In this document: piece after piece, positions 1 to 64,000 of the stretch
Layout of the letters: each line of letters starts with the position of its first letter
How positions within the stretch are numbered: the stretch's first letter is position 1
Made by a program: the position numbers and the translations under genes
From: Iocasia fonsfrigidae
GTDB lineage: Bacteria > Bacillota > Halanaerobiia > Halanaerobiales > DTU029
Direction: 5' to 3'
Length of the DNA: 64,000 nt
Assembly (NCBI RefSeq): GCF_017751145.1
Contig: NZ_CP046640.1
Coordinates: 1,530,137 to 1,594,136, forward strand
Notes under the pieces: model-generated
Told to the model about the DNA's origin: nothing
Databases searched by the model: none
The model's input: only the letters and a program-made list of their open reading frames with translations

Positions 1-2
1 TT

Positions 3-143
3 ATAGATGAATGTATAAATCTAACTGATTATGGAGTTCAGGTGAGTCCCTTTCATATTGATATCGAAGAAGAAGATGTTAAATTGGCCATAAAAGATGC
101 CAAAAAGATAAAAATTTTTGTTTTGGCTAAGATAGCTGATTAG
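3..143 (+). CDS. C-terminal end of an unidentified protein (5' end outside window)
   Basis: Frame 3 is open from the window edge and stops with TAG at 141-143, giving 46 residues ending in VLAKIAD. The segment is rich in Asp, Glu and Lys and has an EEEDVK stretch. I do not recognise the family. It is followed by a hairpin that could terminate its transcript. Confidence 0.4.
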   Translation: MDECINLTDYGVQVSPFHIDIEEEDVKLAIKDAKKIKIFVLAKIAD

Positions 144-191
144 GAAAAATTATGTATAGGATAGATTTAAAAAATAATATTAGTAGCTTGC

Positions 192-228
192 ACCCTGGCA
201 TCTCATGATCCAGGGTTTAATTGTTTTT
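192..228 (+). terminator. Possible rho-independent terminator
   Basis: The arms ACCCTGG (192-198) and CCAGGGT (210-216) form a 7-bp stem with an 11-nt loop, followed by a T-rich tail (TTAATTGTTTTT). It lies about 50 bp after the partial gene at 3-143. The T-tract is interrupted, so strength is uncertain. Confidence 0.45.
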
Positions 229-381
229 GATCCACTTTATTTCATAACCAAGAATATCTGCAATTTCCTTTACTTCACTGTATTTAATAGTTTCCTGTCT
301 AATCTTATTACTTAGATTTTGCAGTGTTTTATTAATATTATATCTTTTATTCAACTCTTTTGCCTGTCCACCCAGATTTAA
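217..381 (-). pseudogene. Remnant of a small HTH-type regulator (minus strand)
   Basis: The minus strand is open for about 55 codons, ending with TAA at 217-219. The translation contains NKTLQNLSNKIRQ and EIADILGYEIKWI, the pattern of short phage-type helix-turn-helix proteins with a recognition helix followed by an EIADxLGxEI segment. No start codon or ribosome binding site precedes it and a stop lies just upstream at 382-384, so it is probably a truncated gene. The family assignment is by pattern only. Confidence 0.35.
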
Positions 382-533
382 CTATTATTGCCTTTTAATA
401 TTATATCTTCTGCTTTAAAAAAAGTAAAATACTTTAAGTAAAATAGATTCAAAAATAAACTTGACAATTTAAAGTAATTAGTTTCATATTAAATTATAAA
501 CTGTAATTAAATTATAAAGAGGAGGCTGATAAA

Positions 534-581
534 TTGGCTAAAAAATTATTAAGTGGAACAATACTTGGAGACTATTGTTAG
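534..581 (+). pseudogene. Gene start interrupted at a cassette junction
   Basis: GAGGAGG followed by TTG at 534 starts a 15-residue reading frame (MAKKLLSGTILGDYC) that stops where the core GTTAGAC (577-583) begins. From there on the sequence looks like the start of a cassette (GTTAGACGAAAT). The simplest reading is that a cassette was inserted at a non-attI GTT within this gene. Confidence 0.4.
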
Positions 582-583
582 AC
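577..583 (+). repeat. Cassette-start core GTTAGAC without preceding attC hairpin
   Basis: GTTAGAC followed by GAAATAC matches the cassette-start consensus GTTRRRYGAAAT seen throughout the array after 14 kb. There is no attC stem upstream, so it is the 5' edge of a relic cassette carrying the DJ-1/PfpI gene. Confidence 0.5.
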
Positions 584-693
584 GAAATACTATGATATTT
601 TATAATTTTATAAACATGACATACTGTAGTCGGGTTTAACGTGATATATTTAATGTATAAACAAAAATCGTTACAAATAATGGAGGAGAGGGA

Positions 694-1332
694 ATGAAAA
701 ACAAATTAATTTATGAAAATTGCTATATATATGTTCTGGATACTCTATCTGATTGGGAAATAGCATTCTTAACTGCGGAATTAAATAGTCGTCGATATTT
801 TAATAAAAATAAAAAGACAGAACTTATTATGATTGGAAACACTTTAAAACCCATAAAAACAATGGGTGGAATAACTATTACACCTGATAAGGATATTAAT
901 AATATCGAATTCCAGGAAGGAGATATACTTATCCTTCCTGGAGCAGATACTTGGATGGATGATAAAAACAAGGAAATATTAAATATAGTGTCAGATGTGA
1001 TTAATAGGAAAGTCATAATTGCAGCAATTTGTGGTGCTACAGTAGCATTAGCTCAAATTGGCTTATTAGATAATAGAAAGCACACAAGTAATGATAAGGA
1101 TTTTCTGAAAATGTTTAGCCCTAATTATAAAGGGAGTTCTCATTATATAAATGCTCCAACAGTGGTAGATGATAATTTAATAACTGCTACAGGACTTGCT
1201 CCGTTGGAATTCTCATACGAAATATTTAAAAAGATAAATGTAATGAAAAAGGATACATTAGAAGCATGGTATCAATTATATAAAACTAAACAACCTAAAT
1301 ATTTTTACAGTTTAATGGAAACATTGAAATAA
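694..1332 (+). CDS. DJ-1/PfpI family protein (class I glutamine amidotransferase-like)
   Basis: This 212-residue protein is a single DJ-1/PfpI domain. The nucleophile elbow is AAICGAT with Cys113, the family's acidic partner is Glu22 in SDWEIA, and GDILILPGAD (residues 76-85) is the typical strand before the nucleophile. The family includes cysteine peptidases, glyoxalases and stress chaperones; the substrate cannot be told from sequence. It starts at ATG 694 after GGAGGAGAGG. It is the only gene in a relic cassette that begins at GTTAGAC (577) and whose attC was lost when an IS66-type element landed 2 bp after the stop codon. Confidence 0.85.
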   Translation: MKNKLIYENCYIYVLDTLSDWEIAFLTAELNSRRYFNKNKKTELIMIGNTLKPIKTMGGITITPDKDINNIEFQEGDILILPGADTWMDDKNKEILNIVSDVINRKVIIAAICGATVALAQIGLLDNRKHTSNDKDFLKMFSPNYKGSSHYINAPTVVDDNLITATGLAPLEFSYEIFKKINVMKKDTLEAWYQLYKTKQPKYFYSLMETLK

Positions 1333-1410
1333 TTGTAAGCGCCAATTCTAGCACACATTCACAGCAAGCAATTATTATGAGATAATCTCCCTGAAGGGAG
1401 GTAATCTACA

Positions 1411-1708
1411 AATGAATGATAAAAGAGCATACTGGATGAAACACTATCAAGCTTATCAGTTCCAAAATGGTGTAAAAAAATGGCATTCCTGCTAATACTC
1501 TCAGGTACTGGATTAAAAAATTTAAAGATGAAAATAAACAGACAAAACTTAGAAAGACTCAGTGGGTGTCTGTTGCTTCTGCCCCATCAATTGCTGATCA
1601 GTTTCAACATCTAAAGGTTACCATTGGTAATTCAACAATTGAGGTGCCAAAAGGGATTGACCCAACTACATTTGAAACCATAGTCAGGATTCTTAAGGAT
1701 CAATGTTA
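1411..1708 (+). pseudogene. tnpA: IS66 TnpA remnant (frameshifted)
   Basis: It begins ATGAATGATAAAAGAGC after GGGAGG and encodes an HTH N-terminus similar to the intact TnpA at 11866-12192. A frameshift near 1485 breaks the frame; the second half (KLRKTQWVSVASAPS and the following IEVPKGIDPTTFE) continues in another frame. The stop overlaps the tnpB start, as in the intact copy. Confidence 0.7.
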
Positions 1709-2072
1709 AATCAACATCATATCAATAAGGTGTACTTAGCCCTAGGGCCTACTGATCTTAGGAAATCAATCAATGGCCTATCCTTAATAGTTCAGGAGAG
1801 CTTTAAGCTCAATCCCTTTTCTCATGACCTCTTTGTCTTCTGTAACAGAAAGCAGGAAAAGCTCAAGATTTTGGAATGGGATAATAATGGTTTCTGGTTA
1901 CACTACAAACGTACACTACAAACGCCTGGAAAAAAGCAGATTCAGATGGCTTGATGGTACTACTGGCTCTACAGTAATGATTGATGAAAGACAATTCAGG
2001 TGGTTACTTGATGGTTTATCTATTCATCAAAAAGGTGCTCATCCTGCCGTTAAAGAAAGAATAATCATCTAA
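1703..2072 (+). pseudogene. tnpB: IS66 TnpB remnant (13-bp tandem duplication)
   Basis: The start MLNQHHINKVYLALGPTDLR and the end IHQKGAHPAVKERIII match the intact IS66 Orf2 at 11516-11872. The two halves are in different frames because a 13-base unit TACACTACAAACG (1899-1911) is tandemly repeated. The duplication alone explains the loss of the 118-residue frame. Confidence 0.8.
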
Positions 2073-2170
2073 AACAAACTTTAGATAAAAGCCTCAAAAA
2101 TATTGTAAAACCAGAGCTTTTATGCTTAATTTTAGTATCTTTTTTCTCCTTAAAATGATATAATAAATTT

Positions 2171-2310
2171 ATGAAAACTACTGATAAATCAACGACTATA
2201 CAAGTTAATAAAGAAGAAAATAAAGAGCTATCTTTAGAAAATAAAATGCAATACAGGCTCAACAAATTGAAGAATTGACAGCTAAATTAAACTGGTATTG
2301 AGGAACAATA
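2171..2310 (+). pseudogene. tnpC: IS66 TnpC 5' remnant
   Basis: It starts MKTTDKSTTIQVNKEENK like the intact TnpC (9822-11417), then loses frame within about 25 codons and ends near AKLNWY. Only the N-terminal coiled-coil part survives; no zinc finger or DDE residues remain. Confidence 0.75.
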
Positions 2311-2323
2311 CGTGAAGTTTATT

Positions 2324-2330
2324 GTTAGGC
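2324..2330 (+). repeat. Cassette-start core GTTAGGC (relic GNAT cassette)
   Basis: GTTAGGCGACATG fits the cassette-start pattern GTTRRRYGA(A/C)AT. Its exact reverse complement GCCTAAC occurs at 2990-2996 after the GNAT gene, so the two bracket one relic cassette. No attC hairpin precedes it; the left neighbour is the IS66 remnant. Confidence 0.55.
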
Positions 2331-2430
2331 GACATGTGGCTTTCTTATGGATGCATCATTAAAAAACAAATTTAATATGGTGTAAAATATATATGTATAA
2401 AAATTACTAGTAATGAGGTGATTATTTATA

Positions 2431-2931
2431 ATGATTATTGAGACTAAGAGATTATATTTAAGAGAATTAATCCCTGAAGATAAGACTAATTTAATGAAAG
2501 TCCTATCTGATCCAGAATCAATGGTATATTATCCTCACCCATTTAGTGAAAAAGAAGTAGAAAACTGGATTTACTGGAATATAGAAAATTATAAAAAATA
2601 TCAGCATGGATTATGGGCAGTTATAGTAAAAAAGGGTAAAGTTTTTATTGGAGATTGTGGTATCACAATGCAGAATATTGGAAATGAAACTGTACCAGAG
2701 ATAGGTTTTCATATTATTAAGGAATATTGTAACAAAGGATTCGCAACAGAGGCTGCTATGGCTTGTAAAGAATATGCTTTTAAAACCTTAAATTTTCCTA
2801 AGATATTTTCATATACAACAATTAAAAATGTTCCATCTCAGAAAGTAGCTGAAAAGATTGGTATGCAGAATTATAAATACTTTGATAAAAATGGAGAAAA
2901 ACAGATTGTTCAAGTTGCATATCTGAATTAA
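2431..2931 (+). CDS. GNAT N-acetyltransferase, RimJ/RimL-like
   Basis: This 166-residue protein is a full GNAT domain of the ribosomal-protein/RimJ-L type. It opens with IIETKRLYLRELIPEDK, has the central strand EIGFHIIKEYCNKGFATEA (residues about 90-108, acetyl-CoA pyrophosphate loop) and ends with the motif VPSQKVAEKIGM that marks this subfamily. The target is unknown. It starts at ATG 2431 after GAGGTG. It is the sole gene of a relic cassette bracketed by GTTAGGC (2324) and GCCTAAC (2990), whose attC hairpin has been cut off. Confidence 0.85.
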   Translation: MIIETKRLYLRELIPEDKTNLMKVLSDPESMVYYPHPFSEKEVENWIYWNIENYKKYQHGLWAVIVKKGKVFIGDCGITMQNIGNETVPEIGFHIIKEYCNKGFATEAAMACKEYAFKTLNFPKIFSYTTIKNVPSQKVAEKIGMQNYKYFDKNGEKQIVQVAYLN

Positions 2932-2989
2932 CTATAAATATTATAAAGAAGAACTTTTGATAGTTTATAGCTAGGGCTTGCCACACGTC

Positions 2990-2996
2990 GCCTAAC
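2990..2996 (+). repeat. Truncated attC: R'' core GCCTAAC only
   Basis: GCCTAAC is the reverse complement of the core at 2324. The following sequence does not fold back into an attC stem, so the hairpin has been deleted or replaced by the segment carrying the DUF1835 gene. Confidence 0.5.
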
Positions 2997-3133
2997 AAAT
3001 CAGGAGTATTTCCGCAATTGCAAGAAAGCAAAAGCCCAAACAAATTTTTAAAAGATTTCATTTGAGCTTGAAATCTTGAGTTTACTATATTATCTAGCGG
3101 ACGAGTAAATTCGAGACTTGGAGGATAACTATT

Positions 3134-4114
3134 ATGATTGATATTGTATTTAGCGAAAGTGCTTGTGGAAGTCTTAAAGTGGCACAACACTATGGCAAAG
3201 GAAAATATCAAGATGGGTGTATTGGCGTTTTCGTTAGTCACACTGATGGAAGCAAGCCAACCAAAGAGGAAGTTGAAACTGCCAGGCGAGAAGCAAAGGA
3301 AAAGGCACGCTTGGCGTGGGAGAGTGCTACCCCTTTGGGTGGTAAAACAACAGACATCTATGGATTCAATTTGGTGTTAAGCATCGGAGATATTTCGGAA
3401 AATCAGCCTGGTATCAAGCGCAAACAGACGTTGGAACACTTATACAGCGTTTATCCGAATAATGAGGGGCATCAGGCAGCAGATGAAATACTTAACAGGG
3501 CAAATGAAGATCTAAAAATGGTTCAGGAACGTGCAGTAGCAGGAGAAGTCCTTCGAATCTGGTACAGCAATCAGCCTGATGAAATGTGTGGATTTTATTG
3601 GTTCATGGGGCAGTTGAATCAATGGAAAGTGCATGGCGGACAGGTTTTTATCGTCAAACTCCCAGAATGGGAAGTTGACAATAAAGAAAATATTGTACGA
3701 AAAAATAGCTGGGGTGAAGTGGCTCCGGAAGAGTGGCATCGGTATCTTGCCTTGCAAAAGTCTGTGGTAGCAGTATTTATACAAAGCTGTGCATCTCATT
3801 GGAAGGAGCTTCAAGTAGAGAACGCACCTTTACGAGCCATACTGAATGGACAGTTGGTTAGTGCGTCAGAAAAACTTTATGACGACTTTATTATTCAGGA
3901 AATCGCAGCAGAAGGCGAAGAATTTCAGGAAGCAATGATTGTTGGACGAGTACTTGGTAAATACCAACTTGGGATTAGTGATTCATGGGTAGCATTCCGT
4001 ATAGAAGAAATGCTTCATGAAGGAAAACTTGAGGTTGTAACTACGTTTACTAAAGATATGCCGAGCTATCATCGAGTGTTGAAAAATGTACTCTCAAATT
4101 ATAAGCATATATAG
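3134..4114 (+). CDS. DUF1835/DUF3658 domain protein
   Basis: This 326-residue protein matches the DUF1835 (N-terminal) plus DUF3658 (C-terminal) architecture: it starts MIDIVFSESACGSLKVAQ and has the mid-domain IWYSNQPDEMCGFYW typical of DUF1835. The C-terminal part, with EIAAEGEEFQEAMIVGRVLG, looks like a winged-helix segment. The biochemical role of the family is not established. ATG 3134 follows GGAGGATAACT. The gene is visibly more GC-rich than its neighbours and uses codons such as GGC, GCA and CGG more often, so it probably came from a different donor. It lies after a truncated attC with no attC of its own. Confidence 0.8.
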   Translation: MIDIVFSESACGSLKVAQHYGKGKYQDGCIGVFVSHTDGSKPTKEEVETARREAKEKARLAWESATPLGGKTTDIYGFNLVLSIGDISENQPGIKRKQTLEHLYSVYPNNEGHQAADEILNRANEDLKMVQERAVAGEVLRIWYSNQPDEMCGFYWFMGQLNQWKVHGGQVFIVKLPEWEVDNKENIVRKNSWGEVAPEEWHRYLALQKSVVAVFIQSCASHWKELQVENAPLRAILNGQLVSASEKLYDDFIIQEIAAEGEEFQEAMIVGRVLGKYQLGISDSWVAFRIEEMLHEGKLEVVTTFTKDMPSYHRVLKNVLSNYKHI

Positions 4115-4137
4115 GAACATAACAAATTTCAATTTGT

Positions 4138-4263
4138 TTACGCAACCTTAGAATCAAAAAACTTTTCAAAATGCTCAATATGCCTCAGGTAACAATCTTG
4201 AGTACTACTACTAAAATTCCTTAATTTCATGTTTTGAATCATTTTTTCTTTAAAATCTGTCAT
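4138..4263 (-). pseudogene. N-terminal fragment of a tyrosine recombinase (IS91-associated type)
   Basis: The minus strand encodes 41 residues starting MTDFKEKMIQNMKLRNFSSS, with the SAM-like core-binding pattern TQDCYLRHIEHFEKFF, then a stop. The same N-terminus continues further in the fragment at 34684-35055. This sequence style is that of the accessory tyrosine recombinase often found upstream of IS91-family transposases; a zinc-binding fragment of such a transposase lies at 7983-8102. An IS3-type element has landed directly upstream of its start codon. Confidence 0.65.
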
Positions 4264-4353
4264 TAAAACCCCCTATGTGTTAGGATAGTTGTCGTACGGA
4301 GTAAAATCTGTGTATAATAAAAGTAACGACAATAAATCCTAAGGAGAATTAAT

Positions 4354-4848
4354 ATGCCCCAAAAAACATATTCAAAAAAATTAAAGGAATCTGTATTCAA
4401 AAGACTTGCTCCACCGAATGCTGAGAAAGTGCCTGATTTAGCTAAAGAGTTGAATATTCCTGTAAATACTCTTTACACCTGGAGAGCCAAAGTTTTAAAG
4501 GAAAGCTCTCCTACCAGTAAAAAATCACGTAAATGGACATCTAAAGATAAATTCCAGGCTGTTTTAGAAACTGCTAGTCTTTCTGAACTTGAAACTTCTA
4601 AATACTGCCGAGAAAAAGGTATTCATGTTGAAGAATTAAAGAACTGGGTTAAACAATGCCAGAATGCCAATGATACTAGCTTTGAAGATCCAAAAGAACT
4701 AAAAGATAGTCTTAAAAATAAACAGCATAAGATTAAAAAACTTCAAAAAGAATTAAGACATAAAGAGAAAGCTCTGGCTGAAACTGCAGCCTTACTGGTA
4801 CTAAGAAAAAAGGCAGATGCGATTTGGGGGGACCACGAGGAAGAATGA
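4354..4848 (+). CDS. IS3-family transposase OrfA
   Basis: This 164-residue protein has two HTH-like modules (residues about 10-50 and 65-105, the first with NIPVNTLYTWRAK) followed by a Lys/Glu-rich leucine-zipper-like coiled coil (about 118-150), the usual OrfA plan but longer than typical IS3 OrfA. The stretch A_AAA_AAG at 4806-4812 is in the correct phase for programmed -1 frameshifting into OrfB. ATG 4354 follows AAGGAG. Confidence 0.85.
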   Translation: MPQKTYSKKLKESVFKRLAPPNAEKVPDLAKELNIPVNTLYTWRAKVLKESSPTSKKSRKWTSKDKFQAVLETASLSELETSKYCREKGIHVEELKNWVKQCQNANDTSFEDPKELKDSLKNKQHKIKKLQKELRHKEKALAETAALLVLRKKADAIWGDHEEE

Positions 4849-5852
4849 TCAGTACCTCAGATCGCAAAAAAGCAGTAAAGCTGATCAATGAAGCAAAAGA
4901 AAATGGTGCTCGATTAGAACCAGCCTGTCAAGAGCTTGGTATTAGCTCTCGCACCTATCAGAGATGGACTCAAGATGATTCAGTTAAAAAGGATCAGAGA
5001 CCATTAATAGAAAGAGATACTCCTAAAAATAAATTAACTGATGAAGAACGAAAAGAAATAATTAAAGTAGCTAATAGTAAAGAATTTGCTGATTTACCAC
5101 CATCACAGATAGTTCCTAAACTAGCTGATCAGGGTAAATATATTGCTTCAGAATCAACCTTCTACAGAGTATTAAATGAAGAGAAATTAAATACTCATAG
5201 AAGTAAGTCTAAAGAACCAGTAAAAAGAGAAATTCCAACTCATATAGCTACTGCTCCAAATCAGGTATGGACCTGGGATATTACCTGGATCAATGCTTTT
5301 ATCAAGGGAAAATTCTTTAAGCTTTATTTAATTGTTGATATGTTTAGCAGGCTCATTATTACTCATGAAGTCTGGGAAACAGAAAATGCTGAGTACTCTA
5401 AAAAACTAATTAGAAAAGCTATTCTATCTCAAGGTCTAGCGGCAAAAACTAATGATAAACCACTGGTACTGCATTCTGATAATGGCAGTCCCATGAAAGC
5501 AGCAACATTTATAGCAACACTAGAAAAGTTAGGGGTTCAAAGTTCATTCTCAAGACCAAGAGTTAGTAATGATAATCCCTATTCTGAGTCACTATTTAAA
5601 ACAATGAAGTACAGGCCTGTTTACCCTAATAGAGGCTTTAAAGATCTACTTGAGGCTAGAGAATGGGTCTCTAAGTTTGTTCATTGGTACAATCATAAGC
5701 ACTTACACAGTGGAATTAATTTTATAACGCCCTATCAGAGACATTATGGGCTTGACATAAATATAGTTAAAGAACGCACTGAAACATATGAAAAAGCAAA
5801 GGCAGTACATCCAGAAAGATGGTCAGGAAATCAGAGACTGGTCTCTTCCTGA
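4824..5852 (+). CDS. IS3-family transposase OrfB (DDE integrase)
   Basis: OrfB lies in the -1 frame relative to OrfA and overlaps it by 25 bp. The N-terminus has an HTH (SSRTYQRWTQ) and the rve-type catalytic core shows WTWDITW (first Asp), HSDNGSPM (second Asp) and NPYSESLFKTMKY (Glu). It ends with the family's WYNHKHLHSGI. The first listed codon is TTG; the likely product is a frameshift OrfAB fusion, or translation from ATG 4845. The frame looks intact, so the element may be active. Confidence 0.9.
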   Translation: MGGPRGRMISTSDRKKAVKLINEAKENGARLEPACQELGISSRTYQRWTQDDSVKKDQRPLIERDTPKNKLTDEERKEIIKVANSKEFADLPPSQIVPKLADQGKYIASESTFYRVLNEEKLNTHRSKSKEPVKREIPTHIATAPNQVWTWDITWINAFIKGKFFKLYLIVDMFSRLIITHEVWETENAEYSKKLIRKAILSQGLAAKTNDKPLVLHSDNGSPMKAATFIATLEKLGVQSSFSRPRVSNDNPYSESLFKTMKYRPVYPNRGFKDLLEAREWVSKFVHWYNHKHLHSGINFITPYQRHYGLDINIVKERTETYEKAKAVHPERWSGNQRLVSS

Positions 5853-5990
5853 ATATGTAACATTAAATCCTATGAAAGAAGATGAAGTTAAAAAATACCT
5901 CAATCAACAAAGCTCCTAACTGGAGTCCTGAGAAATGGATATTCAAAGATTTTTTTTAACTAAATACGACAACTTACTTGACAAACTCCG

Positions 5991-6060
5991 AACCACATCT
6001 CCTTTGGATAATTTGTAAGATTATTTTATACGAAGATGTGGTTATATCAAATACATATTG
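5991..6060. other. Upstream region of the disrupted tyrosine recombinase
   Basis: AACCACATCT (5991-6000) and AGATGTGGTT (about 6034-6043) form an inverted pair. The same pair (AACCACATCTCC and AGATGTGGT) precedes the recombinase fragment at 35055. It is followed by a shared segment, GCCACTG(Y)GT..GCAGTTTTGTTCAAC, that leads directly into an attC in both places. Confidence 0.5.
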
Positions 6061-6108
6061 AAAGATTAGTATGATTTCAATTGGGGAAAGCCACTGCGTA
6101 GCAGTTTT

Positions 6109-6212
6109 GTTCAACATGGGATTTAAGATTCCGCTACGTTTCATCCAAATTCATTCGGTAAAGGTGGTCGCCCTAAACCTCATGAACTTCTTAAATCCCT
6201 GGTACGTTAGGC
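6109..6212 (+). repeat. attC site (104 bp)
   Basis: R'' core GTTCAAC (6109-6115), R' core GTTAGGC (6206-6212). Inner arms GGGATTTAAG and CTTAAATCCC pair perfectly. The tip contains GGTCGCC. The outer cores do not match each other, so its left part belongs to a different cassette than usual (the IS91-type remnant). Confidence 0.85.
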
Positions 6213-6248
6213 AAAAGACCATGAATATAATACAGGAGTGTGAAAGAT

Positions 6249-7061
6249 ATGAGTGAGGGTTCTATAATTTCTGAAACAAAGGAACCAATTACAATAAATA
6301 GTTTATACCAAGATTTAATAAAACTTGGGGTTAATCGTGGTGATATCTTATTAGTTCATTCATCCTTATCAAGTTTAGGATGGGTATGCGGTGGTGCACA
6401 ATCTGTTATAACTGCAATAATGAATGTCTTAGGAAAAGAAGGGACATTAGTTATGCCAGCTCATAGCGGAGATTGGAGTGATCCAGAAGAATGGAAAAAT
6501 CCTCCTGTTCCCAAAGAATGGATAGATATAATATATGAAAATATGCCAGCATTTGAACCTGATAAAACACCAACAAGAGGAATGGGATGTATTGCAGAAT
6601 TATTTAGAACATTTCCTAATACATTAAGGTCAGATCATCCACAAGTATCATTTTCTGCTAATGGTAAGTATGCAAAAGAAATTGTTGAGGAACATTTTTT
6701 AACACCACAGTTAGGTATGAAATCACCTCTAGGAAAGATATATGAATTAGGAGCAAAAGTTCTATTGTTGGGAGTGGGATATGATTCGTGCACTAGTTTT
6801 CATCTTTCAGAATCATATATAGAAGAAATGCCCATGAAACGCGTAGGCACTGCAATGTTAGATAAGGGCAAAAAAGTTTGGAGATGGTTTGATGACTATG
6901 ATTATAATTCAGATGATTTTGAACTAATTGGGCAAAATTTTGAAGAAAATATTATAGTACATAAAGGTAAAGTTGGTAATGCAAACTGTAAGTTATTTGA
7001 TATAAAAGATGGGGTGGATTATGCAAAATCATGGTTAAGAAAATATAGATTTTCTAAATAG
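6249..7061 (+). CDS. AAC(3)-type aminoglycoside N-acetyltransferase-like protein
   Basis: This protein of about 270 residues belongs to the AAC(3)/YokD antibiotic N-acetyltransferase family, which acetylates the 3-amino group of aminoglycosides in characterised members. Family signatures present are LLVHSSLSSLGWVCGG near residue 30, GTLVMPAHS, PDKTPTRGMGCIAE and the RSDHPQVSFSANG loop, with the SPLGKIYELGAKVLLLGVGYDSCTS region after it. Full length for the family. ATG 6249 is preferred over GTG 6240 because AGGAG at 6234 is correctly spaced. It is the single gene of a relic cassette (GTTAGGC 6206 to GCCTAAC 7111). Whether it confers resistance is unknown. Confidence 0.85.
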   Translation: MSEGSIISETKEPITINSLYQDLIKLGVNRGDILLVHSSLSSLGWVCGGAQSVITAIMNVLGKEGTLVMPAHSGDWSDPEEWKNPPVPKEWIDIIYENMPAFEPDKTPTRGMGCIAELFRTFPNTLRSDHPQVSFSANGKYAKEIVEEHFLTPQLGMKSPLGKIYELGAKVLLLGVGYDSCTSFHLSESYIEEMPMKRVGTAMLDKGKKVWRWFDDYDYNSDDFELIGQNFEENIIVHKGKVGNANCKLFDIKDGVDYAKSWLRKYRFSK

Positions 7062-7110
7062 ATATTAGATTAAGAGTTTTTATGGATTTAAACGTGGGCC
7101 ATGGTCCATC

Positions 7111-7131
7111 GCCTAACAGCAAGGTTTACGG
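7111..7131 (+). repeat. Internally deleted attC
   Basis: GCCTAACAGCAAGGTTTACGG is the 5' arm of the attC type seen at 27628 or 30079. It is joined directly to TATGTGAAAT, the usual start of a GTTATGT cassette, so about 80 bp of hairpin has been lost between the two arms. Confidence 0.7.
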
Positions 7132-7181
7132 TATGTGAAATATTTGCGTGGATAAAAAAATGAAAGGTTGGTAATAATGTT

Positions 7182-7979
7182 GTGGGAAAATATAAAGTAG
7201 TCAATTTATCTAAAAGTGAGATGGATGATTATTTATGTTGTCTAAAAACTTGGGATGAGGAATTTTATTCAGCAAGAAAACGGAGATGGTATAATAAGAA
7301 GGTAAGAAAAGGACTTTGTGTAAAGATTATTAAGGATGAAAAAGAAAATGTTCTAGGAATGGTTCAATATTTACCAGCAGAAGAATCATTTGTTGAGGGA
7401 GAAGATGTTTATCTTATCCAATGCATATGGATTCAAGGATATGATAAGGGTACTGGAAATGTTCAAAAAAGAGGTTTAGGTACATTACTTCTTAATGCTG
7501 TTGAAAAAGATGTAAAAGATAAAGGAGCAAATGCACTTATAGCTTGGGGAATGTCATTTGAAGAATGGATGCCTGCTTCTTGGTATATAAAACATGGATA
7601 TACTGAGATTGATAGGGATGGAATAAGAATATTAGTTTGGAAAACATTTAAGGATGATGTTGCAAAACCTAAATTTATTAAACCAAAAAAATTACCGGAT
7701 ACAATTAAAGATAAAGTTTTAGTTAATGTATTTAATGACGGATGGTGTCAAGATCTTAATATTGAAAGTGATTTAACTAAGAAAATTGTTAAAGAGTATG
7801 GAGAAAAGGTTGTATATAAAGAATATGATACATCTGATAAAAAAGTTTTAAAAGAATGGGGTATAGATAATGCTATTTTAGTGGATAAAGAGTGGCTTAC
7901 ATTTGGACCTTATTCAGTTGAAGAGCAATTGCGAGAATTAATAGAAGAAAAAATAAAGCAGCTGAGACTTCTTTTTTAA
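7182..7979 (+). CDS. GNAT acetyltransferase with C-terminal extension (YoaP-like)
   Basis: In this 265-residue protein, residues 1-160 form a GNAT domain; the acetyl-CoA loop is QKRGLGTLLLNAVEKD and the following strand ANALIAWGMS. Residues about 180-255 form a second part (VLVNVFNDGWCQ ... NAILVDKEWLTFGPYSVEEQL) resembling the C-terminal domain of YoaP-type acetyltransferases; this assignment is by memory of the pattern. GTG 7182 is the only usable start, since the nearby ATG runs into a stop. The cassette start (TATGTGAAAT) is fused to a broken attC. The last residues run into an IS91-type fragment, so the true C-terminus may be altered. Confidence 0.75.
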   Translation: MGKYKVVNLSKSEMDDYLCCLKTWDEEFYSARKRRWYNKKVRKGLCVKIIKDEKENVLGMVQYLPAEESFVEGEDVYLIQCIWIQGYDKGTGNVQKRGLGTLLLNAVEKDVKDKGANALIAWGMSFEEWMPASWYIKHGYTEIDRDGIRILVWKTFKDDVAKPKFIKPKKLPDTIKDKVLVNVFNDGWCQDLNIESDLTKKIVKEYGEKVVYKEYDTSDKKVLKEWGIDNAILVDKEWLTFGPYSVEEQLRELIEEKIKQLRLLF

Positions 7980-7982
7980 AAA

Positions 7983-8102
7983 AAGCAAGGAATTTACCTC
8001 TAAACTATTAGCCTGTTGTTTAAGAACCCACTGTTCTCGTTCAATACCCTGGCATTTAGGACAATGCCTATTACGACAGGTGAAGCAAAGGGAGAGAGAT
8101 TT
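7983..8102 (-). pseudogene. Zinc-binding fragment of an IS91-family transposase
   Basis: The minus strand reads SLSLCFTCRNRHCPKCQGIE followed by REQWVLKQQANSLEV. CRNRHCPKCQ is the hallmark Cys/His cluster of the N-terminal zinc domain of IS91/IS801-type (Y1) transposases. Only about 40 residues remain, with no catalytic HUH/Tyr part. Confidence 0.7.
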
Positions 8103-8208
8103 AAAGTAACTTGAGGTTACCTGAGGTATAAAGTGAAATTAAAAGAATTTATAATGATATTTTGCAATAACTATTTACACAAATTTAATTACGCTCCTTA
8201 TATTAACG

Positions 8209-8250
8209 AAAAAAGCCATGATTATTATAATTTTATCATGGCTTTTCTTT
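8209..8250. terminator. Bidirectional rho-independent terminator
   Basis: AAAAAAGCCATGAT and ATCATGGCTTTTCTT form a stem of 10-14 bp with an AT-rich loop. A-run and T-run on the two sides allow termination in both directions. It lies directly downstream of the minus-strand fragment ending at 8236. Confidence 0.8.
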
Positions 8251-8465
8251 AACTATTCTTATTATCCGAATGAACTTTTCTATTTCCTTAGTATTAAGAC
8301 TTTTCGTTTTTTGAACTAAATGCAGTAAATCTTCTCGTTCGGCTAAACAGGATAGTAAATTTTCCAGTTTAGAATCATTCTCTGTTAATTTTCTGAGTTT
8401 GTTTAGCAAATGATTTTGCTCTTTCCCAAAAAACAGGTATTCTAGAGAGATAGGTGGTTTAGAGG
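8236..8465 (-). pseudogene. C-terminal fragment of an XRE-type regulator
   Basis: The minus frame runs KPPISLEYLFFGKE, the usual end of an XRE helix-turn-helix domain, then a helical tail ending IIRIVKEKP and a TGA at 8236-8238 inside the terminator stem. The HTH itself is missing and the strand upstream belongs to another gene, so it is truncated. Confidence 0.4.
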
Positions 8466-8589
8466 AATTATTTAGTTATCTTGAGTTGATAACATTTTTA
8501 AATCCTAATAAACTTGAGGAGTATTTATCCTTTTATCCTGGAATTCTTATTTGGCATAAAATTGTACAACACTCAATGGAGGGATAGTA
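8466..8589 (+). pseudogene. C-terminal fragment of an unidentified protein
   Basis: The frame reads GGLEELFSYLELITFLNPNK ... WHKIVQHSMEG and stops with TAG four bases before the ATG of the C69-type peptidase. No start is visible. Tight spacing suggests it was once in an operon with the peptidase. Confidence 0.35.
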
Positions 8590-9825
8590 ATGTGTGATAC
8601 ATTGGTTTATTTTAAAAACAGAGAGCATTCTTATTTTGCCAAAAACTCTGATCGCGATCTGCAAGAACGACAAATAATATATTTGTCACAGGATCCAGCA
8701 AGAGAGTTGAGGAATAGACCCTATGAACTAGAACTGGAAAAGTATAGACAACCTTTCCTTCGCTTGAAGAGTATTTTTTGTGAGTATAAACACCCCTATA
8801 CTGCTTTTATTTCCAGGCCCACCTGGATCTGGGGGGCCGAAATGGGTGTTAATCAATATGGGCTTGCCATTGGCAATGAAGCGATTTTTTCCAGAGAAAG
8901 GGTTCCAGAAGATGGTCTATTGGGTATGGATATTTTAAGGTTGGCCTTACATAACTGTCAGAAGGCAATAGAGGCAGTAGATTTCATTACCAGGTTAATT
9001 GAGCTTCATGGTCAAGGTGGTGATGGTGGTTTTAAAAGCAGCCTAAAATATTTTAACTCTTTTCTAGTTAAGGATTTTACAGAGGCTTATATCATCGAAA
9101 CATCTGCCAAGAAATGGGCTGTCAGGAAGGTAAAAAGTAAAGCGGCTATCTCCAATAAATATAGTATTGAGAATGATTATACTTCAACTAATCTGAAAAA
9201 TACTGATATCAATTTCAGAAAGGAATATGAAAATAAAATTATGTCATTTTTTACTAAAGGGGCACAGAGAAAAGATTATGTACTGGCCCAATTGGAAAGT
9301 CAGGACCTGGACTTGTTTAGTTTAATAGAGTTATTAAGAAGTCATAATGGTCAAGGCACGATTAAGAGAGGAATGAAGTCAGTTTGTATGCACCCGGGAT
9401 TAATAATAAAATCAGAGACCACCTCATCTTTAATAGTTGATTATCTAGATGATAAATTTTTTATCTGGTTTACAGGTGCACCTAATCCCTGTGTCTCTTT
9501 GTATAAACCTTTTGCCTTTACTTTACAAAATGCTAATCAAAAATATCTTCAAGATCTCGATACGGCAATTAGATTTAATCATAAGTGGAGGGTGTTTTCT
9601 CAAAAAATGATAGGCAATTATAATTGGTTTATTAATAATGTTAAAAAAGAACGGGATGAAATTGAGCAGGAATTTATTTTGCAGATTGATAAGGTAATTG
9701 ATAATAAAAATGATAAGGAATTAAGTAAGCTTATTCTTGAATTAACAAACAGAGCGGAGGAATTCAGGAAGGTAAGCGTCAAAACGTCCCCACCTGGAAA
9801 AATTGAGGACATTATGATAGGCTAA
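8590..9825 (+). CDS. Peptidase C69/secernin-like Ntn hydrolase, 3' end replaced by IS66
   Basis: The N-terminus MCDTLVYFKNREHSYFAKNS has the family's Cys2 nucleophile (exposed after Met removal) and the following KNSDRD. WGAEMGVNQYGLAIGNEA is the second conserved block, so this is an Ntn-hydrolase of the C69 dipeptidase/secernin group. ATG 8590 follows GGAGG. Codons 1-394 (to 9771) are host sequence; the last 17 residues (VSVKTSPPGKIEDIMIG) come from the left end of the IS66 element. The original end was probably KYVLCK, preserved at 12408-12428, giving a 400-residue protein. Because the catalytic domain is N-terminal, the hybrid could still work. Confidence 0.75.
   Translation: MCDTLVYFKNREHSYFAKNSDRDLQERQIIYLSQDPARELRNRPYELELEKYRQPFLRLKSIFCEYKHPYTAFISRPTWIWGAEMGVNQYGLAIGNEAIFSRERVPEDGLLGMDILRLALHNCQKAIEAVDFITRLIELHGQGGDGGFKSSLKYFNSFLVKDFTEAYIIETSAKKWAVRKVKSKAAISNKYSIENDYTSTNLKNTDINFRKEYENKIMSFFTKGAQRKDYVLAQLESQDLDLFSLIELLRSHNGQGTIKRGMKSVCMHPGLIIKSETTSSLIVDYLDDKFFIWFTGAPNPCVSLYKPFAFTLQNANQKYLQDLDTAIRFNHKWRVFSQKMIGNYNWFINNVKKERDEIEQEFILQIDKVIDNKNDKELSKLILELTNRAEEFRKVSVKTSPPGKIEDIMIG
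9627..9771 (+). repeat. 145-bp direct repeat, left copy (flanks IS66)
   Basis: Bases 9627-9771 are identical by eye to 12263-12407. The two copies directly abut the two ends of the IS66 element. They encode the C-terminal helices NNVKKERDEIEQEF ... AEEFRK of the C69-type protein. Confidence 0.9.
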
Positions 9826-11417
9826 TTCTTATGAGGAATCCTGCATTCTTCCGGAATAGATTGAGACCAAGGTAATAATTCATCCAATTCATCTATATTT
9901 TGTAGATCAATGTTGGGTAGTTTCTCAAAAAGATATTTTAGATAAAAGAATGGTACTAAGTTGTTTGCTTTGGCGGTCTCTATGATACTGTAAGTAATGG
10001 CACTGGCTGTAGCTCCTTTTACCGACTTGGAAAATAGAAAGTTCTTTCTCCCAATAACAAAGGGCTTGATTGCTCTTTCTGCCCGATTATTACTGATCTC
10101 TAGTCTACCATCCAGGAGAAAGGCTTCTAGTTTAGGCCATTGATTGAGACAATATTTAATAGCTTTGCTGAGACCACTTTTAGGTAAAGTCTGTTGTTCC
10201 TTGATTTTTAGCCATGACAAAAAGGCCTCCAGAACTGGTTTGCTTTGTTCAAGGCGTTTTTGATATCTTTCTTCAGCTGATAAGTCTTTTAAGTCCCGTT
10301 CAATCTGGAAGAGTCGATTGCAGAAATTCAGACCTTCCTCAGCATTAGTTTTTAAGTGAACAGAGCCTTTAGGTAATGCCTTTAAGGCATCTGTGAAACC
10401 ACGTCTAGCGTGAGCAAAACATCCGAGCTGGGTGACGTCCTGAACACTATTGTACCCAGCATAGCCATCGGTTTGAAGAAACCCACTGAATCCAGTTAAG
10501 AATTTCTTCGGATGTTCATTAGCCCTGGAAGGTTGATATTCATATAAGTAGATCGGTGGACTGGAAACTCCAGTAGCATAGAGCCACATATATGATTTGC
10601 TTTTAGCTGCTTTACCTTTTTCAGATAAAACCTGAAGTGTAGTTTCATCAGCATGTACGATATCTTCTTTTAATAAATATTCATATATTCTATCATATAG
10701 ATAGTTAAGCCAGTTGTTGGCTCCATGGATTACCCAGTTAGCCAGATTTTGACGGGATAGCTCAATGCCAAAATTCTTAAATTGTTTCTCCTGTCTGTAA
10801 AGAGGTACTGCTTGAGAATATTTGGTATCCATGATATATGCCAGTAACGATGGAGAGAGAAAACTCCCTTTTAAAACTGGATTAGGCATAGGAGCAGTAA
10901 TTACTGGAGTTGTGATATTTTCCTTTTCGCAATTTCTACAGGCATAAACATCACGAACATGTTCAACAACCTTAACCTGAGCAGGAATAATCTTTAATTC
11001 TTTTCTAATTTCCTTACTCATGACATGAAGTTGCTTACCACATTGCGGACAGATCTGCTCAGCTTCATCTAGATGATATTCAATGACTTCAACAGGGAGA
11101 TCTTCGAAGGACTTTTTCTTTTTGTTTTTGCCCTTACGTCTTTTATATGTAATCTCCTCGAGTTCAGGTTCTTTGAGACTGACCTTAGCTTCCTGTTCAG
11201 CCTCATTGAAAATTGATAACTGATTAGAATTAAATTTTTCACTAGAAGCACCAAATCGTCTTTGTTGGTTTAAGCGAAATTGCTCCTCATACCAGTTTAA
11301 TTTAGCTGTCAATTCTTCAATTTGTTGAGCCTGTCTTGCAATTTTATCTTCTAAAGATAGCTCTTGATTTTCTTCTTTATTAACTTGTATAATCGTTGAT
11401 TTATCAGTAGTTTTCAT
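9822..11417 (-). CDS. tnpC: IS66 transposase TnpC
   Basis: This 531-residue DDE transposase has an N-terminal coiled coil (EDKIARQAQQIEELTAKLNW), an IS66 zinc-binding domain (CPQCGKQL...CRNCEK) and the catalytic core with HADETTLQVL (Asp), QTDGYAGYNS (Asp) and ISNNRAERAIKPFVIGRKNF (Glu). It ends with the IS66 C-terminal domain (LPWSQSIPEECR). Length and order are normal for the family, so it is probably functional. The first 60 codons match the remnant at 2171. Confidence 0.95.
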   Translation of the reverse strand: MKTTDKSTIIQVNKEENQELSLEDKIARQAQQIEELTAKLNWYEEQFRLNQQRRFGASSEKFNSNQLSIFNEAEQEAKVSLKEPELEEITYKRRKGKNKKKKSFEDLPVEVIEYHLDEAEQICPQCGKQLHVMSKEIRKELKIIPAQVKVVEHVRDVYACRNCEKENITTPVITAPMPNPVLKGSFLSPSLLAYIMDTKYSQAVPLYRQEKQFKNFGIELSRQNLANWVIHGANNWLNYLYDRIYEYLLKEDIVHADETTLQVLSEKGKAAKSKSYMWLYATGVSSPPIYLYEYQPSRANEHPKKFLTGFSGFLQTDGYAGYNSVQDVTQLGCFAHARRGFTDALKALPKGSVHLKTNAEEGLNFCNRLFQIERDLKDLSAEERYQKRLEQSKPVLEAFLSWLKIKEQQTLPKSGLSKAIKYCLNQWPKLEAFLLDGRLEISNNRAERAIKPFVIGRKNFLFSKSVKGATASAITYSIIETAKANNLVPFFYLKYLFEKLPNIDLQNIDELDELLPWSQSIPEECRIPHKN

Positions 11418-11515
11418 AAGTCTATTATATCATTTTTAGGAGAAAAAAGATACTAAAATTAAGCATAAAAGCTCTGGTTTTACAATGTTTTTGAGGCTTT
11501 TGTCTAAAGTTTGTT

Positions 11516-11872
11516 TTAGATGATTATTCTTTCTTTAACGGCAGGATGAGCACCTTTTTGATGAATAGATAAACCATCAAGTAACCACCTGAATTGTCTT
11601 TCATCAATCATTACTGTAGAGCCAGTAGTACCATCAGGCCATCTGAATCTACTTTTTTCCAGGCGTTTGTAGTGTAACCAGAAACCATCATTATCCCATT
11701 CCAAAATCTTGAGTTTGTCCTGCTTTCTGTTACAGAAGACAAAGAGGTCATGAGAAAAGGGATTGAGCTTAAAGCTCTCCTGAACTATTAAGGATAGGCC
11801 ATTGATTGATTTCCTAAGATCTGTAGGCCCCAGGGATAAATATACTTTATTGATATGATGCTGATTTAACAT
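11516..11872 (-). CDS. tnpB: IS66 Orf2 (TnpB)
   Basis: This 118-residue IS66 Orf2-like protein has LGPTDLRKSINGLS near residue 15 and FVFCNRKQDKLKILEWDNDGFWLHYKRLEK in the centre, the standard family pattern. It is needed for transposition in characterised IS66 members, though its role is not known precisely. The start codon overlaps the stop of tnpA. Confidence 0.95.
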   Translation of the reverse strand: MLNQHHINKVYLSLGPTDLRKSINGLSLIVQESFKLNPFSHDLFVFCNRKQDKLKILEWDNDGFWLHYKRLEKSRFRWPDGTTGSTVMIDERQFRWLLDGLSIHQKGAHPAVKERIII

Positions 11873-12192
11873 TGTTCTTTAAGAATCCTGATAAGAGTTT
11901 CAAAAGTATTAGAATCAAAACCTGGAACGACCTCTATGATCGCCTGACCTATAGTTATTTTTATGGTTTTAGTTTCAGAATTGTTATTTTCTGCTCGGGC
12001 AGGGAATACAGCTGTCCATTTAGTTTGACTAGATTCCTGTTCTTTCTTTTCCTTATTAAATTTATGAATATAGTATCTTAGAGAATTAATGTTTAGACCA
12101 TTCTCTTCACACCATTTGGCAGCAGTTAAACTACTTGCTTTGTAATCCTGGATTCTTTCAATCCAGATTTCACGTTTGTTATTCATCTTCAA
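11866..12192 (-). CDS. tnpA: IS66 TnpA (HTH accessory protein)
   Basis: This 108-residue protein has an HTH segment (SLTAAKWCEENGLNINSLRYY, residues about 17-37) and a basic centre, as in IS66 TnpA. It overlaps tnpB by 7 bp, indicating translational coupling. GGAGG lies upstream of its ATG (+ strand CCTCCC at 12195-12203). Confidence 0.9.
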   Translation of the reverse strand: MKMNNKREIWIERIQDYKASSLTAAKWCEENGLNINSLRYYIHKFNKEKKEQESSQTKWTAVFPARAENNNSETKTIKITIGQAIIEVVPGFDSNTFETLIRILKEQC

Positions 12193-12262
12193 ATAACCTC
12201 CCTCAGGGAAATTATCTCATAGATTTCGGCTGTAAGGAATGTGGGTTATATTTGACGCTTAC

Positions 12263-12407
12263 GTTTATTAATAATGTTAAAAAAGAACGGGATGAAATTG
12301 AGCAGGAATTTATTTTGCAGATTGATAAGGTAATTGATAATAAAAATGATAAGGAATTAAGTAAGCTTATTCTTGAATTAACAAACAGAGCGGAGGAATT
12401 CAGGAAG
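12263..12407 (+). repeat. 145-bp direct repeat, right copy (flanks IS66)
   Basis: Second copy of the 9627-9771 segment, starting immediately after the IS66 right end. It continues in frame into AAATATGTTTTGTGTAAATAA, the presumed original 3' end of the C69-type gene. Confidence 0.9.
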
Positions 12408-12524
12408 AAATATGTTTTGTGTAAATAAGAAATTGGATTACCCATCGATTATTTTCAGTATGTAGTCTTGATAAAGAATAGTCGAGCGTCTAAACCCCTG
12501 AATTAATTGAGTTAATTAAGTAAA

Positions 12525-12709
12525 ATGAATGAAGGATTGAAAATATATGAGCTTTCCCTGGCAGCAGCAGTAAGTTTATCAATAGTAGAGAAGCAATCTA
12601 CTTTTAGGTTGTCTACTTATTTGAGGAACAAGTTATTAATAAACCTTTTACTGATGATGATTTTGAAATTTTTTTAAAAAGAGCAAGAAAGATTTTTCCA
12701 AATTATTAG
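12525..12709 (+). pseudogene. Broken small gene of unknown function
   Basis: ATG 12525 opens MNEGLKIYELSLAAAVSLSI; after a frame change near 12625 the sequence continues as LFEEQVINKPFTDDDFEIFL and RARKIFPNY, stopping with TAG at 12707. The two parts fit one small protein of about 60 residues with a frameshift. No family is recognised. Confidence 0.35.
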
Positions 12710-12730
12710 AGTTAGAAACTAGTGTGAAAT

Positions 12731-12768
12731 GACCATAGTTTGCGTTAAGGCAGATTATGGTCTTTTTT
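12731..12768 (+). terminator. Rho-independent terminator before the integrase
   Basis: GACCATA (12731-12737) pairs with TATGGTC (12756-12762), followed by a run of six T. It separates the upstream fragments from the integrase transcription unit. Confidence 0.7.
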
Positions 12769-12879
12769 GGATTCGGCCAGGTTTCAATTTTACTACAGCG
12801 AGATTTATCGACTTAGTCGGTAGTTGTTGAATTTATTAGGAAAAAATAAAAATAAAAATAAAAGAAAAATATAAAAAAT

Positions 12880-12908
12880 TTGAAATTAAAGGAAATTTGT
12901 TATATACT
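12880..12908 (+). promoter_or_regulatory. Predicted integrase promoter
   Basis: TTGAAA (12880-12885), a 17-bp spacer and TATACT (12903-12908) form a good sigma-70-type promoter about 80 bp before the integrase ATG. I saw no GAAC-N4-GTTC LexA box here, so SOS control as in proteobacterial integrons is not supported. Confidence 0.6.
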
Positions 12909-12989
12909 AAAACAAACAAATGTTCAAATTTCAAACTTAAGGTATATTTCATTAATATTTTTTATTAGGAAAGGGTAGGTGGGTTATTT

Positions 12990-14078
12990 ATGTTTATAAA
13001 ATTATTTTGCGGTGGTGATGGTAATTTTTTAATTGTTAAATTTAATTACTCATCTTTAATTGTAGAGAAGTTGAAAAAAATAAACGACAGTAGATATATA
13101 AAAAGCAAAAATTACTGGCAAATACCTGGTGATAGAAAAGTACTAAAAAAATTGTTTTTCTTATTTAAAAATGAAGAAGTTAAATTAGATGAATCATTAC
13201 TAAGGTTTAAAAATTGTAATATGATCATTAATAAAAAATACAATGATTTATTAAAGGAATATACAAAAGTTATAAAATTATCAGGTTATAGTACACATAC
13301 TTATAAGAATTATCTATGTCATTTAAAAAGATTTATTCTATATAGCGAAGGTAAGCTTATTTCTATTAGGCAGAGGGATATCGAAAGTTATTTGTTATAT
13401 TTACTTGAAATTAGGAATTGTTCCCATTCTTATGTTAATCAAGCTATTAGTGCTATAAAGCTGTTTTATAAAAAGGTATTAAACGAAAATCAAATAGATA
13501 TTAATTTGACCAGACCTAAAAAAAAGAAAAGACTCCCTAAGGTACTCAGTCTAAATGAAATAAAAAAGGTTATTCAAATAACTCATAATTTAAAACATAA
13601 AACAATATTGGTATTTATTTATTCTTCAGGTTTAAGGGTAAGTGAAGTAGTTAAAATTAAGATGAATCATATTGATATTGAAAGGAAAATGTTAAGAGTC
13701 CCTCAAAGTAAAGGTAAAAAAGATAGATATACAATTTTATCTGATACGGCTCTTTTGTATCTTCGAGCATATAGATCAAAATATAAAATTTATGAATGGT
13801 TATTTCCAGGACGGGGAGAAAAACATTTAAGCGTAAGGTCTGTTCAAAAAATCTTTAAAAAAGCAGTTAGTAAAGCAAATATAAAAAAAGATGTATCTGT
13901 TCATTCATTACGCCACTCATTTGCAACACATCTTTTAGAAAACGGTACTGATATCAGGTATATCCAAGAGTTTTTAGGTCATAAAAGTACTAAAACTACA
14001 GAAATATATACCCATGTAAGTAAAGCACAATATAAAAAGATTAAAAGCCCATTAGACCAACTACTAAAAAATCAGTGA
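12990..14078 (+). CDS. Tyrosine recombinase, probable cassette integrase (IntI/XerA-like, no I-domain)
   Basis: This 362-residue protein has three parts. Residues 1-70 are an extra N-terminal domain with KNYWQIPGDRKVLKKLFFLF, resembling HARP-like modules. Residues about 82-165 are a SAM-like core-binding domain. Residues about 185-350 are the catalytic domain with all expected residues: Arg216 (SSGLR), Lys in SKGKKDR (240-246), His305 and Arg308 (HSLRH), His331 (LGHKST) and Tyr340 (EIYTHV). The C-terminus SPLDQL resembles XerC/D and IntI ends. The insertion between patches II and III that defines classical IntI is absent. It is followed by a strong promoter, an attI-like site and about 28 cassettes, so it is the likely integrase. 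It is transcribed towards the array, as in Treponema integrons. Confidence 0.8.
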   Translation: MFIKLFCGGDGNFLIVKFNYSSLIVEKLKKINDSRYIKSKNYWQIPGDRKVLKKLFFLFKNEEVKLDESLLRFKNCNMIINKKYNDLLKEYTKVIKLSGYSTHTYKNYLCHLKRFILYSEGKLISIRQRDIESYLLYLLEIRNCSHSYVNQAISAIKLFYKKVLNENQIDINLTRPKKKKRLPKVLSLNEIKKVIQITHNLKHKTILVFIYSSGLRVSEVVKIKMNHIDIERKMLRVPQSKGKKDRYTILSDTALLYLRAYRSKYKIYEWLFPGRGEKHLSVRSVQKIFKKAVSKANIKKDVSVHSLRHSFATHLLENGTDIRYIQEFLGHKSTKTTEIYTHVSKAQYKKIKSPLDQLLKNQ

Positions 14079-14117
14079 AAATATAATGCGTTATTAAACA
14101 AGAGTAAGACTTTATTA

Positions 14118-14147
14118 TTGACAAATATATAAAAGTTGTAATACAAT
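14118..14147 (+). promoter_or_regulatory. Predicted cassette promoter Pc
   Basis: TTGACA (14118-14123), an 18-bp spacer and TACAAT (14142-14147) point into the array, 136 bp before the attI core. It is the best promoter match in the area and is placed like Pc in integrons. It could drive the first several + strand cassettes. Confidence 0.7.
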
Positions 14148-14201
14148 TTATATAAATTAGTAAAATATTGCAATAAGACACTTCAGCCAAAGGATATCTT
14201 C

Positions 14202-14289
14202 ACGAAATACGTAAAGATAAATCTTTACGAAATTCGTTATATATCTAAATTTTGTATTTATACGAAATACGTAAAGATAGTAGTTATGT
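14202..14289 (+). other. attI: Candidate attI site with integrase-binding repeats
   Basis: ACGAAATACGTAAAGATA occurs at 14202-14219 and again at 14262-14279, directly before the core GTTATGT (14283-14289). Between them, ATCTTTACGAAATTCGT (14221-14237) is a near-perfect inverted copy. Direct repeats of integrase sites next to a single core are the layout of attI in known integrons. The first cassette starts at TTATGT (14284) and ends in ACATAAC, consistent with insertion here. Function is inferred. Confidence 0.65.
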
Positions 14290-14327
14290 GAAATCGTAAG
14301 TATAATATTTATATTGGAGGTTTATTT

Positions 14328-14975
14328 ATGAATTTATGGAATTCTAAGTTAAGTTGGGCTATTTTAATAATAGCAATTTTAGGAGATTTTATAGTTGCTT
14401 ATGTATTGTCGTTCTATTATCCTAAATATAGCCATACTAAACAAGTTATGAGTGTTTTGGGTAATCCTCAAAGTCCTGTTTCAATAATTTATAATATTTG
14501 GTTAGTAATTTTAGGATTATTATTTATTTATTCTGCTATAAATTTTTATATTGTTTTTTCTTCAGTGTCTAAAAGTTATGCAATGATAGGATTTATTTTA
14601 CTATTGATTTTTGCAATAGGTGCTGGTATTTTATCTGGTATATTTAGTGTAAATGTAAGTAAAGAATTAGAAACTCTTGCTTCTAAAGTTCATGGAATTG
14701 GGTCAGGATTAGGATTTATAGCTTTGACATTTATTCCGTTAATAGTATGTTTTCTTTTGTATAAGAGTAATGATAATACAACTGCAATAATATCACTTAT
14801 TTTTTTCTTAATTAGTCTTGTTTTATTTGTTTTATTTGTAGTTTCAGAAAAAGAATCGTATCAAAATACTATAGTGGGTTTAAGTGGACTTTGGCAACGA
14901 TTATTACTGGCAAGTATGTATATGCCATTATTAATCATTGCTATTAAGTATATTATGAAAGATAGTGTTAAATAA
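14328..14975 (+). CDS. DUF998-type six-helix membrane protein, copy 1
   Basis: This 215-residue, very hydrophobic protein has about six predicted transmembrane helices (residues about 9-30, 52-74, 83-105, 125-147, 152-172, 185-207). The DUF998 signature is YYPKYSHTKQVMSVLGNPQS followed by PVSIIYNIW. The function of the family is not firmly known. ATG 14328 follows TTGGAGG. It is the first cassette after attI, so it is the best expressed if Pc works. It differs from copies 2 and 3 at about three positions (Asn versus Ser after VLG, Val versus Ala, Ser versus Ala). Confidence 0.85.
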   Translation: MNLWNSKLSWAILIIAILGDFIVAYVLSFYYPKYSHTKQVMSVLGNPQSPVSIIYNIWLVILGLLFIYSAINFYIVFSSVSKSYAMIGFILLLIFAIGAGILSGIFSVNVSKELETLASKVHGIGSGLGFIALTFIPLIVCFLLYKSNDNTTAIISLIFFLISLVLFVLFVVSEKESYQNTIVGLSGLWQRLLLASMYMPLLIIAIKYIMKDSVK

Positions 14976-14994
14976 CAAGATAATGAGTGACTTC

Positions 14995-15099
14995 ACATAA
15001 CAAAATATTGCCGGTTCCGCTGTCGCTGCACCCAAATTCATGAATTCAAGCCAAGTCTGGCTAGAACTCATGAACTTCGGCAATACGGAGACGTTAGAT
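14995..15099 (+). repeat. attC site (105 bp)
   Basis: Cores ACATAAC (14995-15001) and GTTAGAT (15093-15099). Inner arms TATTGCCG and CGGCAATA pair, and AGCCAAGTCTGGCT forms the tip hairpin. The R'' core is the reverse complement of the attI core GTTATGT. Confidence 0.9.
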
Positions 15100-15135
15100 G
15101 AAATTGAAAATTAAGTTAGTGGAGGTCTATAAAAA

Positions 15136-16155
15136 ATGCAAAAGAGATATCAAATATTTCTTAGTTCGACATTTTCAGATCTAGTTCAAGAAAGAAAGGC
15201 AGTAATTGAATCATTATTAAATGCTAAGTACATACCTGCTGGCATGGAAATGTTCTCAGCTTCTAATAACGAACAGTTTAAATATATAAAAAAAATTATA
15301 GATAACTGTGATTATTATGTTCTAATTATAGCAGCAAGATATGGGTCAATTAATCCGAGTACTGGTATTAGTTATACAGAACAAGAATATGAATATGCCT
15401 TATCAAAGAATATTCCTGTATTAGCTTTTTTGCATAATGATCCTTATAACTTGCCAAGTGATAAAAGGGATGATGATAAACGAGAAAAACTAGAAGCTTT
15501 TAGGAATAAAGTTTCAAAAAATAGAATGTGTAAAATGTGGAGTACTGCAAAAGATCTGGTTTCATCAGTCTTAATTAGTCTTACAGAAGAGACTTCCGAA
15601 AATCCACAGTTAGGTTGGATTAGAGGGAGTTCATATGATACAACGGAATTATTAGAACAAATTAATAATCTGAGAATTGAAAATGATAATTTATCACAAG
15701 AATTAAAAGAATTACAAAAACAAATAAAGGCAAACAAACCGAAAGTTGAAAATTTAGCTTGTAGAGATGATGTTTTTGAAATTAAAGGTTCAAAATATAA
15801 ACCTCCAAGGGATAGTTTTAGTAAAGGACGATATTTATCACACACTGTTGAATTAACTTGGGATGAAATTTTCAAGGCGATAGGACCTTTCTTGGTATCT
15901 GCAAAGAACTATTTATCATTTTCTAGTGATTTGAAAAATAGCATTAATTCTGCTTATAATACAGCTTTTTCAAGTATAAAGGATGATTGTATTCAAACAA
16001 TAAAAGTTCAACTTTCTGCATTGGGATTAATAAATGTGAGAGCAGCAAAGTCTACTAATGGGGGATTAAATGAGTTCATTAGTTTAACAGAAAAAGGAAG
16101 TGCATATTTACTTAAATTAAAATCTATAAAGAAGAAAAAAACAAAGAATGAGTAG
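15136..16155 (+). CDS. DUF4062 domain protein with C-terminal wHTH-like region
   Basis: In this 339-residue protein the N-terminal DUF4062 domain (residues 1-150) has RYQIFLSSTFSDLVQERKAV and DNCDYYVLIIAARYGS, the TIR-like alpha/beta pattern of the family. Residues about 165-205 are a coiled coil (LLEQINNLRIENDNLSQELK). The C-terminal part (about 225-330), with TVELTWDEIFKAIGPFL, resembles a small winged-helix domain. DUF4062 occurs in NTPase-linked and defence-type proteins; no activity is known here. ATG 15136 follows GGAGG. Single gene of its cassette (GTTAGAT to ATCTAAC). Confidence 0.85.
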   Translation: MQKRYQIFLSSTFSDLVQERKAVIESLLNAKYIPAGMEMFSASNNEQFKYIKKIIDNCDYYVLIIAARYGSINPSTGISYTEQEYEYALSKNIPVLAFLHNDPYNLPSDKRDDDKREKLEAFRNKVSKNRMCKMWSTAKDLVSSVLISLTEETSENPQLGWIRGSSYDTTELLEQINNLRIENDNLSQELKELQKQIKANKPKVENLACRDDVFEIKGSKYKPPRDSFSKGRYLSHTVELTWDEIFKAIGPFLVSAKNYLSFSSDLKNSINSAYNTAFSSIKDDCIQTIKVQLSALGLINVRAAKSTNGGLNEFISLTEKGSAYLLKLKSIKKKKTKNE

Positions 16156-16178
16156 CTATGAAAGCGATTTTCAACTTC

Positions 16179-16286
16179 ATCTAACAGCAAGGTTTACGGC
16201 TCCACTATCGTTTCGCCCAAATTCCAGTGCCTAACATAAGAGCTATATAAGGCACTGAAACTTCGTAAACCTGCGGGACGTTATGT
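16179..16286 (+). repeat. attC site (108 bp)
   Basis: Cores ATCTAAC (16179-16185) and GTTATGT (16280-16286). Inner arms AAGGTTTACG and CGTAAACCT pair. The central stem is CCAGTGCCT and AGGCACTG. The left core matches the cassette start GTTAGAT. Confidence 0.9.
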
Positions 16287-16324
16287 GAAATCGTAAGTAT
16301 AATATTTATATTGGAGGTTTATTT

Positions 16325-16972
16325 ATGAATTTATGGAATTCTAAGTTAAGTTGGGCTATTTTAATAATAGCAATTTTAGGAGATTTTATAGTTGCTTATG
16401 TATTGTCGTTCTATTATCCTAAATATAGCCATACTAAACAAGTTATGAGTGTTTTGGGTAGTCCTCAAAGTCCTGTTTCAATAATTTATAATATTTGGTT
16501 AGTAATTTTAGGATTATTATTTATTTATTCTGCTATAAATTTTTATATTGTTTTTTCTTCAGTGTCTAAAAGTTATGCAATGATAGGATTTATTTTACTA
16601 TTGATTTTTGCAATAGGTGCTGGTATTTTATCTGGTATATTTAGTGTAAATGCAAGTAAAGAATTAGAAACTCTTGCTTCTAAAGTTCATGGAATTGGGG
16701 CAGGATTAGGATTTATAGCTTTGACATTTATTCCGTTAATAGTATGTTTTCTTTTGTATAAGAGTAATGATAATACAACTGCAATAATATCACTTATTTT
16801 TTTCTTAATTAGTCTTGTTTTATTTGTTTTATTTGTAGTTTCAGAAAAAGAATCGTATCAAAATACTATAGTGGGTTTAAGTGGACTTTGGCAACGATTA
16901 TTACTGGCAAGTATGTATATGCCATTATTAATCATTGCTATTAAGTATATTATGAAAGATAGTGTTAAATAA
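16325..16972 (+). CDS. DUF998-type membrane protein, copy 2
   Basis: This 215-residue protein is almost identical to copies at 14328 and 58147, including the upstream TTGGAGGTTTATTT and the downstream attC. It carries the same six predicted helices and the YYPKYSHTKQ signature. It matches copy 3 except for Ala versus Val in NDNTTAII. The identity of whole cassettes, attC included, shows recent cassette-level duplication. Confidence 0.85.
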   Translation: MNLWNSKLSWAILIIAILGDFIVAYVLSFYYPKYSHTKQVMSVLGSPQSPVSIIYNIWLVILGLLFIYSAINFYIVFSSVSKSYAMIGFILLLIFAIGAGILSGIFSVNASKELETLASKVHGIGAGLGFIALTFIPLIVCFLLYKSNDNTTAIISLIFFLISLVLFVLFVVSEKESYQNTIVGLSGLWQRLLLASMYMPLLIIAIKYIMKDSVK

Positions 16973-16991
16973 CAAGATAATGAGTGACTTC

Positions 16992-17096
16992 ACATAACAA
17001 AATATTGCCGGTTCCGCTGTCGCTGCACCCAAATTCATGAATTCAAGCCAAGTCTGGCTAGAACTCATGAACTTCGGCAATACGGAGACGTTATAC
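16992..17096 (+). repeat. attC site (105 bp)
   Basis: Cores ACATAAC (16992-16998) and GTTATAC (17090-17096). The body is the same as 14995-15099, only the 3' core differs because it belongs to the next cassette. Confidence 0.9.
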
Positions 17097-17123
17097 ACAA
17101 TAGTGGCAAAGTAAGAGAGATTA

Positions 17124-17522
17124 TTAAGCCCAGTTTTCGAGGGACAAGTTATTAATTCTCTGAAATTCTTTAGTGTTATTTGTAACAAGAATGAGGTTTT
17201 CGGATAGAGCATGTGCTCCAATCATTAAATCATACGCACCTATTATATTACCTTGTCTTTCTAAGTTGGCCCTGATTCTTCCATAATTTTCAGCAGCTTT
17301 ATCAGAGAAAAATAGAATTTCTATAGAAGAAAGAAATCCAGCAAGTGCAAGTCTATTTCTTTCTGTATATTGACTTTTTTCAACACCATATTCCAGTTCA
17401 GCTAAAGTTATAGAAGAAATACATATATCGCCAACATCTAAGGTATGAAATTTATTTATAACTTTCTTAGGTTTTTCTTTTATGATATAAATACATATAT
17501 TCGTATCAAGCATATACTTCAT
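17124..17522 (-). CDS. vapC: VapC-type PIN-domain toxin
   Basis: This 132-residue PIN-domain ribonuclease has the acidic residues Asp6 (MLDTN), Glu42 (TLAELEYG) and Asp98 (GAYDLMIGAHA), plus the terminal VTNNTKEF motif. VapC enzymes cut tRNA or rRNA when freed from VapB. It lies on the minus strand, overlapping the vapB stop by one base, so the pair is translationally coupled. Its reversed orientation means it cannot be read from Pc and needs its own promoter. Confidence 0.92.
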   Translation of the reverse strand: MKYMLDTNICIYIIKEKPKKVINKFHTLDVGDICISSITLAELEYGVEKSQYTERNRLALAGFLSSIEILFFSDKAAENYGRIRANLERQGNIIGAYDLMIGAHALSENLILVTNNTKEFQRINNLSLENWA

Positions 17523-17749
17523 TAGAGATCATCTCTATCTTGAATTTTTGGTTGATTACGTTCATTTAAAAAGTCGTCAGAAAAGTAATTTAAACTAGTT
17601 TCTAGAGAATTCCATTTGCTATCTTTAGGAATTAGGAGAACAATGTCTTCAAACTTTTTTACATAAACATCAGAACCATCAAATCTATATTCTTTTGGAA
17701 GACGAACAGCTTGACTTCTACCGTTTTTGAATAATTTAGCAATATCCAT
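17522..17749 (-). CDS. vapB: VapB-type antitoxin (AbrB/SpoVT fold)
   Basis: This protein of about 75 residues has the swapped-hairpin N-terminus AKLFKNGRSQAVRLPKEYRF and VYVKKFEDIVLLIPK, as in VapB antitoxins, and an acidic C-terminus that would bind VapC. AGGAG upstream is correctly spaced for ATG 17749; GTG 17761 would overlap that site, so ATG is preferred. Autoregulation by VapBC is expected from the family. Confidence 0.9.
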   Translation of the reverse strand: MDIAKLFKNGRSQAVRLPKEYRFDGSDVYVKKFEDIVLLIPKDSKWNSLETSLNYFSDDFLNERNQPKIQDRDDL

Positions 17750-17780
17750 AAAAATAATCACACTCCTAGTATAATATAGT

Positions 17781-17806
17781 CATAGCATAAAGCTATGCGG
17801 TTTTTT
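17781..17806 (+). terminator. Small terminator-like hairpin
   Basis: CATAGC (17781-17786) and GCTATG (17792-17797) followed by GG and six T. It lies between the vapB start and the IS110 region and may stop + strand read-through into the toxin cassette. Confidence 0.45.
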
Positions 17807-17814
17807 ATATCAAA

Positions 17815-18125
17815 GTTGGTTTAAGGATTTTAACCTCCTATCTTCCAACTTGATTACATTGTATTTTTATTCATTTTATCGTGTACAAACGGCTCCTCTA
17901 GACACCAGACTTTTCATAAGGTATATTTATATATTGAATAGGAGTATGAATGGTCACCTCCTAGGGAAAACAGCTACGACTGTTTGATACCTGTAATTAA
18001 GTCAATTAATCCATTCAATAGCTATTTATGATTCGGCTGGTTGGGAGCCTTTGTGCTATACCTGTATCACATGCTAGGCTGTGTAACTATTGTCTGGAAA
18101 TGGATGCCTATTCGAAAGGAGCATA
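17815..18125 (+). ncRNA. Candidate IS110 bridge-RNA region
   Basis: About 300 bp without an ORF precede the IS110 transposase and hold several short inverted pairs (for example CTACGACTG, GGCTGGTTGGGAGCC, TGCTAGGCTGTG). In characterised IS110-group elements the left non-coding end encodes the bridge RNA that pairs with donor and target DNA. The exact RNA ends and loops cannot be set from sequence alone. Confidence 0.45.
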
Positions 18126-18129
18126 TTAA

Positions 18130-19428
18130 ATGTCTTATAAATTTAATCCTTATTTATCTGTTGGTATTGATGTTGGTGCTGACTTCAGCATGATGTCTAT
18201 AGCTTTGCCTAACCAACAGTTATTAGGAAAACCGTTTAAAATTATTCACAATAGATTAGATTCTCTTTCTTCTGCTGTTTCAAGAATAAAAAAAGCAGAA
18301 GAGTTGAATTCATTGAAAGCACGCATCTTTCTTGAATCCACTGGGATCTATCACTTCCCACTCTTCTGCTACCTCAAAGAAGCTGGATTTGATGTTTTTG
18401 TCATCAACCCGCTCATCTCTAATTCTAGCAGAAATTTGAACATTAGGAAAGTGCATAATGATAAGTTTGATTCAAAAAAGGCGGCTCTTTTAGGATTAAA
18501 TCCTAATCTCAAGGTTTCATTGATTCCAACAGACCTGGTTCTTAATCTAAGAAACCTTACCCGTGAATACTTTAATCTTGTGGATAGTCGTTCCGCTTAT
18601 GTCAATAAACTTCTAGGACAACTAAGACAAGCTTTTCCACAGTTTCTTGGAATCTTCTCAAAAGTTACTGGAAAAACTTCTCTGATGATCTTGCAGGAAT
18701 ATACTACACCACAAAACATCTTGTCTGCCAACAAAGAAAAGCTAATTGCTTCTATTGCAAAGATTTCTAGAAAAGGTATTAGTACTGCTACTAAGAAGTA
18801 TGAAAAATTAACTAAGGCTGCTAGAGAAGCCTCTGTATTCGGTCATGCTGTAGACAGTAACTTTTATCTTATTCAACACTATATTGGCTTCATACAAAAG
18901 TATGATGCTGAAATCAACCATTTGCTGGAACAGATGCACCAGTTTGTAGACACCCATGAAGATGAACCCTTTGTAAAACAAATTCATCTTATAGAATCAT
19001 TTAAAGTTGCTGGCTTCCTGAGTGCAGTCACTCTTATGTGTGAGATTGGTGACTTCTCAGCCTTCCAGAAACCTAAGCAGTTGTATGCCTACTTTGGTCT
19101 AGATCCAGAAGTAAAGCAATCTGGTAACTTTAATGGTACGAATGTCAAGATCTCTAAAAGAGGATCTAGGCTAGCACGTAGAACTATATTCACAATGGCA
19201 TTACAATCAATATCTAGAGACCGTAAAGGCAGAGATACTAATCCTGTTTTAAGAAGTTATTATCTCAAGAAATGTCAATCTAAACCCAAAATGGTTGCTC
19301 TGGGAGCTGTTATGCATAAAGTTTGCAACATCATATTTGCAATATTGAGAGATAACAAACCTTTTGAGATTAGAACTCCAGAAGAGCATTGTCTGAAATA
19401 TACCAAGTTTAAACTACAAGCTGCATAA
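18130..19428 (+). CDS. IS110-family transposase (DEDD)
   Basis: This 432-residue protein has the N-terminal RuvC-like DEDD domain (VGIDVGADFSMMSI; IFLESTGIYH; VHNDKFDSKKAALL) and the C-terminal helix-hairpin-helix transposase domain with GFLSAVTLMCEIGDFSAF and NGTNVKISKRGSRLARR, which holds the catalytic serine region. Length and order are normal for the family. ATG 18130 follows AAAGGAG. It is probably functional. Confidence 0.93.
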   Translation: MSYKFNPYLSVGIDVGADFSMMSIALPNQQLLGKPFKIIHNRLDSLSSAVSRIKKAEELNSLKARIFLESTGIYHFPLFCYLKEAGFDVFVINPLISNSSRNLNIRKVHNDKFDSKKAALLGLNPNLKVSLIPTDLVLNLRNLTREYFNLVDSRSAYVNKLLGQLRQAFPQFLGIFSKVTGKTSLMILQEYTTPQNILSANKEKLIASIAKISRKGISTATKKYEKLTKAAREASVFGHAVDSNFYLIQHYIGFIQKYDAEINHLLEQMHQFVDTHEDEPFVKQIHLIESFKVAGFLSAVTLMCEIGDFSAFQKPKQLYAYFGLDPEVKQSGNFNGTNVKISKRGSRLARRTIFTMALQSISRDRKGRDTNPVLRSYYLKKCQSKPKMVALGAVMHKVCNIIFAILRDNKPFEIRTPEEHCLKYTKFKLQAA

Positions 19429-19656
19429 AAATACTCAGAAATATAGTTTTACATTTTTTAACTTTTTCACTAATTGATCAAGTTCTATTTAAAGTTACCT
19501 ATTTTTCTGAAAAAACTTTTTTAATTTTTTTCAATTTAGCTATTGACTTTTCTTAGCTGGACTTAAATTAATAGTATTAGTATATATCATAGTATATACC
19601 ATTATTCATTGTTTTGTCAATAAATTATTGGTTAATTACGGGGGCGCCACTACAGC

Positions 19657-19759
19657 GTATAACATGGGATTTAAGATTCCACTACGTTTCATCCAAATTC
19701 GTTCATCAAGGGCGTCGCCCTAAGATTCACGAACTTCTTAAATCCCTGGTACGTTATAC
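19657..19759 (+). repeat. attC site (103 bp)
   Basis: Cores GTATAAC (19657-19663) and GTTATAC (19753-19759). Inner arms GGGATTTAAG and CTTAAATCCC. The tip AAGGGCGTCGCCCTAAG resembles the insertion point of intron lineage B and is unoccupied. Confidence 0.9.
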
Positions 19760-19795
19760 GCAATACCAGACATAAAAAAAGAAAGAAGTGATATA

Positions 19796-20239
19796 GTGGA
19801 AATAACATTTAAAGAATTATCTATGAATGAAATTGATTTAGTAAAACCATTATGGCAAAAATTAAATGAGCATCATATACAATGTTCAGAATTCAGAGAA
19901 GAGTTTAAACAAAATAATTTTGAAAAGCGCATTAATAAGATAAAAGATAATAAATTAAAAATCATGGCAGGATATAATGATGAAAATAAAATAATTTGTT
20001 ATTCAATAACTTCTATAAGTCCTGACAATGTGGGTGAAGTTGATTCAATTTATGTAGAAGAAAACTATAGAGGTAATGGAATAGGGAAAAAATTGATGGA
20101 ATTATCTTTAAAGTGGTTAGATGAAAATGGAATAGATGACATTTTTATATTTGTTGCAGTTGGCAATGAAAATGCCTTGGACTTCTATAATGAATTTGGT
20201 TTTAAACCAAGAGCATATAAATTAAAAAGACTTTCTTAA
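19796..20239 (+). CDS. GNAT N-acetyltransferase
   Basis: This 147-residue single-domain GNAT has the strand VGEVDSIYVEENYRGNGIG (residues about 80-98), which holds the acetyl-CoA loop RGNGIG, followed by the late motif NENALDFYNEFGFKPR. The substrate is unknown. The start is GTG 19796, about 10 bp after AAGAAGTG; no better ATG exists upstream. Single gene of its cassette. Confidence 0.85.
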   Translation: MEITFKELSMNEIDLVKPLWQKLNEHHIQCSEFREEFKQNNFEKRINKIKDNKLKIMAGYNDENKIICYSITSISPDNVGEVDSIYVEENYRGNGIGKKLMELSLKWLDENGIDDIFIFVAVGNENALDFYNEFGFKPRAYKLKRLS

Positions 20240-20268
20240 AGTTGATTACGTAAGCAGTCTGGTACAGC

Positions 20269-20372
20269 GTATAACATGTGATTTAAGATTCCACTATCGT
20301 TCCATCCAAATTCATTCACCAAGCGCGTCGCGCTAGGGTTCATGAACTTCTTAAATCCCTGGTACGTTATCC
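20269..20372 (+). repeat. attC site (104 bp), intron A1 directly after it
   Basis: Cores GTATAAC (20269-20275) and GTTATCC (20366-20372). Inner arms GATTTAAG and CTTAAATC. The tip AAGCGCGTCGCGCT is a GC-rich hairpin. Intron A1 starts two bases after the core. Confidence 0.88.
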
Positions 20373-20373
20373 G

Positions 20374-22106
20374 GTACGACTGAGCAATGGTATATAGTTT
20401 AGTAGGTGGAAATCCTACCTGATAAGATTAAGCCAAATCATCAGTAGCGAGTCTTGGAGTCAATAAAGTGATTTATTGATTTAAGTGTAGACAGTTAGGT
20501 AATAGGCCTGAAAGTGATTGAGCCTCGAAATCGTACAGTTGGGAAAGGCTGACAGTTTCAGATATCTGGAAAGCAACATTTTATGAGACATTAATGGCTA
20601 GTTTCTTAAAACCTCCCCGGGGTCTAAGAGCCAGGCATGTTATACAATGACTATATGATAACTCAGGAGACCCTGCAATTCTTCTGAAAAGAAGTATAGC
20701 AAACAACTGATAAAAAGGAAGAATGCTGAAGGTTGCAGGGAGTCGGACAGTTTTCATAGTATTGATGAAGCCGGGTAATGCCGGTGGAGAAAAGGAAAAC
20801 TGCACGAAATCGTATTTGTTAAGGACACATTAACCACACACAGGGGTGGATAAATAATGTCAACAAAATTAGCAAAGATAGCAATAAAAGCAAAACAAAA
20901 TCCAAAGACAGTATTCACTTCACTGTATCACTTACTGAATGAGGAATTACTGCTGTTATGTCATCAAGAATTGGAAGCTGGTAAGGCAACAGGTGTAGAT
21001 GAAGTAACTAAAGCAGAATATGAGGAGAACTTAAAAGAGAATATAAGTGCTCTTGTGGAAAAATTAAAAACACACTCATATAGACCCCAGCCAGTAAGAA
21101 GGATATATATACCCAAAGGTAAAGGAAAAGGAAAAGTAAGACCTCTAGGGATACCAGCATATGAAGACAAGCTAGTGCAGCTGGGATTAAAGAAGATACT
21201 GGAGCCGATATATGAAGCCATATTTCTGGACATATCATATGGATTTCGACCAGGACTAAGTTGTCATGACGCCTTAAAGAAGCTAAACATAGTAATAGAA
21301 AAGCAGAAAATCAGCTATGTGGTAGATGCAGATATAAAGGGATTCTTTGACAATGTAAATCATGAATGGTTAATGAAATTTATAGGAGTAAATATAGCAG
21401 ATCCGAATATAAAAAGGCTGATAGTAAGGTTTCTCAAAGCTGGAATAATAGAAGATGGGGAACTCACAGCAACTGAGCAGGGAACACCTCAGGGAGCAAT
21501 AATATCTCCATTACTGGCAAATATATATCTTCATTATGTACTAGACCTATGGTTTATGGGGATAATTGGCAAACATTATCGTATCAACGGTGAAGCTGAG
21601 ATAGTGCGATACGCTGACGATTATGTATGCTGCTTTCAATACAAAAGAGCAGCAGAGATATTCTTTCATGTACTAAAGAAAAGACTAGCAAAATTCGGTT
21701 TAGCACTGGCAGAAGATAAATCCAAGATAGTAGAATTCACAAGATGGATAAAGCTAAGGAGGAATATGTTGACGACCAACGAAATAGTAGATAAGGTTAA
21801 ATCCAAGTTGAGGGGACATTATCAATATTATGGAATAACAGATAATAGTAAGTCTATAGATAATTTTAGACAGGCAATTATCAGAATACTATTTAAATGG
21901 TTGAATAGAAGAAGTCAGAGGAAAAGCTTTATATGGGAGAAATTTAAGAAATATATAATTGATAAACACATACCAAAAGCAAGAATATGTGTAAATATAT
22001 ATGGATAGTTTTGATTTTATGTGAGATGGAGTGAGGAGCCGGATGCCCGAATTGGGCCCGTCCGGATCTGTGAGGGTTCGGCATCGTGAGGTGCCTTCTA
22101 CTCGAC
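20374..22106 (+). mobile_element. Group II intron, lineage A, copy 1 (deleted IEP)
   Basis: 5' end GTACGAC, 3' end CTACTCGAC, domain V around 22036-22070 (GAGCCGGATGCCCG and its complement). Length 1733 bp, 168 bp shorter than copy 2. Joining the exons gives GTTATCCG|AAAT, the normal cassette-start consensus, which fixes the borders. The ribozyme part looks complete. The short IEP without an endonuclease domain and insertion next to a hairpin fit group IIC. It separates the attC core from the TIR gene body. Confidence 0.85.
20857..22008 (+). CDS. ltrA: Group II intron reverse transcriptase/maturase, internally deleted
   Basis: The 383-residue IEP is in frame but 56 residues shorter than copies 2 and 3. 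It keeps RT blocks including VVDADIKGFFDNVNHEW, GTPQGAIISPLLANIYL and the catalytic RYADD. A 162-bp in-frame deletion between similar sequences (AAGATARTAGAATT) removes the block with DFLGFTHY after the palm, plus one GGAAAA unit elsewhere. Thumb/maturase function is therefore probably lost. ATG 20857 follows GGGGTGG. Confidence 0.85.
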   Translation: MSTKLAKIAIKAKQNPKTVFTSLYHLLNEELLLLCHQELEAGKATGVDEVTKAEYEENLKENISALVEKLKTHSYRPQPVRRIYIPKGKGKGKVRPLGIPAYEDKLVQLGLKKILEPIYEAIFLDISYGFRPGLSCHDALKKLNIVIEKQKISYVVDADIKGFFDNVNHEWLMKFIGVNIADPNIKRLIVRFLKAGIIEDGELTATEQGTPQGAIISPLLANIYLHYVLDLWFMGIIGKHYRINGEAEIVRYADDYVCCFQYKRAAEIFFHVLKKRLAKFGLALAEDKSKIVEFTRWIKLRRNMLTTNEIVDKVKSKLRGHYQYYGITDNSKSIDNFRQAIIRILFKWLNRRSQRKSFIWEKFKKYIIDKHIPKARICVNIYG

Positions 22107-22134
22107 AAATCATAATAATTGGGAGGTTTTTTGA

Positions 22135-23505
22135 ATGCAATTAGACCCTATGGGATTTTTAAGCTATACACATTTTGATGATGACCATAATAAAGGAAAG
22201 TTAACAAAGTTCGCTGAGCAACTAAGTGGAGAAGTAAGAGCACAGACTGGAGAGGAATTTATAATATTTCAGGACAGAAAAAGTCTTAATTGGGGCGATA
22301 ATTGGAAAAAACAAATTGAAGATTCATTAAATGAAGTTACATTTTTATTTCCTATAATAACTCCAAGTTATTTTAAAAGTAGTCCTTGTAGAGAGGAGTT
22401 AGAATTATTTATAAATAGAGAAAAAAGACTAAGAAAAAGAAATTTAATTTTTCCTATATATTTTATTGAAACAGAAGAACTCGAAAATAAAGGAAGAACA
22501 AATGATGAGTTAGTTAAAGTAATATCTTCAAGGCAATATGAAGACTGGAGAGCTTATAGATTTGATAATTTCAATACAAAAGAAGTAAATAAACAATTTG
22601 AAAAACTTGCAAGAAGCATTAAGATTAAATTAAAAGACATTAGTACAGCTGATGATAAAAAACTAATTTCTAAGTCATTTGAAAAGAAATCTAATAATAA
22701 TATGAAAAGCAGAAAAATGTCGAGAAATAATATTTCACCATATGATTATATTACTTTGCTTCCAGATGATTTACATATTCAGGAAACTTTGTATGCAAAT
22801 ATTAAAAGTAATGAAAATGATGATCTTTTTATTAAAGGAAGATATAAAAAAAATAATAATAATGGATTATATGTAGCTTTATTAACCTATGATATAGAGA
22901 AGAAGAAATGGAAAAAAGTTTTTGATAAAGATATAGAGCCTTTTACAGCAATTAATAGTTATACCAATAAAATGCTTGATAATAATAACGATGTTCTAAT
23001 AATTACTACTAAGGCAGGTAGTGGTGGATTTCTAAGTTATACTGTTATTGGGTATAAAGAGAATGAGTTCAAAATATTATTGCAAAGGAATAATATTTTT
23101 CAAGGACAGTTGAGAATATTAAATAATCAACTTATTGAAAAGAAAGGTAAACAAGCTATTCTTTTTGAATGGAATGGGACGTATATATTGGGAACACAAT
23201 TAATAACCGAACCTCATATTCCATATTCACTTGATGATAAAAGAATAGCATACTCAATAGACAAAGAAGAAAATGTACTTATTCAGGATACTAATGTTAC
23301 TTTATATAGAGGACAAAAATTATACCTAATTCGTGAAAATACGGGTGTAACTGAAAGAATTTTATATAGAGCTGGAGGAGCTTTAACATATGAAGAAGAG
23401 TATTTTCTGGCATGTAAAATTGGAAATACTCAAATTTCAATTATTCCTTCAGGGTATAATTGGGACAAGTCTATAAATATAGAAGTAGAAGTTATTGATA
23501 GGTAA
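22135..23505 (+). CDS. TIR-domain protein with beta-rich C-terminal domain
   Basis: In this 456-residue protein, residues 1-160 are a bacterial TIR domain: GFLSYTHFDDDHNKGKL, the BB-loop region FQDRKSLNWGDNW, and the NADase-type motif SSPCREELELF with Cys85 and the putative catalytic Glu at 87 or 88. A Lys/Ser/Asn-rich linker (about 175-205) leads to a domain rich in beta strands (about 210-456) with repeated patterns such as DVLIITTKAGSGGFLSY and QAILFEWNGTYILGTQ, which I do not recognise. Bacterial TIR effectors usually degrade NAD+ or make signal nucleotides upon phage sensing; the C-terminal part may be the sensor. ATG 22135 follows GGGAGG. Confidence 0.85.
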   Translation: MQLDPMGFLSYTHFDDDHNKGKLTKFAEQLSGEVRAQTGEEFIIFQDRKSLNWGDNWKKQIEDSLNEVTFLFPIITPSYFKSSPCREELELFINREKRLRKRNLIFPIYFIETEELENKGRTNDELVKVISSRQYEDWRAYRFDNFNTKEVNKQFEKLARSIKIKLKDISTADDKKLISKSFEKKSNNNMKSRKMSRNNISPYDYITLLPDDLHIQETLYANIKSNENDDLFIKGRYKKNNNNGLYVALLTYDIEKKKWKKVFDKDIEPFTAINSYTNKMLDNNNDVLIITTKAGSGGFLSYTVIGYKENEFKILLQRNNIFQGQLRILNNQLIEKKGKQAILFEWNGTYILGTQLITEPHIPYSLDDKRIAYSIDKEENVLIQDTNVTLYRGQKLYLIRENTGVTERILYRAGGALTYEEEYFLACKIGNTQISIIPSGYNWDKSINIEVEVIDR

Positions 23506-23519
23506 GACCTTATGACTTC

Positions 23520-23632
23520 GGATAACACAGTATTGCCAGTTACACTCCTGGCGTCGTTTCACCCAAATCCATCAACCCAAGTTAGGAGCTAACTAAGGGT
23601 TGATGGACTTCGGCAATACATAAACGTTACAC
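23520..23632 (+). repeat. attC site (113 bp)
   Basis: Cores GGATAAC (23520-23526) and GTTACAC (23626-23632). Inner arms TATTGCC and GGCAATA; middle stem CCATCAACCC and GGGTTGATGG. The left core matches the GTTATCC at 20366, across the intron. Confidence 0.9.
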
Positions 23633-23773
23633 GAAATACCTGTGTAGCTAAAAATAATTTATAATACTCATATTTAAGCTTAAATGAACATATTTATAGT
23701 AAATTGAATAATATTGTGGTATAATAAATATAGTCATAAAGATTATAGTGAACATAATAAAGAAAGGGTGACT

Positions 23774-24826
23774 ATGTTTATGATGTCGTTTAAAGATAAA
23801 AAACTTGTTAATGAGAATATACCAATGAATATTGTTAGGTTAATAGGTAAAATAAATGAATATAAAGGAAAACAAGATTTATATATAAATCAAGCACCAC
23901 AAGCATTAGAAAGATTAAAAGATGTAGCAATTATACAAAGTACGAAAGCATCAAACAGTATTGAGGGAATAGTTGTTACAGATAAGCGTCTAAGAGCTAT
24001 TATGAAAGATGATACTAGGCTTCAAGACCGTTCTGAAGGAGAAATTGCTGGTTATAGAGATGTATTAAATACAATACATACTTCTTTTGATGCTATTCCA
24101 ATTAATTCAAATATTATATTACAATTACATAGAGACCTTTATAGGTATATTTCAGCTGAAGGTGGCAAATGGAAAAATCAAGATAATATAATTGGCGAGA
24201 TTTTACCCACTGGGGAAAAATTTGTAAGATTCAGACCAGTATCTGCTTCTGATACACCTAATTATATGATGGGATTATGTGACTACTTAAATAATGAAAT
24301 GAAGGAAGAAAAAATAGAACCATTGATTTTGATAGGAACATTTATTTTAGACTTTTTATGTATTCATCCATTTAATGATGGGAATGGTAGAATTTCAAGA
24401 CTACTGACATTATTATTACTATATAAGTACAATTATATAGTTGGAAGATATATTAGTTTAGAGAAAATAATAGAGGAAAGTAAAGCTAGTTATTATGAAA
24501 CGCTTAATCAATCATCAATAGGCTGGCATAAAGGCAATCATAACCTGTTTATATGGTTAGACTACTTTTTAGGAACTTTATTAGCAGCTTATAAAGAATT
24601 TGAACAAAGAGTAGGATTAATAAAGAGTAGAAGTGGAAACAAGAGCGATAGGGTAGAACAAGCAATAAAGAGTGTATTAGGAACCTTTACAAAAGAAGAT
24701 ATAAGAAATGCATGTCCTGATGTTTCAGAATCTACAATTAATAGGGTTTTTAGCAAATTAAAAGAAGAGGGAATAATTGAAGTTCTGGGAAAAGGAAGAA
24801 ATGCAAAATGGAAAAGATTAAAGTGA
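23774..24826 (+). CDS. Fic-domain protein, copy 1 (class II, self-inhibited)
   Basis: This protein of about 350 residues has the Fic core motif HPFNDGNGR at residues 198-206, the AMP-transfer active site. The N-terminal alpha-inhibitory motif (S/T)xxxE(G/N) is present as SNSIEG (60-65), typical of class II Fic enzymes that are kept inactive by their own helix. The last 60 residues form a winged helix (ISESTINRVFSKLKEE-like). Known members transfer AMP to target proteins; the target is unknown. ATG 23774 is preferred; an upstream extension in frame lacks a binding site. A close paralogue lies at 56283. Confidence 0.88.
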   Translation: MFMMSFKDKKLVNENIPMNIVRLIGKINEYKGKQDLYINQAPQALERLKDVAIIQSTKASNSIEGIVVTDKRLRAIMKDDTRLQDRSEGEIAGYRDVLNTIHTSFDAIPINSNIILQLHRDLYRYISAEGGKWKNQDNIIGEILPTGEKFVRFRPVSASDTPNYMMGLCDYLNNEMKEEKIEPLILIGTFILDFLCIHPFNDGNGRISRLLTLLLLYKYNYIVGRYISLEKIIEESKASYYETLNQSSIGWHKGNHNLFIWLDYFLGTLLAAYKEFEQRVGLIKSRSGNKSDRVEQAIKSVLGTFTKEDIRNACPDVSESTINRVFSKLKEEGIIEVLGKGRNAKWKRLK

Positions 24827-24842
24827 AGACGTCCGGTACTTC

Positions 24843-24958
24843 GTGTAACAAGATATTGCCGATTTCATTCCTAACGTCATTTCATCCAACCAAATTCAGC
24901 AACCTAAGTTAAGAGCTAACTAAGGTTGCTGAACTTCGGCAATACGGTTACGTTAAGT
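24843..24958 (+). repeat. attC site (116 bp)
   Basis: Cores GTGTAAC (24843-24849) and GTTAAGT (24952-24958). Arms TATTGCCG and CGGCAATA; middle stem CAGCAACCT and AGGTTGCTG. The left core matches the start GTTACAC. Confidence 0.9.
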
Positions 24959-25020
24959 GAAATTGGTCTTTTGATGATATATTATAAACATTTATTTATA
25001 GTAATAATGGAGGTATATTT

Positions 25021-27588
25021 ATGAAATTATATTTAAAAAATCTTACTAAAAACAATTCTTTTTTGAAATTACTCAAATATTCAGTAACTATCTCTACTTT
25101 CTTAATAATAGTTGATATATTAAACTTACCATCAAAATATTTGATATTTCAAAATGTAGGACCTATTATTTTTGGTGCGTCCGTTCTGATTTTAGTTATA
25201 ATAGGATTGGAATTGAAATTTTATGACACTTTTAAAATGGCTTCAATAAACATTTTGGATGTTCTTTCTTTTACTTTAATGATATCAAGTTTAATATATG
25301 GAGTTATTATTGCTTTATATAATAATTTAAGTATGTATAAAATGATTATTCTTATAAGTGTAATATGTTTTTTTATTATTATAATGATTATTAGGGCTCT
25401 TCGCTTAAAAATAAATATAGAAGAAGCAGAGAATTATCAAACTAATATTCTTGATCTGAAAGAAATTTTCACTGGAGATTTTGAAAGAAAAGAAGATGAA
25501 TCAATATTAGTAAATGAAAAAGAAGTTGATTATGATTTATTAGAAAGAGATAATATAATTAATCAGTTATATAGTGCTATTTTACGGTCTAATCCAAATG
25601 GAAAATTTGTAATTAGTTTAGAAGGCGAATGGGGTAGCGGGAAAACAACTATAATTAATAATGTCAAAAGAAAACTGGAAAAAGAAAATCGAAATATTAT
25701 AATGATAGATGAATTTGACCCATGGTCATATCATGATCAGAAAAGTCTGTTTTATAATATGTTTGATATTATTATTAGAAAATCAGGATTAAAATATAGT
25801 ACTTTAGCAACCAAAAACATTGCTGAAGAAATATCAAAAAATATCTTTGGTATCCCAAAAAATGGACGTATTTTCAGAAGTTTATTTAATTATTCAACTG
25901 ATATAAATATTCTTAAAAATAAAATAAACGATTATCTTAAATTGTGTGGAAAAAAAGTCGTTTTCTTTATTGATAATATAGATAGAGCTGAGAATGAAAA
26001 TGTTGTCTTGCTTTTTAAACTAGTTGGTAATGTATTAGACTTTGAAAGGGTGACATATATACTTTCTTTTGATAATTCCCAAATAAACAAGATTTTTAAT
26101 AATTTAAATATAGATTATCAATATTTAAAAAAAGTAATTCAAATGCAAATACGTGTACCAAAAGTAAATAAAAGTGTATTAAAGAGGGTATTTAAAAAAT
26201 GTTTAGATAATTTGCTTATTAAGTATGGTGAAAGTGAACAAAATCTCAACTATTATAATTCAATAATTGAGTGTATGAGTAGACAAAATAAAGATGTTAG
26301 AGATTTTAAGAGATTTATAAATTCTGTTGTTAGTGTAGTATTTAATGAGCCAAGTTACTTAAATAAAAGAGACTTAATGATTATCGAATACATACGTTTA
26401 TATAATTTGCCTTTATACCAACAAATATATCAAAATAGAGTATATTTTATCTCTCATGATAAAATCCAAGATGGAGAAACCTATTCCTTGTCTTTTAATA
26501 AAGAACAGTTTAATGATAACGCTAAAAATTATTTAGATGAACTTCTTTCCCATGAGAATAATTCTAGTTATATAGATATTTTGGCAGAGATTTTCCCTTA
26601 TGTAGATAGGTACAAAAAAGGACAAGCTTTAGAATATGATGGTATATATTATTCTGATGGTTTATATTCTGAAATCACAAAAAAACGAAGAATATGTAGT
26701 GCTAAATATTTTGATTTATATTTTACTAATACAATTAATCAATTTATTTTAATAGGAGAACTTGTTGAGGATTTCGTTGGAAATTTAAATAAAATAAAAA
26801 GTTATAATAATTGTTTAGAATTATTTAATGATTTCTTAGAATCAGCACATCCTTCTTATCATAAAGAAGTATTTGAGCGAATGCAATTTTATATAGAAGA
26901 TTTAAATTGTAGTGCTTGTTTTAATTTAGCTAAAATATTATTTGAAAAATTTTACGACATAGATGATACGAATGCATTTTTTGCTCTTAATGCACAATCA
27001 AGGGTTGCTGTTATAATATGGGAGTTACTTCAAAATATAACTGATAAACAATATAATGAATTTATAAACACAATAGATGGAGAATATGGAAAGATGGATG
27101 TAATATATCAGATATTGTATTGGTTTAAACATGATAGGGAAAGAAAAAATAAAAAGGGAAGAAAAGAAAAGATGAAAGAATTATACAAAAATATGGGTGA
27201 TGATATAATCAATAATTGTATAGATATATATGATGATTTATATTATAACAGAGATAATGTACGTAGTCTTTGTAAGCTTTATGAAGATGATCCTACTACA
27301 TTCAAAGCATATATTAAGAATATAATTAATGAAGATAACATATTTAGATTAATTTATGATATTATTACATTATCATATGGGCAGAAATATAAATATACAA
27401 TTAAGAAGGAGAATCTAAATCTTCTTACAAGTGAAAATGAAATTAATGAGGTACTAAAAAATGTTGAACCACGAACAAGTGACCAAAAATTTATACTTGA
27501 TGTATATAAAAATTATAAAGAAGGAAATACAAATGAATGGGGCGAAGAAGGGATAATTACTGATGAATTAGTAAATATAGAATTATAA
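25021..27588 (+). CDS. KAP-family P-loop NTPase with N-terminal membrane helices
   Basis: This 855-residue protein has an N-terminal membrane part of about four helices (residues about 20-37, 45-62, 78-100, 107-127). The KAP NTPase domain then shows Walker A GEWGSGKTT (202-210), the KAP-typical FDPWSYHD (232-239) and Walker B VVFFIDNIDR (313-322). The C-terminal 450 residues are helical and unrecognised. KAP NTPases are membrane-inserted STAND-like ATPases, several of which occur in phage-exclusion loci; a defence role here is inference from family and context. ATG 25021 follows GGAGG. Single gene of the cassette. Confidence 0.88.
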   Translation: MKLYLKNLTKNNSFLKLLKYSVTISTFLIIVDILNLPSKYLIFQNVGPIIFGASVLILVIIGLELKFYDTFKMASINILDVLSFTLMISSLIYGVIIALYNNLSMYKMIILISVICFFIIIMIIRALRLKINIEEAENYQTNILDLKEIFTGDFERKEDESILVNEKEVDYDLLERDNIINQLYSAILRSNPNGKFVISLEGEWGSGKTTIINNVKRKLEKENRNIIMIDEFDPWSYHDQKSLFYNMFDIIIRKSGLKYSTLATKNIAEEISKNIFGIPKNGRIFRSLFNYSTDINILKNKINDYLKLCGKKVVFFIDNIDRAENENVVLLFKLVGNVLDFERVTYILSFDNSQINKIFNNLNIDYQYLKKVIQMQIRVPKVNKSVLKRVFKKCLDNLLIKYGESEQNLNYYNSIIECMSRQNKDVRDFKRFINSVVSVVFNEPSYLNKRDLMIIEYIRLYNLPLYQQIYQNRVYFISHDKIQDGETYSLSFNKEQFNDNAKNYLDELLSHENNSSYIDILAEIFPYVDRYKKGQALEYDGIYYSDGLYSEITKKRRICSAKYFDLYFTNTINQFILIGELVEDFVGNLNKIKSYNNCLELFNDFLESAHPSYHKEVFERMQFYIEDLNCSACFNLAKILFEKFYDIDDTNAFFALNAQSRVAVIIWELLQNITDKQYNEFINTIDGEYGKMDVIYQILYWFKHDRERKNKKGRKEKMKELYKNMGDDIINNCIDIYDDLYYNRDNVRSLCKLYEDDPTTFKAYIKNIINEDNIFRLIYDIITLSYGQKYKYTIKKENLNLLTSENEINEVLKNVEPRTSDQKFILDVYKNYKEGNTNEWGEEGIITDELVNIEL

Positions 27589-27627
27589 TTTTACAGATAA
27601 TAATAACTTGTGTGAGTGACCAACTTC

Positions 27628-27733
27628 ACTTAACAGCAAGGTTTACGGTTCCGCTATGCTTCACCCAAATTTCTGAAACTAAGCCAAGTCTGGCTAAGAT
27701 TCAGAAACTTCGTAAACCTGCGGGACGTTCTAC
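27628..27733 (+). repeat. attC site (106 bp)
   Basis: Cores ACTTAAC (27628-27634) and GTTCTAC (27727-27733). Inner arms AAGGTTTACGG and CGTAAACCT; tip AGCCAAGTCTGGCT. The left core matches GTTAAGT. Confidence 0.9.
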
Positions 27734-27762
27734 GAAATGCTAAATCAAGAGGTGATAGAGTT

Positions 27763-29325
27763 ATGAATTCTTATATAAATGATGAAGTGTTAAAATCGTT
27801 TAACTATATTAATGATGAAGTAAAAAAAGAAAATCTTGAGGAAGAAGACATTTTTAGAGCTATTGGAGAGCTAGATAAAGAATATAAAGATGACCCTTTT
27901 TATAAGTTAAATGTAAATGGTTTTATAGCAAATATTGGTATAGATACAAAAAGTGAAAAAATATTAAACTATGCAATTAAGAGAATAAAAAGAACTATTG
28001 ATTCATTTGATGATCATCGTAAAAATAAACTAAATTATGATATTGGAAATCTAATTCTTACTAAAGGTGATATAAAATATCCAAATAAAAATATTGAAAA
28101 TTTATTGGAAGAAGATGAATTAGTTGAAGCTATGAGTATTTTTAACAAAGTTCAAAAATCATTTGATGATAGTTACTCAAGAGCTAATACTAATATAGGA
28201 AATATTTTAGATTATTATGGAAGAAACTCTGAGGCTATATTTTATTATGATAAAGTACTAGCTGTTGATCCTAACTTTGGGATGGCATTGGGTAATAAGG
28301 CAGAAGCAATCTATTATTATTATAATTTATTGCCAGAAAGAAAGAAACAAACAGAAATGTTGTTTTTATCTAGAGATTTATTTGAAAGAGCACTTGATGA
28401 TAATAGGATAGAAAATCAAGGTAATACAACAGCGGTTTCTATTTTTGAGTCTAGACTTAATCATTTAAATAATATTATTAAATGCAATAATTTAAAACGA
28501 AATAATACGAAACAAGTCAAAGATAAGTATAAAAATTTCATATTTAAGAAGAATTTATTTTTAAATTATCATTTTGGATTAAATATTTGTAAGGATTGTA
28601 GTTTTAAGGATGATATATTTCCACCATTAATATCAAATTTGAAGGAAGACAGAAAAAATGATAACCACGTATATGGTGAACGGATAGGATATTCTATAAA
28701 ATTATTTAACCAAATTATTGAGGATTTTGTATCAGTAAGATATTTATATTATATGGTTAATCATATAGAGGATAAATATAACCAAATTACAAAGTATATT
28801 TCTACATTAGATTACAATCATAATTCTATTAACTACGGTGTGTTAAAAACTGCATCTGTTAAGTTGTATAATGTCCTAGATAAGATAGCTAATTTCATCT
28901 TTGTTTATTTTAAAATAGAAAAAAATGAAGATACTTATTTTAGTTCATTAACAAAAAGTAATTTCAAAAAAATTATACAAAATACTGGGAATCGTCAATT
29001 ATTAGCTTTACATAGTCTTTCTAGAGATTTTCAAGATGGAAATATATACTCTAGTTTAAAAAATCTTAGAAATAAAATGGTTCATGAGTTTATAGATATA
29101 AAAGAGATGGATATAGAAACTGGACATGACAAAAGATACGATTCTTACCATATTTCACCATGTGAGCTTAATGATAATCTTGAGTTACTATTTTATATAA
29201 TAAAAAGTGCAATTATATACCTTAGTCTTTCTTTAGAATGGGAGAGTAAAGAAGTAATGTCTAAAGATCAAGTTGGAAATTTATCTATGTGGTCGCAAAA
29301 AGATATCTTTGGTGAAAATTATTAA
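27763..29325 (+). CDS. TPR plus HEPN (LA2681-type) protein
   Basis: In this 520-residue protein, residues about 110-215 contain TPR-like helices (SRANTNIGNILDYYGRNSEA followed by IFYYDKVLAVDPNF). The C-terminal half is a HEPN domain of the LA2681 kind, with Rx4H motif RNKMVH at residues 436-441, the RNase catalytic signature of HEPN families. HEPN RNases often kill or arrest infected cells. ATG 27763 follows AGAGGTG. It directly follows the KAP cassette, but as an independent cassette with its own cores. Confidence 0.85.
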   Translation: MNSYINDEVLKSFNYINDEVKKENLEEEDIFRAIGELDKEYKDDPFYKLNVNGFIANIGIDTKSEKILNYAIKRIKRTIDSFDDHRKNKLNYDIGNLILTKGDIKYPNKNIENLLEEDELVEAMSIFNKVQKSFDDSYSRANTNIGNILDYYGRNSEAIFYYDKVLAVDPNFGMALGNKAEAIYYYYNLLPERKKQTEMLFLSRDLFERALDDNRIENQGNTTAVSIFESRLNHLNNIIKCNNLKRNNTKQVKDKYKNFIFKKNLFLNYHFGLNICKDCSFKDDIFPPLISNLKEDRKNDNHVYGERIGYSIKLFNQIIEDFVSVRYLYYMVNHIEDKYNQITKYISTLDYNHNSINYGVLKTASVKLYNVLDKIANFIFVYFKIEKNEDTYFSSLTKSNFKKIIQNTGNRQLLALHSLSRDFQDGNIYSSLKNLRNKMVHEFIDIKEMDIETGHDKRYDSYHISPCELNDNLELLFYIIKSAIIYLSLSLEWESKEVMSKDQVGNLSMWSQKDIFGENY

Positions 29326-29341
29326 AAAAATGACGCACTTC

Positions 29342-29524
29342 GTAGAACATGTGCATTTACGTTACGGCTAAAAACCAGCCTACCTTACGGACATTGCCTT
29401 TGTCATGATTTTTGCAATTAGGCATTATATGTAGGATATGCAAAAACCCTGCCAACCCTAGGTTTATTTATGTGGTTGGCTAAGTCCGGGATGGACAACG
29501 TCGTAAATGCCAGGGACGTTATAT
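29342..29524 (+). repeat. Long attC site (183 bp)
   Basis: Cores GTAGAAC (29342-29348) and GTTATAT (29518-29524). Inner arms GCATTTACG and CGTAAATGC. The internal part is about 75 bp longer than the common type and includes ACGGACATTGCCTTTGTCAT and TGCAAAAACCCTGCCAACCC. The left core matches GTTCTAC. A related long site is at 42863. Confidence 0.88.
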
Positions 29525-29570
29525 GAAATCGAAACTCAAAAACTTACAAACAAAAGAGGGGGTTATTATT

Positions 29571-30044
29571 GTGGTGGTAAACATGAAAATTGATAATATA
29601 GTATATCATCCAGATAGTGTAGAAAAAGTATCGAATTGGATATACAAAGAATTTGTTGAAGAAAAAGGAGAAAAGTCTCTAGAATTCGTCATAGAAAGGT
29701 TTAAAAATAGAAATATAGATGAATTTCCTATTTCATTTATTGCTATTGTTAATGGAATGTGTGCTGGAGTTATTTCTATTTTTGATAATGACTTAGGTAC
29801 AAGAGAAGATCTAACACCATGGCTTGCTGGATTATATGTTGATGAAAATTTTAGGGGAAATAAAATTGCTGAAGCATTAATTAATACTGTATTTAAGAAG
29901 TGTAAAGAGATGGGTTATACTAAAATTTATTTAAGAACAGAGCATACAGCAGAGTATTACCAAAAAAGAGGATGGACATTTTTAGAAAATACAGTTGATG
30001 AATATGGGGAAGAAACAACTGTTTTCTACATGAGTTTAAAATAA
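29571..30044 (+). CDS. GNAT N-acetyltransferase, copy 1
   Basis: This GNAT of about 157 residues has the strand AGVISIFDNDLGTREDLTPW, the acetyl-CoA motif LYVDENFRGNKIAEALI and the late strand RTEHTAEYYQKRGWTF. The start is probably GTG 29571 or ATG 29583, after GAGGGGG at about 29557; an in-frame extension to 29523 overlaps the cassette core. The frameshifted paralogue is at 57508. Confidence 0.85.
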   Translation: MVVNMKIDNIVYHPDSVEKVSNWIYKEFVEEKGEKSLEFVIERFKNRNIDEFPISFIAIVNGMCAGVISIFDNDLGTREDLTPWLAGLYVDENFRGNKIAEALINTVFKKCKEMGYTKIYLRTEHTAEYYQKRGWTFLENTVDEYGEETTVFYMSLK

Positions 30045-30078
30045 TAGACTAGATAACTCACAGGAGAGTTTCGACATC

Positions 30079-30186
30079 ATATAACAGCAAGGTTTACGGT
30101 TCCACTATCGTTCCACCCAAATTCCAGTGCCTAACATAAGAGCTATGTAAGGCACTGGAACTTCGTAAACCTGCGGGACGTTATGT
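30079..30186 (+). repeat. attC site (108 bp)
   Basis: Cores ATATAAC (30079-30085) and GTTATGT (30180-30186). Arms AAGGTTTACGG and CGTAAACCT; middle stem CCAGTGCCT and AGGCACTGG. The left core matches GTTATAT. Confidence 0.9.
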
Positions 30187-30237
30187 GAAATGTGGCCAGA
30201 TAGCAAATTTTGTTGGCAGGAAAGGAGAGAGCTGATA

Positions 30238-30871
30238 ATGATAGGATTATTTTTACCAGGATACGCTTGTACCAGCTATATTTGGGAACCATTAGAAAGA
30301 GAAATATATAATGATTTTAGTGGTAAGATTATAGATTGGCCTACAGAAACAAAAAGATATGATAAGATTGAAGATTTTACAGAATGGATTATAAAACGCA
30401 TATCTATCAAAAGAAGATATTGAATATATAGTTGGCCATAGTATGGGAGGATTGGTTGCATTAAATGTTGCCCGGAAGAGAAGTGAAATTAAAAATATAA
30501 TTTTGCTTGAATCGTATTTAAATACTCCTTCACCATTCTTTAGAAATATTGTAATGGACAATACATCAGATGAAATTAAAGGCAAAATATTAAATATGTT
30601 AAATAATGAGAAGAATAATTACTCAGAAGTCTTGAAAAATAAGTTAAGAGATTTAAATATGATATCATCCCTCAAAGATATAAATTGTAAGGTAAACTTA
30701 ATATATGGAAATAGAGGAATAAATAATAAAAACAAAATAATATCTGAGTTGGATTTACCAGATGATCTTATATCTAGGCAAAATATAAATATTATAAGTG
30801 ATTCTTGTCATTTTCCTATGGTAGAAAACCCAGAAGAAACAAAAATAATATTAAAAAAGTTAATAACGTAG
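30238..30871 (+). pseudogene. Alpha/beta hydrolase, frameshifted
   Basis: The first part (MIGLFLPGYACTSYIWEPLE) and second part (EDIEYIVGHSMGGLVALNVA) together form one alpha/beta hydrolase of about 210 residues with nucleophile elbow GHSMGG and a C-terminal ISDSCHFPMVE carrying the catalytic His. A single-base change in length near 30400 separates the halves: the frame that reads AYLSKEDIEYIVG is offset from the start frame. ATG 30238 follows AAGGAGAGAG. It is a recent pseudogene or a sequencing error. Confidence 0.75.
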
Positions 30872-30888
30872 GTGTATGGCCACACTAC

Positions 30889-30951
30889 ACATAACATGGT
30901 ATTTAAGATTCTACTACGCTGCATCCAAATTCATAAACCTAAGGGCAGTCG
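30889..30951 (+). repeat. attC site, left half (interrupted by intron B1)
   Basis: R'' core ACATAAC (30889-30895), then GGTATTTAAG, ending with AAGGGCAGTCG. The right half is at 32831-32872; the joined tip AAGGGCAGTCGCCCTAAG is a normal attC tip. The core matches GTTATGT. Confidence 0.85.
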
Positions 30952-32830
30952 GTGCGCCAAGAAAAGAGCATATCATATAGTAGGTGGGATTCCTACTGAG
31001 GAAGGTTTAGCAAACCACTCATAGCGAGTTTTGGACATTTATTGGGTAACCATAGATGTTAAGCGTAAACAGTTAGGTAGTAGGCGGTAAGCATTTAGCT
31101 GAAGGGATTGAGCCTCGAAATCTTGGAGATTGGGAAAGGCCGATGCTGTCGACTGAGCAGAAGGCAACATTATTGTATTCGATAAGCGAGAATACAATAA
31201 TACCCCGGGGTCGGAGACCTCCGCATGCTATACATAGATATGATATTGTTAACTTGGGAGGCCCTGTAATTTCTACGCAGAGAGATAGGATGTAACCAAG
31301 CGATAACAAAGTAAGGACATCTAATATTACAGGGAGTCGGATAATCGCATAGTACCGAGGAAGCAGAGTAATGCCTGTGGATGGGAAGGCGATTACACAA
31401 GATTAATCTTAAAAGGGAAACACATTCTATACACAGAGATAGGTGAAAATGTGGAAACGAAACTTGCAAGAATAGCTGAAGTAGCTAGAAATAGACCTAA
31501 TGAAAGATTTACATCACTAATACATCTAATTAATTATGAATTGATAGTCAAATGTCATCATGAACTAGCTGGAAACAAAGCAGCTGGAGTAGATGAAGTA
31601 ACAAAAGCGGAGTATGGAAAGAATCTTCCAGGGAATGTTAAGAGCTTAATAGCTAGAATGAAAAGATGGGCATATAGGCCATTACCTGCGAAAAGGGTAT
31701 ATATTCCAAAAGAAAATGGGAAGAAGAGACCGCTAGGGATTCCAGCATACGAAGACAAACTAGTTCAAAAGGCACTATCAAAGATTCTAAATGCGATATA
31801 TGAAGAAGACTTTCTTGAATGTTCATTTGGTTTTCGTCCAGGAAGAAACTGTCATGATGCCTTGAGAATATTAGGAAGAATAGTTAACAGAGATGATATT
31901 AACTATGTAGTTGATACAGATATTAAAGGATTCTTTGATAATGTAGACCACGGGTGGATGATGAAATTCATTGACCATCGAATTAAAGATCCTAATATAC
32001 AACGACTCATATCGAGACTTCTTCGGGCTGGAGTCATGGAGGCAGGAATAAAATATAACACTCCACAAGGAACACCGCAAGGTGGAGTCTGTTCTCCAAT
32101 TATGGCGAATTTATATCTACATCATGTTGTTGACCTATGGTTTAATAAAACAATGCGTAAAGAGTTAAAGGGTAAAGCTTACATGGTGAGATACGCAGAT
32201 GATATAATATTTTGCCTACAGTATAAAGAAGATGTAAAATACTTCTATAAAGCAATGAAAGAAAGAATATCCAAATTCGGTTTAGAGTTATCAGAAGAGA
32301 AAACTAAGATAGTAAATGTATCTGCTGATGATGACAATGACACATTTGATTTTCTTGGATTTACCCATTATATGGGTAAATGTAAGGATGGAATCAAACG
32401 ACTAAAGAGAAAGACAAGTAATAAGCGACATCATCGTAGTATAATGAGATGTAAATCCTGGCTAAAATATAATAGAACTCTTCCAGTAAAAGAACTAATG
32501 AGGAAGTTAAACAGAAAACTAACAGGAACATACAACTATTATGCAGTATCAGATAACAGCAAAAGTATTGATAGCCTGTATGATGAGGTTCAAAAGCTAG
32601 TTTATAAATGGTTAAACAGACGCAGTCAAAAGAAAAGCTTTGACTGGGAGAAGTTCGAAATATTCTTGGAGAAATATCCTATTGTCAAGCCAAGAATAAA
32701 AGTAAATTTATATAGATTAGGTGCTGGTGCTAGTTATGTTAGGTGAATAATCGAGTGAAGAGCCGTATGCCTAAATAGGGCACGTACGGTTCTGTGAGGA
32801 GTTGGGGTTGTAAAGCCCCGCTTACTCGAC
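30952..32830 (+). mobile_element. Group II intron, lineage B, copy 1 (intact)
   Basis: 5' end GTGCGCC, 3' end CTTACTCGAC, domain V around 32760-32795 (GAGCCGTATGCC). Length 1879 bp. Removal rebuilds the attC tip hairpin, which fixes the borders. The IEP frame is complete. Orientation is the same as the cassettes. IEP size and hairpin target fit group IIC. Confidence 0.88.
31451..32746 (+). CDS. ltrA: Group II intron reverse transcriptase/maturase (lineage B)
   Basis: The 431-residue IEP has all RT landmarks: RPLGIPAYEDKLVQ, VVDTDIKGFFDNVDHGW, GTPQGGVCSPIMANLYL, catalytic RYADDIIF and DFLGFTHYMG. The maturase/thumb region ends with KWLNRRSQKKSFDWEKF. It lacks an endonuclease domain, as usual for group IIC. 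Start GTG 31451 after GATAGGTG. It differs clearly from lineage A. Confidence 0.92.
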   Translation: METKLARIAEVARNRPNERFTSLIHLINYELIVKCHHELAGNKAAGVDEVTKAEYGKNLPGNVKSLIARMKRWAYRPLPAKRVYIPKENGKKRPLGIPAYEDKLVQKALSKILNAIYEEDFLECSFGFRPGRNCHDALRILGRIVNRDDINYVVDTDIKGFFDNVDHGWMMKFIDHRIKDPNIQRLISRLLRAGVMEAGIKYNTPQGTPQGGVCSPIMANLYLHHVVDLWFNKTMRKELKGKAYMVRYADDIIFCLQYKEDVKYFYKAMKERISKFGLELSEEKTKIVNVSADDDNDTFDFLGFTHYMGKCKDGIKRLKRKTSNKRHHRSIMRCKSWLKYNRTLPVKELMRKLNRKLTGTYNYYAVSDNSKSIDSLYDEVQKLVYKWLNRRSQKKSFDWEKFEIFLEKYPIVKPRIKVNLYRLGAGASYVR

Positions 32831-32872
32831 CCCTAAGATTCGGGAACTTCTTAAACCCCTGGTACGTTAGGC
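32831..32872 (+). repeat. attC site, right half (after intron B1)
   Basis: It starts CCCTAAGATT and ends with R' core GTTAGGC (32866-32872). The arm CTTCTTAAACCCC pairs with GGTATTTAAG of the left half. Confidence 0.85.
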
Positions 32873-32958
32873 GAAAGAATCAATTAGTTTCTTTTAAATA
32901 ATGATTATGGTAATATAGAAAAATGAAATGATAAATTTGTAGAGAAGAAGGTGAAGTC

Positions 32959-33015
32959 ATGAAGATATTTTTGCGCATGCATCCCAAGAATTGTTTATCC
33001 TTTGTACAACTATAA
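32959..33015 (+). CDS. Conserved 18-codon leader ORF before the MBL gene
   Basis: ATG 32959 after GAAGGTGAAG encodes MKIFLRMHPKNCLSFVQL. The same ORF with near-identical peptide (MKIFLRMHPKNCLSSAQL) precedes the second MBL copy at 59005. Conservation of frame and binding site while some bases changed suggests a translated leader or small protein, though both copies are recent duplicates. It lies 31 bp before the former MBL start at 33046. Confidence 0.45.
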   Translation: MKIFLRMHPKNCLSFVQL

Positions 33016-33092
33016 AATTAATATTGTACAGAGGAGTGTATATTAAATGAATAGATTAAATAAGCCTGTTATTACTAGAAACAATCAAAGAA

Positions 33093-33860
33093 ATGGAGGA
33101 TATGTCATTCTTTATCCATGCTAAGATTTTTGACGACTTGTTAATTGTTGCACAAAAACAAACGAATTGTTTTATACTAAAGACAAGTGAAGGGCTCATA
33201 GTAATAGATGCTATTTGGCCGGCAAAAGAAGCTTTTGGGGCAATTGTAGATGCAATTAAAAATGTAGGGTGGAATCCTGATACAATAAAAAAACTGGTTC
33301 TAACACATGGACATGTTGACCATACAGGATGTGGGAGATGGTTTGTTGAAAAATATCATGTTAATACATATCTTTCTAAAGTAGATGACAATTTTTGGAG
33401 AGAAAACCCAACAAAACCTGATAGACCGGAAACGTGGAAAGATTATAATATTGATACTTATATTTATGATGGTGATACCATAACATTAGGTGATAAAACA
33501 ATATATGTTTATGACACGCCGGGTCATACTCCGGGAGGATTAAGTTACATATTTCCTGTTAAAGAAGATGGAGAAATACATATGGCTGCATTATGGGGAG
33601 GTACAACACCACCGTGGACAAAGGATGAAGTGAAACAATATGTCAAGTCATTAGATTACTTTATCAATGAAGCAATGTGTAAAAAAGTAGATGTGGCTTT
33701 AAGCAATCATATAGCTATGGATAACGGCTTGGAACGAATCATGTATTCAAAAGCAAGAATGGACTATATGCCCAATATTTATATTATAGGGCAGGATGGA
33801 TTTCATAATTTTTGTCAGGTATTTCGTACACTGAGTTATGAGATGCTGGAAAGATTATGA
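33093..33860 (+). CDS. MBL-fold metallohydrolase, copy 1
   Basis: This protein of about 255 residues has the metallo-beta-lactamase motif THGHVDH (His72, His74, Asp76, His77) and a later DTPGHTPGGLSY block, with IDAIWPAKEAFG in the N-terminal strand. The substrate is unknown; glyoxalase II-like and lactonase-like members share this pattern. Compared with copy 2, two bases are missing near 33075 (ACTAGAAAC versus ACTATGGAAAC), so the normal ATG 33046 is out of frame and translation must begin at ATG 33093, losing 16 residues. Confidence 0.82.
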   Translation: MEDMSFFIHAKIFDDLLIVAQKQTNCFILKTSEGLIVIDAIWPAKEAFGAIVDAIKNVGWNPDTIKKLVLTHGHVDHTGCGRWFVEKYHVNTYLSKVDDNFWRENPTKPDRPETWKDYNIDTYIYDGDTITLGDKTIYVYDTPGHTPGGLSYIFPVKEDGEIHMAALWGGTTPPWTKDEVKQYVKSLDYFINEAMCKKVDVALSNHIAMDNGLERIMYSKARMDYMPNIYIIGQDGFHNFCQVFRTLSYEMLERL

Positions 33861-33953
33861 GCAATATGATTATAATGAGATAATACATTTAGGTGGACTT
33901 CATTTTATCAATATAATAAGAAGTTGTTATTGGCTGTTGCCATTGATTTCATC

Positions 33954-33989
33954 GCCTAACAATATATTGTCGGTTCCGTTCCTTCGTCA
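33954..33989 (+). repeat. Truncated attC before an intron fragment
   Basis: GCCTAAC (33954-33960) matches the cassette start GTTAGGC, followed by the 5' arm ATATTGTCGG and GTTCCTTCGTCA, then directly GTGCGCC of an intron. The 3' half is missing. Confidence 0.75.
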
Positions 33990-34200
33990 GTGCGCCAAGC
34001 AAAGAGCATATCATATAGTGGGTGGGACTCCCACTGAGAAAGGTTTAGCAAACCACTCATAGCGAGTTTTGGACATCTTTTGGGTAACCATAGATGTTAA
34101 GGGTAAACAGTTAGATAGTAGGCGGTAAGCAGTAAGTTGAAGGGATTGAGCCTCGAAATCGAACGCAAATTGGGATAGGCTGATGCTGTTGATGAAGCAG
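33990..34200 (+). mobile_element. 5' fragment of a lineage-B-like group II intron
   Basis: It starts GTGCGCCAAGC and follows lineage B closely for about 210 bp with scattered differences (for example CTCCCACTGAG, GAACGCAAATTGGG), so it is a diverged member. It ends abruptly at GATGAAGCAG, where an Abi_C gene fragment begins. The ribozyme core, IEP and domain V are gone. Confidence 0.8.
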
Positions 34201-34419
34201 ATTTATAATAATGATTCTTTAAAACAAATTAGTTCTGGATTTTTCTCTATTATTAATGGAATTTCAAGTTTACGAAATGAATTAAGTGATGCCCATGGCA
34301 AATTAAAAAAGGGATATTATAAACCAGAATATAGGCATGCTATGTTAGCAGTAAATAGTTCCAAAACGACTTCTGAATTTCTTTATAGTAGTTGGGAGAA
34401 TAGGAATAAGAAAAATTAA
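34201..34419 (+). pseudogene. Abi_C-type abortive infection protein, C-terminal fragment
   Basis: Codons from 34201 read IYNNDSLKQISSGFFSIING then SLRNELSDAHGK and YRHAMLAVNSSKTTSEFLY, the pattern of the Abi_C domain (LRNxxxDAHG ... HAxLAVN). The N-terminal part is absent, replaced by a group II intron fragment; an in-frame ATG at 34183 lies in that intron sequence. The attC after it has core AGATAAC, so its original cassette start was probably GTTATCT, now lost. Confidence 0.7.
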
Positions 34420-34434
34420 AAGCAGCCGAACATC

Positions 34435-34545
34435 AGATAACAATATATTGCCGACTCCATTCCTGGCGTCATTCGTCCAAATCCATCAGACCAAGATAGG
34501 AGCTATCTAGGTCTGATGGACTTCGGCAATACGGTTACGTTAAAT
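34435..34545 (+). repeat. attC site (111 bp)
   Basis: Cores AGATAAC (34435-34441) and GTTAAAT (34539-34545). Arms TATTGCCG and CGGCAATA; middle stem CCATCAGACC and GGTCTGATGG; tip AAGATAGGAGCTATCT. Confidence 0.9.
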
Positions 34546-34683
34546 GAAATTGGTCGCAAAATACCGTGCATGCTTGGTATCGACTTGTGACAATTAACTG
34601 TTTAAGCGTTATTTTATGCATGTATTAGGTGAATATTTGATTAAATAATAAAATATTGGGAGTGATTTATATTAGCAAAGATT
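34540..34683 (+). other. Truncated cassette start
   Basis: The cassette opens TTAAATGAAATTGG and has GGGAGTG followed by a short frame, then runs into the end of the reversed recombinase fragment at 34684. No gene is recognisable. The next attC core (GTTCAAC) does not match GTTAAAT, so a deletion or insertion has merged two units. Confidence 0.4.
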
Positions 34684-35055
34684 TTAATAACCCTTGTGTT
34701 TAAGATTATTAACCCTATCAAAAATAGCCTGAATTTCTTTTTTGGAGAGGATAACAGGGAGTTTTTTCTGTTTTTTAACTTTGGGAATATACTTAATATC
34801 CCAGTGTTGATCAAGGGTTGACTCAAAAAAGAAGCGCAGAGCACTATATGCCTGATTAACATATCCTGTACTTAAATTTCTTACATCAATGGCATGAGCA
34901 AGAAATTCTCTGATATGATCTGAATTAAGAGAATCAGCATCAGAATCAAAGAAGTTCTCAAAATGTTCAATATGTCTGAGATAACAAACCTGGGTTCTAC
35001 TACTGAAATTTCTTAACTTCATGTCCTGAATCATTTTTTCTTTGAAAACTGTCAT
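34684..35055 (-). pseudogene. Tyrosine recombinase, N-terminal half only (IS91-associated type)
   Basis: About 123 residues from ATG (complement of 35053-35055) give MTVFKEKMIQDMKLRNFSSR, a SAM-like core-binding domain and the start of the catalytic domain (VILSKKEIQAIFDRVNNLKHKGY). No catalytic Arg, His or Tyr remains. It is the same protein type as the fragment at 4138-4263. GGAGATGTGG lies upstream. In both places its 5' flank leads into an attC through the shared GCAGTTTTGTTCAAC. Confidence 0.75.
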
Positions 35056-35171
35056 AAACCACATCTCCTTAAAATTTTTTATTCTATTTTACATAAAGAT
35101 GTGGTGAAATTAAATAGACTTATTTGAGGATTATATGTTATGCTAGGAAAAAGCCACTGTGTCAGCAGTTT

Positions 35172-35285
35172 TGTTCAACAAAATATTGCCGATTCCATTC
35201 CTGACGTCATTTCGTCCAAATCCATCAGACCAAGATAGGAGCTATCTAAGGTCTGATGGACTTCGGCAATACGGTTATGTTACAC
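35172..35285 (+). repeat. attC site (114 bp)
   Basis: Cores GTTCAAC (35172-35178) and GTTACAC (35279-35285). Arms TATTGCCG and CGGCAATA; middle stem CCATCAGACC and GGTCTGATGG. The unusual R'' core GTTCAAC is shared only with the site at 6109. Confidence 0.88.
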
Positions 35286-35327
35286 TCAATTTGCCTAGAA
35301 AATAAAAAATAAAGTTGGTGAGGATGT

Positions 35328-36173
35328 TTGTTAAAATTCCATTGGATATACCGTGATTTTATTAAAGCCAATAATATTTGTAATGACGAAAGTATGTGGG
35401 TAGATTCTATAATAAAAATATATTTTAAAGTACATTGGAAATTATTAAATGATATTCATTTTACTCCAAAAGGTTTTTCATCAAAGAAAGAAATATTGTC
35501 CAAGATTGATCAATTGGGAAAATGTTATTATAATAATTTACTTTTAGAACTAGAAAAAGCAGAAGAATTTGAGGATAAAATTATTGAGCTAGCTGAAAAT
35601 ATATTGAATAAATTTGGTGAAGTAGTTATAGATAAAGATATATATATTATTGTTGGTTTAGGAGTATCAAATATATATTCTATAGAGCATACCGGACAAG
35701 AAATAACTGTTATTTGTTTGGAATCTGTAAAAGATGATATAAGTAAAATTAGATTTTTATTATCACACGAATGTCATCATTGGCTAAGACAATCATTAAT
35801 GAAAAATAATATCTTTGAGTCTTGTATAGGGGAAAGATTAACGACAGAAGGATTAGCATCTTTATTTACTGCACAATTATACCCAGGGTTTAAAACGTCT
35901 GAATATTGTTACGTACCTCAAGAAACAGTTGAGTGGGTTGTGAAAAATAAAGTGGAGATAGCAGAAAAGATAGTTGATAATCTTAAATATAATGATTTAA
36001 GTAATCCACTATTTTCTCGTTATCCACATAAACAAATCAATAATAATATGCCGAAACGGTCAGGGTATGTATTTGGATTTCTTAAGGCAGAAGAATATTC
36101 AAAGCGATTAGGTGAAAATGCAGTGGAGCTTGTTGGGGTAAAATGGGAAAAGATGTTCAGTGCGAGTAGTTGA
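35328..36173 (+). CDS. Putative zinc metalloprotease (DUF2268-like)
   Basis: This 281-residue protein has the zinc motif HExxH as HECHH (residues 147-151, in FLLSHECHHWLRQ). GERLTTEGLASLF about 20 residues later supplies the likely third ligand Glu. This spacing and the HHW pattern resemble the DUF2268 predicted Zn-dependent proteases. No signal peptide or membrane helix is seen, so a cytoplasmic role is likely. The start is TTG 35328, preceded by GGTGAGGATG; no ATG fits. Single gene of its cassette. Confidence 0.7.
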   Translation: MLKFHWIYRDFIKANNICNDESMWVDSIIKIYFKVHWKLLNDIHFTPKGFSSKKEILSKIDQLGKCYYNNLLLELEKAEEFEDKIIELAENILNKFGEVVIDKDIYIIVGLGVSNIYSIEHTGQEITVICLESVKDDISKIRFLLSHECHHWLRQSLMKNNIFESCIGERLTTEGLASLFTAQLYPGFKTSEYCYVPQETVEWVVKNKVEIAEKIVDNLKYNDLSNPLFSRYPHKQINNNMPKRSGYVFGFLKAEEYSKRLGENAVELVGVKWEKMFSASS

Positions 36174-36189
36174 GAGCCCGGCAAACTGC

Positions 36190-36301
36190 GTCTAACAAAA
36201 TATTTTCGGTTCCGTTCCTTCGTTACTGCACCCAAATCCAGCAACCCAAGTTAAGAGCTAACTAAGGGTTGCTGGACTTCTGAAATACGGATACGTTAGC
36301 T
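36190..36301 (+). repeat. attC site (112 bp)
   Basis: Cores GTCTAAC (36190-36196) and GTTAGCT (36295-36301). Arms TATTTTCGG and CTGAAATA; middle stem CCAGCAACCC and GGGTTGCTGG. The left core differs by one base from the complement of GTTACAC. Confidence 0.88.
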
Positions 36302-36338
36302 GAAATACTTTACTAGCTGATTGGAGAAGGTTGAGATT

Positions 36339-37199
36339 ATGACAAATATGATTTATAAAGCAACTGCATTTACGGAAGATATTAACGGTGGCAATCCAGC
36401 TGGAGTTGTATTAAATGCAGATTCATTGAATGAAGAACAAATGCTAAATATAGCAAAAAAAATAGGTTACTCTGAGACCGCTTTTATAATGAAGTCTAGT
36501 AAGGCTGATTTTAGAATTAGATTTTTTACACCGGTTGATGAAGTAGATTTGTGTGGACATGCTATTGTTGCAACTTTTAATTTATTGAGGGATCTAAGCA
36601 TTATTAATATTGGCGATTATATACAAGAAACAAAGGCAGGAGTATTGAAGATTAAGATTCAAGAAAGATGTATTTACATGGAACAGAATACACCTGAGTA
36701 TTTTGAATTAATACATAAGGATGAAATTGAGAATTGCTTTAAAAGTAGTGTCAAGAATTATATAAGTGATATGCCAATACAAGTTGTATCAACAGGACTT
36801 AAAGATATTATTTTACCAGTTAAGGATTTAAAGACATTATTTTGTTTAAAACCCAATATTCAAAAGATAGAAGAAATTAGCAAAAAGTATAATGTAGTAG
36901 GAATTCATGCTTTCAGTTTAGATACCATAAATGGTTGCGAAGCACATACGAGAAATTTTGCACCAAGGTATGGAATAGATGAAGAATCAGCAACAGGAAC
37001 ATCAAACGGTGCACTGGCATGTTACTTGATGAACTATTTAAGGAATAAATTTAATGGTAACTTCACCATAGAGCAAGGATACAGTATGAAGAGACCTTCA
37101 AAGATTAAAGTTCAATTAAAATATGATGGTAATAAAATTAATGAGGTTTATGTTGGAGGAAGTGCTGTGATAATTTCAAGTAATAGGTATTTCCCGTAA
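36339..37199 (+). CDS. PhzF family isomerase/epimerase
   Basis: This protein of about 286 residues has the PhzF fold markers: TAFTEDINGGNPAGVV at the start, SETAFI with the catalytic Glu, DLCGHAIVATF (about residue 70) and the C-terminal ESATGTSNGAL. Members include PhzF and diaminopimelate-epimerase-like enzymes; the substrate here is unknown. ATG 36339 follows GGAGAAGG; an upstream TTG would overlap that site. Single gene of its cassette. Confidence 0.92.
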   Translation: MTNMIYKATAFTEDINGGNPAGVVLNADSLNEEQMLNIAKKIGYSETAFIMKSSKADFRIRFFTPVDEVDLCGHAIVATFNLLRDLSIINIGDYIQETKAGVLKIKIQERCIYMEQNTPEYFELIHKDEIENCFKSSVKNYISDMPIQVVSTGLKDIILPVKDLKTLFCLKPNIQKIEEISKKYNVVGIHAFSLDTINGCEAHTRNFAPRYGIDEESATGTSNGALACYLMNYLRNKFNGNFTIEQGYSMKRPSKIKVQLKYDGNKINEVYVGGSAVIISSNRYFP

Positions 37200-37207
37200 A
37201 GTACTTC

Positions 37208-37312
37208 AGCTAACATGGGGTTTAAGATTCCGCTGTTGCTCCATCCAAATTCATTTACCAAGCCAAGTCTGGCTAAGGTTCATGAACTTCTTAAACCCCA
37301 GGGACGTTATCT
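37208..37312 (+). repeat. attC site (105 bp), intron A2 directly after it
   Basis: Cores AGCTAAC (37208-37214) and GTTATCT (37306-37312). Arms GGGGTTTAAG and CTTAAACCCC; tip AGCCAAGTCTGGCT. Left core matches GTTAGCT. Confidence 0.9.
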
Positions 37313-37313
37313 G

Positions 37314-39214
37314 GTACGACTGAGCAATGGTATATAGTTTAGTAGGTGGAAATCCTACCTGATAAGATTAAGCCAAATCATCAGTAGCGAGTCTTGGAGT
37401 CAATAAAGTGATTTATTGATTTAAGTGTAGACAGTTAGGTAATAGGCCTGAAAGTGATTGAGCCTCGAAATCGTACAGTTGGGAAAGGCTGACAGTTTCA
37501 GATATCTGGAAAGCAACATTTTATGAGACATTAATGGCTAGTTTCTTAAAACCTCCCCGGGGTCTAAGAGCCAGGCATGTTATACAATGACTATATGATA
37601 ACTCAGGAGACCCTGCAATTCTTCTGAAAAGAAGTATAGCAAACAACTGATAAAAAGGAAGAATGCTGAAGGTTGCAGGGAGTCGGACAGTTTTCATAGT
37701 ATTGATGAAGCCGGGTAATGCCGGTGGAGAAAAGGAAAACTGCACGAAATCGTATTTGTTAAGGACACATTAACCACACACAGGGGTGGATAAATAATGT
37801 CAACAAAATTAGCAAAGATAGCAATAAAAGCAAAACAAAATCCAAAGACAGTATTCACTTCACTGTATCACTTACTGAATGAGGAATTACTGCTGTTATG
37901 TCATCAAGAATTGGAAGCTGGTAAGGCAACAGGTGTAGATGAAGTAACTAAAGCAGAATATGAGGAGAACTTAAAAGAGAATATAAGTGCTCTTGTGGAA
38001 AAATTAAAAACACACTCATATAGACCCCAGCCAGTAAGAAGGATATATATACCCAAAGGTAAAGGAAAAGGAAAAGGAAAAGTAAGACCTCTAGGGATAC
38101 CAGCATATGAAGACAAGCTAGTGCAGCTGGGATTAAAGAAGATACTGGAGCCGATATATGAAGCCATATTTCTGGACATATCATATGGATTTCGACCAGG
38201 ACTAAGTTGTCATGACGCCTTAAAGAAGCTAAACATAGTAATAGAAAAGCAGAAAATCAGCTATGTGGTAGATGCAGATATAAAGGGATTCTTTGACAAT
38301 GTAAATCATGAATGGTTAATGAAATTTATAGGAGTAAATATAGCAGATCCGAATATAAAAAGGCTGATAGTAAGGTTTCTCAAAGCTGGAATAATAGAAG
38401 ATGGGGAACTCACAGCAACTGAGCAGGGAACACCTCAGGGAGCAATAATATCTCCATTACTGGCAAATATATATCTTCATTATGTACTAGACCTATGGTT
38501 TATGGGGATAATTGGCAAACATTATCGTATCAACGGTGAAGCTGAGATAGTGCGATACGCTGACGATTATGTATGCTGCTTTCAATACAAAAGAGCAGCA
38601 GAGATATTCTTTCATGTACTAAAGAAAAGACTAGCAAAATTCGGTTTAGCACTGGCAGAAGATAAATCCAAGATAATAGAATTTGGTAGATTTGCAGCCA
38701 GTAACAGCAGACGATTAGGTAGAGGCAAACCGGAAACCTTTGACTTTCTAGGTTTTACTCACTACTGTAGTACAAGCAGAAAAGGTAGATTTAGGGTAAA
38801 ACGTAGGACGATGAAGAAAAAAATCAACGCCAAGATAGTAGAATTCACAAGATGGATAAAGCTAAGGAGGAATATGTTGACGACCAACGAAATAGTAGAT
38901 AAGGTTAAATCCAAGTTGAGGGGACATTATCAATATTATGGAATAACAGATAATAGTAAGTCTATAGATAATTTTAGACAGGCAATTATCAGAATACTAT
39001 TTAAATGGTTGAATAGAAGAAGTCAGAGGAAAAGCTTTATATGGGAGAAATTTAAGAAATATATAATTGATAAACACATACCAAAAGCAAGAATATGTGT
39101 AAATATATATGGATAGTTTTGATTTTATGTGAGATGGAGTGAGGAGCCGGATGCCCGAATTGGGCCCGTCCGGATCTGTGAGGGTTCGGCATCGTGAGGT
39201 GCCTTCTACTCGAC
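37314..39214 (+). mobile_element. Group II intron, lineage A, copy 2 (full length)
   Basis: 5' end GTACGAC, 3' end CTACTCGAC; length 1901 bp. Exon junction GTTATCTG|AAAT. The IEP and domain V (GAGCCGGATGCC) are intact, so this copy may be active. It differs from copies 3 and 4 at a few positions (for example Glu versus Lys in ALVEKLK). Confidence 0.88.
37797..39116 (+). CDS. ltrA: Group II intron reverse transcriptase/maturase (lineage A, intact)
   Basis: The 439-residue IEP has RPLGIPAYEDKLVQLGLKK, DADIKGFFDNVNHEW, GTPQGAIISPLLANIYL, catalytic RYADDYV, DFLGFTHYCS and a thumb/maturase end KWLNRRSQRKSFIWEKF. No endonuclease domain. The N-terminal third holds a Lys-Gly tract (KGKGKGKGK) from a GGAAAA repeat that varies between copies. 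ATG 37797 after GGGGTGG. Confidence 0.93.
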   Translation: MSTKLAKIAIKAKQNPKTVFTSLYHLLNEELLLLCHQELEAGKATGVDEVTKAEYEENLKENISALVEKLKTHSYRPQPVRRIYIPKGKGKGKGKVRPLGIPAYEDKLVQLGLKKILEPIYEAIFLDISYGFRPGLSCHDALKKLNIVIEKQKISYVVDADIKGFFDNVNHEWLMKFIGVNIADPNIKRLIVRFLKAGIIEDGELTATEQGTPQGAIISPLLANIYLHYVLDLWFMGIIGKHYRINGEAEIVRYADDYVCCFQYKRAAEIFFHVLKKRLAKFGLALAEDKSKIIEFGRFAASNSRRLGRGKPETFDFLGFTHYCSTSRKGRFRVKRRTMKKKINAKIVEFTRWIKLRRNMLTTNEIVDKVKSKLRGHYQYYGITDNSKSIDNFRQAIIRILFKWLNRRSQRKSFIWEKFKKYIIDKHIPKARICVNIYG

Positions 39215-39265
39215 AAATAGCAGCTTGTTTGTATTTTTTGAATGTTATTTGAGAGGGGGCTTGCT

Positions 39266-39571
39266 ATGATTAAAGATAAATACAAAGTTACCAAAGAAGA
39301 AAGTGAAAAAGTATTTATAAATTATTTTAAGGTAGAAAACGGAAATGAAATACTCAGCACTTTACCTAGTAAAGAGAAGAAAAAAGTTATTGTTTTAAAA
39401 TACATAATGAAAAATTTTGAAGCAAGTAAAAAATATGATTATAAGCAAATTAATCGAAAGTTAAAAGAGATTTATTCTGATTATGCTACTATTAGAAGAC
39501 ATTTAATTGATTATGGATTTATGGAAAGAACTAGAGACTGTAAATATTATTGGGTAAATGAGCGAATGTAA
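39266..39571 (+). CDS. DUF2087 domain protein
   Basis: This protein of about 101 residues has PSKEKKKVIVLKYIMKNFEA and YDYKQINRKLKEIYSDYATI then RRHLIDYGFMERT, the DUF2087 winged-helix-like pattern. Such proteins are often transcription regulators or partners of acetyltransferases. ATG 39266 follows GAGAGGGGG, better than the upstream ATG 39242. It shares a cassette with the gene at 39589, which begins 17 bp after its stop, so the two form an operon. Confidence 0.85.
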   Translation: MIKDKYKVTKEESEKVFINYFKVENGNEILSTLPSKEKKKVIVLKYIMKNFEASKKYDYKQINRKLKEIYSDYATIRRHLIDYGFMERTRDCKYYWVNERM

Positions 39572-39588
39572 ATATGAGGTGATATAAA

Positions 39589-40026
39589 TTGAGTTCAGGT
39601 TGGGAAGCTGATGATGTAATAAGTGTTATCGATAGTTTGAAGCAAAATTATGGAGAAGAAGCTTTAGAAATTGTTGAAAAAGCTTTATATAAATCTGCAT
39701 ATGATTATGGGAAAGAACTTAGAGAAAATGATTATCCTAATATTAACCCGAGTAATTATGTCAAACATTTTTTAGAAAATGACTCCGAGGAAATAGAAGT
39801 AATATTAGATTCTAAGAATAAGGCAATTATAAAAACAAATAAATGTATGATTGCTGATATTTTTCAGTCATTAGGAAGACCAGAAATAGGTTCTAGATTT
39901 AAGTGTAAACAAGATTTCGCTATAGCCAAGGGATATGATCAAAATATGGAACTTATTATTTCAAAATCTTTTATGCAAGAAGATGATTGCTGTATTCACG
40001 AATATGTAAAGAAAACCGATAAATAA
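39589..40026 (+). CDS. Small protein, possibly ATC-hydrolase-like
   Basis: This 145-residue protein with MSSGWEADDVISVIDSLKQN and YDYGKELREN near residue 44, and CMIADIFQSLGRPEIG later, resembles the L-2-amino-thiazoline-4-carboxylic acid hydrolase-like family by pattern. This is uncertain. The start is TTG 39589 after GAGGTG. It is the second gene of a two-gene cassette, following a DUF2087 protein. Confidence 0.5.
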   Translation: MSSGWEADDVISVIDSLKQNYGEEALEIVEKALYKSAYDYGKELRENDYPNINPSNYVKHFLENDSEEIEVILDSKNKAIIKTNKCMIADIFQSLGRPEIGSRFKCKQDFAIAKGYDQNMELIISKSFMQEDDCCIHEYVKKTDK

Positions 40027-40061
40027 ATTAAGGCATACAACGGGGGAGTTGCGGCTACATC

Positions 40062-40172
40062 AGATAACAAAATATTGCCGGTTCCATTCCTGACGTCATT
40101 TCACCCAAATTCATGAACCTAAGCCAAGTCTGGCTAAGGCTCATGAACTTCGGCAATACGGATACGTTATCT
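40062..40172 (+). repeat. attC site (111 bp), intron A3 directly after it
   Basis: Cores AGATAAC (40062-40068) and GTTATCT (40166-40172). Arms TATTGCCG and CGGCAATA; tip AGCCAAGTCTGGCT. Confidence 0.9.
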
Positions 40173-40173
40173 G

Positions 40174-42070
40174 GTACGACTGAGCAATGGTATATAGTTT
40201 AGTAGGTGGAAATCCTACCTGATAAGATTAAGCCAAATCATCAGTAGCGAGTCTTGGAGTCAATAAAGTGATTTATTGATTTAAGTGTAGACAGTTAGGT
40301 AATAGGCCTGAAAGTGATTGAGCCTCGAAATCGTACAGTTGGGAAAGGCTGACAGTTTCAGATATCTGGAAAGCAACATTTTATGAGACATTAATGGCTA
40401 GTTTCTTAAAACCTCCCCGGGGTCTAAGAGCCAGGCATGTTATACAATGACTATATGATAACTCAGGAGACCCTGCAATTCTTCTGAAAAGAAGTATAGC
40501 AAACAACTGATAAAAAGGATGCTGAAGGTTGCAGGGAGTCGGACAGTTTTCATAGTATTGATGAAGCCGGGTAATGCCGGTGGAGAAAAGGAAAACTGCA
40601 CGAAATCGTATTTGTTAAGGACACATTAACCACACACAGGGGTGGATAAATAATGTCAACAAAATTAGCAAAGATAGCAATAAAAGCAAAACAAAATCCA
40701 AAGACAGTATTCACTTCACTGTATCACTTACTGAATGAGGAATTACTGCTGTTATGTCATCAAGAATTGGAAGCTGGTAAGGCAACAGGTGTAGATGAAG
40801 TAACTAAAGCAGAATATGAGGAGAACTTAAAAGAGAATATAAGTGCTCTTGTGAAAAAATTAAAAACACACTCATATAGACCCCAGCCAGTAAGAAGGAT
40901 ATATATACCCAAAGGTAAAGGAAAAGGAAAAGGAAAAGTAAGACCTCTAGGGATACCAGCATATGAAGACAAGCTAGTGCAGCTGGGATTAAAGAAGATA
41001 CTGGAGCCGATATATGAAGCCATATTTCTGGACATATCATATGGATTTCGACCAGGACTAAGTTGTCATGACGCCTTAAAGAAGCTAAACATAGTAATAG
41101 AAAAGCAGAAAATTAGCTATGTGGTAGATGCAGATATAAAGGGATTCTTTGACAATGTAAATCATGAATGGTTAATGAAATTTATAGGAGTAAATATAGC
41201 AGATCCGAATATAAAAAGGTTGATAGTAAGGTTTCTCAAAGCTGGAATAATAGAAGATGGGGAACTCACAGTAACTGAGCAGGGAACACCTCAGGGAGCA
41301 ATAATATCTCCATTACTGGCAAATATATATCTTCATTATGTACTAGACCTATGGTTTATGGGGATAATTCGCAAACATTATCGTATCAACGGTGAAGCTG
41401 AGATAGTGCGATACGCTGACGATTATGTATGCTGCTTTCAATACAAAAGAGCAGCAGAGATATTCTTTCATGTACTAAAGAAAAGACTAGCAAAATTCGG
41501 TTTAGCACTGGCAGAAGATAAATCCAAGATAATAGAATTTGGTAGATTTGCAGCCAGTAACAGCAGACGATTAGGTAGAGGCAAACCGGAAACCTTTGAC
41601 TTTCTAGGTTTTACTCACTACTGTAGTACAAGCAGAAAAGGTAGATTTAGGGTAAAACGTAGGACGATGAAGAAAAAAATCAACGCCAAGATAGTAGAAT
41701 TCACAAGATGGATAAAGCTAAGGAGGAATATGTTGACGACCAACGAAATAGTAGATAAGGTTAAATCCAAGTTGAGAGGACATTATCAATATTATGGAAT
41801 AACAGATAATAGTAAGTCTATAGATAATTTTAGACAGGCAATTATCAGAATACAATTTAAATGGTTGAATAGAAGAAGTCAGAGGAAAAGCTTTATATGG
41901 GAGAAATTTAAGAAATATATAATTGATAAACACATACCAAAAGCAAGAATATGTGTAAATATATATGGATAGTTTTGATTTTATGTGAGATGGAGTGAGG
42001 AGCCGGATGCCCGAATTGGGCCCGTCCGGATCTGTGAGGGTTCGGCATCGTGAGGTGCCTTCTACTCGAC
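40174..42070 (+). mobile_element. Group II intron, lineage A, copy 3
   Basis: 5' end GTACGAC, 3' end CTACTCGAC; 1897 bp, 4 bp shorter than copy 2 in the RNA part near 40518. Exon junction GTTATCTG|ACAT. The IEP is complete. Confidence 0.88.
40653..41972 (+). CDS. ltrA: Group II intron reverse transcriptase/maturase (lineage A)
   Basis: This 439-residue IEP is almost identical to copy 2 with the same blocks (DADIKGFFDNVNH, RYADDYV, DFLGFTHY). Differences include Lys for Glu in ALVKKLK and Arg for Gly in MGIIRKHYR, both shared with copy 4, and its own Gln in IIRIQFKW. The frame is open throughout. Confidence 0.92.
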   Translation: MSTKLAKIAIKAKQNPKTVFTSLYHLLNEELLLLCHQELEAGKATGVDEVTKAEYEENLKENISALVKKLKTHSYRPQPVRRIYIPKGKGKGKGKVRPLGIPAYEDKLVQLGLKKILEPIYEAIFLDISYGFRPGLSCHDALKKLNIVIEKQKISYVVDADIKGFFDNVNHEWLMKFIGVNIADPNIKRLIVRFLKAGIIEDGELTVTEQGTPQGAIISPLLANIYLHYVLDLWFMGIIRKHYRINGEAEIVRYADDYVCCFQYKRAAEIFFHVLKKRLAKFGLALAEDKSKIIEFGRFAASNSRRLGRGKPETFDFLGFTHYCSTSRKGRFRVKRRTMKKKINAKIVEFTRWIKLRRNMLTTNEIVDKVKSKLRGHYQYYGITDNSKSIDNFRQAIIRIQFKWLNRRSQRKSFIWEKFKKYIIDKHIPKARICVNIYG

Positions 42071-42143
42071 ACATTTGCCCGAATGTTGATAATGACTGTT
42101 ACAAAAAAACAGAAAAACTTCCAGTTCATTTTATCCCAGAAGT

Positions 42144-42542
42144 TTAATCTGTTAATGGAGATGTATTATTTTCAAGCCAGGTCGCTAAATTTTTTTTTGA
42201 TAATCCACCTGATGATAATTGTATCATTATTTTGTAGGTTTCTTTTTCTGAAGCAATAATTTCAAAACCATTTCTTTGTAGGAAAACATCCATGGCTATA
42301 AGAGCAATTCTTTTATTCCCGTCTACGAATGGATGATTATTACATAAGTGATAGCCGTATGCTGCAGCCATTTTCATTAAGGTATCATGTAAATAGTTAC
42401 CTCCATAAGTTGCTTTAGGTTGTTCAAGTGCAGAGTCTAGTAACCTTTCATCACGGATACCGTAGGTGCCGCCATAGGTTTGAATAAGTTGATCATAGAA
42501 GTAGAGGATAAGTTTTTTTGGAATGAATATAATATTTTTCAT
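42144..42542 (-). CDS. doc: Doc-type toxin (Fic/Doc family)
   Basis: This 132-residue Doc protein has the motif HPFVDGNKR (residues about 71-79), where Doc kinases carry K in place of the Fic G. GIRDERLLDSALEQP is the typical N-terminal helix. Known Doc phosphorylates EF-Tu. It overlaps the upstream antitoxin by 4 bp. It is reversed relative to the array, so the module needs its own promoter (not identified). Confidence 0.9.
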   Translation of the reverse strand: MKNIIFIPKKLILYFYDQLIQTYGGTYGIRDERLLDSALEQPKATYGGNYLHDTLMKMAAAYGYHLCNNHPFVDGNKRIALIAMDVFLQRNGFEIIASEKETYKIMIQLSSGGLSKKNLATWLENNTSPLTD

Positions 42543-42763
42543 TTAGATAATTCCTTTAAAGTGTTTTTATATTTTTTATTGGTTTTGTCAAAAGCGTTAG
42601 CCCATTTTTTAAATTCTGGATTATATGGTGTTAGCGTGAACCCATCATTATTTTCGATTACATGTAAATTTTCGCCTTCTTTGAGATTATATTTTTCTAT
42701 AAGTTCTTTGGGAACCGTAAACCCGAAACTATTTCCAACTTTACGCAATTTAATATATTTCAT
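42539..42763 (-). CDS. AbrB/MazE-type antitoxin
   Basis: The 74-residue protein begins MKYIKLRKVGNSFGFTVPKE, the swapped-hairpin AbrB fold of MazE/VapB-like antitoxins, rather than a Phd fold. It precedes doc with a 4-bp overlap; the pair is a type II toxin-antitoxin module with a non-Phd antitoxin. GAGGTG is placed correctly upstream of its ATG. Confidence 0.85.
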   Translation of the reverse strand: MKYIKLRKVGNSFGFTVPKELIEKYNLKEGENLHVIENNDGFTLTPYNPEFKKWANAFDKTNKKYKNTLKELSK

Positions 42764-42862
42764 ATTTTATCACCTCATTTATATTATAACATTTGTATTA
42801 CATAGAATGCAAGAAGGAGATAAGAATTAAATGGCTAAATATAAAAGAAAAGGCAAACGATC

Positions 42863-43041
42863 AGATAACACAGTGTTTACGTTCGCCAAAAACCGGCGAC
42901 CCTACGGGACATTGGCTTTGTCATGACTTTTGCAATAGGGTTTAAGCGTAAGGATGAGCAAAAGTCCTGCCAATCCTTCTGTTAATTTATGAAAGCAAGG
43001 ATGCCAGGAATACCAACGTCGTAAACACAAAAACGTTATAC
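42863..43041 (+). repeat. Long attC site (179 bp)
   Basis: Cores AGATAAC (42863-42869) and GTTATAC (43035-43041). Arms GTGTTTACG and CGTAAACAC. The interior contains ACGGGACATTGGCTTTGTCA and AGCAAAAGTCCTGCCAATCC, similar to the long site at 29342. The left core matches GTTATCT. Confidence 0.88.
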
Positions 43042-43080
43042 GACATATGAGCAAGTGAAGATCAGATAAGGGGGGCAAAC

Positions 43081-43983
43081 ATGGGTAATGATTTATGGTC
43101 TAGTAAAATACAGGGGCCATTAACTTTAGATTTAAGTCGTGAAATTAGATTTAGAAATGATAGAAAAGAATTATTATTAGACTTATTAGGCTTGGAAAAT
43201 GGAATGACTATAGTAGATGTTGGTTGTGGTCCTGGGGCTTTAACAAGAAAGTTATCTAGTTGGTTAAGTGAGAAAACTCATATAATTGGTATAGATAGAG
43301 ATGTAGAATTTATTAAATATGCAGCTGAGAAAGCTAATAAATATGGGTACACCAACATTAAGTACAGGGAAGGAGATGCATTGATCATACCTTTAAAAGA
43401 TAATAGTGTTGATGCATGTACTTCTCATACTGTTATTGAACATGTACCAAACAAAGAATTTTTATCTGAACAAAAAAGAGTTTGCCGAAAAAATGGAGTA
43501 GTATCTGTTATGTTTAGTGCTGCAAAAAATGCTATATCAACTACTCCGTATATGTTCCCTGAACAAACAGCAAGAGAAAAAGAATTATGGGGCATATTTG
43601 ATGAAGCTTTTAAGCAAGTAAATAAAGAACATATAAATAGGAATTTATGGGTGGGATTTAGTAAGCTACCAAAATTATTTGAAGAACTAGATTTCAAGAA
43701 TATAATAGTAGATGGAATTGCTATGCCTACAGTAATAGATGATGACAGGAACAGCGTAGAAGAGAAGTTGTTTATTGTTAACGTAAGAGAAAAGCAATGT
43801 TTAGAAACTTTAAAAATAGGAATAGATTTATTAAAAAATAATGTAAACAAAAAAGAAGTTAATGAGCTGGAAAATCTAATAAAAGAAAGATTTAAAAAAA
43901 GAAAAAGCATAATAAAAGAAAAAATAAAAAAATGGGAAGTATATATTGCCTTTATTTATATTGTTCGTGGTACTGTTAGTTAA
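43081..43983 (+). CDS. Class I SAM-dependent methyltransferase
   Basis: In this 300-residue protein the SAM-binding motif I is VDVGCGPGALTRKL (residues about 45-58), motif II acidic loop IGIDRD, and VDACTSHTVIEHVPN corresponds to motif IV. The C-terminal 120 residues are an extra helical part, rich in Lys. The substrate is unknown. ATG 43081 follows AAGGGGGG. Single gene; its attC is interrupted by intron B2. Confidence 0.88.
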   Translation: MGNDLWSSKIQGPLTLDLSREIRFRNDRKELLLDLLGLENGMTIVDVGCGPGALTRKLSSWLSEKTHIIGIDRDVEFIKYAAEKANKYGYTNIKYREGDALIIPLKDNSVDACTSHTVIEHVPNKEFLSEQKRVCRKNGVVSVMFSAAKNAISTTPYMFPEQTAREKELWGIFDEAFKQVNKEHINRNLWVGFSKLPKLFEELDFKNIIVDGIAMPTVIDDDRNSVEEKLFIVNVREKQCLETLKIGIDLLKNNVNKKEVNELENLIKERFKKRKSIIKEKIKKWEVYIAFIYIVRGTVS

Positions 43984-43998
43984 AACCGCTCATACGTC

Positions 43999-44067
43999 GT
44001 ATAACAATATATTTCAGGTTCCATTCCTACCGTCATTTCACCCAAATCCCTTCGTTAAGGGCAGTCG
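43999..44067 (+). repeat. attC site, left half (interrupted by intron B2)
   Basis: R'' core GTATAAC (43999-44005), arm ATATTTCAGG, ending TTAAGGGCAGTCG. The right half is at 45947-45987. The left core matches GTTATAC. Confidence 0.85.
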
Positions 44068-45946
44068 GTGCGCCAAGAAAAGAGCATATCATATAGTAGG
44101 TGGGATTCCTACTGAGGAAGGTTTAGCAAACCACTCATAGCGAGTTTTGGACATTTAATGGGTAACCATAGATGTTAAGCGTAAACAGTTAGGTAGTAGG
44201 CGGTAAGCATTTAGCTGAAGGGATTGAGCCTCGAAATCTTGGAGATTGGGAAAGGCCGATGCTGTCGACTGAGCAGAAGGCAACATTATAGTATTCGATA
44301 AGCGAGAATACAATAACACCCCGGGGTCGGAGACCTCCGCATGCTATACATAGATATGATATTGTTAACTTGGGAGGCCCTGTAATTTCTACGCAGAGAG
44401 ATAGGATGTAACCAAGCGATAACAAAGTAAGGACATCTAATATTACAGGGAGTCGGATAATCGCATAGTACCGAGGAAGCAGAGTAATGCCTGTGGATGG
44501 GAAGGCGATTACACAAGATTAATCTTAAAAGGGAAACATATTCTATACACAGAGATAGGTGAAAATGTGGAAACGAAACTTGCAAGAATAGCTGAAGTAG
44601 CTAGAAATAGACCTAATGAAAGATTTACATCACTAATACATCTAATTAATTATGAATTGATAGTCAAATGTCATCATGAACTAGCTGGAAACAAAGCAGC
44701 TGGAGTAGATGAAGTAACAAAAGCGGAGTATGGAAAGAATCTTCCAGGGAATGTTAAGAGCTTAATAGCTAGAATGAAAAGATGGGCATATAGGCCATTA
44801 CCTGCGAAAAGGGTATATATTCCAAAAGAAAATGGGAAGAAGAGACCGCTAGGGATTCCAGCATACGAAGACAAACTAGTTCAAAAGGCACTATCAAAGA
44901 TTCTAAATGCGATATATGAAGAAGACTTTCTTGAATGTTCATTTGGTTTTCGTCCAGGAAGAAACTGTCATGATGCCTTGAGAATATTAGGAAGAATAGT
45001 TAACAGAGATGATATTAACTATGTAGTTGATACAGATATTAAAGGATTCTTTGATAATGTAGACCACGGGTGGATGATGAAATTCATTGACCATCGAATT
45101 AAAGATCCTAATATACAACGACTCATATCGAGACTTCTTCGGGCTGGAGTCATGGAGGCAGGAATAAAATATAACACTCCACAAGGAACACCGCAAGGTG
45201 GAGTCTGTTCTCCAATTATGGCGAATTTATATCTACATCATGTTGTTGACCTATGGTTTAATAAAACAATGCGTAAAGAGTTAAAGGGTAAAGCTTACAT
45301 GGTGAGATACGCAGATGATATAATATTTTGCCTACAGTATAAAGAAGATGTAAAATACTTCTATAAAGCAATGAAAGAAAGAATATCCAAATTCGGTTTA
45401 GAGTTATCAGAAGAGAAAACTAAGATAGTAAATGTATCTGCTGATGATGACAATGACACATTTGATTTTCTTGGATTTACCCATTATATGGGTAAATGTA
45501 AGGATGGAATCAAACGACTAAAGAGAAAGACAAGTAATAAGCGACATCATCGTAGTATAATGAGATGTAAATCCTGGCTAAAATATAATAGAACTCTTCC
45601 AGTAAAAGAACTAATGAGGAAGTTAAACAGAAAACTAACAGGAACATACAACTATTATGCAGTATCAGATAACAGCAAAAGTATTGATAGCCTGTATGAT
45701 GAGGTTCAAAAGCTAGTTTATAAATGGTTAAACAGACGCAGTCAAAAGAAAAGCTTTGACTGGGAGAAGTTCGAAATATTCTTGGAGAAATATCCTATTG
45801 TCAAGCCAAGAATAAAAGTAAATTTATATAGATTAGGTGCTGGTGCTAGTTATGTTAGGTGAATAATCGAGTGAAGAGCCGTATGCCTAAATAGGGCACG
45901 TACGGTTCTGTGAGGAGTTGGGGTTGTAAAGCCCCGCTTACTCGAC
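44068..45946 (+). mobile_element. Group II intron, lineage B, copy 2 (intact)
   Basis: 5' end GTGCGCC, 3' end CTTACTCGAC, 1879 bp, as copy 1. The IEP is identical in sequence by eye to copy 1. The insertion follows GGGCAGTCG in the attC tip. Recently mobile. Confidence 0.88.
44567..45862 (+). CDS. ltrA: Group II intron reverse transcriptase/maturase (lineage B)
   Basis: This 431-residue IEP is the same as at 31451: DTDIKGFFDNVDHGW, GTPQGGVCSPIMA, RYADDIIF, DFLGFTHYMG, NRRSQKKSFDW. GTG start at 44567. Complete frame. Confidence 0.92.
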   Translation: METKLARIAEVARNRPNERFTSLIHLINYELIVKCHHELAGNKAAGVDEVTKAEYGKNLPGNVKSLIARMKRWAYRPLPAKRVYIPKENGKKRPLGIPAYEDKLVQKALSKILNAIYEEDFLECSFGFRPGRNCHDALRILGRIVNRDDINYVVDTDIKGFFDNVDHGWMMKFIDHRIKDPNIQRLISRLLRAGVMEAGIKYNTPQGTPQGGVCSPIMANLYLHHVVDLWFNKTMRKELKGKAYMVRYADDIIFCLQYKEDVKYFYKAMKERISKFGLELSEEKTKIVNVSADDDNDTFDFLGFTHYMGKCKDGIKRLKRKTSNKRHHRSIMRCKSWLKYNRTLPVKELMRKLNRKLTGTYNYYAVSDNSKSIDSLYDEVQKLVYKWLNRRSQKKSFDWEKFEIFLEKYPIVKPRIKVNLYRLGAGASYVR

Positions 45947-45987
45947 CCCTAGAACTCAGGAACTTCTGAAATACGGATACGTTATCC
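45947..45987 (+). repeat. attC site, right half (after intron B2)
   Basis: It starts CCCTAGAACT and ends with core GTTATCC (45981-45987). The arm TTCTGAAATAC pairs with ATATTTCAGG of the left half. The middle part (AACTCAGGAACTT) does not pair well with the left AAATCCCTTCGTT. Confidence 0.8.
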
Positions 45988-46022
45988 AAAATTTGGTCTA
46001 GTTTAAAATTTGGAGGTTTATA

Positions 46023-47213
46023 ATGATAAAATCAAAGCTAAAAGATATGTTATATACTAGAAACAGTTTTTTAATTTTTGTTGAGTATTTTAAAGGTGAG
46101 GTACCCGATTATACATTTGATCAGTTATTAAATATTACTGAAGGAGAAATAAATGAGTATGGTAAGGATATCGTTAAACAGAACATAGAAGACAAAGAAT
46201 TAAAATCTTATTTTAAAAAATTAAAAATAAGTCTTTTAGCTTATATGCAATTCCAAGATCTTTTTTCAATTTCATTTAATTCTAAAGATTACTTTATAAA
46301 TGAGGATATTCTATTACAAAATAAGTACTGTTATTATGAAAGTTTATTTTATTTAAGGCAGAGTATATTAAGTTTGTTTAATTTAAACATTTTGTCAACT
46401 ATTACATTATTACGACCGTTTATAGAACTTTCTATCTTTCAATTATATTGGACATATTCTTCTAAAGAGAAGGGATTTAAGTCATATTACAAATGGATTA
46501 AAGGCAATAAAGAAAAGCCTCCATTTAGAAACTCATTGGAATATGTCATTAACAAAAAGTGTTTAACCTTTCCAAAATTAAAAAATTTATTAGAAAATAG
46601 TGAAAAGATACTAAAAAATTTGTATTATAAATTTTGTTCATATACTCATGTTCCAGTACTTTCTGAATCATTAGCAGCCAAAGCAAGAGGATTTTCAATT
46701 CCAGATTTAGAAGATTTTCTTTATGCTTTACACCAAACTAATATTTTATTACATCATATTATTGTTCTTTATGTAATATGTAATCCTATGATTCTTTTTC
46801 CAGTAAAAATATATAAAAAGTTTGGTTTTAATCCGCCTTCAAATCTTTATGCAGATAATTGTAACTTTAAAATAATAAAAAAATATTTAGGAGAAAAAAG
46901 GACAATATATTTGAAAAATGCTTTAGGAGAATCTGAGTTTGTAAAGGGGAATTTATTCTATTATAATTCTAAACCTGATTTAACATTAACAGAAATAAAA
47001 GATAGTTGGAAAGATATTTATTCTGACTTAGAGATCTCTACCGATTCACTCGATGAAATGTTAGTAAAACATAAAGTTCAATCAAGAGCTTTTAAATGGA
47101 CTTCTAATTATATTAAGTATGAAGAATATATGAAAGAAGAAATCAAGAAAAAAGAAGATAATATGAATTATAAATTGAAAGAAGAAGAGTTTGATAAATT
47201 TTATAATATGTAA
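46023..47213 (+). CDS. Helical protein of unknown function, DUF5677-like
   Basis: This 396-residue protein is mainly alpha-helical. The part NILSTITLLRPFIELSIFQL and the later KFCSYTHVPVLSESLAAKAR resemble the arrangement R-E ... Y-S/C-x-x-x-H of DUF5677-type proteins, some of which occur in defence loci; the match is weak. The C-terminus is a Lys/Glu-rich coiled coil. ATG 46023 follows TTGGAGG. Single gene in its cassette. Confidence 0.5.
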   Translation: MIKSKLKDMLYTRNSFLIFVEYFKGEVPDYTFDQLLNITEGEINEYGKDIVKQNIEDKELKSYFKKLKISLLAYMQFQDLFSISFNSKDYFINEDILLQNKYCYYESLFYLRQSILSLFNLNILSTITLLRPFIELSIFQLYWTYSSKEKGFKSYYKWIKGNKEKPPFRNSLEYVINKKCLTFPKLKNLLENSEKILKNLYYKFCSYTHVPVLSESLAAKARGFSIPDLEDFLYALHQTNILLHHIIVLYVICNPMILFPVKIYKKFGFNPPSNLYADNCNFKIIKKYLGEKRTIYLKNALGESEFVKGNLFYYNSKPDLTLTEIKDSWKDIYSDLEISTDSLDEMLVKHKVQSRAFKWTSNYIKYEEYMKEEIKKKEDNMNYKLKEEEFDKFYNM

Positions 47214-47229
47214 GCGACGACCAAACTTC

Positions 47230-47333
47230 GGATAACAGAGTATTGCCGGTTCTGCTATCGCTGCACCCAAATTCATTCGGTAAGAGCGGTCGCTCTAACC
47301 TCATGAACTTCTTAAATCCCTGGTACGTTATCT
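47230..47333 (+). repeat. Hybrid attC site (104 bp), intron A4 directly after it
   Basis: Cores GGATAAC (47230-47236) and GTTATCT (47327-47333). The left arm is GTATTGCCGG while the right arm is CTTAAATCCCTGG; these belong to different attC types and do not pair. The tip AAGAGCGGTCGCTCT is intact. A chimeric site. Confidence 0.8.
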
Positions 47334-47334
47334 G

Positions 47335-49228
47335 GTACGACTGAGCAATGGTATATAGTTTAGTAGGTGGAAATCCTACCTGATAAGATTAAGCCAAATC
47401 ATCAGTAGCGAGTCTTGGAGTCAATAAAGTGATTTATTGATTTAAGTGTAGACAGTTAGGTAATAGGCCTGAAAGTGATTGAGCCTCGAAATCGTACAGT
47501 TGGGAAAGGCTGACAGTTTCAGATATCTGGAAAGCAACATTTTATGAGACATTAATGGCTAGTTTCTTAAAACCTCCCCGGGGTCTAAGAGCCAGGCATG
47601 TTATACAATGACTATATGATAACTCAGGAGACCCTGCAATTCTTCTGAAAAGAAGTATAGCAAACAACTGATAAAAAGGAAGAATGCTGAAGGTTGCAGG
47701 GGGTCGGACAGTTTTCATAGTATTGATGAAGCCGGGTAATGCCGGTGGAGAAAAGGAAAACTGCACGAAATCGTATTTGTTAAGGACACATTAACCACAC
47801 ACAGGGGTGGATAAATAATGTCAACAAAATTAGCAAAGATAGCAATAAAAGCAAAACAAAATCCAAAGACAGTATTCACTTCACTGTATCACTTACTGAA
47901 TGAGGAATTACTGCTGTTATGTCATCAAGAATTGGAAGCTGGTAAGGCAACAGGTGTAGATGAAGTAACTAAAGCAGAATATGAGGAGAACTTAAAAGAG
48001 AATATAAGTGCTCTTGTGAAAAAATTAAAAACACACTCATATAGACCCCAGCCAGTAAGAAGGATATATATACCCAAAGGTAAAGGAAAAGGAAAAGTAA
48101 GACCTCTAGGGATACCAGCATATGAAGACAAGCTAGTGCAGCTGGGATTAAAGAAGATACTGGAGCCGATATATGAAGCCATATTTCTGGACATATCATA
48201 TGGATTTCGACCAGGACTAAGTTGTCATGACGCCTTAAAGAAGCTAAACATAGTAATAGAAAAGCAGAAAATTAGCTATGTGGTAGATGCAGATATAAAG
48301 GGATTCTTTGACAATGTAAATCATGAATGGTTAATGAAATTTATAGGAGTAAATATAGCAGATCCGAATATAAAAAGGCTGATAGTAAGGTTTCTCAAAG
48401 CTGGAATAATAGAAGATGGGGAACTCACAGCAACTGAGCAGGGAACACCTCAGGGAGCAATAAATCTCCATTACTGGCAAATATATATCTTCATTATGTA
48501 CTAGACCTATGGTTTATGGGGATAATTCGCAAACATTATCGTATCAACGGTGAAGCTGAGATAGTGCGATACGCTGACGATTATGTATGCTGCTTTCAAT
48601 ACAAAAGAGCAGCAGAGATATTCTTTCATGTACTAAAGAAAAGACTAGCAAAATTCGGTTTAGCACTGGCAGAAGATAAATCCAAGATAATAGAATTTGG
48701 TAGATTTGCAGCCAGTAACAGCAGACGATTAGGTAGAGGCAAACCGGAAACCTTTGACTTTCTAGGTTTTACTCACTACTGTAGTACAAGCAGAAAAGGT
48801 AGATTTAGGGTAAAACGTAGGACGATGAAGAAAAAAATCAACGCCAAGATAGTAGAATTCACAAGATGGATAAAGCTAAGGAGGAATATGTTGACGACCA
48901 ACGAAATAGTAGATAAGGTTAAATCCAAGTTGAGAGGACATTATCAATATTATGGAATAACAGATAATAGTAAGTCTATAGATAATTTTAGACAGGCAAT
49001 TATCAGAATACTATTTAAATGGTTGAATAGAAGAAGTCAGAGGAAAAGCTTTATATGGGAGAAATTTAAGAAATATATAATTGATAAACACATACCAAAA
49101 GCAAGAATATGTGTAAATATATATGGATAGTTTTGATTTTATGTGAGATGGAGTGAGGAGCCGGATGCCCGAATTGGGCCCGTCCGGATCTGTGAGGGTT
49201 CGGCATCGTGAGGTGCCTTCTACTCGAC
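47335..49228 (+). mobile_element. Group II intron, lineage A, copy 4 (IEP frameshifted)
   Basis: 5' end GTACGAC, 3' end CTACTCGAC, 1894 bp. Exon junction GTTATCTG|AAAT. Differs from copy 2 by loss of one GGAAAA unit and one base in the IEP. Confidence 0.87.
47818..49130 (+). pseudogene. ltrA: Group II intron IEP, single-base deletion
   Basis: One T is missing near 48463 (GCAATAAATC versus GCAATAATATC), splitting the frame just after GTPQGA in the RT domain. The second part (from 48516) keeps RYADDYV and the thumb. Without frameshifting the protein is inactive; mobility would need an intact copy in trans. Confidence 0.88.
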
Positions 49229-49242
49229 AAATCTTCCCCCCA

Positions 49243-49282
49243 CACCCCCTTAAAATCTATTGGGGGTGGAAAGGATTTTTTT
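49243..49282. terminator. Terminator-like hairpin
   Basis: CACCCCC (49243-49249) pairs with GGGGGTG (49262-49268), followed by a run of seven T (49276-49282). It lies between intron A4 and the minus-strand operon and may end + strand transcription. Confidence 0.6.
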
Positions 49283-49406
49283 ATTTCTAAGATGACTGAA
49301 TTTGATTGATAAATACATTGTTATAAGATACGATATATTCAAAATATTATTCTGCAGATAACAACATTAATAATGTTATAAATGATACAGTGCAAACCAC
49401 CTACTA
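49283..49406. other. Non-coding AT-rich spacer
   Basis: AT-rich sequence between the terminator-like hairpin and the 3' end of the DUF2087 gene; no gene or clear signal seen. Confidence 0.5.
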
Positions 49407-49682
49407 CTAATCTTTTTTTGGTTTCCAATAACGAGAACCATCTCTAACGCGACATAATAATCCGTTATCAACAAGTTCTCTCCTCATTAAAAAATAATCA
49501 TCAAAGGTGTGCCATTCATCGCATATAGCATTAATTTCTTTTTCTGTATAATTACGGTTAACTTCAAATTTATCTGCTAAATAACTAAGTGTAGCAAATC
49601 GGAACTTCTTTTTCGAGGATAGCTGAGTTATTTTTCCTGAATCATCAAGAAATCGTTTAATGTCAAGTTTTGGATTATCCAT
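49407..49682 (-). CDS. DUF2087 domain protein (second)
   Basis: This 91-residue protein has SSKKKFRFATLSYLADKFEV and NYTEKEINAICDEWHTFDDY then FLMRRELVDNGLLCR and RDGSRYWKPK, the DUF2087 pattern. Related in family, not closely in sequence, to the protein at 39266. It is the last gene of a reversed three-gene cassette with the flavoprotein (38 bp upstream) and TetR. Confidence 0.85.
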   Translation of the reverse strand: MDNPKLDIKRFLDDSGKITQLSSKKKFRFATLSYLADKFEVNRNYTEKEINAICDEWHTFDDYFLMRRELVDNGLLCRVRDGSRYWKPKKD

Positions 49683-49720
49683 AAAAGTATTTTTCCTTTC
49701 TCTATCTTTTTTAATCTTTC

Positions 49721-50398
49721 TTAATTTTCTTTGCTAATGTATTGAATATACTCATCTATAGGCATCAATTCCATATTTAAGTTAGCTTGCGTTTCTTCGG
49801 ATACCGATAAATTACTAGCTAATTCATAGCCTGCTGTAAATACAACATCTAGATACTTTTTGATAACCTTTACTACAACAGGGTCCTTGCTTCTTAAAAG
49901 CATACCACAATTTCTATACACTTCAAGTATTGGATTTCCTGTTTTCATTACAGTTCTCATAGTTTCAAAATTATTTTCACCTGGAAATCCAGAATTAGAT
50001 ATAATTACAATCTTCGGCAATTTGTTTTGATTATTTTCCATATCATAATTCCCACTACTTTCTACAACAGTTGGTCGTTTAATAGGGATAAGTCTATCTA
50101 TGAAATTCTTTAAATAAGCTGTCATATTCCATGAATAAACTGGTGTAGCAAAACAAACAATATCAGAGGATAAACAAGTTTGAAGAAGATTATCCATATC
50201 ATCCCTATAAATACACTTCCCAGGGGTTTTATACCAGCATGAGAAACATCCGGCACAATGATTCACTCTTTTCTCACTTAAAAATATGTTTTCTACTTCA
50301 GCATCAGCTTTTTTTGCACCTTTGAGTAAAGCCTCAGCAATAACATGTGTATTGCTATTTGCTCCTCGAGGGCTTCCATTAAATACAGTTATTTTCAT
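49721..50398 (-). CDS. NAD(P)H-dependent FMN reductase/flavodoxin-like protein
   Basis: The 225-residue flavodoxin-fold protein begins MKITVFNGSPRGANSNTHVI, with the FMN phosphate loop GSPRGANSNT. CAGCFSCWYKTPGKC (residues about 48-62) is the cysteine-rich segment of iron-sulfur-type flavoprotein/NADPH-dependent FMN reductase members. FATPVYSWNMTAYLKNFIDR is the third conserved block. It overlaps the TetR stop codon by 4 bp, so the two are co-translated. Confidence 0.9.
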   Translation of the reverse strand: MKITVFNGSPRGANSNTHVIAEALLKGAKKADAEVENIFLSEKRVNHCAGCFSCWYKTPGKCIYRDDMDNLLQTCLSSDIVCFATPVYSWNMTAYLKNFIDRLIPIKRPTVVESSGNYDMENNQNKLPKIVIISNSGFPGENNFETMRTVMKTGNPILEVYRNCGMLLRSKDPVVVKVIKKYLDVVFTAGYELASNLSVSEETQANLNMELMPIDEYIQYISKEN

Positions 50399-50964
50399 AT
50401 AATTAACTCCTTCAATAAATTTATTTGTTTTTTTACCATTTCTTTTGACATAGCCAATATTGAAGATGATGTCTTTAAGCTGTCCATAAAATAAATAATA
50501 TGTGTAGCAACAGCTTCTCTATCAAATTCTTTAAACTCTTGTGTTTCTTGACCATATGCAAGAATCATTTTAATTATATTTACACTATCTTTAACCCTTT
50601 GATTTAAACTTTCTCTTTGATCAGGTTCTGCAAATGCAAATTCATGAATTGCAAAATGAAGTCCATTATTTTCGCTAAAGATAGATTCTATTTCCTGATG
50701 AAAGTAAGCATCTATAATTTTTTTAGCTGGGACTTTTTTCTTTATATTTTCTTTCACTATTGAACGGTTATTATTTAAATCAGTATCAAGCATCTCAATG
50801 AAAATTTCTTTAGTAGAAGAAAAATATCTATAAACACCTCCCCGACTCATCTGACATTTTTCACATATGTCTTTCATTGTAACAGCGGTATATCCTTTTT
50901 CTGAAAACAAATTGATTGATTTTTCGATAATGAATTGTCTAGTTTTTTGTCCTTTAGTTAGCAT
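50395..50964 (-). CDS. TetR/AcrR family regulator
   Basis: This protein of about 189 residues has the TetR HTH VTMKDICEKCQMSRGGVYRYFSS at residues about 27-48. The C-terminal ligand domain is unremarkable. The ATG giving MLTKGQK is preferred (AAAGGA upstream); an extension to 50994 lacks a site. It probably represses its own operon with the flavoprotein and DUF2087 gene; a palindromic promoter lies just upstream. Confidence 0.88.
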   Translation of the reverse strand: MLTKGQKTRQFIIEKSINLFSEKGYTAVTMKDICEKCQMSRGGVYRYFSSTKEIFIEMLDTDLNNNRSIVKENIKKKVPAKKIIDAYFHQEIESIFSENNGLHFAIHEFAFAEPDQRESLNQRVKDSVNIIKMILAYGQETQEFKEFDREAVATHIIYFMDSLKTSSSILAMSKEMVKKQINLLKELII

Positions 50965-50989
50965 AATACAAATCCTTTCTCTTGAAAAC

Positions 50990-51039
50990 GACATGTCTGT
51001 CTTTAATTAATTATACGACACAAGTGTTGTTTTTGTCAA
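50990..51039 (-). promoter_or_regulatory. Promoter with TetR-type operators
   Basis: Minus-strand -35 TTGACA (complement of 51034-51039), 18-bp spacer, -10 TATAAT (complement of 51010-51015). The spacer contains the palindrome ACACAAGTGT (51018-51027); a perfect GACATGTC (50990-50997) lies just downstream. This is a strong promoter likely controlled by the adjacent TetR protein. Confidence 0.7.
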
Positions 51040-51162
51040 TTGTTTTCTTAAAAATACTTTCTAATTAATATTTAGTGTGATTAATTTACTGTGTTAGGAT
51101 GGATTTAAAATTATATATTTATCAAAACATTTAAAGATCAAAACCGTGGAGGGGAAGACATC

Positions 51163-51225
51163 AAATAACATGGGGTTTAAGGCTTCACTATCGTTCCGCG
51201 CAAATTCATTCGATAAGGGCAGTCG
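51163..51225 (+). repeat. attC site, left half (interrupted by intron B3)
   Basis: R'' core AAATAAC (51163-51169), arm GGGGTTTAAGG, ending GATAAGGGCAGTCG. The right half is at 53106-53147. The core differs by one base from the complement of the cassette start GTTATCT. Confidence 0.83.
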
Positions 51226-53105
51226 GTGCGCCAAGAAAAGAGCATATCATATAGTAGGTGGGAATCCTACTGAGGAAGGTTTAGCAAACCACTCATAGCG
51301 AGTTTTGGACATTTATTGGGTAACCATAGATGTTAAGCGTAAACAGTTAGGTAGTAGGCGGTAAGCATTTAGCTGAAGGGATTGAGCCTCGAAATCTTGG
51401 AGATTGGGAAAGGCCGATGCTGTCGACTGAGCAGAAGGCAACATTATTGTATTCGATAAGCGAGAATACAATAATACCCCGGGGTCGGAGACCTCCGCAT
51501 GCTATACATAGATATGATATTGTTAACTTGGGAGGCCCTGTAATTTCTACGCAGAGAGATAGGATGTAACCAAGCGATAACAAAGTAAGGACATCTAATA
51601 TTACAGGGAGTCGGATAATCGCATAGTACCGAGGAAGCAGAGTAATGCCTGTGGATGGGAAGGCGATTACACAAGATTAATCTTAAAAGGGAAACATATT
51701 CTATACACAGAGATAGGTGAAAATGTGGAAACGAAACTTGCAAGAATAGCTGAAGTAGCTAGAAATAGACCTAATGAAAGATTTACATCACTAATACATC
51801 TAATTAATTATGAATTGATAGTCAAATGTCATCATGAACTAGCTGGAAACAATGGCAGCTGGAGTAGATGAAGTAACAAAAGCGGAGTATGGAAAGAATC
51901 TTCCAGGGAATGTTAAGAGCTTAATAGCTAGAATGAAAAGATGGGCATATAGGCCATTACCTGCGAAAAGGGTATATATTCCAAAAGAAAATGGGAAGAA
52001 GAGACCGCTAGGGATTCCAGCATACGAAGACAAACTAGTTCAAAAGGCACTATCAAAGATTCTAAATGCGATATATGAAGAAGACTTTCTTGAATGTTCA
52101 TTTGGTTTTCGTCCAGGAAGAAACTGTCATGATGCCTTGAGAATATTAGGAAGAATAGTTAACAGAGATGATATTAACTATGTAGTTGATACAGATATTA
52201 AAGAATTCTTTGATAATGTAGACCACGGGTGGATGATGAAATTCATTGACCATCGAATTAAAGATCCTAATATACAACGACTCATATCGAGACTTCTTCG
52301 AGCTGGAGTCATGGAGGCAGGAATAAAATATAACACTCCACAAGGAACACCGCAAGGTGGAGTCTGTTCTCCAATTATGGCGAATTTATATCTACATCAT
52401 GTTGTTGACCTATGGTTTAATAAAACAATGCGTAAAGAGTTAAAGGGTAAAGCTTACATGGTGAGATACGCAGATGATATAATATTTTGCCTACAGTATA
52501 AAGAAGATGTAAAATACTTCTATAAAGCAATGAAAGAAAGAATATCCAAATTCGGTTTAGAGTTATCAGAAGAGAAAACTAAGATAGTAAATGTATCTGC
52601 TGATGATGACAATGACACATTTGATTTTCTTGGATTTACCCATTATATGGGTAAATGTAAGGATGGAATCAAACGACTAAAGAGAAAGACAAGTAATAAG
52701 CGATATCATCGTAGTATAATGAGATGTAAATCCTGGCTAAAATATAATAGAACTCTTCCAGTAAAAGAACTAATGAGGAAGTTAAACAGAAAACTAACAG
52801 GAACATACAACTATTATGCAGTATCAGATAACAGCAAAAGTATTGATAGCCTGTATGATGAGGTTCAAAAGCTAGTTTATAAATGGTTAAACAGACGCAG
52901 TCAAAAGAAAAGCTTTGACTGGGAGAAGTTCGAAATATTCTTGGAGAAATATCCTATTGTCAAGCCAAGAATAAAAGTAAATTTATATAGATTAGGTGCT
53001 GGTGCTAGTTATGTTAGGTGAATAATCGAGTGAAGAGCCGTATGCCTAAATAGGGCACGTACGGTTCTGTGAGGAGTTGGGGTTGTAAAGCCCCGCTTAC
53101 TCGAC
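51226..53105 (+). mobile_element. Group II intron, lineage B, copy 3 (IEP damaged)
   Basis: 5' end GTGCGCC, 3' end CTTACTCGAC, 1880 bp, one base longer than copies 1 and 2 because of an insertion in the IEP. The joined tip is AAGGGCAGTCGCCCTAAA. Confidence 0.87.
51725..53021 (+). pseudogene. ltrA: Group II intron IEP, frameshift and motif change
   Basis: The frame from GTG 51725 shifts near codon 42 (AACAATGGCAGC versus AACAAAGCAGC); an internal ATG 51852 gives a 389-residue product. In the conserved block the Gly of DIKGFFDNVDH is Glu (DIKEFFDNVDH), and RHHRS is RYHRS. RYADDIIF is kept. Activity is doubtful. Confidence 0.87.
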
Positions 53106-53147
53106 CCCTAAATCTCATGAACTTCTTAAACCCCGGAAACGTTATAT
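53106..53147 (+). repeat. attC site, right half (after intron B3)
   Basis: It starts CCCTAAATCT, with arm CTTCTTAAACCCC and core GTTATAT (53141-53147). Confidence 0.83.
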
Positions 53148-53181
53148 GACATTGGACAAGCGATATTAAGGGGGTAATTAT

Positions 53182-53257
53182 ATGGCAAAACCACGTGTGT
53201 TTATTAGTAGTACATACTATGATCTTAAACATATTAGAAATGATTTAGAGAAATTCA
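53182..53257 (+). pseudogene. DUF4062 gene, 5' part (interrupted by IS)
   Basis: ATG 53182 after AAGGGGG starts MAKPRVFISSTYYDLKHIRN and DLEKF, the typical DUF4062 N-terminus. The frame is interrupted by an insertion sequence after GAAATTCA; it resumes at 55137. Together the pieces would encode about 325 residues. Confidence 0.85.
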
Positions 53258-55128
53258 GGTAGTGTCAAAAAATCTATGAAAAAGTGATGTTGGAGACAGA
53301 CTTTAGTCTTTTAAGTAATTTTTACTGGTTGGATCGTTGCATAACCCTTGATAAACACCATCCAAATGCTGCTGGTAAGTAGCGAGGGTGAAGGGGATGG
53401 ATATAAAGAGCATAGCAAACTAGCCAACCCTCGTACTTCAATTTTAGCATTTGTCTGGTTCGGTTTGTAAAGGGTTCGCTTCGCCAATGCTTAGATAAAG
53501 CTTTTAGCTGCCTCGGGTTCTGCTAAATAGATATAAAGATTAAGCAGAATGCTGTTGCTCGTAGAGTATATGCTCTTGAGCTAGTTCAATCAACTTGCCC
53601 CATCTTGCAGGCATGTTAGGCAGATTAATAAGCTGAGGTACAGTTACAGGTACTTTTTTTTCTAGAGCTGAATGTGGTCTTAAGAAATTGAAGTATGCTG
53701 CAAAAAGGTTCACGTATGATACTGATCCTTTAGAAGACTTAAAACCACATCTTGATCTGTAGCTTTTTTTAAAAGTTCTATTGAGTCTTTCAATAATTTG
53801 TTTTAGAGGTCGATTTTTCTTTGAGACAGGGTCGTCATTAGTAAGGCCGATAACCTGGGTGATATCAAAATTAATACCCTGTTGATAGAAATAATGTTTA
53901 GCCAGAAGATAGATAGGATTACCGTCAACTACGAAGTTGAGGTTATCAGGGATAGTATCCATCTTAGTAAGGACATCATTAATAGCTTTAATTGCAGAAG
54001 GTGTATCTCTATTAGGTGAGACATGGTAAGATAGAATAATCTTTTTCACAGCATCAAAGAAGAAGAAAATATACTGCCACTTGCCATAAACCTTAATGTA
54101 GGTTTCATCACCACAGAAAGAGTCAGAAAGCTCATAAGGATAATTATCTAAATAGGGTTTAACTAGATAACCAACTGAATCAGCATAGTTAATTACAGTT
54201 TGATGAGAGATATTAACATTATGAACATCTTCCATGATAGCAGCTACGTTGCGAGAAGAAAGACCATAATTAACATAGTAAGTAAGGATTAACCCCAGAG
54301 TATGTGGTGAAGAATGTATTCCTGAGATATCAACTTTAGGTAAATCTGGAGACTCCTTGCTCAATGGTTGAAAGTCAAAGTCAAATTCTCTGTAAATGTA
54401 TCTAACTTTAAACTTATGGGGATATTTTTTAAAGTGTTTTTTCTCTTCTTTACTCATGGATCTAAGGTTTTTAAGATAAAAAGATCAGTCATCATTCTTG
54501 CATTTGTAGATATAGAAATTCTTACGCTCTTTAATTTGTTCTAGAGTACGAGAGCAATGGGGACACTTAAAGATAACAGTTTTAGAAAAGCGATTTTTAT
54601 CATTAAAATTAGTCTTACAAATTTTACAGAGATATTGACCACGACCACCAGTATTATCATAAAGATAAATATATGGGGCACCACATCTTGGGCAGGTCAT
54701 AGACTCAGGAACTTTGTATTTGGCGTTACGTCGTCTGACAGGTTTAAGAGGTTTACCATGTTCCTGTTCGTAAGCAATTATTAGTTCTTGGTAATCAAGC
54801 TTTTCCAGGACTTCAATAATGGGTAAATCATCAACTTGAAGATGATGATATTTCTTGCTGATGGGAATCTCATCTTTGGGCATGAAGTCTTTACTAACAA
54901 GTAAAGTCAAGAGATAGCAAATAATATGATATTGAATTTGAATATAAGTAAGTAAGACATTAATAATTTGTTTCAAAGTTTGTCACCCGCCTTTTGTTTT
55001 TTGGTTAATAAAGGTAAATATGCAACCTAAATATACCTCAAAAAGAGGGGGGTGACAAGTTTTTAAACTCAAATCCCTACAACAACAGGGTTTTGACAAT
55101 ATATTTTAAAAGATTTTTTGACATTACG
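53258..55128 (-). mobile_element. IS6-like insertion sequence (about 1.87 kb)
   Basis: Near-perfect inverted ends GGTAGTGTCAAAAAATCT and, inverted, CGTAATGTCAAAAAATCT. An 8-bp direct repeat GAAATTCA flanks it (53250-53257 and 55129-55136), as typical for IS6. The transposase is on the minus strand and carries an in-frame stop. About 280 bp without a gene follow the transposase. Confidence 0.85.
53540..54976 (-). pseudogene. IS6-like transposase with in-frame UGA at a zinc-ribbon Cys
   Basis: Two frames, 54485-54976 and 53540-54457, lie in the same phase, split only by one TGA (complement of 54485-54487). The first part has zinc ribbons CPRCGAPY...CKIC and CPHC...CKNDD; the stop sits exactly where the fourth Cys of the second ribbon is expected (CKNDD-stop-SFYLKNL). 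The second part is the DDE domain with SFCGDETYIKV (Asp), NFVVDGNPIY (Asp) and QIIERLNRTFK (Glu), close to IS240/IS6 transposases. The natural start is probably near 54886 (MPKDEIP) or 54976. A nonsense mutation of a Cys codon is the simplest view. Confidence 0.8.
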
Positions 55129-55136
55129 GAAATTCA

Positions 55137-56023
55137 TAAGGGAGTTAGGGTATGAAGCTGTAAAAAATGAGGGAGGGGATATACCTTATGGCAAGAAAAA
55201 AACTCTTGAGGATTATTGTTATAGAGAAATCAATAATGTAGATATCTTAATTAATATTATTGGAGGAAGATATGGATCTGCATCTAAAGAGGAACCCTAT
55301 TCAATTTCTCAAAAAGAATTGAAAGTAGCTCATGAATTAAATAAGCAGATATATATTTTTGTACAACAAAGTGTTCTCGTTGAATATAAAACTTATTTAA
55401 AAAATGAAGCAAATGAAAATTTTATGCCAGAATATGTTGATAATATTCAAATATATAAATTCTTAAAAGAAGTTTATAATTATCCCACTTATAATACAGT
55501 GGTAGGATTTTCAAAAGTAAGTGATATAACAAATTATCTTAGGTCACAATGGGCAGGACTATTTCAGAGATTTTTAGAAGATGAATCTAGAAGAGTAAAT
55601 TATATGCTTAGTAAAAATTTAAAATCTACTGCTGAAACTCTTTCGCAGCTTATAGAATATACTACGCGAGAACGGGATGAAACAATAAAGAATATTATGG
55701 TTCAAAGCCATCCTGTATTTACACAAATATCTCAGAAAACAAATATTCCCATAAGAATATTTTTTACTAATAGAAAAGAACTTGATACATTATTAAAGTC
55801 ATTTGGTTATGAAGAGGTTGAGATATTAGAAGGCGATGTTTTTGAAATAATGTATAAAAAGCAAAGTTCAGGAGAGAAGAGAATTTTAAAAATAAATCCA
55901 AGTATATTTGATAATGATGGGGAATTAAAGCCAGTAAAACAAGGAGAATGGAATAAAACATATGTTGAAATTAACGTGGAAGAAATTGAGAATGTTGATG
56001 AATATTTTGATGTGCCATTTTAG
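55137..56023 (+). pseudogene. DUF4062 gene, 3' part
   Basis: It resumes at IRELGYEAVKNEGGDIPYGK, with INNVDILINIIGGRYGSASK completing the DUF4062 domain (compare INNVDILINIIGGRYG with the 15136 protein's IDNCDYYVLIIAARYG). The rest is helical with a C-terminal NPSIFDNDGELKPV region. In the interrupted state an in-frame TTG at 55118 inside the IS could start a truncated product. Cassette GTTATAT to ATATAAC. Confidence 0.85.
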
Positions 56024-56033
56024 TCCAACGCTC

Positions 56034-56141
56034 ATATAACAGCAAGGTTTACGGCTCCACTATCGTTTCGCCCAAATTCAAGTGTCTAACATAAGAGCTA
56101 TGTAAGACACTTGAACTTCTTAAACCCCTGGTACGTTACAC
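56034..56141 (+). repeat. attC site (108 bp, partly hybrid arms)
   Basis: Cores ATATAAC (56034-56040) and GTTACAC (56135-56141). The left arm AAGGTTTACGG is of the GGTTTACG type, the right arm CTTCTTAAACCCC of the other; only GGTTTA and TAAACC pair. The left core matches GTTATAT. Confidence 0.85.
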
Positions 56142-56282
56142 GAAATATCTATGTAGATAAAAACAAATTATCATACTCATATATAAGTTTAAATGAACAT
56201 GTTTGTGGTAAAATGAATAATATTATGGTATACTAAACATGGTCATAAAAGTTGTGGTGAGCATAATAAAGAAGGGGTGACT

Positions 56283-57335
56283 ATGTTTATGATGTCATTT
56301 AAAGATAAAAAACTAGTTAATGAGAATATACCAATGAATATTGTTAGGTTAATAGGTAAAATAAATGAATATAAAGGAAAACAAGATTTATATATAGACC
56401 AAGCACCACAAGCATTAGAAAGATTAAAAGATGTAGCAATTATACAAAGTACGAAAGCATCAAACAGTATTGAGGGAATAGTTGTGACAGATAAGCGACT
56501 AAGAGCTATTATGAAAGATGATACTAGGCTTCAAGATCGTTCTGAAGGAGAAATTGCTGGTTATAGAGATGTATTAAATACAATACATACTTCTTTTGAT
56601 GCTATTCCAATAAATTCAAATATTATATTACAATTACATAGAGATCTTTATAAATATATTTCAGCTGAAGGTGGCAAATGGAAAAATCAAGATAATATAA
56701 TTGGAGAGATTTTACCTACTGGGGAGAAGTTTGTAAGATTTAGACCAGTGCCTGCTTCTGATACTCCTAATTATATGACGGGGTTATGTGATTACTTAAA
56801 TAATGGGATGAAAGAAGAAAAAATTGAGCCATTGATTTTAATAGGAACATTTATCCTAGACTTTTTATGTATTCATCCATTTAATGATGGAAATGGTAGA
56901 ATATCAAGACTACTAACATTGTTACTATTATATAAGTACGATTATATAGTTGGAAGATATATTAGTTTAGAGAAGATAATAGAGGAAAGTAAAGCTAGTT
57001 ATTATGAAACACTTAATCAATCATCAATAGGCTGGCATAAAGGCAATCATAATTTGTTTATATGGTTAGATTACTTTTTAGGAACTTTATTAGCAGCTTA
57101 TAAAGAATTTGAACAAAGAGTAGGATTAATAAGAAGCAGAAGTGGAAACAAGAGTGATAGGGTAGAAGAGGCAATAAAGAGTGTATTAGGAATCTTTACA
57201 AAAGAAGATATAAGAAATGCATGTCCTGATGTTTCAGAATCTACAATTAATAGGGTTTTTAGTAAATTAAAAGACGAAGAAGTCATAGAAGTTTTAGGTA
57301 AAGGAAGAAATGCAAAATGGAAAAGACTTAAGTGA
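56283..57335 (+). CDS. Fic-domain protein, copy 2 (class II, self-inhibited)
   Basis: This protein of about 350 residues is highly similar to the copy at 23774, with the Fic motif HPFNDGNGR and inhibitory motif SNSIEG. It differs at scattered positions (for example Asp for Asn in LYIDQAPQ, Thr for Met in YMTGL), so the duplication is older than that of the DUF998 cassettes. ATG 56283 follows AAGGGGTG. Probable AMP transferase; target unknown. Confidence 0.88.
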   Translation: MFMMSFKDKKLVNENIPMNIVRLIGKINEYKGKQDLYIDQAPQALERLKDVAIIQSTKASNSIEGIVVTDKRLRAIMKDDTRLQDRSEGEIAGYRDVLNTIHTSFDAIPINSNIILQLHRDLYKYISAEGGKWKNQDNIIGEILPTGEKFVRFRPVPASDTPNYMTGLCDYLNNGMKEEKIEPLILIGTFILDFLCIHPFNDGNGRISRLLTLLLLYKYDYIVGRYISLEKIIEESKASYYETLNQSSIGWHKGNHNLFIWLDYFLGTLLAAYKEFEQRVGLIRSRSGNKSDRVEEAIKSVLGIFTKEDIRNACPDVSESTINRVFSKLKDEEVIEVLGKGRNAKWKRLK

Positions 57336-57351
57336 AGGTGACCGGTACTTC

Positions 57352-57461
57352 GTATAACACAGTATTGCCAGTTCCGTTCCTTCGTCACTGCACCCAAATG
57401 CATGAACCTAAGTCAAGTCTGACTAAGGTTCATCAACTTCGGCAATACCTATATGTTATAT
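57352..57461 (+). repeat. attC site (110 bp)
   Basis: Cores GTATAAC (57352-57358) and GTTATAT (57455-57461). Arms TATTGCC and GGCAATA; tip AGTCAAGTCTGACT. The left core differs by one base from the complement of GTTACAC. Confidence 0.88.
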
Positions 57462-57507
57462 GAAATCGAAACTCAAAAACTTACAAACAAAAGAGGGGGT
57501 TATTATT

Positions 57508-57967
57508 GTGGTGGTAAACATGAAAATTGATAATATAGTATATCATCTGGATAGTGTAGAAAAAGTATCGAATTGGATATACAAAGAATTTGTTGAAGAA
57601 AAAGGAGAAAAGTCTCTAGAATTCGTCATAGAAAGGTTTAAAAATAGAAATATAGATGAATTTCCTATTTCATTTATTGCTATTGTTAATGGAATGTGTG
57701 CTGGAGTTATTTCTATTTTTGATAATGACTTAGGTACAAGAGAAGATCTAACACCATGGCTTGCTGGAAAATTTTAGGGGAAATAAAATTGCTGAAGCAT
57801 TAATTAATACTGTATTTAAGAAGTGTAAAGAGATGGGTTATACTAAAATTTATTTAAGAACAGAGCATACAGCAGAGTATTACCAAAAAAGAGGATGGAC
57901 ATTTTTAGAAAATACAGTTGATGAATATGGGGAAGAAACAACTGTTTTCTACATGAGTTTAAAATAA
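57508..57967 (+). pseudogene. GNAT acetyltransferase, copy 2 (14-bp deletion)
   Basis: It is near-identical to the gene at 29571, but 14 bp (ATTATATGTTGATG) are missing after TTGCTGG near 57768. This removes LYVDE of the acetyl-CoA motif and shifts the frame; the two halves are 57508-57777 and 57761-57967. The gene is inactive. Confidence 0.88.
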
Positions 57968-58001
57968 TAGACTAGATAACTCACAGGAGAGTTTCGACAT
58001 C

Positions 58002-58108
58002 ATATAACAGCAAGGTTTACGGTTCCGCTACGCTGCACCCAAATCCATCAGACTAAGATAAGAGCTATCTAAGTCTGATGGACTTCGTAAACCTGCGGGA
58101 CGTTATGT
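58002..58108 (+). repeat. attC site (107 bp)
   Basis: Cores ATATAAC (58002-58008) and GTTATGT (58102-58108). Arms AAGGTTTACGG and CGTAAACCT; middle stem CCATCAGACT and AGTCTGATGG. The left core matches GTTATAT. The interior differs from the site after GNAT copy 1 (30079). Confidence 0.9.
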
Positions 58109-58146
58109 GAAATCGTAAGTATAATATTTATATTGGAGGTTTATTT

Positions 58147-58794
58147 ATGAATTTATGGAATTCTAAGTTAAGTTGGGCTATTTTAATAATAGCAATTTTA
58201 GGAGATTTTATAGTTGCTTATGTATTGTCGTTCTATTATCCTAAATATAGCCATACTAAACAAGTTATGAGTGTTTTGGGTAGTCCTCAAAGTCCTGTTT
58301 CAATAATTTATAATATTTGGTTAGTAATTTTAGGATTATTATTTATTTATTCTGCTATAAATTTTTATATTGTTTTTTCTTCAGTGTCTAAAAGTTATGC
58401 AATGATAGGATTTATTTTACTATTGATTTTTGCAATAGGTGCTGGTATTTTATCTGGTATATTTAGTGTAAATGCAAGTAAAGAATTAGAAACTCTTGCT
58501 TCTAAAGTTCATGGAATTGGGGCAGGATTAGGATTTATAGCTTTGACATTTATTCCGTTAATAGTATGTTTTCTTTTGTATAAGAGTAATGATAATACAA
58601 CTGTAATAATATCACTTATTTTTTTCTTAATTAGTCTTGTTTTATTTGTTTTATTTGTAGTTTCAGAAAAAGAATCGTATCAAAATACTATAGTGGGTTT
58701 AAGTGGACTTTGGCAACGATTATTACTGGCAAGTATGTATATGCCATTATTAATCATTGCTATTAAGTATATTATGAAAGATAGTGTTAAATAA
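58147..58794 (+). CDS. DUF998-type membrane protein, copy 3
   Basis: 215 residues, same six-helix plan and YYPKYSHTKQ signature as 14328 and 16325; differs from copy 2 by Val in NDNTTVII. Upstream and downstream cassette sequences are also conserved, including the attC. It lies 44 kb from the integrase, so movement by cassette excision and reinsertion, or duplication of a block, must have occurred. Confidence 0.85.
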   Translation: MNLWNSKLSWAILIIAILGDFIVAYVLSFYYPKYSHTKQVMSVLGSPQSPVSIIYNIWLVILGLLFIYSAINFYIVFSSVSKSYAMIGFILLLIFAIGAGILSGIFSVNASKELETLASKVHGIGAGLGFIALTFIPLIVCFLLYKSNDNTTVIISLIFFLISLVLFVLFVVSEKESYQNTIVGLSGLWQRLLLASMYMPLLIIAIKYIMKDSVK

Positions 58795-58813
58795 CAAGAT
58801 AATGAGTGACTTC

Positions 58814-58918
58814 ACATAACAAAATATTGCCGGTTCCGCTGTCGCTGCACCCAAATTCATGAATTCAAGCCAAGTCTGGCTAGAACTCATGAACTTCGGC
58901 AATACGGAGACGTTAGGC
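58814..58918 (+). repeat. attC site (105 bp)
   Basis: Cores ACATAAC (58814-58820) and GTTAGGC (58912-58918). The body is the same as 14995 and 16992 (arms TATTGCCG and CGGCAATA). Confidence 0.9.
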
Positions 58919-59004
58919 GAAAGAATCAATTATTTTCTTTTACATAATGATTATGGTAATATAGAAAAATGAAATGATAAATTTGTAGAGAAGAAGGTGA
59001 AGTC

Positions 59005-59061
59005 ATGAAAATATTTTTGCGCATGCACCCCAAGAATTGTTTATCCTCTGCGCAACTATAA
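59005..59061 (+). CDS. Conserved 18-codon leader ORF (copy 2)
   Basis: ATG 59005 after GAAGGTGAAG encodes MKIFLRMHPKNCLSSAQL, matching the leader at 32959 at 16 of 18 positions. It ends 30 bp before the MBL start. Confidence 0.45.
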   Translation: MKIFLRMHPKNCLSSAQL

Positions 59062-59091
59062 AAATAATATTGTACAGAGGAGTGTATATAA

Positions 59092-59907
59092 ATGAATAGA
59101 TTAAATAAACCTGTTATTACTATGGAAACAATCAAAGAAATGGAGGATATGTCATTCTTTATCCATGCTAAGATTTTTGACGACTTGTTAATTGTTGCAC
59201 AAAAACAAACGAATTGTTTTATACTAAAGACAAGCGAAGGGCTCATAGTAATAGATGCTATTTGGCCTGCAAAAGAAGCTTTTGGGGCAATTATAGATGC
59301 AATTAAAGATGTAGGGTGGAATCCTGAGACAATAAAAAAACTGGTTCTAACACATGGATATGTTGATCATACAGGATGTGGGAAATGGTTTGTTGAAAAA
59401 TATCACGTTAACACATATCTTTCTGAAATAGATGATAATTTTTGGAGAGAACACCCAACAAAACCTGATAGACCAGAAACGTGGAAAGATTATAATATTG
59501 ATGTTTATATTCGTGACGGTGATACCATAACGTTAGGTGATAAAACAATATATGTTTATGACACACCGGGTCATACTCCGGGAGGATTAAGTTACATATT
59601 TCCTGTAAAAGAAGGTGGAGAAATACATATGGCAGCATTATGGGGAGGTACAACACCGCCGTGGACGAAGGATGAAGTGAAACAATATATCAAGTCATTA
59701 GATTATTTTATCGATGAAGCAATGAGTAAAAAAGTAGATGTGGCTTTAAGCAATCATATAGCTGTGGATAACGGCCTGGAACGAATCATGTATTCAAAAG
59801 CAAGAATGGACTATATGCCCAATATTTATATTATCGGGCAGGATGGATTTAATAATTTTTGTCAGGTATTTCGGACATTGAGTTATGAGATACTGGAAAG
59901 ATTATGA
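59092..59907 (+). CDS. MBL-fold protein, copy 2, with altered metal motif
   Basis: This 271-residue protein is full length including the N-terminal MNRLNKPVITMETIKEM that copy 1 has lost to a frameshift. The metal motif reads THGYVDH instead of THGHVDH: His90 is Tyr (CAT to TAT), which removes a zinc ligand. The rest (DTPGHTPGGLSY, ALSNHIA) is conserved. Catalysis is probably impaired. ATG 59092 follows AGAGGAG. So each copy carries one different lesion. Confidence 0.85.
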   Translation: MNRLNKPVITMETIKEMEDMSFFIHAKIFDDLLIVAQKQTNCFILKTSEGLIVIDAIWPAKEAFGAIIDAIKDVGWNPETIKKLVLTHGYVDHTGCGKWFVEKYHVNTYLSEIDDNFWREHPTKPDRPETWKDYNIDVYIRDGDTITLGDKTIYVYDTPGHTPGGLSYIFPVKEGGEIHMAALWGGTTPPWTKDEVKQYIKSLDYFIDEAMSKKVDVALSNHIAVDNGLERIMYSKARMDYMPNIYIIGQDGFNNFCQVFRTLSYEILERL

Positions 59908-59998
59908 GCAATATAATTATAATGAGATAATACATTTAGGTGGACTTAATCATCAATATAATAAGAAGTTGTTATTGGAAGTAGCCATTGATTCCATT

Positions 59999-60108
59999 GC
60001 CTAACAATATTTCCGGTTCCGTTCCTTCGTCTCTGCACCCAAATCCATCAACCCAAGTTATGAGCTAACTAAGGGTTGATGGACTTAGCAAATACGGTTA
60101 CGTTAGGC
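59999..60108 (+). repeat. attC site (110 bp)
   Basis: Cores GCCTAAC (59999-60005) and GTTAGGC (60102-60108). Arms AATATTTCCG and GCAAATA (imperfect); middle stem CCATCAACCC and GGGTTGATGG. The left core matches. Confidence 0.88.
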
Positions 60109-60136
60109 GAAATCCAACTAGAATAGAGGTGTGATA

Positions 60137-61060
60137 ATGTTAGCTAACAAATTAAATTATGGTGATAAAATAGGAATCATTGCACCGTCAAACCCAATTA
60201 CCGATGATTTAAAAGACATTTTCTATAATGGCATAAATTTTATCGAGAAACTTGGCTTCAAAGTAGAAATATCGGATAATATTTTTTCGAATTCTATGAA
60301 TTATTCTGCTACTCCTCAAGAGAAAGTTGATGATCTGCATGACATGTTTATGAATGAAGATATAAGAGCAATTATTTGTGCGCAAGGAGGAAATACAAGT
60401 AATTCTTGCTTGAGTTTGATAGACTGGGATATTATAAAAGGAAATCCTAAAATATTTACTGGAATAAGTGATATCTCAGTATTATTAAATGCAATCTATA
60501 AAAAAACCGGATTAGTTACATTCCATGGTAATGATGTAATTTGGGGTTTTGGAAAAAATCCAAGTAATTATGATAAAGAAGAATTTATAAATAGATTTGT
60601 CTTATCTAAAAAGGAAATATTACCGTCAAACAAGAAAAGAGAGGAATTATTAAAAGGAAATGCTTCTGGAAAATTAGTTGGAGGTAATTTGCGTTGTCTT
60701 TTAAAGTTATCAGGAACAGAATATTTCCCTGATTTCAAGGATAGTATTTTATTTATTGAAGATATAACTGAAGAATTAGATAGCCTTGATTCTTTATTAA
60801 CCCAAGTAGAGCATATAGGGATTTTTGAAAAAATTAATGGAATAATTATAGGTTATATTGATGGAATAGACAATAATGATAAGAAACCAACTAATTTAGA
60901 AGAGATTTTATTAAAAAAGATAGGGGATAAAAATATACCTATATTAAAAGCACCAGATTTTGGACATAATTGCTTTAATTCTGTATTACCTATTGGAGCC
61001 GAAGTAAATATTGACACAAATAAAAATGAAATTAAAATAATTAATAAATTTCTGACGTAG
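60137..61060 (+). CDS. LD-carboxypeptidase family protein (S66, MccF-like)
   Basis: This protein of about 307 residues has the S66 opening GDKIGIIAPSNPITDD, the nucleophile region ICAQGGNTSNSCL (Ser88) and the Glu region ILFIEDITEELDSLDSLL. The terminal APDFGHNCFNSVLPIGAEV supplies the catalytic His. S66 enzymes cleave LD-peptide bonds in cell wall peptides; the MccF subgroup inactivates microcin C-type compounds. GGNTSN is closer to MccF-like members. ATG 60137 (or GTG 60131) after GAGGTG. Confidence 0.9.
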   Translation: MLANKLNYGDKIGIIAPSNPITDDLKDIFYNGINFIEKLGFKVEISDNIFSNSMNYSATPQEKVDDLHDMFMNEDIRAIICAQGGNTSNSCLSLIDWDIIKGNPKIFTGISDISVLLNAIYKKTGLVTFHGNDVIWGFGKNPSNYDKEEFINRFVLSKKEILPSNKKREELLKGNASGKLVGGNLRCLLKLSGTEYFPDFKDSILFIEDITEELDSLDSLLTQVEHIGIFEKINGIIIGYIDGIDNNDKKPTNLEEILLKKIGDKNIPILKAPDFGHNCFNSVLPIGAEVNIDTNKNEIKIINKFLT

Positions 61061-61086
61061 GAATACTATGAAAGCAGTTGGACTTC

Positions 61087-61198
61087 GCCTAACAATATAT
61101 TTCCGGTTTCGTTCCTTCGTCTCTGCACCCAAATCCAGCAACCCAAGATAGGAGCTATCTAAGGGTTGCTGGACTTCGGAAATACGGATACGTTAGAC
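61087..61198 (+). repeat. attC site (112 bp)
   Basis: Cores GCCTAAC (61087-61093) and GTTAGAC (61192-61198). Arms TATTTCCGG and CGGAAATA; middle stem CCAGCAACCC and GGGTTGCTGG. The left core matches GTTAGGC. Confidence 0.9.
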
Positions 61199-61202
61199 GA
61201 CA

Positions 61203-62720
61203 GTGCGCCACGAAGGCATATATATGCTGCAGGAACTGCAGCATATATAGGGCCGTGCTATACAAAAGATGAGGGTGGGCCCCTCGGAACCGCCATACAG
61301 GTGGAGGTTTCAAACTACCTTAAGCTGCTGTAGCCAAAAGCTATGGTAGTGAGCGTTAAGGAAAAGGCAGAGCTAGACTTTGTCAGGTAGGTGCTATGGA
61401 GACGAATAAAAGAGAACCACTGAATAAAGTGTCGAAAGCGTAGGGATGTCATCAAAACCAGGGGGGAGTCGTTAATCTGGGATAAATCTGGAGGAAACCT
61501 GTTTACTGTCCAGGTGGTGACCGGCATGAAGGTGGCGTGAACATAGTACAGGCTTTTGTATGGAACGTGGGAACCTACGATTCTGATGTTAAAGGAAAAA
61601 TTCAAGTGGAGACTCCACAAGAATGAAAGTACCGATGCAGAATATAGGGGCGGAACAGTTAATAGTAATGATGAAGCTTCTGTAATGGAAGTGGAGTAAA
61701 GGAATTGTGTTATTCAGTTTTGAACGTTAGTCAACCAGGAATGGGAGGAGCTAAATGAACAAAGCAAAGTCGTTTAATATTCCAAAACAATTAGTATATA
61801 AAAGGTGCGGCAGGAATTGATAATCAAACAATAGAACAGTTTGAAGAAAATCTAAAGGATAACCTTTACAAGATATGGAACAGGATGTCTTCTGGTAGCT
61901 ATTTTCCATCATCAGTAAAAGTGGTAGAAATACCAAAGAAGAATGGTGGAATAAGAAGGCTAGGAGTACCAACAGTAGAGGATAGAATTGCTCAGATGAC
62001 AGCGAAGATATTCTTTGAGCCAATAGTAGAACCATACTTTTACGAAGACTCCTATGGGTATAGACCTGGGAAATCAGCAATAGATGCTGTAGGAATAATT
62101 CGGAATGGAGGCAGAAATAATACACAAGCAATTAAAACAAAGATTAAGAGAATGTAAATTAGAACTGCATCCTGATAAAACAAGAATAGTGTACTGTAAA
62201 GATGATGACCGTAGGGAAGAGCATGAAAATATAAAATTTGATTTTCTTGGATATACATTCAGACCTAGGAGGTCAAAGAATCGTTATGGTAAGTATTTCA
62301 TTAACTTTACACCTGCTGTGAGTAACAAAGCATGTAAAGCAATGAGACAGGTTATCAGAAACTGGCGGATACATCTTAGACCAGATATAGAATTAATAGA
62401 TATATCCAGAATGTATAATCCTATAATTCGTGGTTGGATAAATTATTACGGTCGTTATTATAAATCTGCATTATATCCGGTATTAAAACACTTGAACAGA
62501 GCTTTGGTGCACTGGGCGAGAAGAAAATACAAGAAGTTGACCAGGCATAGACGGCGAGCAGAACGCTGGATGGGACGTATAGCAAAGAAAATGAAAAGAT
62601 TATTTGCACATTGGAAGATGGGAATATTACCAACGGCTGAATAATGGGAGCCGGATGAGCCGAGAGGTTCACGTCCGGTTCTGAGAGGGCCTGAGGGTGG
62701 AATTCCCTCGGGCTACTTAC
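61203..62720 (+). mobile_element. Group II intron C (degenerate)
   Basis: 5' end GTGCGCC, domain V around 62648-62684 (GAGCCGGATGAGCC), 3' end CTACTTAC. Length about 1518 bp. It starts 4 nt after the attC core, inside the conserved cassette start GTTAGACGACA. The type differs from A and B (different IEP family and 3' end). The RNA part seems largely present. The IEP is broken. Confidence 0.75.
61755..62644 (+). pseudogene. ltrA: Group II intron IEP, frameshifts and loss of RT active site
   Basis: ATG 61755 begins MNKAKSFNIPKQLVY then shifts to GAAGIDNQTIEQFEENLKD. RT blocks IRRLGVPTVEDRIAQM and EDSYGYRPGKSA follow. After AVGIIR the sequence jumps to EAEIIHKQLKQRL, so about 130 residues with DIKGxFDN, PQGG and YADD are missing. 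The thumb/maturase part (ELHPDKTRIVYCKDDDRREE, FDFLGYTFRPR) to NGILPTAE-like end is preserved. Dead as a reverse transcriptase. Confidence 0.85.
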
Positions 62721-62756
62721 CTATGCCTAGACTGTAGAAAATGGGAGTTGTTTTAA

Positions 62757-63335
62757 ATGAATAAACAAGAAGAAATAAAATTTTTTAATAAGAATGCAAA
62801 ATCTTGGACTGATGATCAAAATAGTATTGATGTAGCAAAAGATTTTATTGATAGATTAAAAGTTGAAAACGACACAGTTTTAGATGTTGGAGCAGGAACA
62901 GGAATATTATATAGGATTCTTAAAAAAGTGGGGATTAGCAAATATATAGGAATTGATATTGCAGAAAATATGATAAAAGAATTCACAAGATTACACCCAG
63001 AGGCTGATGTTAGACAAGCAGATTATGAATCGAGAATATCCCTAGACGAAAATTTTGATATAATAATTATATTTGATAGCATACCACATTTTAAAAAGTT
63101 AGATAATGTATTTGATAATTCATACAACAATTTAAAATCAAACGGGAAATTTATAATAGTACATTCTAAGACAAGAGAGGAATTAAAAAAACATCATAAA
63201 AAAATAGGTTATAAACCAGTAAGAGAACCAATTCCTAATGATGAGACACTAATATCCTTAAGTAAGAAATATAATTTTAAAAATATAAGAATAGAAAATA
63301 AAAGTTATTTTATGTTTATATGTGAAAAGGAATAG
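62757..63335 (+). CDS. Class I SAM-dependent methyltransferase
   Basis: In this 192-residue protein motif I is VLDVGAGTGILYRILKK (residues about 42-58), followed by YIGIDIAENMI (motif II) and FDIIIIFDSIPHF (motif IV). It is compact, without a recognisable substrate domain. ATG 62757 follows GGGAG. Single gene; intron C lies in its cassette leader. Confidence 0.88.
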   Translation: MNKQEEIKFFNKNAKSWTDDQNSIDVAKDFIDRLKVENDTVLDVGAGTGILYRILKKVGISKYIGIDIAENMIKEFTRLHPEADVRQADYESRISLDENFDIIIIFDSIPHFKKLDNVFDNSYNNLKSNGKFIIVHSKTREELKKHHKKIGYKPVREPIPNDETLISLSKKYNFKNIRIENKSYFMFICEKE

Positions 63336-63345
63336 GCATACAATC

Positions 63346-63456
63346 GTCTAACAAAAAGTTTGCGGTTCCACTCCTGACGTCGTTGCACCCAAATTCCTGA
63401 ACCTAAGCCAAGTCTGGCTAAGGCTCAGGAACTTCGTAAACTCGGTTACGTTAGAC
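63346..63456 (+). repeat. attC site (111 bp)
   Basis: Cores GTCTAAC (63346-63352) and GTTAGAC (63450-63456). Arms AGTTTGCGG and CGTAAACT; middle stem TTCCTGAACC and GGCTCAGGAA; tip AGCCAAGTCTGGCT. Confidence 0.9.
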
Positions 63457-63479
63457 GAAATAACCCTAGTGGGAAAGGA

Positions 63480-64000
63480 CTGTTAAAAATAAAAGATTGG
63501 TTTAATCCAAATGACGATAGCAAAACAATTATCTCAGCCCAAGAACACATAAAAAGTTCTCATGGATATCAGAATTACAATATTAAGTTAGGTAATACTA
63601 CATTATTATTTGAAACAGGCATAGCTATACCATATATTGAAGAAAATTATGACACATCTATATTAATAGATAAATTACCTGGATTTTTATATAATCCAAA
63701 ATGTTTAAAATTTAAAAATAATGAAGATCTTAATTTGATTCAAGGAGGATATGGTTCGCCTGCCGCAATTGATACACTAGAAACTATTATTGCAATGGGT
63801 ACAAAAAGAGTTGTTATCTTTGGGATGTGTGGAGGAATTGGGAAAGATTTAGAGGTAGGAGATTTAATAATTCCTAAAGAAGTAATTAGAGAAGAAGGAA
63901 CTTCTTATCATTATTTAAAAAGTGGGATTAATTCTGAACCAGATATAGAATTATTGCATAAAGCTGAGAATTTTTTTACAAAACATTATGAGAAAAAAAC
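63480..64000 (+). CDS. Nucleoside phosphorylase family protein (3' end outside window)
   Basis: At least 173 codons are open to the window edge. GGYGSPAAIDTLE followed by GTKRVVIFGMCGGIGKDLEV and GDLIIPKEVIREEGTSYHY is the phosphorylase (PNP/UDP) fold with the phosphate- and nucleoside-binding loops. The start is uncertain: the frame begins with CTG 63480 right after GGGAAAGGA, which is too close for a good start, and no ATG is near. Cassette start GTTAGAC. Similar phosphorylase domains also occur in defence-type proteins, but nothing more is visible here. Confidence 0.8.
   Translation, partial: MLKIKDWFNPNDDSKTIISAQEHIKSSHGYQNYNIKLGNTTLLFETGIAIPYIEENYDTSILIDKLPGFLYNPKCLKFKNNEDLNLIQGGYGSPAAIDTLETIIAMGTKRVVIFGMCGGIGKDLEVGDLIIPKEVIREEGTSYHYLKSGINSEPDIELLHKAENFFTKHYEKK

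Follow-up and report, generated by a model that had tools for sequence, protein, structure and literature searches.

The array of folded repeats and gene cassettes in the window (the whole 64,000-nucleotide stretch of the Iocasia fonsfrigidae chromosome analysed here) is very probably a chromosomal integron-like cassette platform, run by an XerA-type integrase that lacks the I2 insertion and recombines attI with folded attC sites at G|TT. We infer from sequence that the protein encoded at 12990-14078 is the recombinase of the array and that it would act on single strands. In the mechanism proposed here, the integrase would recombine a conserved double-stranded attI, just 3' of its own gene, with attC sites whose bottom strands would fold into hairpins, the exchange falling at G|TT; cassettes would be excised in circular form and reinserted at attI or at another attC, and a HARP/XPB-DRD-like N-terminal domain probably helps to grip the folded site. 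Support for this explanation comes from the gene, the array, attI, the exact cassette boundaries, the complementarity of cassette ends to their own starts, the covariation within the hairpins, and the conserved neighbourhood. As a counter-point, I2 has been described as necessary for cassette capture, its deletion abolishing IntI1 function (PMC7790495). An earlier note on this DNA had proposed a Xer-like enzyme that handles attC hairpins; the protein is very probably a cassette integrase, and is Xer-like, but the single-strand part of that proposal stays conditional.

An integrase without the IntI insertion

Features of the gene are as follows.
12990..14078, + strand: cassette integrase, 362 aa, ATG start; XerA-type tyrosine recombinase without the IntI insertion
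12990..13205, + strand: HARP/XPB-DRD-like N-terminal domain, residues 1-72 (profile and structure matches)
13764..13820, + strand: short segment at the position of the IntI insertion, residues 259-277 (alignments to IntI)

The open reading frame at 12990-14078 (+) is intact, with its ends exactly at these coordinates, and encodes an N-terminal stretch of ~72 residues, a SAM-like core-binding domain (87-167) and a Phage_integrase domain (185-345). All six catalytic residues are there, as the earlier note had read them (R216, K241, H305, R308, H331 and Y340), and the set R-K-H-R-H-Y is invariant across 16 members of the integrase family. The best NCBI family is NF040815 (XerA), whose curated cut-off of 220 is narrowly passed at 223.3 bits. 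The integron integrase model TIGR02249 yields 203.2 bits, below its cut-off of 265, with the match split into two stretches. Structure prediction, which the note had suggested, gives an AF2 model of the whole protein with mean pLDDT 78.9, for which the top Foldseek match is XerA (5hxy) and VchIntIA comes fifth. SOS control of the integrase finds no support: a GAACN4GTTC-like box with one mismatch (at -76) is found at the window gene only, and at 0 of 16 relatives.

Between patches II and III, integrase residues 258 to 278 align to residues 177 to 240 of VchIntIA (2A3V), 20 residues versus 63, so the short segment and missing IntI-specific helix of the earlier note are confirmed. In an alignment of 88 recombinases the segment corresponding to query residues 251-279 measures 29 residues in this integrase, 29-34 in its family and 28-30 in the other XerA-like rows, compared with 71-72 in all 13 IntI. 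By these alignments the integrase lacks the ~42-residue insertion (I2 domain) that defines IntI, and it is filed here as a variant, not a member.

A canonical IntI elsewhere in the genome would speak against the earlier note's proposal. With TIGR02249, none scores above cut-off in the complete chromosome of this organism or in any of 60 relatives (0 of 61 genomes). The model is able to recognise IntI, because five fetched IntI score 422-489 bits with it; these five were scored separately, the scan of the relatives having no matching control within it.

The attC array

The attC sites are listed below by window coordinates. The minus strand is the bottom strand, which is the folded strand modelled, and bits are from the attC model.
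6109..6212, - strand: attC, 78.5 bits; lies upstream of the platform, and an AAC(3)-like gene comes after it
14995..15099, - strand: attC, 106 bits
16179..16286, - strand: attC, 98.8 bits
16992..17096, - strand: attC, 107.5 bits
19657..19759, - strand: attC, 93.7 bits
20269..20372, - strand: attC, 91.1 bits; group II intron matches from 20409
23520..23632, - strand: attC, 85.4 bits
24843..24958, - strand: attC, 75.9 bits
27628..27733, - strand: attC, 86.5 bits
30079..30186, - strand: attC, 104.3 bits
34435..34545, - strand: attC, 82.8 bits
35173..35285, - strand: attC, 81.9 bits
36190..36301, - strand: attC, 85.4 bits
37208..37312, - strand: attC, 96.4 bits; group II intron matches from 37349
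40062..40172, - strand: attC, 105 bits; group II intron matches from 40209
47230..47333, - strand: attC, 79.6 bits; group II intron matches from 47370
56034..56141, - strand: attC, 98.1 bits
57352..57461, - strand: attC, 91.8 bits
58002..58108, - strand: attC, 101.4 bits
58814..58918, - strand: attC, 105.6 bits
59999..60108, - strand: attC, 86.2 bits
61087..61198, - strand: attC, 94.1 bits; group II intron matches from 61271
63346..63456, - strand: attC, 103.5 bits

Each site has an R stem of 8 bp, followed by an unpaired spacer that is largely one-sided, by an L stem of ~8 bp and by a disruption. Covariation is extensive. An alignment of 13 sites has double compensatory changes at 22 of 35 pairs; a larger one of 64 sites has 92.1% of cells paired, versus 31.7-42.6% after sliding, and at 23 pairs both partners have changed (these pair counts are of sequences, not events). 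In the attC type common in this genome the disruption is a side hairpin, with 5 of 5 pairs doubly changed and 96.8% paired; other attC types near relatives have a single mismatch in its place. The bottom strand folds more stably than the top in 22 of 22 window sites (DNA parameters, approximate energies), the same polarity as in classical attC. With the attC model there are 48 matches in this genome, and 31 of 61 genomes have matches. The large cassette array behind the integrase is, judged from these features, genuine.

attI, cassette boundaries and probable cassette movement

The region between the integrase and the array contains the following features.
14118..14147, + strand: candidate Pc, TTGACA-18-TACAAT, between integrase and attI; single consensus match
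14195..14288, + strand: attI, with repeated half-sites ACGAAATACGTAAAGATA and TTACGAAATTCGT and crossover at 14283; three genome copies, similar in 16 relatives
14283..15092, + strand: first cassette (DUF998 gene); copies at 16280, 58102 and chromosome ~2455 kb

Three attI platforms occur in the genome, each with a different first cassette; the two others have a degraded integrase followed by the same attI region. A comparable region lies 3' of the integrase in 16 relatives, where by reading it consists of dyad repeats, e.g. ACGACATATGTCGT, then GTTANRYGAMAT or something near it. The candidate Pc matches consensus at 11 of 12 positions and recurs at all three platforms, in a scan that found fewer sites than shuffled sequence did on average.

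The ~810-bp DUF998 cassette is present in four contexts, one directly adjoining attI at 14283, and its copies are 99.3-99.9% identical, which points to recent movement. Their identity starts or ends at, or a few bases from, the GTT of R' (G|TT). If cassettes circularise at G|TT, then R'' would be expected to pair with the first bases of its own cassette rather than those of the next. Among 19 cassettes of this genome the R'' match averages 6.89 of 9 to the own start versus 5.37 of 9 to the next (p 0.0013), and for 33 cassettes from seven relatives the values are 6.73 versus 5.30 (p 1.2e-4). This own-start match, together with the copy boundaries, is the strongest evidence, and suggests that cassettes move as circles by site-specific recombination. 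The locus thus combines an integrase adjoining attI, an attC array with R' and R'' boxes, and cassette boundary and circularisation at G|TT, and the array bears sequence scars such as attI x attC and attC x attC recombination would leave. A CALIN (an attC cluster without an integrase) was ruled out, because the array has an attI and an intact XerA-type integrase next to it.

It is unlikely, in our estimate, that another recombinase (a ~290-aa Xer-like gene past the end of the window, or the host Xer) moves the array while the HARP integrase is a bystander or acts on double-stranded DNA only. The array region does contain a second tyrosine recombinase, also intact, at chromosome 1595896-1596699 (-; 45% identity). 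A truncated copy of it lies at 34684-35064 (-), between the attC sites at 34435 and 35173, and there is a further Xer-like gene at chromosome 2079500. However, the second recombinase adjoins a Y2/IS91-type HUH transposase (PF04986, 1.5e-59), groups with a few similar short genes and not with the HARP integrase family, and has just two other short genes at E<=1e-40 among 60 relatives, though arrays are common there. At each of the three platforms, attI follows either the HARP integrase or what remains of it.

The proposal that the hairpins were dispersed as repeats by group II introns or by some other element, and are not recombination sites, their cassette look being coincidental, can draw on the nine or so group II introns that lie within attC sites or next to them, but we find it scarcely credible given the exact G|TT boundaries, the own-start complementarity, the attC sites that have no intron, and the one-sided location behind the integrase. 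A link between group IIC introns and integrons is already known (PMC7923331).

Array cargo

The group II introns within or next to attC sites are at window positions 20409, 30987, 34025, 37349, 40209, 44103, 47370, 51261 and 61271, and several of these nine copies are closely related to each other. Cargo genes at 6240-7061, 22135-23505, 23714-24826, 25021-27588, 27763-29325 and 33093-33860 were inspected; the cargo includes AAC(3)-family acetyltransferase, TIR, Fic (SoFic-like), KAP NTPase (PifA-like), HEPN and metallo-beta-lactamase-fold genes. By these family assignments it appears to have a defence and resistance flavour.

The integrase family and arrays in other genomes

The integrase points into the array, whose first cassette begins at 14283, an orientation that the earlier note had correctly likened to that of Treponema. 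The note had also suggested searching genomes for this architecture next to attC arrays. A contig search with the family alignment as query gave matches (a single-protein query gave none), and at 17 family loci, all related to each other, the attC-like sites found by a strict scan number 34 in the 155 kb downstream of the integrase and 0 in the 166 kb upstream. The same scan gives 2 matches in 339 kb of shuffled sequence, and none beside IS91-like or XerC/D genes. A generic attC scan finds just 3 matches in 13 canonical IntI loci; because it is nearly silent there, its silence elsewhere means little. No Y2 (HUH) transposase, the companion of IS91-type elements, was seen by reading beside 12990-14078, and the integrase falls outside the IS91-like clade in the tree.

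Of 21 genomes with at least two attC model matches, 15 have an integrase match at E<=1e-40 and two (G012 and G017) have an integrase fragment on the contig of an array. For the remaining four (G004, G028, G039 and G042) no close relative of the integrase was found, so arrays there either persist without one or use another enzyme. In G042, contig C38 carries an array of ~20 sites at ~392-430 kb (L165-L167).

The architecture is conserved through the host's class and is also seen in Bacteroidota and in one archaeal MAG. Of the separate route that the earlier note had envisaged, a Xer-like enzyme without the insertion is upheld, and it is not a one-off. Seven Bacteroidota loci (L090, L094, L097, L099, L106, L118 and L133) have an XerA-type integrase at ~8-9 kb with attC-like hairpins of ~65-136 nt downstream. 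A Chryseobacterium plasmid (L164:8950-18990, NZ_CP041688.1) encodes a similar integrase, then four repeats of 176-310 bp between gene sets; the repeats are 86-100% identical, and this is perhaps a plasmid-borne relative with long attC. In a Peregrinibacteria MAG, a short XerA-like gene has an attC-model match (L114:6185-6346, E 8e-8) 1.6 kb upstream of it, and the layout is divergent.

The N-terminal domain

The ~70-residue HARP-like domain of the earlier note is borne out by matches that are each weak but agree in kind, and on profiles and models we call the domain HARP-like. Pfam HARP (PF07443) matches 12 of 16 family members weakly, best at 1.1e-4; in the sole case with a printed score (L085) it reaches 14.3, under the Pfam cut-off of 25. 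Among PDB profiles, the SMARCAL1 HARP domain 4o66 matches best (E 0.034, also weak). An AF2 model of the domain alone has mean pLDDT 82, and Foldseek with it places XPB first (5tnu, 2fwr, 6p66; E 0.036) and 4o66 lower (E 0.67). The N-terminal part of XPB is a damage-recognition domain related to HARP, and proteins with the HARP/XPB-DRD fold are known to bind DNA that is branched or distorted. Within the N-terminal domain of the integrase, Y20 and W43 are invariant.

The note had seen the domain as standing in place of the insertion, a reading that needs correction. An IntI from a Treponema MAG (L138:4050-5336) has a homologous N-terminal domain (hhalign probability 96%, E 4e-9) and the full IntI insertion as well (TIGR02249, 421.7 bits versus the cut-off of 265), so a swap of the HARP-like domain for I2 was dropped. 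The domain also aligns with a protein from an Undinarchaeales MAG and with many XerA-like proteins of Bacteroidota, all of which lack the insertion. Since the Treponema IntI carries both and some proteins have the domain without the insertion, the HARP-like region and I2 are separate modules, neither tied to the other. That it reads the attC hairpin is a hypothesis to which, from sequence, we would give about even chances. The side hairpin of attC as a universal mark read by HARP was also dropped, as other attC types near the same family have none.

Phylogeny

A phylogeny with IntI and Xer had been suggested in the note. In a quick tree, the IntI group together in a single clade (SH-aLRT 100) that leaves the integrase family outside. 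The family is therefore no trimmed-down version of the IntI sampled here; a clade uniting it with the IntI is not rejected by an AU test (p 0.55). I2 may have been gained in the IntI lineage after attC recombination, or may have been lost here, or the use of hairpins may have arisen twice.

A related possibility is that the gene descends from an IntI that secondarily lost both its insertion and its activity, and that the array is a relic from the era of a canonical IntI. The AU result is in keeping with secondary loss, and the degraded integrase copies at two of three platforms are in keeping with a relic. We hold this very improbable nonetheless: the IntI clade excludes the family, the catalytic residues do not vary, many relatives keep an intact reading frame, the near-identical cassette copies imply recent movement, and none of the 61 genomes has an IntI above cut-off.

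Implications

On the accepted account, tyrosine recombinases became able to use folded single-stranded attC through the I2 insertion, and the origin of I2 has been stated as a chicken-and-egg paradox: how could either of the two, I2 or attC, have been selected before the other (PMC4792948)? We lean, with some reserve, towards a second kind of integron in this Bacillota class and in Bacteroidota, in which XerA-type enzymes lacking I2 work on folded attC, many of them gripping it through a HARP-like domain. If this is true, hairpin recombination arose more than once or preceded the I2 domain, and the standard picture of integron function and origin may be incomplete. An attC platform run by an enzyme without I2 would make the question of order directly testable.

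There are practical consequences as well. IntegronFinder recognises IntI with a profile built on the domain specific to it (PMC9668308), and with IntegronFinder 2.0 only one complete Firmicutes integron was reported (PMC9024848). Searches that demand the IntI domain would miss such integrons, and their cargo, in this phylum. No published report of such a system was found in the open literature, where coverage is incomplete; searches for a HARP domain with a tyrosine recombinase, and for Halanaerobium with an integron, gave nothing relevant in open-access literature (most subscription journals and bioRxiv lying outside it).

Comparison with known systems

The closest known system is the chromosomal integron with IntI (VchIntIA, 2A3V), which shares attI beside the integrase, co-directional cassettes, attC hairpins in a large array, the G|TT boundary, R and L boxes, and the better-folding bottom strand. 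It differs in its integrase, which here is without the ~42-residue I2, has a HARP-like N-terminal domain and points into the array, and in its attC, which here have a central spacer forming a one-sided bulge and in many cases a side hairpin. In the Treponema integron the integrase is transcribed toward the array, the same as here (PMC3607928); the Treponema MAG IntI shares the HARP-like domain, but differs by its full insertion and by passing TIGR02249.

XerA-type recombinases (NF040815; 5hxy, 4a8e) have the same catalytic and core-binding domains and the same length between patches, whereas the integrase here belongs to an attI/attC platform and has the extra N-terminal domain; archaeal XerA is a chromosome-dimer resolvase (PMC8371274). 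CTX-phi and other Xer-using integration provide the precedent of a Xer-type enzyme on a folded single-stranded hairpin, as proposed here (PMC4792948, PMC7790495). In CTX-phi, however, the phage borrows the host XerCD at dif and its stem mimics double-stranded DNA, whereas the Iocasia system has a dedicated gene, an attI and a cassette array.
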